Below, in pieces: positions 1-64,000 of a DNA stretch of 64,000 bases. The translations under genes were made by a program, and so were the position numbers. The DNA comes from Climacium dendroides (lineage: Eukaryota > Streptophyta > Bryopsida > Hypnales > Climaciaceae). The notes beneath the pieces were generated by a model, which saw nothing but the letters and a program-made list of their open reading frames with translations, made no database searches and was not told the origin of the DNA. The DNA lies in assembly GCA_950106755.1 (NCBI GenBank), contig OX467084.1, positions 28,585,213 to 28,649,212 of the forward strand, written 5' to 3'. Positions within the stretch are counted from its first letter, which is position 1. Each line of letters begins with the position of its first letter.

Positions 1-104
1 TCCATAAGACCATGAGTTGGAAATTTGGATTTCAGTTTACATCAATGAGCTTTTGTGCTGTACCTACAAGGTCCATAGTCATAACATGTCAAAACTTCAT
101 AGCT

Positions 105-300
105 TAGCCAAAAAAATATAGTAGGACAAATTCCACCATTTAGCCAAAAAAAAAATCAAGAAACCCCACAATTTAGCCAAAAAATATAGTAGTAGAATAA
201 ACTCTACAATTTAGCCAAAAAATGTAGTAGTAGATAAACTCCACCACTTAGCCAAAAATATGGTAGTAAGACAAACTCCACAACTTAGCCAAAAAATAGC
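105..300. repeat. ~37-bp tandem repeat, six units
   Basis: The hexamer TAGCCA followed by an A-run recurs at 105, 141, 174, 212, 249 and 286, a spacing of 33-38 bp. Most units continue with a TAGTAG-like stretch and AAACTCCAC. The units vary in sequence and there are no unique spacers, so this is a short degenerate minisatellite. The rest of 1-570 is AT-rich with nothing recognisable. Confidence 0.8.
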
Positions 301-570
301 AATAGGATGTGTCTTTTACACTCGTTTTTGGAAACATTGAAGGCATAAGCATTATTGAACATGAGCATTATAGCTAGGACAAATCCTAAGACAATGATGG
401 AGGCTTTATAAGTCTTCAATGTTCCATCAAAAGATATAAGTGTATTTTACATGAATACATGGGAGGAACAAAATTCGAATTGAGGGAAGTTGTTTGGTTT
501 GCTAATGGACTACATAAATATTGCCTTGCTTTACTAGTATACCCTATGCTATTGCCACAAATAAAACAAA

Positions 571-868
571 AGTAAAAGCAATTTTCTAATTTTGTAGTTC
601 ATAAAAACTTCAAACTTCAATAATTTTTACACCATAGGTCTAAATGTCACAAAATAAAGCCCATGCACCCCTCCTTGCCAAGAGCTCTCTAATGGTACCA
701 AGATTGTGACCAAAATATAAGTAAAAGTAATTTTTTAATTTTTTAATTCATAAAAATTTCAAAATTCAATAACTTGCACACTGTTCGTCTAAACGCCATG
801 AAACCAAGCTGGTGCACCCCTCCTAGCCAGGGGCTTTCCGATAGTACCAAGTACGTGATTGGGAGACG
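571..868. repeat. Tandem duplication of a ~149-bp unit
   Basis: Two adjacent copies (about 571-719 and 720-868) share the order AGTAAAAG, TTCATAAAAA, TCAATAA, GTCTAAA, TGCACCCCTCCT and GTACCAAG with scattered differences. No coding potential is seen. Confidence 0.75.
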
Positions 869-2467
869 CACGGTCCAAAAGATCTCAAAGTGACAAAGAA
901 ACAAAACAAACAAAGCAAACATCCTGATTTAAGGTATAGATTTGCCATGACTACTAGAGCATTGCCATAATTATTTAGATTATAGGAGGCAATGAAAGAG
1001 ATGTTTTTGTATCGTTATCTTTTCTTGTGCCCTATTGTGCCTAATCATCCTCAACAATGCTTTTTGGGCAGTCGCTTCCTTTCTACTATTTTTAACAATA
1101 TTTTTCTATGTATGTTTCATTGTTTACTAGAATATGAAATATTTGGCACCAAATGTCTTGTACGTTGTACGTTGTCCTCTGTCCTCTTGTCCCCAAGGGC
1201 TGCGGGAGGTCGCGCTTTTCGCAATAGATCGCCCCAAACAAATACGCTGCTACCGGTAGTCGAGATTCCAGAATCGAATTATATTAACTTTTGGGGGTGG
1301 GGACGAAATTCACGAAACTCCAGTTACGCCCCTCGCGTGACTGCAAGATCACTTAATGTGCTGATCCGCCACTGGAAAGTCGTAAGCGAGTAGTCCACGA
1401 GAAAAGATGCTATTCCGGGAAAGCAAATCCCCGAGACATGCTCTGCGCGGCCTTTTCAGCAAATTCTGGCGGTTTGGACTTCAACGGACGTAGTCCAGCT
1501 TCCGGAGATTCGGCCATCGAACTCCACTCCGCTTGCACACTCCGCCACCACAGCCGCAGTCTGCAATTGGGTGCACGTGGCAGCTTGACTCTGGGAGCAA
1601 TTGATTCGCATTTAGTTGCTAGTTTCTGGAGCTGGAGTGGCTGGAAGGAGATTGATGACGCTGCTGCCCAGGGAGGGCCAAGAGAAGCTCAACCGGGGTT
1701 GGCCCTGCTTTGGCTGGAGTTTGGTGGGATGACTTCTTCGGTTGCTGTTCTTGGTGGAGTTTGGTGGGAGGGGTAGTTCTTTGGTTGCTGTTCTTACTGT
1801 ATGTGAAGTTAGCTTGCTAGCTAGAAGGCACTTCGTGAGCATCCATGCTGTGCAGATTTGGTCCTGAAAAAAATCGGAGGAAGTGAATTCGCAAGTGGAG
1901 TGATTCACAGGTCAGGAGAATTTCAATCTCTCGGACGTGGTTCGTGACTGTAGGAAGGGGTGACTGCAGGGATGGAAGCTTCGAATTAGTTCGTGAATTA
2001 GAACCATGGTTCGTGCATGCTTGGGTGTCTGTGGAAACGTAATGTTGCTTTTAGGTCTGTAACGGAAGGACTTGGTGGAATCCGAACCCAGTGATATGGA
2101 TCTACCCGATTTCGTCCCTCACGAGTTGAGTTCCTGACAGTTGGGGGCTGGCGGGAGGGATCAACGTGGTTTCGAGCTTTGCGTTCTCCGACTGTAGAAC
2201 GCAACGATGGGCAACGAAAGGCTACAAGAAGTTTGAGGAACTCTTTTGGAAGGGCTGAATTGAAGCTTTTGAAGAACGTCTGCGTCTGCAGCAGCTGCAA
2301 TATTGTCCTTTTCTGAGCAATCTTGCATGGCGGCCTGGCTGGGATTTTAGGGCGTCATCTGCGATTCTTCATCAGTTTGGAATTGATTATAATTTGTTGC
2401 GGCGAAGTTGTTTGAGGATCTTCCACAACTACTGGTGGAAGGTTTCAATTGATTTTTCTCTTTTTAA
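869..2467 (+). other. Upstream region of the K+ channel gene; no gene called
   Basis: From about 1150 the DNA becomes GC-richer and CpG-containing, unlike the AT-rich flank. This fits a promoter and 5' leader for the gene starting at 2468. Short open frames on both strands (for example 992-1393 and 1438-1776) show no domain, repeat periodicity or splice pattern, so they are not called. A TAA lies directly before the ATG at 2468, in its frame. Confidence 0.5.
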
Positions 2468-5400
2468 ATGGCGAAGGTAGGGTTGATGATTAACAGAGGG
2501 CTGGAGGCCGTGGGTTTGGTGAAGAAAAGTCATCTGCGGAAAGCCTCCACTCTCAGCATCCTCAGCGATGCGTACAGCAGTGGCCTGTTGCCTGCTCTGG
2601 GCTCGAACCAGAGCTCCAAAAACGTCATTGGCAAGAAACATATCATTCACCCCTACGATCGACGATACAGGTATGAATGCCGATGATCCTACAACTCGTT
2701 GCATTGAAAAGCAAAGAAGTTACCTTCAAAACAAGTACCCATGTGTGTGCAACCATGCAATGTACCTTTCTTAGAACAAATTCTGTGCATTTGACTTATT
2801 CTGTGCAAATTCTGTGCATTATGATGCTAGTACTTTGAAGACTGTGTCTGTAAGGTTGTTTCAATCCGTGAGGTTGAGTTTACAACTCGGAGACCGATGC
2901 GGTGATGCTGGGAATTTTCTCGAGTGTTAGGGTTTTGGTGAGAGGTCACGGTCCTGAATTCGTATGATTGTTGTTGCGTGGACAGGTTCTGGCAGAACTG
3001 GTTGGTCGTGTTGGTTTTCTACTCGGCATGGGTTTCGCCTTTCGAGTTTGGGTTTATACAAAACCCACGAGGTGCTCTGTTTTACACGGATCACGCCGTC
3101 AATGCTATGTTTTTCATTGACATTATCATGACCTTCTTTGTGGCTTATCTCGACCCAGCAACATTCTTGATGGAAGACGACTTGAAAAAGATTGCTGTCA
3201 GGTAACATTCCGGAGTGTTACATTGACTGCTGTTTTTTCATAATGGAAAAAATTCATGATCGTTTTCAACGTGCGGTTATAATCTAGTGTGCATAATCGA
3301 TGTCGGATTTTGCTTGTTATAGATGGAAAAGTGTCGGTTCCGTTCTGTCTCGAAGCTCCATATATTTACACTATTTCATCAATTCATGTTCTCTGCCAGG
3401 TATTTGAGTTCATGGTTTATTTTGGATGTTGCATCCACTGTTCCCTTTTCCGCAATAATGGCGATATTCACGCATAAATACGAGACAGGCTTTGCGACAA
3501 GCTTGGTCAATTTGCTGCGGCTCTGGCGGCTGCGGCGAGTTAGTGCCGTCTTTGCAAGGTATCTCAAGGGCATGAAGCATCTTGCCGGACATATTCACTC
3601 TTCTATTTTGATTTTATTATTTTGGTTAGCTTTGGTAATGGCACCATGCATACACGCAGTGACAATGCTATTTCTATGTCCTGTGTAGGATTTATATTTA
3701 CCGAATGAGCACATATTTCTGTAGCTTCAGGAGTAGATCCTGCATTGATCTATCATCTTCGTGAATCCTTGAAATCTTGTTTTGTTCATTACGATTTTGA
3801 TCCTTCCATTTGTGCACTTTCCCTCATTGATGCTATTGTGCAGGGTGGAGAAGGATGTGAGATTTAGTTACTTTTGGACTCGTTGCCTCAAACTTTTCTT
3901 GGTATGTAAGCCCTGATTGTCTCACTGAAAAACTTCGGAGCAGTTAACTACGCATCTTTTCATGCTCGTCTGTGCTAATGGTCGATGGCTTTGAAGTCCT
4001 GAGATTTTGGCGATTCTGTGACCAGCGTTTCAATCGCATATCAAAGTAATACTTGGTAGTTTTAGACAAAAGGCCAAGCTGGATCATAATTATATTAACC
4101 TTCTCCTAGTGGGTTTGAATGTTATTTCTTTTCATTTCTTTTGCGTCGTTCTTATCATCTGACAATTTGAGTGATGCTGCAGGTGACACTGTTTGTTTGT
4201 CATTTTGCGGCGTGCTCCTACTACTTACTAGCTGCCCGGTACCCCAAAAGCAAGGAGACCGAGACGTGGTTGGGGTCCGTGCTTCCAGATTTCCGAGAGG
4301 AATCGTTGTGGTCACGGTACGTGACTAGCATGTACTGGTCCATCACGACGCTCACGACTACTGGCTATGGCGATTTGCATCCAGTCAACCGTGGTGAAAT
4401 GATCTATGACATATTCTACATGTTACTTAACTTGGCCCTCACAGCATACATCATCGGAAATATGACCAATCTTATCATTCGTCTGACAGCTCGAACACGA
4501 GATTATGTGAGCCTCTCACACTCCCTGTATTGTTTTCTACAGTTCCGGTACATGTGGTAGAAATGGTTACCACAAGATGCTGTCAAATCCATGCAATCTT
4601 GTCACGTTGGAATTTTGGTGTCTCTATTGGATGATGAGGTTTTGATTTAATTGGGTGTGACCTTAGCGTGACTCAGTGCAATCATTGATGGAGTTTTCGA
4701 CGAGAAATCAGTTGCCTCTCAAGCTTCAGGAGCAAATGATATCCCACGTGCAGCTCAAGTTCCAGACAGAGAGCCTCCAACATCAAGGAACTATTGCGTC
4801 TCTCCCGAAGGCCATTCGGTCGTCTGTTGCGCAGACTCTGTTTCTTGAGACCGTGGAGAGAGTTTACCTGTTTCAGGGCACTTCTTACAATTTTCTCACT
4901 CAGCTGGTGCGCCATGATTGATTTCTGCTTGACTCATCTATCAGTTGTGCTTAAGGATTAAGGACGCACCTCCGTTGTGTACCGTATTATCGTATGTAAC
5001 ACGTGTACTGGAGTTTTCCTGGGCAGTGTGATTCTAGTTATCAGGATTATCGATTAAAATTTGAGCAATATTCTTGGCATAACTTGGCTAAGTTCTATTG
5101 AGTGAAGGTATCGGAGATGAAGGTCGAATTCTACCCTCCTCGCGAGGACATTATACTGCTGAACGAGGCCCCCTCCGAATTCTACATTGTTGTGAGCGGC
5201 TCCGCTGTAAGTCGGACATTTTCTCTGCCATGAGTAGAAATTCATGATGACCCTTAGAAGAACTGAAAATACTTGCATTCTCTGTTGCGTCTTTCCTATT
5301 GATATCTGTGCATTATTTGCAGTAATTTATAATCATTTAAAAAAAAGGGCTAGCTGTTCTATCAAGAGATGGAGATGAACATGATATGTATACGACCTTG

Positions 5401-8400
5401 TTTGCAATGGGCTTGCTTTAACATCTTTCTATTCTGAAAATTGTTGAAGTTCGTTGGTGTTGATTTGCGTTTTATGACTAAAGAAGTAGTATCAATGTTT
5501 GTTGATGTGTTGCAGGATGTATTAGTTGACAGGGATGCTTCTGCCACTGATCAGGTAAGTAGTAATTCCCGTTTTTCATTTTTTTCAATATTGACGTGCA
5601 TTTACTGTCTTGCCATAAAAACTCATTCTCATACGATTATACTGAACCTTTCAGATTCTAACGACGGCCCATGCAGCCGATGTTGTTGGCGAGATTGGCG
5701 TGCTTTGTTACATGCCGCAGCCCTTTACAGTACGAAGTCGGAAGCTATCGCAACTTTTGCGACTTGATCGCATCGTGTTTATGAACATCGTGCAATCTTT
5801 CAAGGAAGATGGTCAGAGGATCGTAGATAATCTCTTACAGGTTCCAGAACAATCCGAATTGTCCTTTCTTTTTTATCCGTTTTTCAGTGAGAATGTGACA
5901 AAGTGCTCTTGGATTGCACAATCTAATTAAAACCTCTTCATCTCTTGTGATTGCAGCGCTTGCGGGAATCTGACGATGCAAGATTTAAGGAACTTTCGTC
6001 AGAGATTGAGGCTCTGCTCGCGGAAGGTAATGAGTTAGCTCCGAGTTTATGTGCGGTTGCTGCAGGAGGAAATCTGGAGGTAATGCAGGAGCTGCTGAAC
6101 AATAACGCTGAAGTGGACAAGACGGATTATTGTGGTCGGACAGCCCTGGTAGGATAGACTTTGTAATCTCTTCTCTATCTTATCGTCGTTCCTACGCTTG
6201 TATTCAGTAACTATATATGATTGAACTTTCTAAAGTTTTAGGGATGAGATTAGGGAATGAGATGAGATCACTGTACTGGGTGTCTTATACAGAGAACCTG
6301 TGAATTTTGTTTTTACTTTTGTGGAAGTCAGCATGCATTGTAGAACAAGAGCTAATTTTGTAGACAAGAGCAACTTTTTAGAGGAAGTTTGCTTGCTAAA
6401 ATCAATTTGTTAGCTTTCTTATATCTATTTTGATTGGTCATGTTTTGTGGTTATGACCAGCTTATTGCATCAGCAAAAGGTTATGAGGAGTGTGTTGAGC
6501 TCCTTCTGGAACAAGGAGCGGACCCCAACAAGGCTGGTAAGTTTGGAGTCGCATTGACCTTATAACAGTCAGGAGCTCTGCATGCCTGTTTTTTGATACA
6601 CCGATCTGAAAAACTGAGTCTATTGTCGAAACAATAGACTTCAAATTTGAAGGCATCGAGCAAGAGTGATAATAAACATAACTTTGAACTCAATAGCTTC
6701 TAAGCATCAAGGCATCGCATAGTAAAATTTCGGAACAGGTAGTACTTTTTCGGGTTGCAGAAATTTTAGAAGATTCAGGAAATTGAAATTTCAAGTGGTA
6801 CGTGTTTGGGTGTAGATGTGGATGGGAAAGTTCCCCTGGTCGAGGCCCTCATCGCCCGTGACTCAGCTACCATCAAGCTGCTTTGGGAGAACGGGGCAAC
6901 CTTGAAGAATGCGGACATTGGGAAATTTCTCCTTCAAGCCGTGCAAGACGGCAACACCGACCTCATAGATGACTACATCAAATATGGAGCTGACTTAAAC
7001 GGAGACACTGATCTTGATGGGCTGACTGCCCTTCACGTTGCGGTCAGTGGAGGTCGGATGGAGATGGTTCAGTTTTTGATATCCCGAGGGGCGGATGCTC
7101 ACTTCAAGAGCAGTGATGAACGTATCCCTTCCCCGTGCGAAATGGCTGAACAGTACGGACTTTTCCCTGAGATTACCTCGTATTTGAAGGCCCAACCGGC
7201 CCGTGACGACACACACCATTCCGATGCATCAAAAGAGATAGCTAATACAGTCACGAAGGGCCGACATGTAAGGAAAGGAAGCTCTACTGTTGAATTCCAG
7301 GTAACATCGCCGTGGACATTCGAATACATGTTTTTTATTCTGCAAGGTTCAGATAGCTCAATTGGAGATCAAGGGTCTGTTTCCTTTAGAAGGGGAAGTA
7401 AGTTGGCTAGGATGAATTATCCCCAAAAGCACCAAGGATACCTGACTGGTATTGATTAATTGCTTTTATGGGGAATTTCGTTAAAATGGCGGCATTCCAT
7501 GTGCCATTTTTCAGACCGCCCGCTCTGAATTGTAAAAGTGACATCTAGGACAGGTATAGTTTTCAAGAATCTTGGTTATTTATAGATTTAAGAAATCTAT
7601 GACTATTATAAATTTCAGATTGCACGATCTAAATTGTAAAAGTGACATCTAACACAGGTATAAATTTCAAACATCTAAGAGTGGTATAGATTTAAGATAT
7701 CTATGACGTTTGTACACTTCAGAACGCCCGCTCTGAATTGTAAAAACTGCCAAAGTAGAGGAATTTCGCCATTTTAACGAAATTGCCCATTTTTCTTCCA
7801 GTTCGACAATGCAACGCCTTCGGTGAGCCCTCCCAATAGAGTAGCTACTGGGGGTGCGGTGGAGAGGACGCTGCACTCACTGATGCGAAAACAGTCGGCA
7901 CGAGGACGTCTCATGACGCTCAAGGGACACAGAGTCGTTCGCCGGCAACTAACAATGAATCCCTCCAGTTGGATTCCCTTGCGGCGTGAAACGAGATTCA
8001 ATTCCAACCAGATCGTTCCTTCAGGAGCTCAGATTGCAGTCCGTGTCATCCTACACCCGTTTCATCCTTGGAGCAAGGAAGTGACAGGAGTGGGGAAGTT
8101 CGTTGTCCTGCCGAATACCTTAGAGGAGCTTCTCCAACTTGCCAGTAAGTGAACTCTCCCTCCCACATTCAGTTAATGACATATTAAGTTACGTATCAGA
8201 GTTCCAGGTATAGAAGCTGAGGTAGCAAGGACCTCTTCATGTAACTGCCACCTCTTCATACTCATTCTTATTACTTGTCGTCAACATTGAACAAAACGAA
8301 GTTACACAAATAAGAAATGATTTTTGCACCAATCAAGGTGTGTAGCCGTGTAGGAGTGGTTGATTCAATGTGTGAAACCTGAAGTGACCCTATGCATTCT

Positions 8401-9053
8401 TTCTTAACTTGGCTTAGTAGGAATTGGAGGCCTCAATTCTTGTCCCACAATCTCTTGTCCGTGGTTAGAAATCCAATCTCCAGTTCGCATATAGATGTGG
8501 AGCTAAGACTTGGAAGTGTGACACTCCTATTTTGATCTCGTAGTGATTTTGGTTGAACCTTTGTTGCTCAGTATGAGCAAATCTTCAAGTTCAGGGCATA
8601 AACTGACCCTTTTAAGGTATCGCAACTGCAGAGGAGAAATTCCACAACAACCCCACGAAAGTATTGAGTATAGAGGCGGCAGAGATTGACGATATTAGCG
8701 TTATCCGGGAAAACGACCACTTGTACATTATTGACGAGGACAAGCTCCTCACTGCTCCCCAAGGTGCGAAACTAAACGTATTGTCTATTAATGAAGTTGG
8801 TATGTAGCCTATGGGGATGGCTATTAGCTACTAGTTTTCAATCCTCTTTGAATCTTATTGAACGTACATCATAGGATTATAGTACTTGTTGAAAGCTAGA
8901 GTAATTGTGATGTTCAAAAACAAGGGAAGTCATGGTCTTTTTATCCATATTTGTCATAATAAATGTTTTGTTTGTGGAACAGGGATTGACACAAATGACC
9001 TCATAGCAAATTTGCAAGCAGTAATTACAGCATTGTCTCAAAGCAAAAGCTAG
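2468..9053 (+). CDS. AKT1: AKT1-like Shaker-type K+ channel, 15 exons
   Basis: Voltage-gated plasma-membrane K+ channel of the plant AKT1/AKT2 type, known in the family for K+ uptake. Exons: 2468-2670, 2986-3201, 3400-3558, 3844-3901, 4183-4506, 4667-4906, 5108-5206, 5516-5554, 5655-5840, 5957-6148, 6461-6536, 6816-7300, 7802-8144, 8617-8763, 8983-9053. They join to 2838 nt in one frame (945 aa), all introns GT-AG. Seen in order: S1 (~69-90), S2, S3, a basic S4 containing RLWRLRR (~181-187), S5, pore with [12 protein letters not shown] (from ~270), S6, C-linker, cyclic-nucleotide-binding-like domain (~390-500), ankyrin repeats (~545-720) and a C-terminal KHA domain (~800-945). The pore-to-S6 stretch ([18 protein letters not shown]) and the C-linker resemble AKT1 rather than the outward rectifiers SKOR/GORK. 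Oddities: the filter reads TTTGYGD where TTVGYGD is usual, and exon 8 is only 39 bp. Start chosen because ATGGCG follows an in-frame stop. Confidence 0.93.
7470..7788. mobile_element. MITE in intron 12 of the K+ channel gene
   Basis: A 319-bp insertion bounded by ~29-bp terminal inverted repeats with about three mismatches; the ends share AATTTCGTTAAAATGGCG and its complement. Inside, a ~110-bp motif (CTGAATTGTAAAA, then GACATCTA) recurs about three times. The right end lies only 13 bp before the intron 12 acceptor, so it replaces much of the normal 3' intron sequence. No clear target duplication was found and there is no coding sequence. Superfamily unassigned; the GGG start is compatible with a MULE-type end. 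Confidence 0.75.
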
Positions 9054-9805
9054 GTGGAAAAGACAAAAGATATCACAAAGGTTAGAATTAGTTCACCATC
9101 ACGTGATCAAAAATGCGTAGAAGTGAAGGAGATTTGGGGATATAATTTGTTGCAAAGGTTAAGGATTGGAAAATGACAATCATCCTTGCAAGAGCTGTAG
9201 AATTTGTTCAATTTTTTATTTAACATATATTGATTCATCTTTGTCTTTGAAGTATCACTTTTGTATATAATTGGATGGCTACTTGATACCAATTTTTTTA
9301 TAGGTTCAATGGAATGGAAATTATAGTGTAGAATGTAAAATTATAGAAAATCTACAAATTAGAGATATCCATGAATTCTCATAGCACATGCTTTTTTCAA
9401 TATGTAGATATGTATCCATATATCCAATATGTAGATATGTATCCATGATAAAATTGATCCAATGCAAAGTTAATGACTTTTCACATTATAAAAAGGAGAG
9501 GAAAAGATTCTATATTAAAAAATACATTTCATACAAAATGGAGATGGTTCAATTTATTGACACACATAAAAATATAACAATTATGAATCCTCCTATTGTG
9601 AGCCAAGTTGTGAGCCCTTTACATTTCACCAATTTGCTAGGTTTGGGAAGGAGAATGGCAAGCCCAAGAATAAAGAGAGACCAATACTAATTGCATTAGG
9701 GAGTATTTTTGGATTTGCCCCTTCATTAAGCCAATTCTATTACAATTGCTCCAAAGGTGTGATTCCATTTGCTTTGACAAGGTGGTGGAAAATGAGTATT
9801 TGATG
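9054..9805. other. Intergenic AT-rich DNA downstream of the channel
   Basis: Presumed 3' UTR, then intergenic sequence. Nothing beyond low-complexity AT-rich DNA and a short local duplication of a TATGTAGATATGTATCCAT-like unit at ~9400-9450. Confidence 0.5.
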
Positions 9806-10860
9806 TTAACCCCTAAATGCCTAAGACATATTTTGGGCTTTTTGGAATTTGCTCTAAATTGAACAAAATGTCAACATTTTGATAAGTTGCATCAATTTTT
9901 TTGGATTTTTAATTGTGCAAATTCAAACTAGACATGTTAGAGATTTCATAGGAAAAGAAAATACAACAATATCACTTATGAAGTGAAAGATTATAATGTT
10001 TGCCCATGAAGGTGTTAAAACTATGAAAATCTTTCAACTCTCTTTTTGCATGTCAAATCCATAAAGTTAGTGATCAAAAAAATATGAGGTTAAAGGGCCT
10101 AACATGTATAACCCCAATCAATTTATGGCTTCTGAAAATCTACTCTATAATTTTTTAAATGAATTTTGAATGTGATTTTTTCTCCAAGATCTAGTGTATT
10201 TGAGGCTCATTTCCAAGAGCTCTCAACACTACGAGAAGTCAAGATTGCAATGGATACCCTTGTACACAATTGTGAATAGAAAAATTAGAATCAATCATTT
10301 TTTAAATTTGATTTTTGATGCTAAAACTAGTCTTCAAGAAGAACTTCCCAAAAATATAAACTACTAAAAATAGCAACTTGGTTAGGTTTTATAAAACTTC
10401 AAAATTTTGCAAATATCCTACGCTCAGGTCAGATTCGTTAAAAAATAAATCAAAATATAAATAAATAGGGTATGAAATGAAATTTTCAGAAATTATAACA
10501 TGGTGTATATGAACATTGAAGAAAATATTAATGAAAATAATATGAAATCTGAAAAATAAATTGTAGAAAATACTATAATTAAAGTTGAATAAAGCCACCT
10601 CAAAGTGTGGAAGCCCCACTTGTGGTTCCACAAAATTTAAGAAAAGTTGAACTAGTGGCAGTGTAGTATAGTTAAGCTATAGTGCCTTGCACTATAGTCC
10701 ATGAATAATTCAAAATAAAGTCAAACGAAAATTTATAAATTTTAAAAATAGATAACAAAGTGGATATTCAGCCAAAAAGAAAACATTTTGTATGGGGTCT
10801 TACGAACTTGATCCCAACGTACGGTACCAAATTTTGGTGCCTCGGGCATTTAGGGGTTAA
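9806..10860. mobile_element. Non-coding element with TTAA-CCCC...GGGG-TTAA ends
   Basis: The left end reads TTAACCCCTAAATGCC and the right end is its exact reverse complement (10845-10860), with weaker inverted similarity continuing inwards. The 1.05-kb interior is AT-rich and non-coding. TTAA next to a CCC end is the pattern of piggyBac-type elements, but no transposase is visible, so this is only a structural resemblance. Related end sequences recur elsewhere in the window (see the TTAA-family finding). Confidence 0.55.
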
Positions 10861-11427
10861 AGTGTAAATGGGCATTTCCACTTGAGTCCATAACTAAGCA
10901 CTAAGCCTAGTTGACAAGGTGGATGGTAAAAGATAGTATTAATTTTAGCGGGTAGAAGCTATAATCTCAAGCTCATGAGTTTATTGCAAATAGCTAATGC
11001 TATATAAAATCAACACAAAATTTTTACATTTCCTCACTACTTTATTGCTCATTTGTTCATATACTATCCATCTCTATTATCATTCAATTTTAGTAACATA
11101 GAGCATTTGCTATAAATCTTTTAGCTCTAGTTATTCTCAACCAGCTCTTACCACCATGGACAATCAAAATTCTTTTTGAAGGTTCCACTAGAGCTTTCTA
11201 AAGCTATTAAACTTGTAGATAGAATAGACTTGCCATTTACAACATACATCCAAAAAACAGACAATACGCATTACCATTTACTAAACAATCACTACTAAAA
11301 AATGCATGTTTTACCACTACAAAATATGAGTGCAATGAGTAAAAAAATCTCAAAATATGACTCACACCAAAATCACTGTAGATAATTCGGAACTTGATTG
11401 GGTTCAATCATTACCAATAAGTCGTAT

Positions 11428-11738
11428 CACTAAAAGAAAATCCCATTATACTTGAGAAAAATTGCGTTTTACTCAACAGAAAAGTGTGGGATCGGTTTTG
11501 TTGAGTTCTCCCTTCGCAACGTTGTGTTTTTGCATTCCAACACAAAATTTTGCATTTTACTTGTCAAAAATCTGCATTTTACTTGTCAAATTCTACATTG
11601 AAATGTTGAAACGCAAAATTTTGCGTTACGAAGGAAGAACTCAACAAAATTGATCCCATACTTTTCTGTTAAGTTAAACACAGTTTCTGTCAAGTAAAAC
11701 ACAGTTCTTGTCAAGTAAAATGGAGTTTTCTTTTAGTG
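11428..11738. mobile_element. CACTA-type MITE, TSD TAT
   Basis: A 311-bp palindromic element starting CACTAAAAGAAAA and ending with the inverse. The arms pair over much of their length, including inner motifs such as GTTGAGTTCT and TTTTACTTG. The flanking 3 bp are TAT on both sides (11425-11427 and 11739-11741), the duplication length expected for CACTA elements. No coding sequence. Confidence 0.85.
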
Positions 11739-12639
11739 TATTGGACATCAGTCATATTATTAATCATACATGTTGAGGGGTATAATTGGCTATTTTTTGC
11801 CAACGTGGTGTATATGTTGACTGTCTTTTGGAGCTTGACATTCTCTTGAGTTGCCCGAGAAGAAGAAAAAAATGCCTACGTGGCATATGACTTCATGTAG
11901 TTATATTTTTGGCTGATATGAAATATGACTACAAATGTTATGTATTGTTCCTCTTTCAATGAAATTGTCCATGTGTTTTAAAAAATTAAAAAAAAATGCT
12001 TATACTAGTCCTGGACTCCTATGATACAATAGTTGTTAAAATTGGCCTGTTTTAGGCAGCATTTCTTTTTTATTGTAGAACTTGTGTTCTTGGTAGCATG
12101 CCATTGCATTATATTTGGAGGGACATTAGGGTATTCGTTTCTTTATGTCAAAACTAGCGTTTAAACGCCAGAAAAATGACTCTGGTTTCAGGGTGTTAAA
12201 ATTGGGGCATTCAAATGCACACAACTTGAAAAAATCAAGGATGGTAATTTTTGAGTTTCAAAAGGTTTCAGAAAGGTAGTGCCAATTTCTTGAAATTTTC
12301 TCATTCCATCAAAACTAATTTACTCCTAAGTGCCCAAGACTTTCCAATTGTGTTTTTTTTATAAAAAAATGGCATGGGCTTATAATTATCTCCATTGAAG
12401 CAAATTATTATTTTTTTTCCAAATTCTAATCATATAGGTTTTTAATCCTTAAATGATGTTGCAGTTGAAAATCTATTGATGAATGACAAGGAACCTCTCC
12501 ATGCAAGAAATTTGTCTATAAGAGTTGTAGGTAGGATTTTATTTTTTTAGGCTATTAAAATAAAATTCCTAAGAAAGTGATTTTGAACTCTAGGAGGTAG
12601 CCTATTTCAATTGGATATTCTATTTAATCCCTCAAAGTA

Positions 12640-13640
12640 TCAATTGCATGATTTTGACATAAACATTCAATTCCATCACATCTATAGGTATGATTTGAAT
12701 ATACTTATCACAGTTCTATTAGCTGATATTCTTTAACTTTATTTAGTTTGCTCCTTGACCAATTCTTTAATCAACAACTCGCATTTAATTCCAATTGATC
12801 TCCTTTTAATTGCCATTGTGTCAATATTCACCATCTCTTCCAATTGAATTCTCCATCAATATATATATTCTATTCTTTTCCATAGCACTCAATTGGTCTA
12901 TTCCTTATGAATAAAACCTCACCAACTCTCCCATCGGAATTTAATCAACACCCAGACCAATGTCTCCCAACTTTAATTTTATAAACCTCCAATTATAATT
13001 CTCAATCAATTGGTTTATATTAAACCCTCATTTACAATTTTAAATTCCATACAACAAATTCCTTACAATTGATACTATCTCCACTCTAATTCAATTCACA
13101 TATTATATACATAACTTCTCAATTATCTCCAATCAGCACACAATCCATTCTATTGATCTTACAATTCACACTCATACACAAATTTCAATCAATTACACAT
13201 TTGGTACAAATTCATACACATCTAGTATCTCAAATATACACACATCACATAGAATTCACAATTGCAAACAAACATTAAGCTTATATTCACAAATACAAAA
13301 ATTACAAAACAATTGTTTTACTTCTAGCTATGGAAGGAGTCCCTACTTCACTAAGTTCAACTAAAAAATTACAATTGGGAGTCCAAGGCTAAAAACCAAA
13401 ATCCAACAGTTATGACTACCAATTGGTTATGACATTCTTTTAAATCCCAATTCCAAATACAATTGGTAAATATCAAGTATTATCCACCCAACTATACTCC
13501 CGATTGGTAAAACTACATATTTATCTAGAAAAACTACCAATTGGCTAAAAAAAGAATACATTAATGGACTACAAGAGTTCAAATAAAGAGTTACCAAGCT
13601 TATTAGACAATCAACCTTGCAATTGTTGACATGCAATTTT
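12640..13640. repeat. G-poor block dense in CAATTG/CCAATTGG motifs
   Basis: About 1 kb in which the + strand is nearly free of G except inside a recurring motif, CAATTG or (C)CAATTGG, which appears every few tens of bases. No fixed period, no inverted ends and no open frame. It resembles in style the block at 38000-39780. Function unknown. Confidence 0.5.
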
Positions 13641-13699
13641 TTTGTAAAGTAGAAATCACAAATAACTCCAAATCAACACTTTGGAGTTTGAAAAAGTGG

Positions 13700-15060
13700 T
13701 AATAGGCTCTATTAATGTGTTTTTTGTATTTATTTTTCAAAGATGTGATTACATGTCTTCTATTAGTTGTGAAACTTTGTATTCTTTTGGTAAGTTTTTC
13801 AAATTACCATGAATTCTAAAATGAAAAGTGAAATAATTCATATCAAATGCAATTCATGGTCAAAAAATCTGAAAAGTTTTCTTTAGATATATAATATAGT
13901 GTAGAATATCATGGTACAAGTTCTTTTACCGTATCAATTTAGAATTAGAAAATAAGCACTCCATTGTTATACACCCAAATTAAATTCAAATTGCTATAAA
14001 ATTCCAATGATGATCTTTAATTTAAAACTAGTTTAGCCATTTTTTAGAGCGGCCTCTAGGATTTCTTCATTGACAAATATAGGGTCTATTTTGTGCTCAT
14101 GGGATTTGTTTGAAGTCACAACTAAGCCAAAATGGTGGAATGAACTCAATAAAGCCATAATAAAAATAATGGAATTTCACAGTCATGCAACTAAAATTGA
14201 AGCCTAGAGAGAATTCCATGTCCTTGCAATTGACAAAATTAAAAAGTTTTTTGAGGGAACCAATGGGGACCTTTGAGGTCCAACTAATTTCTAGAACAAA
14301 GGTGGGAAGAATTTGAAATTTAAAAAGAAACAATAGTATGAGAGTTAATTGAAAGGATCTATTTTGCAATTGTAGTAGCTAGATTAATAGAGAATTAAAT
14401 GTCTTTTCAATTAAGGGAATTAAAGTTTTTTTTTATAGGAACCAATGGAAACCTTTGGGTTTCAATTATTTTTTCAATAATTGGATTGGAATTTGAGTTC
14501 ATTAAAATATTGGATTTGATAAATATGAAAGCTAAAAAGGTTCATCGTGCAACCATAGAATTTCATTGGATCTTTGGATTTTTTGTATAGACAAATATAA
14601 AGTTCAATGCTAACTATTAGTCAACATACACCTCCAAAGTTTAGCATAATGAGTTGACACTTGCCAAGACATTTATGCCAAATGAATTTTGAGACTTTTA
14701 ACCCTCAAAAGACAAGGTTATAATTATTTTTTCAAACTTCATTTTGCAAGTACTTATGAATGTGACCTTATGTATTTATTTTTGGAAATGCATGCGATTA
14801 CATTTCTTCAATTATGGTAAATTTAAAATTTTTACATTATTTTGGGAAAATTTTGAAATAAAGAGTAAAACAATTCATATCAAATACAATTGATGCCCAA
14901 TTTTTTTTAATCTCTCTCTAGGTTTACATCATAGTGCCTTAATATCATGCTACATATTTTTTAATTTCATGTTACATATTTTTTATATTGTATCATTCTA
15001 AAATTAAAAAATGAGCACTCCATGGTTGCAAATTCATTTTTCAAAATTGCTAGTCAATAT
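13700..15060. repeat. Two diverged ~300-bp direct repeats ~1.05 kb apart
   Basis: Sequence at ~13710-14010 (GTATTTATTTTT, AATTCATATCAAAT, GAGCACTCCAT-like) returns in the same order and orientation at ~14755-15050. Between them, ~14210-14390 and ~14392-14580 are a further diverged tandem pair sharing GAACCAATGG and ACCTTTG. This could be remains of a small terminal-repeat element or simple segmental duplication. No coding sequence. Confidence 0.5.
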
Positions 15061-16031
15061 TTAAAAAAAAATTCTATACTTATGTAGAATCACAAATGAA
15101 TAACCTAAGAGAACCTCTGGCTCCTAGTAGATGTCTAAATGTTCTGTGGGCTCCAATATTTGTGTGAAAATTCCATTGCTATCTCCCTGACCCCCAAACG
15201 GGGCCTCAAAACCTTTAAGTTGGACGTCACTGGTAGCTTGGAGCCCAAGTTTCAGTTCGCATAGAATGTTTGTTTTGTTTGTTGTCTGGGCAACCTGGAA
15301 GTGTCTACTCCGACGAGAGTAATTACGCACAAAAGTGCTATCTGATAAAACCAAGAAAAGCTCCTTCAGAAAGGAGACTTATTCAGCAATTATGGACAGA
15401 AACTGTAAATGTTTCAATCAAGCTGTAGCATTTGGATCTGTCAGACATTCATATGGGCTTCAAAATCTTGGACGTGCACACATCTTGAGCAACAAATTAA
15501 AGCGCATCACATAAGAGAGTCAGATACAGCATCATTATCAGTTTGAAACAAAAGTTCAATGACCACTATCATAAACATGGCAACAGTCAATCCGTGATTT
15601 CCAATGTTTCAAAGGCACACGGGTGAGCAGTTCCAAAACACATACAAAAACAAGTGGGAGTTCTCCCACTTGGCAACAGGACAACTGAGATCAGGCTTAT
15701 GTTTCACCAAAATATTTGTATTAATCATCAAATTGACAAATTGGAGCCGCAACTGCTAGTCGGACAACCATCCAGGAAAGAAATTAGAAGTCAAGGATAA
15801 TTAAAACGTTGGAAGTCTGATATGAAATGTATCTCGCTATGTTATCATTCTCGATCTGAAGGAAGTCGTTGCGACTCCAGGGGTGGAATCCTTTCACGTT
15901 CCATTCCATATCAGACTCTGCAATGAAAGGATAAATTGAAGAAGACAGCCGAATGCAAGGCTAGGTATGGGCGAGTCACAAGATGTGAATCCCACTTAGA
16001 AGCACTGACAAAAGGGAGGTGCAGAGATCCG
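15061..16031. other. Region downstream of the HMA-domain gene
   Basis: Of more balanced composition than the DNA to its left. It probably holds the 3' UTR of the minus-strand gene ending at 16032. No second gene is seen. Confidence 0.4.
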
Positions 16032-17217
16032 CTAGCCTCTCGTGAATATTCCCTTCTTCCTTGGTTTCTTACTCTTGATCAGCACCCTCTCGTCAGATTC
16101 GTCATCACCTTGCAGCACTGGAAGGTCAACAATTTCTCCATCGCCGACATCCTCCAGTTCGATTTCCTCTTCATGTTCTACCTTCTTCCCATTCTTTAGT
16201 TTCTTCGTGGCCTTGCCACCTGCATTGTCGCTGGCCTTCTTTTTCTTCCCTACTTCTTGGGCTGCTACTTGGGCAGACGCTTCTATGGGCGTGTCTGGGA
16301 CCTCGACTTTGGCAACTTCTTCAACAGCTGGGGGCCAAAACTCAGCTATCTTGCCTGCACGCAACACCTTGTCCAACACCGCTTGTGGCTTGACGGTGCC
16401 GTAGACCGTGACCTTGGAATTCTTCTGGTCCACATGAAAGGATTCCACACCTGAACCCACAAATGACAACTAGTCAGAATGGAATTGAAAGGGAATTTGC
16501 AGGCTAAGCACTCCTCCCTTACCACATCCCATTTCAAACGAATGGAGATGTGGCCTCCTCAGAGGCCTTCCAGTGATTTCAACAAATTGGCTGGAATCAT
16601 TAGGGGAGTCACACTTACCTCCTTCCTCCATTCCTCTATTTCCCCATCTCAATAAATTAGAGCTGATTGTTTCAGACAGCACTTCCAACAAACGTACTGA
16701 AACCCAACTCATGGGAGACGATGAAGTTCCCATGAAAAGCGCACTAAAGGTTTTCACATAAACTTTCATTTCTTGTGTAAAGCGGATGGAGATCAAGTGT
16801 AGAAATTCAGAAGGTGATTTAACATTCCAAACCTACAGATGGAGGCTAATATCTGTTACCAAATTGGGCACAAGTACTAGGTCCCACCTTTAGTTTTGGA
16901 AACAACGCGCAAATTGCGGAGCAGGAATTGTAATGAGTGACACCCCCTAACGAAATCAACGATGCAGTGACCCCGAATTGTCTAATAAGGACAGGCGTTC
17001 ACAACAGGGCTTACCCTCGAGTCGTCGGATGTGGCGCTTCACCTTCGAGACACATCCATCGCAGTGCAGAAGCACTTTGAGCACGGTAGTCTGCAAGAGA
17101 AGCGGCAGATTGTGAGATGATAGCGCATTAATGATTCACGGGGAATGACAGAAAGAAAGGACAAACTGAATTGTGACACGAACTCTGTGTTTTCCTCGCT
17201 ATTCGTACCTCAGGCAT
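16032..17217 (-). CDS. Heavy-metal-associated (HMA) domain protein, HPP/HIPP-like
   Basis: Small ATX1-fold metal-binding protein of the plant HPP/HIPP type. Exons on the minus strand: 17217-17209 (only nine coding bases, Met-Pro-Glu), 17090-17015, 16450-16032; 504 nt, 167 aa, all junctions in phase. The HMA domain fills ~4-68: the metal site is HCDGC (Cys pair two residues apart), followed by VSKVKRHIRRLEG and the second half (KVTVYGTV, then AEFWP). The rest (~70-167) is Lys/Glu/Asp-rich and probably disordered, with basic clusters (KKKK, KKLKNGKK, KKPRKK) that could direct it to the nucleus. The tail ends FTRG, so there is no C-terminal isoprenylation CaaX box: HPP rather than true HIPP. Exact metal and partner unknown. 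Confidence 0.9.
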
Positions 17218-18110
17218 GTTAGTTTGTCGAGATGTGACTGTGGAGGTTTAGCTTTTGAAATCAGGTTTGATCTCCGTAGAAAACAAATTCCTGGCAGAAG
17301 TGCGATGGGCAATTCCAAACATGTGAATGAGAGATCTATCACTGCCTTCTTCAAGTGGAAGACCGAAACAGGGAAATGCAGCGCAAAAAGGACCACAGAT
17401 GCGAGAGCTGAAAAATTTGGTCACGCCAAACAATCCACACAATCACACTCACTTGAGACAACAAGACGGAAAGAACAAGCTGAAATTCTCTAGGAATGCG
17501 AACTGAAAAGGGGTGGACACACACTACGGTGACGGAGACGGATCTACTGGAAGCAAATCGCTCCAGGAATTGCTCAGGTTGCCGGTAACTCGGGCACTGC
17601 AACGTTGATCGCCTGAAAGTGGATCCATCGTACCAAAATTCATGTGCAAAGAACAGTCGCTAATTCTGGCAATCAATTGTGGGTTCTGCAACGGTTCTAT
17701 TCTCTTCCGGATTCCGCCAACGGCTCTTTCCAATTGGAGCCAGATTAGGGTTTAGGGTTCGTGGTGAGATAGAATATAGTTCTTCCCAATGCGTCAGTGG
17801 GCGTTATCCTGCCGTACTAAGCATCAGGCGTTGTCAAGCCCAGGAAGACTTGTCCTCCTGGGGAAGGAACAAGCGCAACAACCATTTCGCGCAAAAGTAA
17901 TTCAACTCGACTTCTCCACGCAAGCGCGATCGATATTTCCAAGAGATTCCGGTCGCCACTGGACTTGAAATGCAGTCTTGCTCTTGTTCTTGTTCTCATT
18001 GTGAAGCAACACTGGTCAAGACACGACTTTGGTCCCTAAACCGCCAGTTTTTCCCAAACATTGTTGATGACGAGGATTCTCTTCTCTTCCAGTACTCATG
18101 ACAGGCAAAC
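17218..18110 (-). promoter_or_regulatory. Upstream region of the HMA gene; duplicated promoter-like module
   Basis: GC-richer DNA directly upstream of the HMA gene, presumed leader and promoter. The part at ~17890-18040 is closely matched at ~47550-47880 before the GST gene; shared words include CTTCTCCACGCAAGCG, ATTCCGGTCGCCACTGGAC and CAGTCTTGCTCTTGTTC. Fragments also recur at ~36960-37090 and ~40500-40610. Which parts act as promoter cannot be told from sequence. Confidence 0.45.
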
Positions 18111-18211
18111 TCCCTAATACAGATATCTATGAAACAACCTATTACAGTTTTCCATCAATCTATGTCAGTTTGTTTTTTAATTAATGTAATAAGATTTCAC
18201 TAGATAGGTTA

Positions 18212-18607
18212 ATGACTGAAATCAATGTTTTGCATGATGGTGATGGAGATGTTAGAGACTGTTTTAGGAACTTGCACCTTTCTAGTGTAATTCATTACAT
18301 GAACTACCTTCTATTATTCCTTTATGTCATGTCCATGTTAAAAAATATTTCAACCATGTTAGGAAATATTATAACTACATTAGGTGATTTGATGACCACC
18401 ATGGGTATAGTTATTGATGGCTTTGGAGTTAGTTTAAAGATTGTTTTGAGCCATTTGGCTAATTCACTTCAAAAATTTGTAACAAATTCATACTTTAAAA
18501 AAAAAAAAAAAAATTCAGCTCCTCTCTCCATTTCTCATGTTTGCTTATATATGGAAAAAAAATTAAAATTTTTCAAATATGTCAACAAGGCAAACCAGTC
18601 AATCTAC
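18212..18607 (+). repeat. Left half of a dispersed repeat split by the MULE
   Basis: This AT-rich stretch is diverged from, but collinear with, 52280-52830 (shared: ATGATGGTGAT, TTCATTAC, CATACTTT, A-run, CACTTC/CTCC, GGAGAAAAA/GGAAAAAAA). Its continuation appears at 35725 on the far side of the transposon. An open frame here (18212-18640) is part of the repeat and is not called as a gene. Confidence 0.65.
18598..18607. repeat. Left target site duplication of the MULE
   Basis: GTCAATCTAC, identical to 35715-35724. Ten bases fits the 9-11 bp duplications made by Mutator-like elements. Confidence 0.88.
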
Positions 18608-18648
18608 GGGGATTGCTATTATGTGAGCCTAGAGCGGTGAGTGGTGAG
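18608..18648 (+). repeat. Left terminal inverted repeat of the MULE
   Basis: Starts GGGGATTGCT; positions 19-41 contain GCCTAGAGCGGTGAG then TGGTGAG. It pairs with 35674-35714 on the other strand, and further AGTGAGCAG repeats follow inwards. Confidence 0.85.
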
Positions 18649-19068
18649 CAGTGAGCAGAAACAAATGAGTAATTTTGAAATATTTTTTCTGTGAAAAATG
18701 AATATACCAGTGCCTATGACTGTGAATTTTGACACATTCTTTAAGATGGAACCTATAACCGTGGGATGACCATCAGGGAATTTGTAGATCATTTTTATCC
18801 ATCTTAGCCATTGGACTATGTTGAATCCCTTGTCAGAGATGAAATTGAAGGAACAGATCTTGAAATGTTAGATAGTTTGGATACTCAAAACATTTAGAGA
18901 AATAATAAACATATATTAGGTACTAGACATGATACAATGGAGTAGGAAAAATATGTAAAACATATATAGTGTGCGTATATGAAAATCAAATCAAAGCCAA
19001 ATCACATCCAAGTCTAACCAAGTCTAACCCATACCAAATCCAAATAAAAACAAATGCAAATCATAAAA
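18649..19068. other. Left subterminal region of the MULE, downstream of the cargo gene
   Basis: AT-rich DNA between the left TIR and the stop codon of the minus-strand cargo gene; likely 3' UTR and terminator. Nothing else recognised. Confidence 0.4.
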
Positions 19069-22000
19069 CTAATTGTAGATGCTAGAGCTAATGTCTTCGT
19101 CTTCAGAACTACCTTCGTTGGCCTCTACATCTACATATTGCATAACACGCCTATCATATGAGCGCTTAGATCGCCGTTTAGGTAGAGATGTCGAAGCTGC
19201 CATCACCATCGCCACGTTTGCTGCATAGCAAGGAAGAAATAGGCTGGCTAATGGTGTAAACACCATAGGCATCGATGCAGCAGGAGATGAGGGTAATGCT
19301 AGAGCTCTACAAAGTAACTAAAGAATAAGAAACCAAGTTGAGACCATAAAATGTAAGAAATATAACAAATTCATAAGTAAGGAAAGAACTTACTCACAAG
19401 AAGGAACGCGGTTGAGTTTTAGCTTCTTCTCTGCACGATCTCCCATGCCTCGCCGCACAGCTTTCCTCTTCTGAACTACAGAAGCAGGAATCGAGGTGGG
19501 AATGAGGGGTTCCAAAAGAGCCTTGAAGATCTCCGGGTCTTCCTCAAAGGCCAAAATGTGCCTACCAAGAGATTGGCAAGCACGAATAGAAGCACCTGCC
19601 GTAGAAATTGACTGTTAAAACAAATATGATATGATTCTAAAATGCAAGATTAGATACTGAAAAAATTGTAGCAAAAAAAGAATGAAAGTAAGAAGTAACC
19701 TGTAGAGGCATTCCAATCCAATATAATATCTCCAACTTTGGAGAGAGCCTCAAATAGGACTTCACGAATTCCGGATTTTTCTCCCGAGGCCCTCACCATG
19801 GAACACTCCCGTGCATGAGTTGTGAGTCAGAACTCACAAAGTTGTAGAAGTAGTCATGGTGTTCAAAATTCTTGCCAATGGAGAATTTGGATTGGACATT
19901 GCCACTCCGTACGAATAATTGAACCCAAAAACGGGTGCACTGCCAAAAGAAAATGTTCACTAGTATATATAAGAAAATATAAATATAAAATATAAAATAT
20001 AAAATAAGAAAATGAAAAAAGAATTAAAGAAAAAAATTGAATGGATGATAACTAAAAGAAGAGATAAAGATGACAATTACCGTAGTAGATGGATTCCGTG
20101 GAGAAGCCAACGGAAGATCATTCATGCCCCACCAATCACACTCCAAGCGGAAGTTGTAAGTCTCCGCACACTCCTCCACATCGATAAGAACATCGCGGTC
20201 ATTTGGATGGAAAAGGAGAAGTGCTGCATCGTCATGCAAGTAAATCTCTGCAAATTCAAAGATGGTATCAACATACTTCTCCGGTCGAGCATTCCAAGGT
20301 GGAATGACCGTACTAGGTACAGAAATCCCAGGCACTAGCAAGTTCTCTGGGATGTCTGCAATGAGCAAATCAATCCTAGTGTACTTGCATTTGTCATTAG
20401 ACACATGACGGGACCTCCCTGTTCCAACCTGGAAAAGAAATTTGAATTAGAAAATAAATTGGAACATCAATGACACAATTAGGAATAAGAAGTAAAAAAA
20501 ATTGTAATATCAATGAACTAGAAAAATAGAAGAAGGAAAAAATTGTAGATCAAGGTTTAATAAAAGTACCTGGGAGATGAAGTCATGTAGTTGGGTCCAA
20601 AGCGGAGGAGGACCATTTGGATCTCCTAAAGAATCCATGATGGAATGCACCGAGGCATTTTGAATGAATGACTTAGAAGAGGTAGCAAGAAGTGGTGCAG
20701 AAGACCTAGACACAGTAGGCACGCGTTGCATGCGATTGTGCACTACGTTTCGACTGGTCTCCATTTAACTCGACCTTGTTGCATGTGAGTCCATAATAGG
20801 GGGAGAGTAACCAGAAACATCAACAGGTACAGAGATATCTGAAGAAGAAGGCAAAGGAACACCATTGGTAGCAGCCACTTTTGCAAGTGCCTCTGCCACA
20901 ACCCTCTCGACAGCTGCAGCTTACTCCTCTGCATCTCTAATTAACTTCTCCTTGTTCGCCTTCTCCTTGTCAGCCTTCCTTAAGCGCTTCCTCTTTGAGG
21001 AGGTTCCATCTTGTGTTGCAGCATGAGGTGACTGTGAGAGGTCCAAGAATACAACCTCATCCTCAGTATCTGGAACTGAAGGTGGAGATATAGTGCAAAC
21101 AATGCTATTGCGGAGCTCCACCTCTTCATCCGGAATGAAGTTCACAGGGCACTCCAAATACCAACCACCACCATGGAGATGAGCAGTAGAAAACTTCTTC
21201 AACTGCGTGGGCATGAAGATGCAAAGATCTGAAGATGGCTGAATCCATGCTCCAAAGAATGGAGGGCAATTGTTATCTCCAAGTGCATTCTTAGGCATGA
21301 GCTCTCTCATTACATACCTACAACAGAAAAACAGAAGAAAATGAGAATAGAAGTAAATAATCAAAGAAGAAAGTGAAGCAATTGCAAATGTGATACAAAA
21401 CATAAGAAGTGTGTAGTGTATTGAGAATGAGTAAAATTCCCAACAAATGATGAAACAAAACACAAACAAAACACAAACCTGTAAAGTAGCCGCTTTATAG
21501 CAAGGTCTGCTGATGGGACATTGTGAAGCCTGATACTCTTTAAAAAAGGAGGCTTGATGTTTGGATGAAGTAATGGTAAGAATGCTTTCTCCCACAACAT
21601 GATACGCCACCTCTCAACATAATCTAAGGGCTTCAATAATCCAGGAGAGGCCTCCCAATTCACCAAAAGCTCAACCTCCACAAAGTTCTTCGAAATGTAC
21701 AATAAACATTTCCTCGAGCTACATAGTGACAAAGAAAGAGAAAATTAGATATAGAGTGGCATCGGTAAAAGTAAAGAGCCAAATAGAATGACAACTATGT
21801 ATTTAAATGAAAAGTGGAGGAAATACCTGAGCCCAGAATGTAGCTCGGTTGAGCCAAGTATCCAAGATGCTCTCCTTGACATCACCAACTGGGAAGCGAA
21901 AAGAGGCTCGAAGAATGGAGTCGGAGTTCCACCAGTGGAGCCAGCGCGCCTTGAAGCGTGGTTCAACTGCTGCAGTTGCTACCTTTTGCAACTTTTCAAT

Positions 22001-23699
22001 TGTCATTTCAGTCTTCTTGAAGAGGCTGAAATGAGAATTGATCTGTTTATGAAAGACAACTAGAATTAATAAAACCTGGATAAAGAAAACCATGAATGCG
22101 ATGAAATTGAAGAAAAGAAAGATATGAGATAATAATGAATTTACCTCATCAAAGAAAGCCTCGCCATTCTTGGGGTTTGCAACGGCGAGATACTTTACAA
22201 AGTCCTTAGCTTTTATGGCTTTCACCATAGTGTCTGTAGCCAATGCCATAGCATCCCAAACTCCCTCGGCTGATATCTTCTCAATTGGTGTCGTTCTGTG
22301 ATACTCAGTGGCCGCATCATCGGCAGCACGAGATATATCTTGCTGAAAAAATGAAAATAAAATAAAATTTAGAACACAATGACAATAGCAAGAGATGAGA
22401 AATGTATTTTAAGACGATATAGTAAGAATAATGAATTAATAGAATTACTTACTCGGTAAAGAAAAAAGATGAACAAGTCAATTGTGAGAGGAAACCAGGT
22501 GGGACGTGACTTCTTCACTTTGAGACATGTATTGAACTCCTCCTCGGTAAGCAAGTCCTTAAAATCATCAAGGTTAAGTCCACCATAGTACCGAATTCGT
22601 TGCAACTTAGCAGTTAAACTAGTCTTGACGTGATTGTATTGAGTAGACCTGAAAAATAGAGTTGTTAGAGTGAACTAAACAACATATGAAATAGAGTATA
22701 AGTGAAATAAAGTCTAAATGAAAGAAATGTGCTCACCAATTGACATCGTGCATGCAATTGAGCAACGATGTTATACGTCCTTTGGGGTCGAGAACAATGC
22801 AAAACACGGAATAGTGCCATCGAAGATCATCGACATGTTGAGCATTGATGTGGCGCCACCAAGTTGTGAACCTATGATTGCCATCCCACACAAAAAACAT
22901 CTTCCCTCGGAATGCAGCATAGTCGGGATTAGACTGAAGTTGATTTTCAAAGCGCTCATTGACATCACGCCAATGAGGGTCCCAAGAAGCTATGCGCTCC
23001 TCAGTGACATCCGTAGATGACATATGGTCAACAAAAATGGATATGTACATGGCACGGTCACCGTCGATGTAGCCCCGCTCAAATCGTTTTTCCAAGGTAG
23101 CGACATCAACCTCTTGAATTGGTCGGACTCTTGGAAGAGGACTCATCCTACAGAGGGGGACATAGAATCGACCTAATGGGATGCGCATACTATCGAGAAC
23201 CTTCACAAAATCAGACTTTTGGTGAAGCCTCCTTGCTTGCTCTCCTGCCTTTGAGTCTTGCAACCCGATTGGACATTTCGGAATAGTAGAATCCTCAGAA
23301 TTAGAAAGTGACAAATCCTAGCATGCAATTAATGGCAATGCAAATTATGAGAAATAAAAAACTTGGACAAGGCACATACTTCATTAAAATCTATGTACAA
23401 TAAAGATTTAATACCCCAAAAAAATGTATGCCCAAAGATTATGCCACATTCCCAAGAGTTAAGAATGAAGAGAATTACATAAATGACATCATGAACTCTG
23501 AGTTGCTCTTCAGATTGAAGACCTTCATGCTCAAGTTGCGAATGCGCGACAACCTATACAAAATTAGAAAACATTTGAAATTTGAGAAACAAGAAGCAAC
23601 ATGCGGTTTAGGTTTTGAAGAATACAAATTGAAGAGTGTAGGGGTTTGGGATCTTAGTCTTATTGTAGTGGAGCTAGCCATTCTACGTGCAAACCAAAG

Positions 23700-24130
23700 G
23701 TGGACAGGCCGAGGGTGCATGGAATCAGGGTTGGGAGCACTCGGCGCCGAATGCTTGCTGGACAACAAGCGGGTGCAAACAGCTCGAAGGTGCAAACAGT
23801 TGGAATAGCAAGCGGGTACAGGCGCAGGTCGACACGGACAATAGGCGGGCGCTACAAGCGCAGTGGACAACAGGCAGGCGCTGGGAGCATTCGGCGCCGA
23901 ATGCTTGTTGGGACAGGTCGAGCGGTCGAGGGCGCAACGGATAGCAGGCAGGCGCTGGGAGCATTGGGCGCCGAATGGACAGGTCGAGTGGTCGAGGGCG
24001 TAAGCGGACAGCAGATAGGCGCTGGGAGCATTCGGCGCAAGTCGAGCGGGCTAGGAGCATGCGGCGCCGAAGTTGCTGGGACAGGGACAAGTCGCCGAAG
24101 TTCGCCGGGACAGGTTGAGGGTTGAGGGCA
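23700..24130. repeat. GC-rich minisatellite with palindrome cores, in intron 3
   Basis: A GC-rich island in AT-rich surroundings. Words such as GGCGCTGGGAGCAT, TCGAGCGG and GCGCCGAATGCTTG recur at irregular ~60-75 bp spacing. The core TTCGGCGCCGAA is perfect at 23890-23901 and slightly altered at ~23740, 23964, 24030 and 24060. The open frames crossing it arise from the lack of AT-rich stops. It lies inside the large intron of the cargo gene. Confidence 0.7.
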
Positions 24131-24253
24131 AAACCGTAGAGAAGATGAATGGCGGTTTACCTAAAAGAAAGTTCGGTTTTCATTCCCCAAATTCCCCGAG
24201 CTCCGCGGGTGAAGCCGCGAGAAGTAGGAGGTTTTTTCAACCTAGTTCCCTCG

Positions 24254-24258
24254 GTCAC
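24254..24258. repeat. Left target duplication of solo LTR 1 (GTCAC)
   Basis: GTCAC, identical to 28117-28121 on the other side of the LTR. Confidence 0.88.
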
Positions 24259-27200
24259 TGTGAGTGCTCATTTGGTCACTCATGATTCGGAATTGTTTTT
24301 TTTGGATTTTATAAAGTTTTGAGTGTAGTTTTATATACCAAAAGCCCAAAAAAGAGTGAATAACCAAAACGGATATGTCACATACCAATATGACCATTGG
24401 TCCTAATTGAGGCATTTCTTGTTATTTGTAACCAAATTCTGCATGTAGATAGGGTAGAAACCTAGAAATTGTACAAAATAACCATGTTTAGTAGAAATTG
24501 CCCAACTTGTCTAAACCTGCCTTTTAGTGACAGATCCTAACCAAATTAGTCCAAGGGAACTATGTAAAAACCTTAGTATAGATTCTCAAAGAGAGGTTTC
24601 AGTTTTCCCATTCCATTGGCAAAATAGTAGAAACTCCAATTGTTAGCTTGTAGGTGAAGAAAACTCAAGACGAATCATAGGAGGGCATCTACAACTTAAG
24701 TACGGTAGTTCGAAGTAGAAATCATGCCAGGAGTCAACGGAGCAATCGGCTCACCAAGATTCCCTTTTATTTGGAAGATTCCTTTTTTTTATCGGAAGTT
24801 AAAGGAAATAGCAGGATTTGATTCTCCCTCCTTAGATGTGCAAAACGGGAATATGAGTTTGCACATCCCTTGTGGAACTCCATGAGAGGTTCCATGAAAA
24901 TTCTCGATTTTTTCTAATCTTTAAAAGATCTTTTTCCGGGTAGTCAACTATTGGAAGTAATGATGGGAAATTCCTAGAAATTACCCAAGCAGCGGTAAAA
25001 TCTCACTAAAAATCAGGTTAGTTTCTTTTATGTTAATAATAAGCTCCAATAAGTTTCATAGCATTCTGATAGTCAGAAGATGCAAAACCATCAAGATCCT
25101 CCAAAATTGGCAAATTTAAAGATTAATCGTGGAGTTGACCGGTGTACGGGGAGCATATGGAATTGGATTAAGGTTAAAGCGGGGTCTTTTCTTACTCCCT
25201 TACATCTACTAAAGAGCCTAGGCTAGTTACTTTTCTTAGAAAAGTTGATCTCCCAAAGTTGAGTTTTTATCCAATTTTGGTCTTCTAGTTAGCGCTAGAA
25301 ATCTTTGTGATTTTGACGTAGGAAAAAGGGGAGGGGGTTTTCTTAAACTAAAAATGGCCTTCTGAAGCCAATGGCGCAATCCGTTTATGATTTGGAGCAT
25401 TTCTCCAAAAGTTAGGAATTTGGACCAGCGTAGAAGTGAAAATTGGGCAAATTAGATGAAAATCTTAATTGATAAGATTACCTTGTAGGAAAAGAGAGGA
25501 GGGGGGTGCCCTTGGGAGAGTATATAAGGGCACCCATTTTCCTCTCAAAACACCCCTTAGGTTCATTTTGAACTGCCTTGTTTTCATTTGGGTCCATTTA
25601 GTTGGATTTTGGCCATTTAGGCCACGTTGCCAAATTTCCTTGTTTTTGGAGCATTTCAAGCTACTTTGTTGTTGTTTTTGGAGCTCTCTTGAAGGACTTG
25701 GGGTCCCTTCAAGCTTAGCTATTTTCTTGTGGTGTTTCTTGTGGGTTATTTGAAGCTTGGGTGATGTTTTGTGGAACTCTTATATTTTGTTGCCGTCTTG
25801 TAAGTGTTTTGAACTAACTTTGTACTAATACTAGAGGTTCTTCCCTTGTGATTGGCGATGCCGCTTAGGGAAGTCCTTTAGCTTGCTATTCCTCTAACTT
25901 GTACTAATTGTAGTAGTGTTTTGTACCATTAACACTCACTTGTTGTCTTAGTGGTTTTTGTGTGTTATTTGACCTCTAATTGTCCCTAGGCAATAAAGCT
26001 CTTGAAAAATTTGGTTAGAATTTCCTCCGTATTTAAAAATACGGCGAAGCTTTGACTTTGTGTATTTAGAGTCGGGAGTCTTTTTAGTGATTTTCGTAAA
26101 ACCACAGCGAAGCTTTGACTTTGATTAGAAGGAAGTTATAGAATTTTTAGTGAATTCCCAAGAGCCGGCGAAGCTTTGACTTTGGAAAGAAATAGAGTTT
26201 TTTTAAAATTTTAGAGTGTTTAGAAATACGGCAAAGCTTTGCAAGAAATTCTCACCAAGCTTAGTTTTCGGAAAAAATGCACTTTGGGAACCCCAAGCTT
26301 AGTATCCAAAATTAGCACCATAGTTGTTGTGTTAACCTCCAAAAATTAGTGTTCCATTTTTAATAGTCACCAAGAAGTAGTACCAAAATTTCATTAGGAA
26401 AAAGAGTCCAAAAAACCCTCCAACATCCCCCGAACCGAACTGTCCAGAGAAGAAATTGAACTGTCAAGAACCGATTCACAAAGGGCCACACAGGAAAGGG
26501 GTCTGGCTTATCTCGGGTTGCCACATGGCAGTGCCACCTCATCGATGACTGGGACGGATCCAAGCAACCCGAGGGAAACACGTGGCGTAGTGGTAACTCC
26601 CGGTCTTGTGTTCCTGCCTGATCGAGTGTTCTGGTGACTTCCTGCTGATCGTGTGTTCTGGGCTCCCGGTCTGTCTTTCGGTGGCTCTCTGGTCTATGCA
26701 CTGGACTGTTGGACTGCCGCGGCCTTTGGCCAAAAATTCAGATTTTCCATTGAGAGGAAACTCAAATAAAAGAGAAAAATAGATCAAAGGACAAGCTAAA
26801 TTTTATATGTAGGAAGAGGCTTTTAAAAAAATAGAGAGAGAGAGATGAAGTAGAATAGACGGGAGGATAGAAATTAGAAATAAAATTAGAAGAGAGAAAT
26901 TAGAAGTAGTATCAATTGCAACTCTTCACTTTACAAATACAACCATAAGAAAAGAATAGAATAGAACTTAGAACCTCTCATAGACTCCTCAACTCTCTTC
27001 AAAACTCAATAGAATGGAATGCAAATGAAGAAGGAGAAGAGTCCAATTAGAAGTTGAAGAGAAAATTAGAAGTCGGATTAGGTGGAAATCCGTGGGAGTC
27101 ATTTTGAACCAATAGAACTTAGATAAAATAATAATTGACTTGAAGAGTTGATAGAAGATCAATTATTGTTTATAGGCCAAGTCAACCATATGAATACAAT

Positions 27201-28116
27201 AATGGAGGGGGAATAGTGTAGAAGGGAAAGAAGTGATAGTAAAAGAAAAGAAATAGTACAAGCCTTATCTTTTGTATTTTCAGCCCTACTTTAAGCTGTG
27301 AGAAAAATTACCAAACGACTTCAACTAATGGCAAATGATGGGGATCTCAATGGAGTGATGGATAACCTATCGGATTATGTCTCCATCGAGGTATGAACTC
27401 AACTTCTCCTATTTCTTTTGATGTCCAAAGTTTAGCATTTATACCATTAAACCGAACTTCAAATATGATTCAGAGGGTCTAGAGTAGGTTTTAGTCAAAG
27501 TTTATCATTTTATATTTGTATATTAGGTCTAGAGGATTCCAAAAACATATAACACCTAGAAAACCGAGTTAAAACGACCAAGATATGGAAGGATGAAGTT
27601 TAGGGGTCAAAATGGATGAAAGTTAGATAAATCATCCAAAGTCAACCATATTAGAAAGTCAAATAATAAATAGAGTTCAGAGCCCAAAAATCAAATATCA
27701 AGTAATATTATAAGGTATATTAGTAGAAATCAATGGATGAAGTTTGATGAACCAATTAGCGGTCCAATTTCATCCTTCCATAACTATTGTTAGAAGGCTC
27801 GGATGAGGTCGAGTTTTATATTTTTAGAAATGGCATAACATGTTCTATCACCTAAAAATGATAAATCTAGACTGAATTCATTTTGAATAAAAACCACATT
27901 GGCTTAGTTAGTTGAGATAAAAGGGTAAAACTTATAGTTATTTAGAATTTCTTGTTGTTTTGTTTATTTTTCACATGTAAGAGTTAGAAAAGATCCATTG
28001 CTTGGAAGGCACAATGGATTGACGCTAGGCACCCTTAGGACAAAACTTACAAAACAATACTAAGAACCTGGTTGTGCAACGCTAGTTTACCATGGGTGGG
28101 TAAAAAAGTGCTCACA
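24259..28116 (+). mobile_element. Giant solo LTR (3858 bp) nested in the MULE
   Basis: Starts TGTGAGTGCTC, ends AGTGCTCACA (TG...CA with inverted ends), flanked by the 5-bp duplication GTCAC. No second copy lies next to it and no gag/pol reading frame is present, so it fits a solo LTR left by recombination. A TATA box at 25521 marks a likely start of transcription; an AATAAAGC at ~25992 may serve as poly(A) signal. Parts unique to this copy: four copies of CGAAGCTTTGACTTTG-like sequence at 26040-26240 and a GC-rich patch at 26480-26740. Collinear homology to 55223-58966 defines the family. It sits inside intron 3 of the cargo gene, in the opposite sense. Confidence 0.85.
25521..25528 (+). promoter_or_regulatory. 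TATA box of solo LTR 1
   Basis: TATATAAG in the same place as TATATAAA at 56486 in the second LTR copy. Both are followed by a CT-rich stretch containing CTCTCAAA, typical of the U3/R border of an LTR promoter. Confidence 0.6.
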
Positions 28117-28726
28117 GTCACCCATCCTTGAGCTATTCCTCTCTACCTTTGCTTAACTCCAATGTACTTAGCACCCTCCTACCACGGCTTCTAAACCTTG
28201 GAGATGTTGAAGACTTGAAAATTTAGGACTTTGTAAGATGAATGCAAGAATGACTTGTACTACTTGGTGTCACAACTTATTTGCTCAATCTTCATTCAAT
28301 CACTACTTTTAGAGTATTAATGCAAACAAGTTGAAATTTGAAATGAAGGTACATATGACTACTCCAAACATAATTCATATTTTTCTTATGAAATAAAATA
28401 ATAATTACAAGTGTGACATATATAAATTAAAAAGAACCCTCGGTCATATGTTACACTTGTAATTTTTGGAGTTGGAAGTACTATGAATTTGGAGCTAAAA
28501 TTTTGGGAGGATGCTACACCACTTGACCTAAGGATTTCTAAAAACGATAAAAACTCCTTGTTGTAGGCATCTACAAAGTATGAAATCAAACTAGACTATT
28601 ATCTCATAAAAAAAAATTGTATTTTTGAGACTTCTTTCCCATGGAATTCTTAGCAAAGGCCATTTCTTATTGTAATTTTTACATTATAAAAAGAAATCGA
28701 AATAAAATTCCACCAAGTTACCTAGG

Positions 28727-29690
28727 GAGTTCGGCACCAAAGACTCATTGCAAGGCTTTTGTGAACCCTTTCTCAAACTAGTGGGTGCATCCATAGGTCA
28801 TTGGGTGGACAAGAGTTTAAAAAACAAGATGGCAACGGACTTGCCCTAAAGAAGGTTCGGTGCCAAAGCCTCATTTTAGGGGCTCATTTGAGCCTTCTCC
28901 TATAGCTGGTGGGTACAATTTGACGTCAAAGGTAGGGGACGGGCCTTCAAATTCATACTTAGGACATGCCAAATGAGGTAGTTTTCTTAATTTTATACTT
29001 GATACCCCTAAATTTGTGCTTAAGCCTCTTATTTTGAGAAAAAAGAAGGTCAACATGTCGTTGATTGACGTTAGGCGGATTTCAAGTGAGCGAGAGGCTA
29101 ATCGGATGGGCATGGATGGGTGGGTGGACGGGCGGCCTGTCAAGCAGCTAGACAATCCTAGGCTAGCTCCAAAGAGGGTTCGGCGCCGAAGCCTCATCTA
29201 GAGGGCCCATTTGAGCCCTGTCCTACAACTAGTGGGTACAACCTTACGTCAACGGGGGCAGACAAGAGTTCAAAACAACATGGCATCGGGCCCGCTTCAA
29301 AGAGGGTTTGGCGCCGAATCCTCATTTGGGGGGCCCATTTGAGCCCTTTCTTGTAACTGGTGGGTACAACCTAACGTCAAGGGCGGGAGACGAGAATTCA
29401 AAAAAAGATGGCAACGAGCCAGCCTCAAAGAGGGTTCGGCACCGAAGCCTCATTTTGGAGGCTTAGTTGAGCCTTCTCCTAGAGTTGGTGGATACAACCT
29501 AACGTCAAGGGGGGAGACAACAGTTCGAAACAAGATGGCAACGGGCCCGCCCCAAAGAGGGTTCGGCACCGAAACTTCATTGCGAGGGCTCAAAAATCAA
29601 ATAGTGAGCCTTGGTCCAAACACTCTAGTTTTATTGTGGACATTTGGCACATGTGAGCCGGCCTCCACTGCTTGTGGGTGCTCTTTGATG
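28727..29690. repeat. ~127-bp tandem repeat with palindrome TTCGGCGCCGAA
   Basis: Units begin near 28731, 28859, 29181, 29309, 29438 and 29563, spaced 125-129 bp except one gap of 322 bp that holds extra sequence (~28925-29165). Shared order: CAAAGAGGGTTCGGCGCCGAAGC-like start (seen here in pieces), CTCATTT, GGGCCCATTTGAGCC, GGTGGGTACAA, ACGTCAA, AGATGGCAACGG. The palindrome is perfect at 29179-29190 and altered mostly at CpG positions elsewhere. It lies in intron 2-3 space of the cargo gene, upstream of the nested LTR. Confidence 0.8.
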
Positions 29691-30098
29691 TTGCGGAGGG
29701 GAGGTAAAGCCCTATTCCGACTACGTGATTCATTCAATTTAGAAGAGGACCTTTGAGGCCTGTAGAGAGATCAAAAAATAGATGAAAGTGCAATGATGGA
29801 GTGACTTACTGCATCTAAAGCCTTTGAAGGTGTGCTTTGTGCACAATCGTCCAGATCTTCATTGCCTTGGTTGTTCTGTTGTAGCTCGTAGTCATGATTA
29901 TTCCTATCTTGATCGGTCTCTTGAAACTGCTCTCCACTTGTCTCCTCTATTTGCGCATACTCTGACACTAATGTTGCCTTCTAAAACATTGATCTAAGTA
30001 TCGTCATTTTCGAGCTTCTAGTAACAAAACCCTATACCCCAATGACTTGGTATTAAACATATCAATGTTAATTCACCCTTATATTATACTTGCGACAG

Positions 30099-30191
30099 GA
30101 ACTCGAGCAAACCATATTGCAATTGACGTCCAAGGGAGAGGATATGGCCGCAAGATGCAAAGAGTGCTTGAACGTTCTAGTGCATGCGGAG
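30099..30191 (+). other. Possible captured or cryptic exon
   Basis: A 93-bp open segment (31 codons) preceded by CAG and followed by GTAAAT. Its + strand reading contains EQTILQLTSKGEDMAARCK and KECLNVLVHAE, which looks protein-like and is GC-richer than its surroundings. It sits inside intron 1 of the minus-strand cargo gene. It could be a captured host fragment of the Pack-MULE kind or chance; the reverse frame is also open. Confidence 0.25.
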
Positions 30192-30624
30192 GTAAATGAG
30201 CGCTTGGACCAAAATCCTCATCTAGTTACTATTAATTCCACAATCAACATCAATATGCTCAAAACCTAAAGAATGATTTGCAATAGACCACATTATTTTG
30301 TAGGACATCAAAGATATTCTTCAGCCAATGGATACTTACTTTGCTTTGTTCTTCACTTGACAACTCTTCTTCAGTCTCGCATTCAGACATGAATGGTTGA
30401 TTGTCTTGCGATCCCGCAAATCATGATATCTCGCCTTCCAATGGAAGAGTCTCAACAACTTCTTTCAACAAAGCACCTTGATACGAAAGTGTTCTAGTTG
30501 TACTAGTAAGGTCTATGCCTGAACGTTGAAGTTGTTGCCTAAACATTCTAGATTTGGCTAGTTGCTTTCTAGATGAATAACGAAACTCACTCCTCCGCTT
30601 CTTCTTCCTATCTCCCTTCTGCAT

Positions 30625-31619
30625 TTGGCTCAATAGAACATCATTAAGCTCTCCACTATACTATCTTCTATTGAGTTGGAAAATGTGGCAATGCCCTTAC
30701 TACAAACGTTTCTCAATAACAAACAATTGAATTTGAAATACTCAATCACGGACTCTTTCTCCGTATATCAATCTTTGTTAATACTACTAATCATCACGCA
30801 CATCGAATCTCAATAGTAACTGAAGTGACATTTTCTACATCTTTATGCTCTCGATGGCCAACTGGTAGGTACAACCTTGTAAGCTTGATCTAGCGGCCAC
30901 GACAATATTTCCAACAACCCTAAACACGCTCATTCAACGCTCTACTTCAAGTATGAAGTAAATTATGACTATTTGAATACTCCAATTAGATGTCTATACT
31001 TTTCAAGATTGTTTATTTTATTTAGATTGTCATATCTTTTATAAATAGAAAGGCTATTCTAGCAATCTAACTGTCACCGTCACTAAAATCTAGTAGGTCC
31101 CTATTACACTTACACTCGCCGCCAGTTCGTTGTCCTTGTAAATTTGAAATCCACCATAAATAAAAGTAATTCAAACTAACATCTACATTATGGTTCATTG
31201 TAGTTCTCCGATGAAAGGCCTTTTTTCAAACATGTATTCTCTAATAATGATAAATCTATATAATTGAACCAGCATCTATTGATACTATGGATTAGACTTC
31301 ATTCACAATTCTATTGTATAATTATTTCATAACGCCAACACCCTTTATTATTATACTTACAGAATTACAAGCAACCCACCTATCTGACACGCGCCGGCAA
31401 CTTTTCAAAAATATATCCTTTTCATCAATACATGACTCTCGTCATTTTTTCTAATTAAAACGTCTCTTAATCACCCTCTTTATTAATTCTATCTGTCTAT
31501 GTCTTCATACAGTGATGTTTGCATAACCTCTTGCATCAAAATATATACCTGCAGAACTCTTGGATTTAAATTCTATTCACAATTCCCATGTTGTCCGTGT
31601 CTTTCTTTTCTCCATTGCA
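30625..31619. promoter_or_regulatory. Inter-gene region between the two divergent MULE genes
   Basis: About 1 kb of AT-rich DNA between the first recognised codon of the minus-strand cargo gene and the ATG of the plus-strand transposase. By position it should hold both promoters. No specific box can be assigned. A further 5' coding exon of the cargo gene could lie here, as its frame stays open upstream of the ATG at 30624. Confidence 0.4.
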
Positions 31620-34600
31620 ATGGCTAATTCTCAAAATCCTCCCATGGTGCTAATTCATGCTGATGGCCAAGGAGTTCTTATTTCTTTTCAAGTAGGAGCT
31701 GATGGAAAGTGCACAGTCAGTGCTCTTCGTTTACATCTTCGTTTTCAATTTCTAGAAGGATCTATGCATGTTGATGAGGAGGTCTTTGATGTTGATTCCG
31801 GAGAACTTCTTCACACTATAGGTCATGAGTCCTCTATGAATGATCAAGGTCAGTGTTGGATTCTGAAGTCGGGGACGTACCGAGTGTATGGATTGAAAGA
31901 TCCTCTTCAAGGTGCATGCACTAAGATCCTCACCCCTAGGGTGTCATCTACATGCACCCTGCAGACACCTATGCTCCGAAAGGTTAAGATTGAGCCTTGC
32001 GAACGTATCGTCCATCTCTTGAGTGATGATTCTGAAGATGCGCTCCCCAGTAGATTGCCGTCTTCTACTATTCCAATCCCCAATCCTACTGTAATATGTC
32101 ACCCTTCGCATGATACAAATTCATCGCAAGGCAGTCATCCAAGTACTTCTAAGCCTCCGATTCCGCCACGGATTGATGACTATGTGAGCGTTGTTCATTG
32201 TCTCAAAAAATTAGTTGCAAGGAAAAGGTCGAAGTCCATCTTGTCTAAGGTAGACTTCACCAAAATAAAAACCAACAAAGTGGAATTCTTTCCCCCTAGA
32301 TTTGATGGCGACGTGATGTTTGAGTTCCCCCCGCCGGGGAAATATGCATCACAGTCACAAGAAAAGCTCCTTTATGGCATGGACAAACGCCATGATGGCC
32401 ATGCTTGGACTCGCACCATCACCTCCAATATCAAGAATGACATGGGTTTAACATTTAGAATGTCTTCGTGCTTAGGTCATTTGCAATGTACCAACGCAGC
32501 TTGCGATTATTTATCTCGTGTGCACCGGTCCTCCCAAGCTAACGAAACCGAATGGGATGGAATCTCCTCGTTCACCTTTGAAGTTGGATCTAACCCTCCA
32601 AAAGGCTCAACTGTCGTGTGTAAAATCTGCAAGGTTTCTTCGTCATGCTTAGATGGGTGCTTGGCTAAGATTTATTATGTTCTTGGTCATGGAAACATGA
32701 CTCATGCATGTGTGCACCTCAGAATCCATTGTCATCCTATGAAGATTGGCGAAGACAGAGATGTTGCTGAGAAGATAAAGAGCCTCATTGGTGAACAAGT
32801 AGAGAAGACTCCAACAGCAACTAATTCTGCCATTGTCCTTGAAGCCAGCAAGGAATTCCTTGGTGAATTGCTTCTTTCTGCAGATGGAGCAATGCAGAAG
32901 GAACCTACTCTCGATGAGCTCATACCGGTGTTTGATAAGTTCAAACACATGTCTTCCCCGAGTATTCGGAATCAAGTCACGACGTTTCGGTACTTGAGAC
33001 GTTTTGGAGTCATGGACAGCATCACCAAACTTAGAGGGTCTAGCTATTGGGCATTTGTCTAGGAGAACAAATTCCCTGGCCAAGGGTCTAAGTCCGACAA
33101 GGTCTTTGTTTTCAAGATGTCTGAGATCGGGCCAGGAAGTGGAGTTGATCTCGTGACAAGAATGCAACTGGGTGGAGATTTACAGAATGCATGGATGATG
33201 TTCGACCATGTCAAGCGTGTAAAGGGCTGGACTTCCATGGCCTGCCATGTTTATGATGCTACTTATTGTCGGATAATGACCATTGCAGTGTGTGATATGC
33301 AGTTGGAAGATGTTGCCGCTCAAATCATCTTCTGGAAGAACTTGAATGCTATTGTGGCCAAATACAACTTTTCTAACGTACAATTCAAGGGCTTCATGGC
33401 AGACAATGCGCAATCAAATTGGAATGCAATTCGTATTGTGTATGGTAGCGGTGATGCTTCAATTCCTATGGAAGACTAAGAACGTACTTGTTTGTTCCAT
33501 TGGACCCAGTCATTGGAGAAACATACAAAGGCTGACATTCGGGCGGACCTGCAATGACAACATCGTCAATTGTGCATGCAATACAAGAATGCCAAGTCGT
33601 TAGCAGAGGCTGAGGAGCGGTACCTTGCTATCAGATCATGGTGGCTTTCCTCCGGGGCAATGACTGATGAAGGAGTCGTTCGTCTTGACCTATGGCTTGC
33701 TTTCTGGCACTTCCGCTATCGCCAATGGGGTGGTTTCATGGATTTGGTGAGTTTACACTTTGCTCCAGGCCTTTTTGCTTTTAATTTTCTGTAAAATTGT
33801 AACCTCACTCTAAATTATACTACCATTCATTTGACATCACAGGCCCTTTCTGAGGATGAGCTTGCTGAAATGCCCTCATGCAATTTAGTGGAGACTGTAC
33901 ACAACAAGTGGCTTCAACAGAGCGGTAAACGAGGTAATGACTTGTATGTGGCAACTGTCGATGATTACGTACGTGCTTTCATGCAAATGGTTGCCTACTA
34001 CCAGTATTTGAATGGTGAGAGACCGGGTACTGGACCTGGAAAAGAAGAATTGTTGCTTCGAGTCGCCCAACGAACCGCCCAACGTTTTGGCAACCTGAAA
34101 TTGCTTCATCAAGCGCTTCGAAACATACCTGGAGCTGCCGGTTTCTGCACTCGCGAGCCTCATCTTCAAGGTGAGGAAGTATTTCTCTCCCTCAAGCGCA
34201 AAGCAAATCTTCCTCCTGGATCGGAGTTCGACTCTCATAGACCTGACAAGATTAGCATCTCTCGCCCTCGGGTACAAACGCGAGCAGGAGGTGCAATATT
34301 TTATGATCTCACTTCAGAGGGTGACGCACAGCAAGAAGTAACTGAAGACCTGCATAATAATCCGGTTCAACTAGAAACACCTACTACAGTTCCAACCATG
34401 GAGCATGTGAAGGCTGTACAAGAAACAATATGCAATGAGCATGAATGGCACATTGCGCGACTTCCAAAGATGTTAGCGAAGGCTTGCTTCGCTCAACAGG
34501 CCATCACCAAGAAGAAATGTGTGGCACGAATTGTACAGGATGGAAAAAGTACGGATGCATCAACTTACAACGGCATCATGCACAACAATAGGAAGAATAA

Positions 34601-35294
34601 ACAAGAGCGCATGCAGTTCTTCTTCTGCAACGACGACATTGAGAGGTGCGTGAAGGGTACTCGTCGTAAGTGGGTGGTTTCCAAACCTGCAGTTCCAGAA
34701 GTTTGGCCTGTCAAGATTGGCACCAATCTCACACAGAAGGAGATTCTAGACTTGGAGAACGTTGGTTTTCGATTGGCACCACGTCTGGAGCTCTCTCCAA
34801 GGAAGCTATTCAGGGAAGAGGGGTCATTGGTGGACCTGTCAGAGTATCCTACCTCGGAGTTCTCTAACGACTTTCCAAAGCGCAGATTTGGGAAGAACAT
34901 CAGGCGGAATCCAAAGGCACCTTCAACGAAGCACGCCAATTCCTGTGCATCTGCTCTTACTGTCATTGGGCAGATTTTAAAGGTTTCTATGGTACCAATT
35001 CCTGCCCTGGGTTGCATCATCACCTTTGAGTCCCGAAATGGTCTCAAAATTTCGCAATATTTAATTACGATTGGCCAATTTCCCAGTTGTTCATGCCCCT
35101 TCTTCAAAGACATGTCAGACAAATCATTGGGAAAGCATGGACAATGGACAAATTGTAAGCATCTGTACTACATATTTCATGTAGTTTGTGGATTGGACAA
35201 TGAGATAGATGTTTTTATGCACACTCCTAGTTTCAGCTTCAATGAAATTAAGCGTGTTATTCAGATGGTGCTACTTAAGCAACCAGCAACTTAG
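31620..35294 (+). pseudogene. MULE transposase with SWIM zinc finger, nonsense-mutated
   Basis: DDE-type transposase of the Mutator-like superfamily, ~1190 codons in two exons (31620-33746 and 33843-35294; intron GTGAGT...ACAG). The N-terminal ~350 residues are variable; around 300-390 lies a Cys/His-rich DNA-binding-like region (CTNAACDYL, CKICKV, HLRIHCHP). The MULE core follows: VYDATYCRIMTIAVCDMQ with the first Asp, FKGFMADNAQSNWNAIR with the second, and AEAEERYLAIRSWW as candidate Glu. Near the C-terminus is a SWIM finger, CSCPFF...NCKHLYYIF (CxCx(n)CxH). Start at ATGGCT 31620. The frame is interrupted by TAG at 33060, TAA at 33477 and TGA at 33555, with no frameshift, so decay is by point mutation only. 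The protein would have acted in the nucleus on the element's TIRs. Confidence 0.85.
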
Positions 35295-35673
35295 AAATGC
35301 TATTGAGCCTAAGGGCTACATTGTACAATTCTCTTTTTAGATTGAATGAAACAGTGGTGAGACTAAAAGGGCCACCACGAAGTTGTTGTTGTACATTTTG
35401 ACTACTCATTGAATCATCATTGACATTGAAAATTTCAAAGGTGTGTACATTTTTGTTCACATTTTGCTGCCATCCTACAGTAATAGTGGTCAAAAGTACG
35501 TGAATAATTTCATTCCTACGATCATAGGAGCACCCTTATTCAACGGTAATAGGTCCAAATAATTATTAAATTTGGACCTAAACCTTTTTTATTTCTATTT
35601 TTGATAAATTCCCACTAAATGTTCATTATTTTATTCTTTTTTCTACTCTATGCTCTCCATTCACCGCTCTAGG
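35295..35673. other. Right subterminal region of the MULE
   Basis: 3' UTR of the transposase, then AT-rich DNA leading into the right TIR. The GCTCACCGCTCACCGCTCT block near 35660 is the mirror of the GGTGAG repeats at the left end. Confidence 0.45.
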
Positions 35674-35714
35674 CTCACCGCTCACCGCTCTAGGCACGCA
35701 AACTAGCTTCGTCC
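35674..35714 (-). repeat. Right terminal inverted repeat of the MULE
   Basis: On the minus strand it reads GGACGAAGCT at the tip, then GCCTAGAGCGGTGAG and CGGTGAG, matching the left TIR at equal distances. Confidence 0.85.
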
Positions 35715-35724
35715 GTCAATCTAC
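35715..35724. repeat. Right target site duplication of the MULE
   Basis: GTCAATCTAC, identical to 18598-18607. Confidence 0.88.
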
Positions 35725-35800
35725 ATGTCATATCTATATGTCATAGGTTGGTTTACCTTAAAAACAATTGCTACCAATTAGGAGTTATTATTGGATTGTC
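35725..35800 (+). repeat. Right half of the dispersed repeat split by the MULE
   Basis: Contains ATAGGTTGGTTTACCTT, present also at 52833 in the uninterrupted relative. Together with 18212-18607 it rebuilds the pre-insertion site. Confidence 0.65.
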
Positions 35801-35924
35801 CCTTTGGTTTACCTTAAGAAAAATTCCTACCAATTAGGAGTTATTATTAGGAATTATTGTTGAATTGTCCTTTGGTCCTTTAGAGGTTAAATATTCCTGC
35901 ATGTCCCAATTGAGATACAATCAC

Positions 35925-36235
35925 AAAAACCAAACCTAATGAACATCTAAATGTGATTTAAGAACCCACAGAAACCAAATCTAATGAACTTCTAAATGTG
36001 ATTGAAACCAAACCTAATGAACTTCTAAATGTGATTTAAGAACCCACAGTAACCAAACCTAATGAACTTCTAAATGTGATTGAAACCAAACCTAATGAAC
36101 TTCTAAATGTGATTTAAGAACCCTTGTTGTGATTAGATCTTAGGTAAATTAGGAAACCAAACCTAATGAACTTCTAAATGTGATCTAAATGTAATCTTAG
36201 ACAAAAACCCTTGTTGTGATTGGATCTTACGTAGA
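35925..36235. repeat. Tandem repeat based on ACCAAACCTAATGAAC
   Basis: The phrase ACCAAACCTAATGAACTTC then TAAATGTGATT recurs at least six times between ~35929 and ~36190, in alternating ~35-bp and ~45-bp steps (higher-order period ~80 bp). It ends with a diverged pair around CCCTTGTTGTGATT. No coding sequence. Confidence 0.75.
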
Positions 36236-36330
36236 TTAGGTCTTAGAGCATCCTTACTAGCTCTTCCGTTTTTCTATTTGTTTATTGAACTTGGGACATC
36301 AAATAGGGATGAGAACTCAATAAGGTCTTA

Positions 36331-36655
36331 GAGCATCCCTACCAGTTCTTCCATTTTCTATCTATTTATTGAACTTAGGACATCAAATAGGGATGAGAAC
36401 TTGAGAGTTCTCTATATGAGTCTTTGGATACAGAACATATGGATGAGACCTCGTGAGTTCTCCATATGAGCCTTTGGATATAGAACTAGAGAAGAGTTTT
36501 ACAAAAATTTGTATATTTTAGAGATACAAGTTTTGGATAAAGGTTGGTGCAGTGAAATCCAAAGGTTGGTTCAGTGAAATTTCTGTATCTCTATTTGCAT
36601 ATGAGGTCCTCTTCCTAAAGCTTTAAGGATACAGAACTTACTGGTGGGGATGCTC
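36331..36655. mobile_element. PIF/Harbinger-like MITE, TSD TTA, duplicated left end
   Basis: Left end GAGCATCCCTACCAGT, right end its near complement (ACTGGTGGGGATGCTC), flanked by TTA at 36328-36330 and 36656-36658. A GAGCATC(C/T) tip and a TTA/TAA duplication are usual for plant Harbinger-type MITEs. A second, partial left end with the same TTA occurs ~85 bp upstream at 36246. Non-coding. Confidence 0.75.
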
Positions 36656-36959
36656 TTAATTGGGGTAAGAAATGGAACATCTACAATATTAGAACTACAA
36701 AAGAGTCAATAATTTCATCACTGTGCCAATCAATTTGAGGCATTCTCAAAGCATTGATCCGGAATTTTTGGCTCGGGCAATATCAGCTATTTCCTTCCAA
36801 TTCCTAGTACAATCAACTAGTTTTTGAAGTACCCAGTCTGGTTATTTCCTTTGTTTTTTTACTAGAAAAAAGACATTTTTTAATTTTTTTTATTGTTTTT
36901 CTCCTCTTTTAAAATCCAACTGACTATTTTCTCATTTTCATCGGCTCACTTTGCACTAA

Positions 36960-37130
36960 ACTGCCAGTTGGTGACGAGGATTCTCTTCTCTTCTAGTAAC
37001 TCTCTCCAAATAGAGTCAAATTTACAGTTCAGGTTTTAAGCTGAAATAGTATAAAACTCTTCCCATTGCGTTTATGCCTCTAAGCATCATCCAGCCAAAA
37101 ACTCAATGTAGGAGAGTTCCCCCGTCTTTG
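36960..37130. repeat. Fragment of the promoter-like dispersed repeat
   Basis: GGTGACGAGGATTCTCTTCTCTTC and following (matched in pieces) correspond to ~18060-18095; TCTTCCCATTGCGT and TAAGCATCA correspond to ~17785-17825. No gene is attached here. Confidence 0.5.
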
Positions 37131-37160
37131 GCATGTTTTGATTTAGTAAGGAGAGCCAGA

Positions 37161-40100
37161 TTAACCCGTAAAGGATTTTGACTATGTTTTGATACATCTA
37201 ACCGTAGGATCTTATATTACTTTGGTTTCAAAATATGTAGAAAAATTTTCAAAAATTTTCACCATGTGGATTGCAAGATATCAGCATTTGAACTAACAAA
37301 AATCCTTTTTTTGTTCCTGCGAAAAACCGGGCAGCTGCACTTCTTAAGGACAGGTCATTATGAAAAAATGTCCAAAATGGTGGCTACTCTTTGGATTCAT
37401 TTTTCAAGGCAAGTTGGTGACATGCTTGAAAATTTTCAAATCATTTGGAATTGTACAACATATAGGAAAAAATAGAAAGTAGAAAGAAATAGAAAATGAT
37501 TCAAAATACAAAATTTTTAACAATTTATTTATGAAATTGAAAAATGCCAATTCCAATGGTTGTAATGTTTTAATAAAAAATCTACACCCAATTATTTTAT
37601 TTTATTCCAAAAATATTAAAAATTGAGTTAAATAAAGGACTTTAAAGTTTATTTTAGAGTAGAGATTCCATAACTACCTTCAAACTACCCACAACTAAAA
37701 CTCCTCATAACTTTCATTTCATTGATCAAAGATATCTGTAGATTGTGTTGGAACCTATTCAGATTTACCCAACTAATAGTTATGTTCGTTCCTAAGGAGG
37801 CAATTTTAATAGGATTACTTCTACAACGACAAGACAACTAATAAGGAAACAAAATACCCAAATAAATCATACTTCCAACTAAAATTAATTTAATTATCTC
37901 ACTATTACATGATTAATTGTTTAATTTTTTTATTTATTTTATTATATTCTTTTTACTCTCCACTCTTATAACCACCAAGGTTAAGTATCACCCAATTAGG
38001 CTCAATCTTTATTCTTTAAATTGGACTCCTTCATCTTTCACCAAATCGGAATCACTTGGTACAGGTTCAGCAACGATCTTCCAACTTGGCTAAGCTCAGC
38101 TTCCTGTCTTTCTCCAACTAGGACACGTCACTCTTCAACTAGTCCTTGTCTCCGGCTTTGGTTACAACCATGATCTCCAATTTGGATTCTTTTATCTCCT
38201 TCTTATACTTTGATGTGACTCTTGTACTTGCAGAATTTATCCTCTCCTTTTACTAACTTGGAATTTTTAGTTTTATTCTCAGCTTTCTCTCTCTCATACT
38301 ATGTTGATTTCCTAATTGGATAAATTAATTTCTCACACCCATTCGGAAACTCTCAAATTTGAGACATGTTGCTTCGGCTTAACAGACCAACTCGGGATCC
38401 TAACTTAGACAACATTCAGACTTTATAAAACCAACTTGGATAAACACTCATGACACCATACATCCACATGCAGAGCCTTCTCAATCTGCTCATACCCATA
38501 ACTTCAATAAAAACTTAGTCTAATTTGAATTTTTAGCAACGACTACCATCTCTCGACTCGGCCAATTCAGTACTTACTCCAATTCCCAAATTGGAACCAC
38601 ATGCATACAATCATACAAAAATTTCAAATTAAACAGCCATTTCCATTTACAACAGACACCAATTTGCTTGAATTATACACTTCATTAAGTCAAATTGGTG
38701 AGTATATCACCGTTTACACACATTTTTTTATTTTATTTTATAACATCTCCAATTAGCTCTCAGATTCACTCCGACTTGGATATTTCCTTCTCTCTTCACG
38801 AGAAATTTCTACACTCTTCCTTCTTCAACATTTGGCATTTAACCAATTTGGAATCTAAAATTCCCACTTTACTTCATCATGCCGACTAGAACTCCAATCT
38901 GCTCTCACAGCAAATTTAAATCTACTTGAAAAATTCTAGCCCATATTGCACTTCATCTTCCCCAAATTGGACTTATAAACCACAGTACATGCTCGTGACA
39001 TCACACGAACTCTTCAACTTCCAATTTGGTATGAAATCTAACTCTCAGCTCATAAAATTCCACAACTTCACTGCAAATTCTAAATTAGATCATCTTCTTC
39101 TTCTCTCCACGAGAATCACCAGGATTGGCCTTCATCTGCATCTTCTGACTTGGACTTATACAGACATAATCACAAACACTCCCAAATTGGAAAACACACA
39201 AGCCACACTTGACTTGACACAAATTACACACACACATGCATTCATGCAAACATAAAAATCAAGCACCTACTTGACTCACTCAAACAAATGAAAATACACA
39301 GCACCAACTCGGTTGGGACTCGTAGCGGACTCTCTCAACACTGGGTGCCTTCCAATTTGGAAATCTTCAGTTTAACCCCGAGCCAGGCAGTTTCACAACC
39401 AACTTGGACACCACCTCAAAATTCACGAACTGCCAAATAGGAACCTCGAACAACAACTGCCTATCACACTCAAAAACATAACCCCCAAATTGGCACTCTC
39501 TCCCTACACAACCAACTTGGATCATACACAACCCTAATTGCACTTCACAGACCAAACTGGATACGACTATTACGCACAAGGCAAATCCGACTTGGAAATT
39601 AACCCAGACCATTCCACTTGGAATACACCAGCCTGCAATTCCAACTTGGATATTGAATTACGACTGAAACACCGCACCTCCCAACAGCATCCACCACTAC
39701 CCCCGACTTGGAAATTAACTTCAAAAACTAACCCTCCAATAGGTTAATATACACTCAAAATTACCAATTTGGAACATCATTTACTCAAAAAATAAACAAA
39801 AACATGCAAAAACACACAAAAAAAATAACACTCAAAATAACAAAAAGAAATACGAATAGGTCATTTACAATATCCATGTATAAATAAATATAAAAAACCA
39901 ATTTCAAATTTTTATTTTTTAAAAAAGTGATTTTTAAAGAAGTTTTTTTCCTACCTAGACTACCCGCTGAACAAAGAAAACTACATATCATACAATAACT
40001 TTTTAACCATGTAGTCAAAAGTTATGAAAATTGTTGGACCTTAAAGCTACTCCTCGGGCACATGTTGTGTGAAAATTTAAATGAGAAAAAAAGAAAATTT

Positions 40101-40175
40101 CATTCGTAGTGAGCTACCCAAAATCGCTATGTTGCCAAAAAACAGCATTTGGTCCTTAGTTTAGGGGCTAAGATT
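37161..40175. mobile_element. TTAA-bounded element, inverted relative of 53390-54290, split by a 2.1-kb block
   Basis: Left end TTAACCCGTAAAGG, right end near TTTAGGGGCTAA. The stretches 37190-37740 and 39860-40150 match 54185-53690 and 53690-53400 on the opposite strand (for example TAACTTTTTAACCATGTAGT and TTAAAGCTACTCC). The middle, ~37740-39860, is missing from the relative and is therefore a later insertion or expansion. Non-coding. Confidence 0.55.
38000..39780. repeat. G-poor block dense in CCAA(N)TTGG motifs
   Basis: About 1.8 kb in which AACTTGG, CCAATTTGG, CCAAATTGG and similar near-palindromes occur every ~30-80 bp, while the + strand between them is A/C/T-rich with few G. No constant period, no protein. 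Open frames here (38926-39255, 39538-39747) result from the biased composition and are not called. Confidence 0.5.
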
Positions 40176-41121
40176 GACAATGCTCATTATTTGCCTCCCC
40201 AAATTCCAATAGGGTGGATATGAAGTAAACATCTCACTGGTCAAGCATTGACAAATATTTGAGAGAAATCTCTACTACTATACTACCAACCAGAATTAAC
40301 TTAAATTAGTGAGCGTGGATTGGCCTAACATAATTTAAATTCAAGAAACTTTTGTCATTGTGGCATGTTTTGAGTGATTAAGCAATCAAAGAAGCCAAAT
40401 AGCCCTAGCTCTCCTACATTGAAATTATGTCCAATAATTATAAAGTAGGCCAAGTCATAAAAAAATAATGGTAGATTAGTACCAACCTTGCTAGCCACCA
40501 CTTAATATGTCCTTATTCACGCTTGTTTTTATAACTTGGTTTGCTTTGCAATTACTTTTGCGGTTACCTTTGCAATTATCTAGTCCATATTAAGCATCAC
40601 GTGTTGTTATGTGGGCAGCATTCCTAGAACAGATATAAAGGAATTAGCCCAAAGGCTATTTCCGTGTGGAAAGGGAGCTATTTTTGTGACCCTTTTCATT
40701 TTTTTGGAAAAACATGGATATACAAGTAATGGAAAAACGTGGCATTTTTACTACATTTTTTTCTACTACTATCAAACTTGCTATAGTATCAAAAATTTAG
40801 AAGTGCAATGGTGGCTAATTTGTGTGTTTGGGGTTTATAGTAATTGCTAAGTGATACATAAAAGTGTCACAAATTAGCAATTTTTGTGAAAGTGTTTTGA
40901 ATTGTATTCAAATCAGAATTATGTGCAATGGAGAGTTTTTGAGTGAATTTTTCAAATTTATGTCTTTAAAAGATTACAATGATAAATTATATCACCACCA
41001 AGGGAGTTGAACCCTTCTTACCAATACAAAACTATTCAAATGCAGTGATGGTGTTCTACACACAAATATACAAGCCACATTAGTTTTCAAATTGCAATGG
41101 TTAGAATAGTTTCTAAACAAA
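40176..41121. other. Intergenic AT-rich DNA
   Basis: At ~40500-40610 a piece (GCTTTGCAATTAC, TTTGCAATTATCTA, TAAGCA) matches the 184-bp repeats at 47430-47690. Otherwise nothing recognised. Confidence 0.4.
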
Positions 41122-41336
41122 CACTACAAGAGAAACGTGTCCTAAATGACAGAAATCAGCCCCTCCTAAATGACAGAAATTTGACAAGTTTCTGTCAATT
41201 AGGACACAAAACTGTCCGAAATGACAGAAAATTGTCCTAATTGACAAAAATCTGTCAATTTTCAGTCAATTAGGAGGGGCTGATTTCTATCATTTAGGAC
41301 CAATTTCTGTCATTTCAGACATGTTTTCTTGTAGTG
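41122..41336. mobile_element. CACTA-type foldback MITE, TSD AAA
   Basis: A 215-bp near-perfect palindrome beginning CACTACAAGAGAAACGTGTC and ending with the inverse of CACTACAAGAAAACATGTC, flanked by AAA on both sides. The inside repeats AAATGACAGAAAT and GTCAATTAGGA in both orientations. The tip is the classic CACTACAAGAAA of plant CACTA elements. The transcript would fold into a long hairpin. Confidence 0.88.
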
Positions 41337-41592
41337 AAAGTGAAGGCTCAACAATTCCACTTCTCTAGCTAGTCTTCAAGAAGGACAATCGCATGCAACT
41401 CATTCAAACTCCCACTATCCTAGAAAGATAACAACATCCCATATTCCACGCAAAAGGCACCATATATCAAGGAAACATGAGCAGCCAAATTGGCTAAACC
41501 TCATGGAAACTAAGAAAACACAAATAATGGCAAGTAATGGAATTTAAAAAAAGGATACTAACTTAAGGATATCAATCCACGCTTCTAGGACC

Positions 41593-44105
41593 TTAGAAAT
41601 CCCCTTGCCTGCCAACCTTGACAATAAATTTCCAAGAATTTATAGCTTCCATGTAAGGAAAATTTTCTAGAGGAAAATATTGTTGGCCAAACATTCGATT
41701 AACAAGGGGCAAGTGCTTATCTAATTTATTTCTATGGTAGGATTGAAGGACTTTCAAAGATGAAAAACATCTCTCATCTTCTACAGAACCTAGGACCAGG
41801 CAACATCCAATTTTAGCAACTTTAAAGTATTCAGAAATGAGCTTACAGAGGTGGTAGTATTGTGCAAGTTTGCGCCACAATTTAATCACCAAATTCACAT
41901 TCAACGACGGGCTGCAAGCTACCTTGTAGTTGGCTTGTATGGTTACCTTGGAAAGTCCCTGTTGCAAATCCAAATTAGATGTTGAGAGCAATTTTGGGGT
42001 GGTATGAGGCTTGTTGCCTTCATACAAGGACTCGTCCCTGTTCACTGATTTGGTGTCATTGTAAAAGCTTTTGAGTATAGACAACTGGTGCACAAAGCTT
42101 GCATCAACCCCTTTTTGTGTCTAATATTGGGGATATATTATCCCAATAGCATCGAGTAGTTCCTGTTGAGAAAAACATCGGTCAAATTCAGCACACAATG
42201 TTGAAGCAATATCTACAAACAACCTAGAGGACAAAGTCACTTACCACTGCAAAGAAAATCAATCACAAAAAGCATTTAGTGAGAAACTAGACCCTAAATC
42301 CAAGCTAGTAGTCTTTGAGCTTTAGCTTTGTCTTGCAATCTGAGCATACAGAAAGGAGAAATTGGAAAGATTTAGAAGCAAAAAAAAATGGAAAATAAAA
42401 TGCGCCTTCCACTCAAGGTAGAGAAAACAAAAAATGGAACAAGGCATACTTGAAAATTGGTACTCAATAGAATCTTGGATGCGGTTGAAGTCCTGTTGGG
42501 TGACAAAAATGTGCTCACTGATTTGGTAGTCATGGCATTGGGCGTAGAAGGTAGTCACTTTTAGATCAAGGTACAAGTGACAAATGTCACTGTCTCCAAG
42601 GAGCTCTTTCCACTGCAAGGGAAGTTCTTTGCATTTCAAAGACACCAAATTAGTATAGCGTGGAAAGTCCTCCTTATTGAAAGCAATAGCTCCATCTATG
42701 AACATGCGAGCCAGCTCCTATTGACACACTTTTACAGCTTGAAGAAAGTCACAAATAAATATGTTGCACGCTTGGGAGAGCTTGATTAAGCAATGAATTG
42801 CATTTGCAAGTGGAATGAAGCAACACAAAGATAAAAGCACTTCAATATTAGATAAAAGGTCAAAATTGTCACTGGCCCTAGCCATGGATTTGTGCCCAAG
42901 TCCGATCTTACCATCATGTCAACTCCCACTTTTATAAGAAGTGTTGTATACTCTTGTGAAATTTGTTGCATTGGACTCTACATGGAGATCCATCTTGTCC
43001 CTACATTGCAAACCATTTTCAATCCCTTAGTTTCTATGAGATTTGCGAGTTACTACAACTCAATGTGTTTTCTATTATTGTAACAAAAATAAGAGTATAC
43101 CGATTGGAAAAGGCCTTCAAATCTAGAAATGAACGGATATTTCGACAAAGTTTCCACAACCAAGTTCATGTGGTGATTGACACAACTAACTCTTAGTGTA
43201 AAAGGAGCCTACTTGTCTTGAATTTGAGCAGTTACACCAAATTTGGCACCTTGAAAAGTATTAAGACCATTAGCACCAAAACAAGCAAGTTTCGTTGCGA
43301 TCTCCTCGTGACTCCTCGTGACTGAGACCACCCTCATTGATCAAGGCATGCATTATTACATTAGTAAGGTGGTCGAGAGTGTCATTCTCAAACATGCATG
43401 ACAAATGCAAGAGGTGAGGCATTCGTTCCCAGTTGTCAATAATATAGATATGAACGACGATCTAGGAGGAATTATCCATCGTAGTGACATCATCGGCACT
43501 CAAGGAAATAATAGTAGTTGACTACAGAAGACATTCTAGTTTTATTAGAATGCATTCATGAATGTGTTTGTTCATTCTTCAACTAGTAGATTCCAACCAA
43601 TGTTTACTGGGCAAATTTTTCAATTTCAAATGCTTGAGTAAGTATTGCTCCCTTTCAAAATTGCACATCGGACGACTATGAGTAAGAAGGAAAAATAGGG
43701 TGGAGAATTGTACTCCTTTCTTCTTGAACTCACTTTCGATACTGGTAGTCAACTGATCTGCTACACTGTATTCTAGCTTACGGCTTGCCTACAACTTGCA
43801 GTGCTTGGCATGCTTGCAGTTGAGTTTGAAAAAAGTATCGCCTTTTTTCAAATGCAGCAATGTCATATCATCCTCCGTACATATACGCTTGCCTTTGTGT
43901 TTCTCTAAATTATCAAGCACTGATATTATGACCTTCCTCCTTCACGTAATAGTCGTACAGCTTTGGCAGATCACTCCAATTAGATTTCTTAAACCATTGA
44001 ACACGCCTTTCTGCCTAGACAAATTTACATGCTCACACCTCTTGTCACCGCCGCTTGAATGACAACACATCAAGCTTCCTTCTCTTTCGCGCATTGGAAT
44101 CAAGA
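41593..44105 (-). pseudogene. hAT-superfamily transposase remnant
   Basis: Minus-strand pieces in changing frames and with several stops. 5' part (~44100-43790): Cys/His- and Lys-rich segments (NCKHAKHCKL). Middle (~43450-43080): ETCLFWC-like and CVNHHMNLVVETLSKYP, a typical stretch of the hAT transposases with a TTF/ZMYM-like N-terminus. 42705-42470: a conserved-looking helical block. 3' part (42093-41593): the hAT dimerisation region, with SVEDERCFSSLKVLQSYHRN and LDKHLPLVNRMF. Terminal inverted repeats and a target duplication were not found. It is clearly not translatable as one protein. Exact exon limits are uncertain. Confidence 0.7.
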
Positions 44106-44335
44106 TTTATCTTCTTCTACATCCCCGTTGTCGTGTTGAAAGTGGGCCTTGGAAAATCACAAGGATTCTAGTTGCAATTAGATATAACTTAAAACTAAAA
44201 GATTTTGTGAGACAACAAAATTTATTGTCATTCGTGAATCTTTGAACTTGGTCTTCAAATCTTATATACAGTCATCGAATCTTTTAATCTTCAGTCTTTA
44301 AACTCTTTCCCGTTGGCTTATCTTGTGGTGGCTCT

Positions 44336-44386
44336 ATAAGGGTAAGAGTAAGGATAAGGGTAAGAGTAAGGATAAGGATAAGGTGA
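44336..44386. repeat. GTAAGAGTAAGGATAAGG minisatellite
   Basis: Short run of 6-bp variants (GGTAAG, AGTAAG, GATAAG). It does not match the plant telomere unit and is treated as a local simple repeat. Confidence 0.6.
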
Positions 44387-44819
44387 TAAGAACCTACGGC
44401 TTCGAACGGATAAAATGGAACGGCCAAAACACGAGCTAATTGTTCGAAGGATTGACTCCTAAACTTTAAACCCACGGTGACCAGGAAGCGCCTTTTATCA
44501 ATGGGAACAACAAATAAGATTGACCATGTAGGTGATCAATCCCACTTCGTCGCCACAAACACAAAACGGGGCTAATACTGAATATCCACAAAGCCTGCAA
44601 TTGGTTTACGATGTTGAAAAGAAAACAACAAGCCTCTAAAACCGGCTAGGAATAACAATAGAAAGACAACGAGCCTCCAAATCCGTTTAGAAATAACAAG
44701 CCAAAAGCCACAACATACGAATCTTCAATCTTTATGTCTCCAAACTTCAACTTGAACTTCAAATCTTCACTTCAATACTCCACCTCAACTCCAAATCTAA
44801 AGCTGAACTTTAAATGAAC

Positions 44820-45660
44820 ACCATCGTTGCTTCACAACTTCAAATGGAATGAGTGAAAGCTCTCTAGAAATCTAATACAATTTTTTACACTTCCTTTAAA
44901 TTTCAATTCATTTAAATATTCTAACTAATTTTTATAGCCGTCCAAAGATTCAACCTTTAAAAATGAGGGCAACAAGCCTTTCTTCACTCCTACACTTACA
45001 ACTCATTCATAAATGATCCAATCACATTGAATGATCGCTTTTTAGAAATGAAACAAAATTATCCACATCTTCTCCAAAATTCAAATAAAACTAACACTTT
45101 TTCCATCTTTCATGGCCACTCAAAGTTTTGGCCTCTAAAATCAAGGGCAATAAACCCTCTTTCACTTCCACACTCACAACTCATTTATAAATGCTCCAAA
45201 TTGAATGCATGATAACTTCACAAAAAGCTAAAAACATTTACTACATTCCCTCAAAATTTCATTGCAAACAAAAGACCTTTCAGTCTCCTATGGTTGATTA
45301 AAGTCTCAGCCCCTCTTCATAAAAGGCAACATACCTTTCTTCACTTCTACATTCACAACTCATTATAAATGCTCCAAATTGAATGCATGATAACTTTACA
45401 AAAAGTTAACAACATTTCCTACACTCCTTCAAAGTTTAATTGCAAACAAAAAATATGTCTATCTTTTATGATTGGTCGAAGTCTCAGTCCCTCTTCATAA
45501 GAGACAACAAACCTCACTTCACTTAAACAAGCACAACTTTTGAATGCTAAGTCCAAATCAAGTAAGTGATATCAATTTAAAAACAAAACATCATGATGCA
45601 CAACTCCTTTAATTTTCATTTCAAAATTCTCAAAACTCCACACACTATAGTTTTTCAAAC
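44820..45660. repeat. ~178-bp tandem repeat, about 4.7 copies
   Basis: ACAACTCATT(C/T)ATAAATG-like phrases start at 44998, 45176, 45355 and 45532: spacings 178, 179 and 177. Each unit carries TTTACACTTCCTTTAAA-like, a GGCAACAA(A/G)CC segment and CTTCACTTC. Copies are clearly diverged. The monomer length is that of many centromeric and heterochromatic satellites, but the array is short. Confidence 0.8.
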
Positions 45661-47314
45661 ATTTTAATTCTCCTCAAAACTACCACGAGAGAGAAGATGA
45701 TTAGTCCACATTTTTCTTTACCTTATCAACAACTCCCCACCACACAAAAACAAGTGAACATCAGTCCATCTTGCTCCTAAAGCTAGTTTACAACTATTGG
45801 CCTTCATATTTGATCTTACAACTATTTTTCATCTTTAACTCAGAAGGAAAATCATTTCAAAGTCCACCTATAAGGCAAACTAATTCCAACATTTCCTTTT
45901 ACAACTATAACCATATAAAATAATTTCTATAAAATACTTCAAACATGGATTTAAGTGCTAACATCAAATTAATGTCTATTAGAGGTAAAAATCTAGAGTT
46001 TCAAGACAATCTTCATCTTGAGGCTCAAAAAAACCCTTCAGTTTGACATTCTAAATCTAAAGTGAAAAACAAACAACAATACTTCAATATGATGCAACTT
46101 TCATGTGGATCTTCTTTCTTATATAGATGACTTACATCTCCATGAGAAGGCGTCACCTTGAAGCTACTTGTATAACATAAAATATGTATTTCTATATTAT
46201 GTACGTATGTACAACATGACACCGTCACGCATCAATCTTCGTCACTCTCAAGCGTCAGATCAGTTAACACCAGGGATACTACAGTATTTTTGGAAGGTAG
46301 ATTACGTGCAACTACATGACAAATTGACTACAATAGTTGCGTCTCTGATACATGTGTGATGTTGTCAATCTCTATTGGCAGTACACAAGTAATTGGTGGG
46401 AAATACTTGCCAAAATTACCAATGTTTTGTCTAAAATCATAACACTGTATCCTAAAATTTTCTGGAAGCTTTAGTTGAGGCTCTATGAAACCTACACAAG
46501 TAACAACTACGCAAGTAGTACCCCCAAAACAAGCTTGTCTAGAAAAGCAACGCCAGTACAGAGACCAAACCAGCCCAACAATGAAACGAGTAAAGTACAA
46601 GAGTGACGCAAGACAAAATCAAAGTGAGTGAAGTACAAGAGCAATAGAAAATCAACAAAGGCGAGAAGCTAAGAAGTGAAAACAAACTGAGGGGGTTAAA
46701 TTTTACAACTATGGCAATGATCCACATTTTCTAAAAAACTAGTTCCCAATTGCAGTGAAATCTAGGGAGAGAATGCATGCCTCCAACATCTTTACAACAG
46801 CCTAGAAGTGGTGCATTGGAATTTGAAAGCCTTTAAATCTCAATATCTCACACATTAAAAATCTGAAACAATAGAAGATGCTGCCATGCAGATTTCAAAA
46901 ATGAATAACTTCTAAATGCGAAGGATCGCAATGATGGCGACGAGCATTGAAGATAATTTTAGGTGAACTTAAAGACAAGAGGAAGTCTGCAATAATGTCT
47001 CAGGATAGGGACGTAGGGACGAGAAGGAAAGAGACAGTCCTTGCAAACAAACTGCTCTGATAGCGCCACCCAACTCCCCCCGCGGTGCAGATTGTGCCAA
47101 CGCAATGACGGAGTTCACCAAGGAGCACATGGAAACTACAAAATTTTCGTCCATTTCGAACTTCTGCGAATGCACTTTAGATATTGTTCAAACTCTGGCT
47201 CAAATCTACATTTTCAAATTTTTTTTCATTATAGACATTTAGCTCCCCAATGTTTTTGGTAGATTTCTGGCGCAATTTAGCCAGTTTTAAGAACGCTGCA
47301 TGTGGCTTTCCTTT
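45661..47314. other. Intergenic DNA, no gene recognised
   Basis: AT-rich up to ~46930, then more balanced. Short open frames (46328-46600 minus, 47041-47262 plus) show no recognisable motif. The part from ~46970 may be the start of the duplicated promoter-like region. Confidence 0.4.
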
Positions 47315-47750
47315 GTTCCTTCTCGGGAAGAAGCAAAGGAGAAGGAGGAACCGAAGCGCACCAACTCCCATCTCGTGCAAAGATAATTCAACAGACTGGA
47401 CTTCTCCACACAAGCGCGATCGATGTTTCCTTACTCAGGCTTATTTTTATAAACTAGCCTGCTTTGCAATTACCTTTGCAATTATCTATTCCGTACTAAG
47501 CAGCGTTCCTTCTCGGGAAGAAGCAAAGGAGGAACCGAAGCGCACCAACTCCCATCTCGTGCAAAGATAATTCAACAGACTGGACTTCTCCACACAAGCG
47601 CGATCGATGTTTCCTTACTCAGGCTTATTTTTATAAACTAGCCTGCTTTGCAATTACCTTTGCAATTATCTATTCCGTACTAAGCAGCGTTCCTTCTCGG
47701 GAAGAAGCAAAGGAGGAACCGAAGCGCACCAACTCCCATCTCCTTCTCCA
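47315..47750. repeat. 184-bp tandem repeat, ~2.3 nearly identical copies
   Basis: GTTCCTTCTCGGGAAGAAGC starts at 47315, 47505 and 47689; the first copy has six extra bases. The copies are almost identical, so the duplication is recent. Each includes GAAGCGCACCAACTCCCATC, CACAAGCGCGATCGATG and TTTGCAATTATCTATTCCG. It lies ~0.4-0.9 kb upstream of the GST gene; the open frames across it are artefacts of repetition. Confidence 0.85.
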
Positions 47751-48188
47751 CGCAAGCGTGATCGTGATTCCGGTCGCCACTGGACCTTAAATGCAGTCTT
47801 GCTCTTGTTCTTGTTCTCAATTTCTCATCGTGAAGCGACACGCGCTGGTCAATTAAGACACATGACTTTGGTCCCTAGGCCCGAGGCTACGGCGGCCAAT
47901 TAGGGTGTCGACATTTACCGGCAGCTTGGACACTTGAAAATGTTCCATGCGGCGCTTGACGCCGTTTGGGGATATAATGGTTCCGAACTGTGTAAGAGTA
48001 ATGCAATTAGGATCATATATGCCTGCTGTTATGCGCTTCCATCAATTCAATTCTCTGCCTGCTCGTTTATTACACTGAAGGACTCCAACAATAGTAGGGA
48101 ATTGAACATTGACGCCGGAGTGCGCTGGAGATAGTGAAGAATTGTCAAGAATTGCCGTTTCCTCAGCTAAGCGCTAATCAATCTCACA
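47751..48188 (+). promoter_or_regulatory. Presumed promoter and leader of the GST gene
   Basis: ~47750-47880 matches ~17915-18040 near the HMA gene (GATTCCGGTCGCCACTGGAC, CAGTCTTGCTCTTGTTC, GACTTTGGTCCCTA). The remaining 300 bp before the ATG is of balanced composition. Confidence 0.45.
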
Positions 48189-50542
48189 ATGGCGGATCAT
48201 GAAGCTGGTAGTCAGTTGAAGTTGTACGTGCATCTGGCATCGCAGCCGGCTCGAGCAGTGGCCATTTTCTGCAGGCAAGCTTCTGATCTGACTTTGACGT
48301 TCTAACATCCGCCATGGTTATAGCGAGATTGGCTGCAGCGGCATGGATTTCAGGATTTGCCTGAAGTTGATGTCCTAGTAGGTTATTGTTGGCATTGAAC
48401 TGCGTTGTTTGCCTCAGTTTAGAGGGAAGGGTAATTGTGAATAAGACGTTACTGAGGGTTGGTCTTGTGGTACGTTTTGCAGGGCGAATAACATCGAAGC
48501 CCAGGAGATCAAAGTCGATGTTTTGGGACAAGAGACCAGGAAGCCGGAGTTTAAGAGTACGCATAATTAGCCTCGGTTCAGCAATTGGTTCTCATGTTTG
48601 AAAGAAGCTGCCTTGTGATGATGCAGGCTGAGGAGCATTGAACTTTCCTGCTTCATTTCTGATAGCACTGATAAAGTCGTTCATGAATCCAATCAGTTCA
48701 TGGCTTCAGTGTTGACAGCGATTGATAAGATTCGGATGAATATGCAGAAATCAACCCCATGGGCACGGTACCCTGCATTAACGACGACGGATTCCAGCTT
48801 TACGAGAGGTATTTCATCCTAAATCGTCAATCATGCATTTTCCTCTCAGTTGTGAGGTGAATTTCACGTCTTTGTTTCAGTTTTTACAAATTCTCATGTT
48901 GGGTCACCCTAAATCCTAAACTCTTAGCAAATGGAACCAATGTTCTGAGATTCTCCTCGATTGAGTAGAATGTTAAGTTTTCCCATTCAAAGCAGGTCAC
49001 CAAAGAACCTCACTTTTAAGTGTCTCCTGTTTTGAACGAGAAGGCGGTTCTAAAATTAGACTGTTTTGGATCACATGCATAGAAACATGCATTTGAAAAC
49101 CCTGAAGTGAAATAGCATCGTGATTTATGAGGAAACATCGTACCACTCACACCATTCCGTTCCATTTCATAATTGCCAAAATTTCAGAATCTCCGTGGTT
49201 GTTGTGCAGCCACGCAATTTTGCGCTACTTGGCCACGACACGCAACGTGGCGGATCATTGGTGAGCATGACTGATCATGGGAGACCCACTATGTTATTCA
49301 GCTTCTTTGCATGTACCTCTGTGAGTTTGACGTTGGACTCATTCAACAAAACATAAAATTCTTCTGAGTCGGGAGGTCCGTTTTCAGGTACCCCAAAGAT
49401 GCGAAGAAACGTGCTCTTGTGGATGCTGCCCTTGACTGGCACCACCTGAATCTGCGCAAATACTCTGGTCAGTTATGTCTAAACTAACAATGTCTTTTTG
49501 TTCTCCTCTTCTTTCATTTATTGATATGAGTAAGGCAACGGATCTGATTATTGCCCTCATAATTGTATGGCCTGAATTATACTCTTCACGAATTACATCC
49601 TTGAAAGGCAATCCGACTTGGGGCCCATCTCCTATTGCAAAGGAAGAGTTAGGGGGCCCCAAATAATTTAATCCTCTGAGCATCCCCTTTCTCTGCCACG
49701 CACTCTACTGCATGGTTGTGCCTGAGTTCAAGAATTTTGAAGAAGAAAGTACGTCAATCACATCAATGGTTCCCTTGCAGTTGCTGTCGAATTGACGCAA
49801 GCAACAGTGGCCGGCTGTTTGCACTCCATTCGATCTCAAGCATATTGAATTGAAATCATATAGATCTTGTTATCTGTGTATATTGTTAGGTGAACAATGA
49901 GATGGGTGCACTCGTAGAACTAAAGAACAACCTAAGAATGTTGTGTTCTTGGATGGTGCAGGGCAACTGGTCGCTAACCGCACAATAGCGAAGCTGCCTG
50001 AATTCGATGGTTTATACCCAGTTGGGGATTATGACACCCTGGCCGCAGATGCTGAAAAGAAGCTACACCGGGTTTTTGATGAGCTAGAGTTCATGCTTCA
50101 AGACGGTAAATATCTGCAAAATGCAGATGAAGTGTCGATAGCTGATTTGAGCCTTGTCTGTGAGGTGACGCAGCTACTGGTATGTATTTCCCATTCGGTA
50201 TCACAAACCCTAAATCCTAAACCCTAAACATTTCTAACATGTTCCAGAGTTGTAGACAAGTGTATTCTCTCCCTAACACACTGAGTGACTCACCCTGAAC
50301 CTCTCTATATTTTGAATGCGTATTGGTGGCGGTGTTGGAAGCTCAATCGAAATCAATTTTACTTGCAGGCAATCTGTAGGGTCGAGGATCTGCAGAACCT
50401 CCTTGGATCTCGTGACAAGATTACGAAGTGGGTGGTGGCTGTTGAGGAGGCTTTGCACCCCCATTTCAGTGATGTGCACCAGGACGTCCGTGCTTTGGGC
50501 AAGCAAATTGCAGAGGTCCGTGCAAATGGAGCTGATATCTAA
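48189..50542 (+). CDS. GSTT: Theta-class glutathione S-transferase
   Basis: Cytosolic or peroxisomal GST conjugating glutathione to electrophiles and reducing hydroperoxides (family knowledge). Exons: 48189-48274, 48483-48556, 48748-48808, 49210-49260, 49388-49471, 49681-49748, 49902-50179, 50369-50542; 876 nt, 291 aa, open throughout. Thioredoxin-fold half: LKLYVHLASQPARAVAIFCR with the theta-type Ser in ASQPAR, then the glutathione-site segments INPMGTVPC and ERSHAILRYL. Helical half: DWHHLNLRKYS, then ADEVSIADLSLVCEVTQLL and KITKWVVAVEEALHPHF. Intron 1 uses a GC donor (CAG|GCAAGC). The ends of exon 5 and start of exon 7 are the weak points: the stronger-looking splice sites (donor 49468, acceptor giving 49890) would break the frame, so either weak sites are used or the gene is slightly damaged. 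Start ATGGCG is well placed. No CaaX or signal peptide. Confidence 0.82.
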
Positions 50543-51476
50543 GCAAATTAAAGGCGCCCGGCCTAAAATGATGCGTCAGTGGAGGATCACCGAAGCAAAC
50601 AATTTTGACAAGTATTTCTAACTAGATTCCTGTATGAATTCTGGAAATCAAGCGGAAGATTTTGGTTACGAGACAGTTTGACTGATTTCCTTTTCCTTGG
50701 ATTTGTATATCCCCCTAGCGACCTGGATTCGACTCCGAGTTTAATTGATATCGAGGAGAACCGACAGTTAGTTTATTGCTAGCCAGTGCATTTGTATTAG
50801 GTAACCAATGAGCTAGCGGCAAATAGGTTATCTAATACATAACCACTTTAGTCACTTGCCATTTCAAATCCAAGGCTAAGACTTAGTTTGTTGGAGGTGG
50901 GTGTGTTCTTGAACAAGGTGGCTATAGCTTTGGGGTCAGTTGTTGAGGGGCTTGGAGTGCTTGAATGAAGTGGGGGCTATTGCTCTTATTAGGGTTGATC
51001 ATAGTAGTCAATTCCTACTTTGTCATCCATGTTGCTCAATGCAATGAAGTTTGGGGTTTAGTTAATTTGGGGCATATCTTTGAATGAGGTGGATTTTAGC
51101 CTTTATAAATTTGAAGTTGAAGGAAAGTGATTGGTGAGAATTTGATACTAGAAGAAATGAATTTGAAGATTTTGATGAGGAGAGTGTGCAACTAGTGCCA
51201 TTGGAAAAAAAAAAACATCTTCTATAAAGAGAAGGCAAATTTTTGGAGTAGCTTTGAAAACTTCTCAAATGCCTCAAATTCTAATATAATATTTTGTGAT
51301 GATATCAATGTTTGTCTTCTTCATGAAGATCAAGTGTATTGTACCATCCTAACTTGTTTTATATTCTTTTTTTATTCATTAATTAAACTCTAGGGAATGT
51401 ATTTCCAAAGTGCACATCATGAAAACCCACCTATGTTCTACAAATCACCTATGTCAAACACCTAGAGATTGACCCA
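50543..51476. other. GST 3' flank and AT-rich intergenic DNA
   Basis: Presumed 3' UTR to about 50700, then non-coding DNA. The local open frame at 51062-51277 has no recognisable content. Confidence 0.4.
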
Positions 51477-52215
51477 CTAAAATCCTCTAAAGTCCCATTG
51501 TCCCCTCACAAGGATAAAATGGTTTTTAGGTAGGTTACTATAAGTTCAATTTTTAGTAAAACTTTCTACTTGAAACTTAGTTCAATTCATTCCATTTGGA
51601 TTTGTGATGTAAAAGTTATGTAGCATTTTGTTTTGCAACCAATCAAAACATCTTTTTGAAAAAATAATGTATAGGATTTGCTTTTGAGTTCAATTTTCAC
51701 ATTTTTTCAAAACAACAAATTCTTCAGAGTTCACTTTGATTGTTAGAAGAATCTCACTATTAGCTTTAGTGTGTTTTAAATCCATCTTAGAGCTATCATT
51801 GATTTATATTTATCCTCCAACATACACCTTTTTCTACTTGACAATTTTTTAAAGAATGAAAATCACATTATTTTTGTATTTTTATTTTCCTATATTCTCA
51901 AATTAATTCTTCATGCATGGTTAAAAATTTTATTTGCAAAATTTTTTAATTAATAAGATTCAAAGTCTCATAAACTAATTTGCCACTAAGCCTAAAAATA
52001 TAATTCTTCACTTTGAACACATTTATCTTGCAATCTATAAAAACAAAGTGTTAAAAAAAAATTCCATACATTTTCATACTATTGTACTATAAAATCCTAT
52101 AGTTAGATATGCAAAAAAATATCAAATTTAAATTTTTTTTTCTTATCATATTAGAAATGGTAGTTTTGAATATTTTTTGACAAAAAGAAGGCCTTGGGAC
52201 TTCAGAGGGTAAAGT
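51477..52215. mobile_element. Probable member of the TTAA-type repeat family
   Basis: Left side ACTAAAATCCTCTAAAGTCCC, right side GGGACTTCAGAGGGTAAA, an imperfect inverted pair. The right 250 bp matches 59880-60122 and 54060-54260 in order (ATCTTGCAATCTA, CTATAAAAT, TTTTGA, CCTTGGGACTT). Non-coding and diverged. Confidence 0.45.
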
Positions 52216-52279
52216 CTTACATTAGCTTATGATAAAAAATTTCAATAAAGGGGATTTGATCTACATTAGGCTAAATTAG

Positions 52280-52850
52280 TAGCTACAATCAATGTCTTAG
52301 ATGATGGTGATAGAGTGATTGCAAGACTTCCACCTTTTTAGGATAGATTCATTACAAAATGTGACTTATTTAGGCCTTCATGTTGTAGCCATATTAAGTA
52401 ATATTGTGACTATTGTAAGTAAGTAAGTTGGCCATTATTGATGTACTAGACCTTCTCTAAAGTAATATGAATAGAACTAGGATGATTATATTAGACTATT
52501 AGAGAAATTATTACTTTAAAAAAGGTCATTGCATTAATGATGTTTGTATGCAACCCAAGACCAAACCAGACAATCAATATATATTACCTTAGAGAGGTTA
52601 TTACTTTAATGATTATTACTTTAGAAAATTTTGTTTATACACTTTTTATTCATTTTGAAGTAGAGACTAGAGACTCTAGTACATTAATTGAACATCATTC
52701 TTCAAAAATTCATAACAATTCATACTTTGCCAAAAAAAATTCACTTCCCATTTTTGACATTTGTCTTTATGTGGGAGAAAAACTTTCAAAATTTCAACAA
52801 TGCCAAAAGGACAAACTAATCATTTTGATGTTATAGGTTGGTTTACCTTT
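52280..52850 (+). repeat. Uninterrupted relative of the MULE target repeat
   Basis: Collinear with 18212-18607 plus 35725-35760: ATGATGGTGAT at the left, CAATGCCAAAAGGACAAACT, then ATAGGTTGGTTTACCTT at the right, without the 17-kb insertion. An open frame (52537-52836) is part of the repeat. Confidence 0.6.
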
Positions 52851-53389
52851 TGTATGAAGAAATTGTAGACAAATGTGATATTAACCCTTAAAGGACCAAA
52901 GAGACCACTTTTGGTTTTGTGAGAATTTGACAAGATATGTTGACTTCATAATTTAGAAGTTTTGCATGGATTTTTATAGGATCTATGCTATTCATCATAA
53001 TCTATGTATAAAGCTTTGTTTCACGTCATTCCAATAAATATTGCAAAAATTAGAGGGTTCTTTTTTATTTCAATATCAAACCAAGCAACAAAATATATAT
53101 TCTAAAAAATTTAAATTAATTTTTTGGAGACTTTATATATTGATAACTATGCAAAAGAAATTGAACCATTGAATTCCACATAATGAGGTAAAAATTATGA
53201 GGCATTTAATTTTGCGGGTAATGAAGGCATCTTTTATAATTTATTTTTTTATAAATAAAATAAAAATTCTAATACATAGGACATTAATTTTTTCCTAGAA
53301 CATTTTTACTATGGAAATTAATAATTTTCAATTTCTTGTAAAAGTTATTAGCATATTAATTTTTTCTTTCAATACTACCACCTTCCACT
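52851..53389. other. AT-rich intergenic DNA
   Basis: Contains a TTAACCCTTAAAGGACC end-like sequence at ~52884 without a clear partner. No gene. Confidence 0.4.
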
Positions 53390-54290
53390 TTAACCCTTGG
53401 AGGACTAGCCTTGTGTTTTGGGCAACATAACTTTTGGGGGCAAGTACATGTGAGCAAAGATTTTTTTTAATTTCACAAAACATGTGGACAAGGAGTAGCT
53501 TTAAGGCCCAACAATTTTCATAATTTTTTACTACATGGTTAAAAAGTTATTGTGTAATATGTAGTTTGTTTCTCAATTTGGATAGCCTGGGTAGATAAGA
53601 AAGAATCATTTTTTTCAGAAATTAAAATCTCAAAATTGGTTCATTAGATTTACATATACAAGGAAAGCTTTGAATCATTCCATTTTGATTAATGAAATGA
53701 AAATTATGAGGAGTTCTAGTTTGTAGGTAGTATTCCTTTATTTAACTCATTTTTCAATATTTTTGGAAAAAAATAAAATCATAGGGTGTAGATTATTTAT
53801 TATAACATTGCAACCATTGGGATTGGTGTTTTTCAATTCCATAAATAAGTTCTTATGAATTTAGTATTTTGAATCATCTTCTACATCTTTCTATTTACTA
53901 TTTTTATCCTATATGTAGGACAATTCCAAATGATTTGAAATTTTCAAGCATGTAGACAACCTTCCTTGAAGAATGAATCCAAAGAAGCACAACCATTTGA
54001 AACATTTTTTCATAATGATCTTACCTTGTGTAGTGCAGCTACTCATATTTTTGCAGGACAAAAAAAAGGATTTTGCTACTTCAAACGCTAATATCTTGCA
54101 ATTTGTACGATGGAAGTTTTTGTAATTTTCTCCACACCTTTCCAAACTAGAGTACTATAAGATCCTATAGTTTCATATGCCCCCAAATGATATTTAAAAA
54201 AAATTTGGTACTTGTACTAGAAATGGGAGTTTCAGAGCTTTTTTGGTGAGAACATAGTCAAGGAACTGTAGGATTTTATTTTTTTAAATG
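53390..54290. mobile_element. TTAA-type repeat, inverted relative of 37161-40175
   Basis: Left end TTAACCCTTGGAGGAC. The body matches 40150-39860 and 37740-37190 on the other strand. The right end has decayed near 54285. Non-coding. It lacks the G-poor 2.1-kb block of its relative. Confidence 0.5.
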
Positions 54291-55217
54291 AATTTGAAAG
54301 TTTCTTGGGTTAAAATTTTTTCACATTTTTCCAACACTTTTTTGAACATAATGACAAAATGAACAAGTTATGGAACAAACATGTTTTCTTTTTTCTAAAA
54401 ATATTGAAGGAAAAAACTTCACTTTTTGAAAGGGCTAAAAATGCCTACATTTTAAAGTTTTGGCACATTGAACTTGCAATTAGTGGAGATATTTACTTTT
54501 AAATTTTAGGAAAGTTTACCTGCACAAATCAAGGAAAAGATCCTACAATAAAATTTATCAAAAATTATTATCGATGAAGATTTTGACCTTGCTTTAGGGA
54601 AGAGTATTTTGAAGGATTTTGGATCTCTAAACATGACGGTCCTTTAGGAATTAAGGACATAATTAGATAGTTGTGAAATGGACTCTCGGCCATGAGATCC
54701 TCACAATTTTTCTAATTTGACTTTTACCTAAATTACAATTTTCTTACAATGATACAAAAATTTTGGTTTGAGTTCTTGATGATCATTAATGATAGTTTTA
54801 TTCTTAAATTTGATCCCTAGAAAATTACAAAAATGTTTGTATTAGTTCTTATTACATGTTGCCAAGCAATATATGTTTTGGCCATAACTTTTGTTTCATA
54901 CTTCCAAAGAACTCAAAATTTATATCAAAGACATACAAAACTATTATAAACATTGTATACTTTTTCATGTATATATTAAATAATATTTTGAAAATACCTC
55001 CAATGGGATGTCATCCTAACCATTGTAGAGGTTATACTATTTGGGGCCAAAAAACAAATTTGAAGCTAAAAATTAAAATTTAAAGTCATATGAAAGGATT
55101 TTATAAATTGGCTCAATGATTCTTTTTGAATAATATTTCTAAATCTTGCACATCTGTTTGATGTGTGCTAGCTATGTATAATGTGCTATAGGAATTGTAG
55201 AATTCTTTTTTATTAAA
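54291..55217. other. AT-rich intergenic DNA
   Basis: No gene and no clearly bounded element was seen. Confidence 0.4.
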
Positions 55218-55222
55218 ATGTC
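55218..55222. repeat. Left target duplication of solo LTR 2 (ATGTC)
   Basis: ATGTC, identical to 58967-58971. Confidence 0.88.
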
Positions 55223-58200
55223 TGTGAATGCCCATTTAGTCACTCATGACTCCGGATTTGTTTTTTTTGGATTTGATTAGCTTTAAATGTAGTTTTATAT
55301 ACCAAAAGACCAAAAAAGAGTGAATAACCAAAATGGAGATGTCACATACCAAAATAGCAATTGGTCCTAAATGGAGCATTTTCTTTTAATTATGACCAAA
55401 TCTTGCATGTAGATAGGGTAGAAACCCAAAAATTGTACAAAGTAAACGTATGTGGTAGAAATTGCCCAACTTGTCTAAACCTGCCTTTCAGTGACAAAAT
55501 CCTAATTAAATTGGTCTGAGGGAACTATGAAAGAACCCTAGTTTAGATCTCCAAAGAAAGGTTTCAGTTTTCCCATTCCATCGATGAATTAGTAGAAACC
55601 CCAATTGTTAGCCTGCAGATAAAGAAAACTCAAGACGGACCAGAGAAGGGCATCCACAATATAAGTATGGTGACTTGAAGTGGGAATTGTGCCAGGAATC
55701 CAACAGAGTAATCGGTTCACCAAGATTCCCTTCCATTTTGAAGATTTCCTAATTACCAAAAGTTAAAGGAGATAGCGGGATTTGATTCTCCTTCCGTAGA
55801 TGTGCAAAATGGAAATATAAATTTGCACATCTCTTGTGGAACTTCATAAGAGGTTCCATGAAAATTCTCGGTTTTTTCTGATCTCAAAAGGATCTTTTTC
55901 CGAACAGTCAACTACTTAAGGCTATGATGGGAAATTCCTAGAAATTACCCAAGTTGCGATAAAATCTCACTAAAAATTACTATAGCTTTTTTTATGTTAA
56001 TAATGAGCTGCAACAAGTTTCGTAGCATTCCGATAGTCAGAAGACTCAAAATTGACAAGATTATTCAAAATTGGCAAAATTGAAGATTAAGCGTGGAGTT
56101 GACCGGTGTATCGGGAGCATACGGCATCGGATTGAAGTCAAAGCAGGGTCTTTTCTTACTCCTTTACACCTACTAAAGAGCCTAGGCTAGTTACTTTTCA
56201 TAGAAAAGTTGATCTCCAAAAGTTAGATTTTTATCTATTTTTGGTCATTCAGTTGGCACTAGGAATCTTTGTGATTTTGCGTAGGAAAAAGGGGCGGGGA
56301 TATTTTACACTAAAAATGGCCTTTTGAAGCCAATGGCACAATCCGTTTGTAATTTGGAGTCTTTCTCCAAAAGTTAGCATGTTGAACCAACGTAGAAAGT
56401 TAAAAAAAATTAGAACTAGGATGAAAAATTTAGGAAATAAGATTACCTTGTAGGAACTTGGGGGGGAGTGAGGCCCTTGGAAAAGTATATAAAGGCTCTC
56501 ATTTCTCTCTCAAACAACCCCTTTGTTACTAATTGGTGACCATTTTGGCATCACATACACGTTACTTAGTTCATTAGATTGGACTATTGGGCCAAATTTT
56601 GATTTCAACTTGTATATGTGTTGTTTTTTGAGTACTTTTTTTTTTTCCAAGCTTTGAAGGACTTGAGGGGTCCCTTCAAATATTGACAATTGATTGTAAA
56701 ACTTATTTGTCTATTGTTGAAAATTGTTGGTTGAGTTTCCATTTACTAAACTTGTGATAATCCCCTCACTATACCTTGGCAATGCTGCTTTGAGGGTTGT
56801 TGTGATTATAGAAATTGTTGGTACTTGGACTCTTGTTGTTGTAGACTTGTTTTATTTTCTCCAACCACTCCACCAAGTAGTGGAAGCACTTGCAAAATTT
56901 CCTTATAAATTCTTTTAGTTTTCACCAAGTAGCAAAAGGGTTGGCCTGGCTAGCCAAGTAGCTAGGCAGGAAGGGGGTTTGATCACCCCTCCCTAAAAAA
57001 TTGAACTTAGTTTTTTATTTTTGTTTTTTTTATTTTTTTGTGCTTGTGTTTTTTAAAAAAAAAAAAAAGAAAAAAAAAGAAATGAACAAACAAACAAACA
57101 AACAAACCAAAAAAAAGGGGAGTCGTGTTTATAAATACAATTAGAGGAATTAGAAGAAGAAGAGAAGGAAGGAGGAGAAATTAGGGAAAGGAAGTCCAAA
57201 ATTTGGATTTTAGAAATAGGAATTAGAAGAGGCAATTAGCATGCAAATTGGAGTTTGGGGAGGAGAAATTGACAATTAAGAAATAGAGATTAGTAGACAA
57301 GTAGCAATTCCTATCTCACCACTCTTTCAACTCTTCTAGCTTAGACTAAGGTTGAGTTCAAAAATCCAATAGGAATGATAGTTGTGAGTTGATTACAAAG
57401 GTATTGGATTATTATAGTTGAAGTTGAAGAAGAAGGAGAAATCTAAAATATTTAGAACAACCAATTAGAATTGAGATAAGGGAACTTAGAAGAAGATTGA
57501 TCAAGTGTATTGGATCAATTTATGTATTTTTTTTGAAATACGTGAAATAAATGAAGGAAAGGGAAGAAGAAGAAATAATTGAGTAGAATAGAATATAGAA
57601 AAAAAAGAGGAGAGATAAAGAGGAAGAATGAAGTTAGAGAAAAATAGGACTTAGAAGTGTATCCAAACACTAACTTAAGCCATGGGCAAAAATTACAAAT
57701 TAAGGTAGGAAGATGGCGGACGATGGAGCATTCCAAGATGCGTACAACTACCTCAACGAGGAAACCGATTCCGAGGTAAAGTATTCAGTTCTTCCCTTGC
57801 TTTTGATTTATTGAAAACAGACTAAAATACCATATGGCCGAATTACCAATAGGATTCAGAGCATAAAGATTACGGTTTTAGTCAACGTTAGTAAGATCAA
57901 ATGGTAGATCTTGCTTAGAGGTTTCCAAAAACATCTCACACTTTGAGATCCGACTTAAAATGAGAAAGATAGAAGCAGATGAAATTTAGAGCCAAAATTG
58001 GATGAAATTTATCTAGGACCAAAGCTTTTGGAACAAGTCAATTTAGTCAAACAGAGAATATTATTTAGAAACCATAACTGAAAGAAAAACTTAATTTCAA
58101 GTTGTAGATTAGGAGATACTAATGGATGAAGTTTGAATAACCATTTAAGTGGTCAAACTTCATTCATCAATAACTTATAGTAGAAGAAGCCAATTAGCAA

Positions 58201-58966
58201 GCACAAATTTAATCTAGAATCCTAGAATGAAGAACTACAAGGAAAAGATGCAAACTTTTTAAAAATAGTAAACTGACAGAAGTTAGACCGGAATTAGAAG
58301 AACAAGGAAGACTAATCTAGAACTTTGAAGTTAGATTGGAATGATAACTTAGAATCTTAAGCTTGTAGAGAAGGATAATTAGAACCCATAAGAACTTCAA
58401 ACTCTAAAAAAGACTAAAAACTCAATAAGATATAGAAGGATGAAGTTTAGGGCTAAGTTTGGATGAAACTTAGATAGAATTGTCAAATTCATACCAAACT
58501 TGGAAGTTAGGTAGAAACAAATATTTTAAGTATATCTTTAAAATATCAAAGTCTTTTGAATTAGGGAACTAACCTAAAAACGTGGATGAAGTTTTGATGA
58601 ACCAAATAGTGGTTAAACTTCATCCACTCATATCTTTTGCTAGGAGTGTCCAATTAGGGTGAATTTTATAGTTTTGGAAAGGGGAATTAATCATCTACAA
58701 TATGGATTACTTAGTTTGTGTCTGAACCACCTTTTGCTAAACAACCACAACGGCACATTAGAATCTACAATCACTTGACAAGCAATAGTTTAGATCTTGT
58801 TTTGATTAGGTTTTCGCATACTTAAAGTCTACTTAGGAATTAGAAAAGATCCACTGCTTGGAAGACACAATGGAACGAGACGTTAAAACACTCATAGGAT
58901 AAAACCAACTAAAAGAACTTGGTTGTGTTTGTTAATTTACCAAGGGTGGGTAAATAAGCGCTTACA
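55223..58966 (+). mobile_element. Giant solo LTR (3744 bp), second copy
   Basis: Starts TGTGAATGCCC, ends AAGCGCTTACA, flanked by the 5-bp duplication ATGTC. It is collinear with 24259-28116 over the U3-like part (GTCACTCATGA near the start, TTGAGGGAACTATG-like, GGTTTCAGTTTTCCCATTCCAT) and again at the 3' end (CAAGGGTGGGTAAATAAG). TATA box at 56486. Between ~56520 and 57720 it differs from copy 1 and holds a poly-A/CAAA simple repeat at 57050-57115. No gag/pol frame. Confidence 0.85.
56486..56493 (+). promoter_or_regulatory. TATA box of solo LTR 2
   Basis: TATATAAA at the same place as in copy 1, followed by CTCATTTCTCTCTCAAAC. Conservation in two copies supports a promoter role. Confidence 0.6.
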
Positions 58967-59182
58967 ATGTCACTAGTTGAATAGAAGTCCACATAGGTTG
59001 AAACAATGATCATTTTTCTTTTTTCTCATTTTCTTTTTAAAAATTAAAAATTAAAAAATTATTATCTTATCATTTTGAATTTTTCTATTTTGTGCATAAT
59101 TTTTAGAAAAAAGTTTAGCCTTGAATTTTTGGAAGTAAATTATTTTCTATGCTCTACTAATTTTTCATATTTTTCTTGATTA

Positions 59183-60122
59183 TTAATCCCTAAAATTCCA
59201 AAGTCCCTATGGGGGACTCTTGGGATTTTGCTAGTAGGCTCATGAAATCTCAATTTTTGACATAATTTTTTGAAACTTTTCTTAAAGTTAGGAAATCAAA
59301 TTAGCTTTTGGAAAATATAATTTTTATTTCAATCAATGACTGGAAACAATGGTTATGCGACCATAAGTCCAAAAAGCAACTCGAGGGGCAGCCCAAAAAA
59401 AATCACAAAAAGTTGAATTTTTTAGTTTTTAATTTTTTTTCACAAAGATTATATTTTTATCTACATTTGAAGTTTTGATTCATGCCATTTGGACTATTGA
59501 TGAGAAAATTATGGACAATTATATTTTTTGGACAATTAGAACATCTTCTTGGAAAAAAACTTATAGAATCCATTTTTGAATGCAATTTTCACAATTTTAC
59601 AAAAAAAATTGATATATAGGGTTAAAATTTCTTACTAGAACAATCTCATCATTGGGATTATTGTGTTTTTATTTCATTTTAAAGATATTAATGGTTTAAT
59701 TATTCCTTCAATCTTGAACCTACTTCTACTTAACCATTAAGTAGAAGTAAAATTAAGTGAAAATCAAGTGCCTTTTATTGAAATTTTTCCCTTAGATTAT
59801 CAACTCAATTCTTCTACATTAAAAATTGTATAACCTAAATCAATAGTGCAAAAATTTTAAGTTAAAAAGATTCAAAGCCAAAAAATCTAGCCAATCAAGG
59901 TATTCAATAAACTTGTTTTCTTCACTTTAAATGCAAATATCTTGCAATCTACATGGTCAAAGTTTCTAAAAACTTTCCACACATTTTTATACTAGTGTAG
60001 TATAAAATTGTATGACTAGGTATTAAAAAGAAAAAAAATTAAAGTTTTTTGCTCTATGCAATAGAAATGTCAATTTTGAGTAGGTTTTGATGAAAAAAAA
60101 GCCTTGGGACTTTAGAGGTTAA
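59183..60122. mobile_element. TTAA-type non-coding element
   Basis: Left end TTAATCCCTAAAATTCC, right end GGACTTTAGAGGTTAA: an imperfect inverted pair with TTAA at both tips. The right part is shared with 51950-52215 and 54060-54260. No coding sequence. Confidence 0.45.
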
Positions 60123-61821
60123 ATTTTAAATCCTAAAATTTCAATTTCATTTGGTATAACAATCAATATCCAAAAAATAGTATGAGTGTTTTTTGTAATT
60201 GCCCCTAAGACATCAATTCTCACCCAAGGTGCAATGACCATTTAAGTATCTTGCTAGTTAGCCTGGTCTTATTAAAGCATCATCATTTTTTCATTTTTTT
60301 TCATTCTACCATACATAGTGGTTTAGCTTGGCAAAATATATTCTTAGAAACAAATGTCTTAATTTTTGGAATTACAAAAAAATTATGAAAAAAAAAATTA
60401 ACCTTACAATATATTTCACACTTGCAATTACAAGAGTTGAATGTATAGATATTGATTATTCATTTTCAAGACTTTGAAGTTGGAAATTTTAGAAGTAATT
60501 CATGATTTCTTCATAGACTTGTACATATTGTGAAAAAGGCATTAGAAGGGATTTGAGGCCTTTAGAAGACTGTTTTAGGGTTGTCTTCTTTGCTATAAAT
60601 CAATGTATTGCTAGTTAGAATTTAAACAATTAATTTTTTTTTAAAGATTTAATTAAAGATTTTATAAATATGAAAAATTGATTAAATAATATTATCTGAT
60701 GTGGCAGTCATCCAACCAAGTCAAAGTGCTAATGTGACAAAGTTTTCAAGCTCCCCACAATCCAAGATCTTGTGGGAATGTCTTATTTAGACCTCAAAAA
60801 ACATCTAATGAATTTCAACAAAATGGATGTTTTAAATTTACAATCACATCTAAAACACCCATATAGTCATTGAATGCACATGATAAAATAAAAACTCAAA
60901 ATAACCATGAATCCATAGCACCACATAAGGTAGAAACACCATTCATTGTTTATACCATTAAAACTATCCTCTATAATTTAGCAATCCAATGATGTTAGTG
61001 TGTGAGCATAGAGACATGAGCCTAAAAGCCTTAAACTTAGTTGTAGGTATGTATATTAGTTGTAGATATGTATAATATACCTAGCTGAGTTATACTATTA
61101 TGCATATATAATAGACCTAGTTGAATGTAGGTATACATCTACAACCACTTTAAGGTATTTATAACATATTTACCTATGACATAGGTACACTATAAAAAAA
61201 AATCTATTATATATGTACTTATAACATAAACACTTATAACCATAAAAGGTGTCTATAATGTAGATTCATGGCCCATATAGATTTTATACTCACATGCTAA
61301 CACTTACCTTTAGCAATCTAAATCCAACCACATGCTAATGTAATTCCATACAAGATATAAGTGGCACCATTTTATGTGCCTAATTTAACGCACGTATGAT
61401 GACAACTTCTAGCCAAGTGTAGTCATCTACTATTACAAAAGGTTTATAAAATATTTATGCAAAATCATGTTGCACATAGATAGAATTACATCTTCTATAA
61501 ATGGAAGGATTTGAGTTGTGAATTGTCATGTTTTGTGTTGTAAAAATTCTACAATAGGGTTGCATCATGGACTTTTGTGGCCTTATTTGGTCCCCATTAG
61601 TCATTCCTACACTACAACACTAGTTTTCAAGGTATTTTCACCTTTAAATATTGTATCTTTTATTTGTTTATACAAAAAACTCAAAATTGAAGGTATCCTT
61701 ATCATTTCTAATTGTTTATATATGAAAATTTCAACCCATCAACTGCAAGTTTTCAATGACATTTCTATGTATAATGGCTTAAATGAAAGGAAATAGACAT
61801 TACCACCTTTAACTAACCCTT
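60123..61821. other. AT-rich intergenic DNA
   Basis: A loosely palindromic region at ~61040-61270 (TAGTTGTAGGTATGTAT and TATAACATAAACACTTATAAC-type words) may be an old foldback element, but ends could not be set. No gene. Confidence 0.4.
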
Positions 61822-61953
61822 CACTAGTAGAAACCAAGCAATCAATGATTGCTCTAAATGATGAGAAATTATTCACAATGACTATAAATGAGTCATTGTG
61901 GATGCTTTTCAATCCATGTAGATGGTCATTAAGGACATGTTTTTCTACTAGTG
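61822..61953. mobile_element. Small MITE with CACTAGTAGAAA ends
   Basis: 132 bp, ends CACTAGTAGAAA and TTTCTACTAGTG, flanked by CCTT on both sides. The inside carries CATTGTGGATG and TCACAATGA-type inverted words. CACTA-like tip, though the duplication looks like 4 bp instead of the usual 3. Confidence 0.75.
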
Positions 61954-62624
61954 CCTTTAGGATGTGGAGAGTATGTCTCAACCTTGATTTTTAATATTTC
62001 ACAATTTTTTGTTGGTTCCCTTCTGTATTGGCCCATGTATTGGGCAAAACATGAAATTATAAATACCTTTGCAAAGTTGAAAGCAAATTATGAGATCCAA
62101 AAAATAAATAACTAAATAAAAGGGTAGAAACTACAGTTGTTCATAGTAAATACAAGCTCTTTCTTGTAACAAGCTTTGTGTCAAGAATATTTTGCTTGGA
62201 AAGTGAACATACATTTTTGGCTACTATCAAGAGTAGTTAGAAAACAATTATTTTACATGCTCTACTAAGTTGTAGAGTGTGTATTTGGTAGACGGGTTTG
62301 TCTTAGATTTTTCAATCTACTTGCTTAAGTTTTATGATGAAGATTTGCAACAATGTGATAGGACAATTTTGTAATTGGGTTCTTTGTAAATCCGTATATG
62401 AGCAAGGTTTAGAATGACCTAAGTATAGTCCCTTTAGGTTTGCTTGATTAGAATTGACCTACAATTGTCTATATATTGGGATTTTAGCTTTGAAGGTCCC
62501 TTTCTACTTCAAATGTTATAAACTATAACATTATTGTCAAGATTACAAATATACATGCTACCCTTTGAAATTGAAAACAACTTTGTTAATATTCACATTT
62601 CAATTTTAAAAGTGTTTATACTGT

Positions 62625-62917
62625 CACTACATCATAAAGTTTAGACCCTACGGTTTGACAACAGTTATCGTGTGGTTATTGTTGTTTCATGGGTTCGCAC
62701 ATTAATCCATTGTTATCACATCATTACAGTGCATTGCTTTGCATTATTATTGCATCGTTACAATGCATTACTTGTAACTGCATCATAACGATGCAAAGCA
62801 AAGCACTGCAATGATGCGATAAAAATGCAATTAATGTGCGAATTCATGAAACAACGATATCTGCGCGATAATTGTTGCCAAACCGTAAGGTCTAAACTTT
62901 GTGATATATTGCTAGTG
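62625..62917. mobile_element. Foldback element with ~110-bp arms
   Basis: Arms pair over AAAGTTTAGACC(C/T)TACGGTTTG, TTATCG, GTTGTTTCATG, TTCGCACATTAAT and GCAAAGCA. Tips read CACTAC... and ...CTAGTG, suggesting a CACTA-type MITE, but the flanking bases do not match. The region could fold into a long hairpin. The open frame at 62825-63043 is incidental. Confidence 0.65.
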
Positions 62918-63051
62918 GATGACCCTTTAATACCAATTATTTGTGCTTTACTTGAAATGAACTCTAAAAGCCAAAAATGTCCAAAACAAATATGTATCTT
63001 TGTAAAGTTTGATGGTTTATTTCAACATAAAAGCGGATTTTAATAAGATAA

Positions 63052-63960
63052 CTATCAGTTGGCACTTGCTATGCTACGCATTCATTATTAGAATTTTATA
63101 AGAATTTTTATGTATTAGATAGAGTGCAAAACAAAAATTTCAATTAACCTTCAAATAAAAATGACTAAAATTTTTGTATAATTTTTGTATAAGTAAGCAT
63201 TTATTGAAATGTACAATAGAAATTTATTGAATGATGAATGAAACATATGCAATGGTAAATACTATAAAAGATACACATACATAAGAATGCATTAGAAATT
63301 TGACTCCATTGTTACAAAAAATGGCAATCCAAATTGAAGAATTGAAAAGAAAAACTTATAAATCTCAAAAGTTTCGTAAACAACTTAATTGTTGTAGAAT
63401 CCAAAATCGCTTCAATTAAATAAATTTATCAAAATCATTTGGTAGTAGTAATAGAAAATTGAAATCATGAAAGCTCAAAGCTCACAAAAGCACAAAATCA
63501 TAGAAATGCAAAGAAGTGTAAAGCCAAGAGAAGCAATGGAATTGCTACCTCTATAATATCATCCTATGGAACCTCTTTAATATCATCTTAATTGCAACAA
63601 CTATATTATTTCTATAATATCACCCTTTGTAAAAAGTGATATTATGAAAGTGACTGCAAACTGCTACTCTATTTCTGTAATATCACATTGTGTGAAAATA
63701 TGATTTCTATGTATGCATGATTAAAAATATTTTTACAAAATATTTAAAGTAATTATTTTAAAGACTTATTGAAATCATTATCATGCATTCTATTCAAATA
63801 TATCAAAATTTTAGTAATATGTGATACAATGAATGCGTAGCATAGCAAGCACAAGCCCCTAGTATTAATGGTAGCATTTGTAATATTACAAAGGGAGTTA
63901 TGATTTTAGTAGTATGACTAGCAATTGGCACTTGCTATGCTATGCATTCACCATTAGAAT
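63052..63960. repeat. Repeats of CTTGCTATGCTACGCATTCA, direct and inverted
   Basis: Seen at ~63062-63085 (+), ~63830-63853 (inverted) and ~63928-63952 (+, one change). The first two could be the ends of a ~0.8-kb inverted-repeat element; the third, a neighbouring copy reaching the window edge. Between them is AT-rich DNA with several AATATCAC words. No gene. Confidence 0.45.
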
Positions 63961-64000
63961 TTTATTAGAACTAGAGTGCCCTGTGGCGTTGCCACAATCA

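What the first reader, a model, noticed from the sequence alone, without database searches (positions are those of the whole stretch)
18608..35714. A Mutator-like transposon that carries a ParB-like/DNA methyltransferase gene
Seen: inverted ends aligned without gap over ~41 bp, a perfect 10-bp duplication (GTCAATCTAC), a MULE transposase near one end and, divergently, a 13-exon gene near the other. Known: MULEs can carry host gene fragments, and some carry a ULP1-type protease. Inference: a ParB-methyltransferase companion gene in a plant MULE would be a new type of autonomous element; the extra protein could mark or bind element DNA, helping mobility or escape from silencing. I know of no description of this arrangement.
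Basis: partly seen in the sequence, partly recalled or inferred. Interest (0 to 1): 0.95.

Follow-up and report, generated by a model that had tools for sequence, protein, structure and literature searches.

The report
Jumping gene with ParB-methylase-like partner gene
A large jumping gene in this genome travels with a second gene for a ParB-like, methylase-like protein, and the relatives examined carry repeated DNA palindromes of their own that this protein may recognise, which would let the element mark its own DNA.

Summary
Window 18608-35714 is a broken copy of a repeated DNA transposon (about 13.3 kb without a later 3.86-kb insert), between the only two GTCAATCTAC of the window. Five other copies read to both ends have their own 10-bp duplications. 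The ParB/methylase-like gene belongs to the unit: 29 of 32 family-1 transposase places have it divergently within 30 kb. Five families (ParB 35-51% identical) pair it with the same kind of transposase, four head to head, one head to tail. The transposase resembles ISCth4 (IS256); the accessory N-domain has the ParB/Srx fold; its C-domain resembles N6/N4 methylases, but motif IV is altered in all six sequences aligned. New here: all five families carry 14-bp dyads of one form, NNYCGK-N2-MCGRNN, each with its own letters; a contig from another source, not used to define the form, has three 5' of its ParB exon. Best reading: the protein binds its own element's dyads and shields or marks it, as VANC does in VANDAL MULEs. 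ParB-methylase accessory genes are already described in algal transposons (PMC12477816), so this is a new variant. Binding and activity are untested; the planned dyad test on fresh loci could not be run.

The parts
18598..18607 (.). target-site duplication, left copy (GTCAATCTAC)
   Evidence: read directly; only two occurrences in the window
18608..18656 (+). left terminal inverted repeat
   Evidence: 35 left ends of 88% identity or more in the genome, itself included
19069..23553 (-). ParB/methylase-like accessory gene, 11 exons found: 23479-23553, 22737-23317, 22453-22648, 22145-22342, 21827-22042, 21479-21718, 20570-21317, 20081-20428, 19700-19939, 19394-19595, 19069-19306; this copy is broken
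   Evidence: exon borders; exons in other copies
22737..23317 (-). exon with the ParB/Srx-fold domain (DGNHR motif)
   Evidence: AlphaFold2 model pLDDT 85; Foldseek/VIA rows nearly all ParB, Noc, KorB, PadC, Srx, SerK, SbnI
19394..20428 (-). exons with the N6/N4-methylase-like domain; altered motif IV (ADIPEN) in 20081-20428, motif I (DWNASTG) across 19700-19939/19394-19595
   Evidence: PF01555 E 9.2e-6 on copy L014, just under the curated cutoff; alignment
23708..24073 (.). repeat array with dyads of the ATTCGGCGCCGAAT type at 23739, 23889 (exact), 23963 and 24059 (up to two mismatches)
24259..28116 (.). later insertion, TG...CA ends, 5-bp duplication GTCAC (solo-LTR-like); not part of the transposon
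28722..29592 (.). second repeat array (about 128-bp units) with decayed TTCGGCGCCGAA-type dyads, e.g. at 29178 and 29306
30421..30660 (-). small basic ORF (YSSRKQL motif), weakly conserved; possible 5' exon of the accessory gene or a third gene
   Evidence: alignment of four families, 21-41% identity to the window row, two invariant columns
31620..33746 (+). transposase exon 1 (WRKY/GCM-like zinc domain, first two catalytic D residues, CxxH); broken by stops/frameshift in this copy
   Evidence: start codon and donor read from the DNA printed
33846..35294 (+). transposase exon 2 (probable third catalytic acid in NLVETVHNKW, SWIM-like CxC...CxxH end); start approximate
   Evidence: motif names recalled
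35666..35714 (-). right terminal inverted repeat
35715..35724 (.). target-site duplication, right copy

Best explanation
This is a broken copy of a two-gene, Mutator/IS256-type transposon whose second gene is a lasting accessory gene. The accessory protein has an N-terminal ParB/sulfiredoxin-fold domain and a C-terminal methylase-like domain with an altered active-site motif. Shown: the unit moves as a whole (ends plus private 10-bp duplications, family 1), and the two genes occur together in five divergent families. Shown as sequence pattern: each of the five families carries at least two dyads NNYCGK-N2-MCGRNN, with its own letters, mostly in the non-coding DNA 5' of the ParB exon. Inferred: the accessory protein, probably as a dimer, binds the dyads of its own family, coats or marks the element and keeps it open or helps the transposase; family-private dyads keep it from acting on other families. 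This would work like VANC proteins and their tandem-repeat motifs in VANDAL MULEs, with a ParB-type binder in place of VANC. The methylase-like domain more likely binds cofactor or DNA, or has changed chemistry, than acts as a standard DPPY-type methylase.
For: Unit: (28 of 35 left ends pair with a right end; 24 of these 28 span 11.9-17.5 kb). Linkage: (29 of 32, 19 of 103 and 7 of 15 transposase places at >=85%, 55-66% and <55% identity have a divergent ParB hit within 30 kb; 0 of 150 have one in any other orientation, within the scored lists). Families. Selection: pooled pN/pS 0.53 over 16 copies. Folds; PF01555 in three of four assembled methylase domains. Dyads; 0 in 46,873 bases of window flanks, 3 in L038 where 1,000 shuffles give 0 or 1. 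VANC precedent: PMC5735166, passages read.
Against: No binding, expression or methylation data. Dyads within one array are tandem copies, so the independent units are five families plus L038, and the form was drawn up after seeing the five. The planned test on six fresh loci could not be run. In family 4 only two dyads exist, not in a tandem array, one of them in an intron 3' of the ParB exon, and by one measure no more than shuffles reach. The looser core CGKNNMCG exceeds the shuffle maximum in six of eight sequences, not in L035 and L036. Three of the 17 fetched family-1 copies that include the array side have no exact dyad (L017, L021, L027) and the window copy has one. One family has the two genes head to tail. 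84 of 103 mid-identity transposases have no ParB in the scored list; two of these were fetched and both have one, too distant to be listed; the other 82 were not looked at.
Confidence: 0.6

Rival explanations
1. The accessory protein is an active N6-adenine or N4-cytosine methylase that marks the element's own DNA (the reading proposed for the Ectocarpus gene). Not exclusive of dyad binding.
For: PF01555 matches at E 9.2e-6, 3.3e-4 and 1.9e-5 in families 1 and 4 and L038; an acidic residue after the second strand (LEED/FEED/LESD) and a D...TG loop are kept in the rows that cover them; PMC12477816 makes this proposal.
Against: Motif IV reads DIPE, DIPE, DCQE, EYPD, DVPE, DVPE in six sequences instead of D/N-P-P-Y/F/W (the canonical motif is recalled); the three Pfam scores lie under the curated cutoff.
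Confidence: 0.2
2. The accessory protein is a transposition co-factor (nicking or assembly with the transposase), with no epigenetic role.
For: Some ParB/Srx domains are NTP-dependent nucleases or nickases (PMC5512222, passages read); head-to-head layout in four families.
Against: The dyads lie in internal DNA, not at the element ends.
Confidence: 0.25
3. A host or bacterial gene captured once by chance and carried as a passenger (Pack-MULE style).
For: MULEs are known to carry captured gene pieces (PMC13317346, passages).
Against: The same gene sits with the same kind of transposase in five families with 35-51% ParB identity; pN/pS 0.53; 966 candidate places.
Confidence: 0.03
4. The dyads are operators or hairpin DNA read by the transposase or a host factor and are unrelated to the accessory protein.
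For: They sit in repeats near the gene start; the transposase has its own WRKY/GCM-like DNA-binding domain.
Against: L038 shows them directly 5' of a ParB-methylase gene on a short contig whose ORF list shows no transposase; this is weak, as the contig is only 4.7 kb.
Confidence: 0.2

Closest known systems
ParB-like + DNA methyltransferase accessory gene of Sola1-1_Ec32, Ectocarpus (PMC12477816), and the green/red algal cases it cites
   Same: ParB-like domain plus N4/N6 methylase-like domain, about 1,100 aa, opposite strand to the transposase of a large DNA transposon (passages)
   Different: Transposase there is Sola1; here it is IS256/Mutator-like with 10-bp duplications. Family-specific dyads and an altered motif IV are not in the passages read. 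The cited Iyer 2011 and Petroll 2025 papers were not read. The two proteins were not compared by sequence.
VANDAL MULEs with VANC anti-silencing proteins (Arabidopsis)
   Same: MULE-type element with an accessory DNA-binding protein; family-specific short motifs in tandem repeats in introns and other non-coding DNA (passages of PMC5735166)
   Different: The VANC21 motif is a 9-base non-palindrome; here 14-bp dyads and a ParB/Srx-fold protein; no anti-silencing shown here
MULEs with ULP1 protease genes (Kaonashi and relatives)
   Same: MULE with a companion gene (PMC13317346, passages)
   Different: Protease, not ParB/methylase
Retrotransposons with DNA methylases (Symbiodinium LINE/DIRS Dnmt, Klebsormidium, Dam-like in DIRS)
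   Same: Selfish element encodes a DNA-methylase-type protein (PMC5890265, passages)
   Different: Retrotransposons; C5 or Dam-type enzymes; no ParB domain or dyads in the passages read
Bacterial and phage ParB-methylase fusions
   Same: Same two domains in one protein (PMC5512222, passages)
   Different: Prokaryotic; here intron-rich and tied to a transposase

Membership tests
Mutator-like (MULE) DNA transposons | terminal inverted repeats | tested here: met
   81-86% over 42 nt; 35 left and 34 right ends in the genome
Mutator-like (MULE) DNA transposons | 8-11 bp target-site duplication | tested here: met
   10 bp in the window and in 5 of 5 other copies read to both ends, one with 1 mismatch; a sixth, L010, was not fetched to its right end; only family 1 tested
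Mutator-like (MULE) DNA transposons | IS256/MULE-type RNase H-fold DDE transposase | tested here: met
Mutator-like (MULE) DNA transposons | recognised by a curated MULE profile | tested here: inconclusive
   no Pfam family at E<=10 for the 1200-aa query
Mutator-like (MULE) DNA transposons | falls inside the MULE clade of a transposase tree | not tested
   no tree was built
ParB/Srx superfamily | ParB/sulfiredoxin fold | tested here: met
Canonical CTP-clamp ParB | GERR-type C-motif | tested here: not met
   D145 G146 N147 invariant, H148 R149 nearly so, in 89 sequences; closer to the GxHR of Srx/SerK (motif names recalled)
Canonical CTP-clamp ParB | helix-turn-helix parS-binding domain | not tested
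   the middle exons were not modelled
N6/N4 DNA methylases (PF01555) | profile match above curated cutoff | tested here: not met
   26.2, 25.1 and 21.1 bits against 26.7; E 9.2e-6, 1.9e-5, 3.3e-4; a fourth assembly lacking the motif-I exon had no hit
N6/N4 DNA methylases (PF01555) | motif IV (D/N/S)PP(Y/F/W) | tested here: not met
   six of six sequences differ (canonical motif recalled)
VANDAL/VANC-type self-recognition | family-specific motifs in tandem repeats of the element's non-coding DNA | tested here: met
   families 1, 2, 3, 5; family 4 has two dyads and no tandem array
VANDAL/VANC-type self-recognition | accessory protein binds the motifs and causes hypomethylation | not testable with these tools
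   needs binding assay and methylome

The most novel reading that the evidence does not exclude
A eukaryotic, transposon-borne analogue of ParB-parS: many transposon families in several organisms each carry a ParB-fold protein with a repurposed methylase-like tail and a private set of palindromic sites of one shared geometry (6-bp arms, 2-bp spacer, YCGK core), so that each family reads only its own DNA; the protein spreads from or bridges these sites and shields the element from silencing or guides its transposase.
Probability: 0.35. Interest if true: 0.92.

Novelty: new variant of a known kind. Interest (0 to 1): 0.74.

Why it matters
How transposons escape silencing is known in detail for few systems, VANC in VANDAL MULEs being a main plant case. 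Here is a candidate for a second such system built from different parts, with 966 candidate places in one genome and a concrete, cheap prediction: each family's protein should bind its own 14-bp dyad and not its neighbour's. It might also explain what the ParB-methylase accessory genes noted in algal transposons are for, and why their methylase-like domain can lose its catalytic motif and still be kept.

Tried and rejected
Passenger gene capture (Pack-MULE): rejected, the gene recurs in five families. The gene having its own mobile boundaries: not seen, the one foreign insert found (24259-28116) lies outside it. Divergent layout as universal: rejected, L039/L040 are head to tail. My early reading that L022 holds a divergent relative behind the family-1 end (note) was wrong: L022 is a family-2 element inserted into a family-1 end fragment. 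Searches that led nowhere: the full accessory protein against 5.8 billion proteins gave none, probably because exon-sized entries fell outside the length limit; the exon profile then gave 332. No relative in viral contigs. The ParB profile against sequences of solved structures gave two rows, E 0.0049 to a ribosomal protein and 0.62, which I take as chance. Papers: nothing relevant, one phage paper, searches list PMC12477816; PMC6446971 on Mutator evolution holds none of six terms looked for, 'methyltransferase' and 'accessory' among them.

Full report
OBSERVATION. GTCAATCTAC occurs only twice in 64,000 bases, exactly outside the two ends. The window lies at G000:C3:28585213-28649212 of a 412.6-Mb genome. 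The left 193 bp has 37 matches there and the right 205 bp 34. After dropping two partial rows, 28 of 35 left ends pair with a right end within 60 kb on the same strand; 24 of the 28 span 11.9-17.5 kb, one is 5.5 kb and three exceed 30 kb and are doubtful. Of 33 ParB-exon places at 72% identity or more (three second fragments dropped), 29 lie within 7 kb behind a left end (offsets; the script's own count of 31 includes two at 11.9 and 48.7 kb that I do not accept).

OTHER COPIES. I fetched 20 left-end stretches of 10 kb of the 34 other left ends. 16 of 20 align with both the accessory-gene side and the start of the far side, mostly at 92-97% identity; 19 of 20 hold at least some family-1 exons (the other, L022, holds a family-2 element). 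Six copies were followed further: five reached the right end and each has its own 10-bp duplication, four exact and one with one mismatch; the sixth, L010, was not fetched far enough. None of the 16 loci that span the junction has the 3,858-bp block 24259-28116, which has TG...CA ends and a 5-bp duplication.

HOW WIDE. The ParB exon has 966 candidate places in the genome, of which 150 were scored and all listed rows are significant. A transposase stretch has 953, 150 scored. Taking 147 ParB places (three second fragments dropped) and 150 transposase places, a divergent ParB within 30 kb was found for 29 of 32 transposases at 85% identity or more (26 of them within 10 kb), 19 of 103 at 55-66% and 7 of 15 below 55%; none of 150 had one in any other orientation. 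The ParB list is cut at 150, so misses are not absences: two of the 84 mid-identity transposases without a listed ParB were fetched (upstream side) and both have one, at 36% identity and on the same strand as the transposase (in L039 the transposase itself starts about 1 kb beyond the fetched stretch, by the place). Families read: 1 window; 2 L022/L037; 3 L035; 4 L036; 5 L039/L040. In family 4 the transposase rests on a 97-residue match (E 8e-17) with one stop at the edge of the stretch. Left ends of families 1-3 look alike by eye, GGGGAT(T)GCTA or GGAATGCTG followed by TGTGAGC; right ends and duplications of families 2-5 were not read. A small basic ORF with a YSSR(R/K)QL motif lies between the genes in families 1-4 but is only weakly conserved. 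ParB-exon profile hits in the public protein set: 332 (hosts not given). L038, a 4.7-kb contig filed under a cyanobacterial MAG, holds the gene in pieces in different frames matching the exons here; I take it as eukaryotic DNA in that bin (inference; splice borders not checked).

DYADS. Each family has palindromes with a 2-bp spacer: ATTCGG/CCGAAT, AGCCGT/ACGGCT, CCTCGT/ACGAGG, CCTCGG/CCGAGG and TCTCGG/CCGAGA. In families 1, 2, 3 and 5 they lie in repeats of about 45-140 bp 5' of the ParB exon, family 5 having two more between the two genes; family 4 has two copies and no tandem array, one 5' of the ParB exon and one in an intron 3' of it. Counting CG-holding perfect 6+2+6 dyads, seven of eight element sequences exceed the maximum of 40 shuffles; the window copy, with one exact dyad, does not. 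Counting copies within two mismatches of the best palindrome, five of six exceed the maximum of 30 shuffles; family 4 equals it. The looser core CGKNNMCG exceeds the shuffle maximum in six of eight, not in L035 and L036. On DNA already held and not used to draw up the form: 0 in 46,873 bases of window flanks, 0 in the insert, 3 in L038 at 24, 130 and 346, 5' of its ParB exon at 552-1184; L038 was not one of the six loci named in the test. 1,000 dinucleotide shuffles of L038 gave 0 (993 times) or 1 (7 times), and no other spacer from 0 to 10 gave any. The three are tandem copies, so they count as one independent case. Among family-1 copies the number varies from 0 to 23; three of the 17 fetched copies that include the array side have none.

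MECHANISM. The pattern is that of VANC: passages of PMC5735166 say VANC21 binds YAGTATTAY, that the motif is arrayed at high density in non-coding regions with tandem repeats, including introns of VANC21, and that motif and protein evolve together. I propose the same logic with a ParB-type protein. The binding, the direction of effect (anti-silencing, transposase help or self-marking) and any methylation are inference.

NOVELTY. PMC12477816 (passages) already names ParB-like plus methyltransferase proteins as a possible class of transposon accessory proteins able to bind and modify their own transposon. New here, as far as the paper searches show (open-licence library only): the pairing with an IS256/Mutator-like transposase, its spread over five families in one genome, the altered motif IV, and the family-private dyads of common geometry.

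Noticed in passing
window 24259-28116: 3,858-bp insertion with TG...CA ends and 5-bp duplication GTCAC, no internal LTR pair: looks like a solo LTR nested in the transposon.
   Followed up: partly
L022:301-507: A family-2 element has inserted into a family-1 left-end fragment: nesting of two ParB-methylase transposons.
   Followed up: yes
L022:6854-7189 and L035:6912-7247: A 339-bp stretch 5' of the ParB exon is 77% identical at DNA level between families 2 and 3, whose ParB exons are only about 39% identical; unexplained conserved DNA.
   Followed up: no
G000:C38:16206574-16780428: Seven transposase places at 60% identity within 0.6 Mb, all with a 620-aa frame and one TAG: looks like a recent local segmental repeat.
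   Followed up: no
L038 (CADCWO010000058.1): Contig filed under a Synechococcales MAG carries a transposon gene split into exon-like pieces: likely binning contamination.
   Followed up: partly
L026: This copy has 23 exact dyads of the common form, an expanded array.
   Followed up: no
window 41593-42120 (-): ORF with RCFSSLKVLQSYHRNKLDKHL looks like the C-terminal part of a hAT transposase (by eye, recalled).
   Followed up: no
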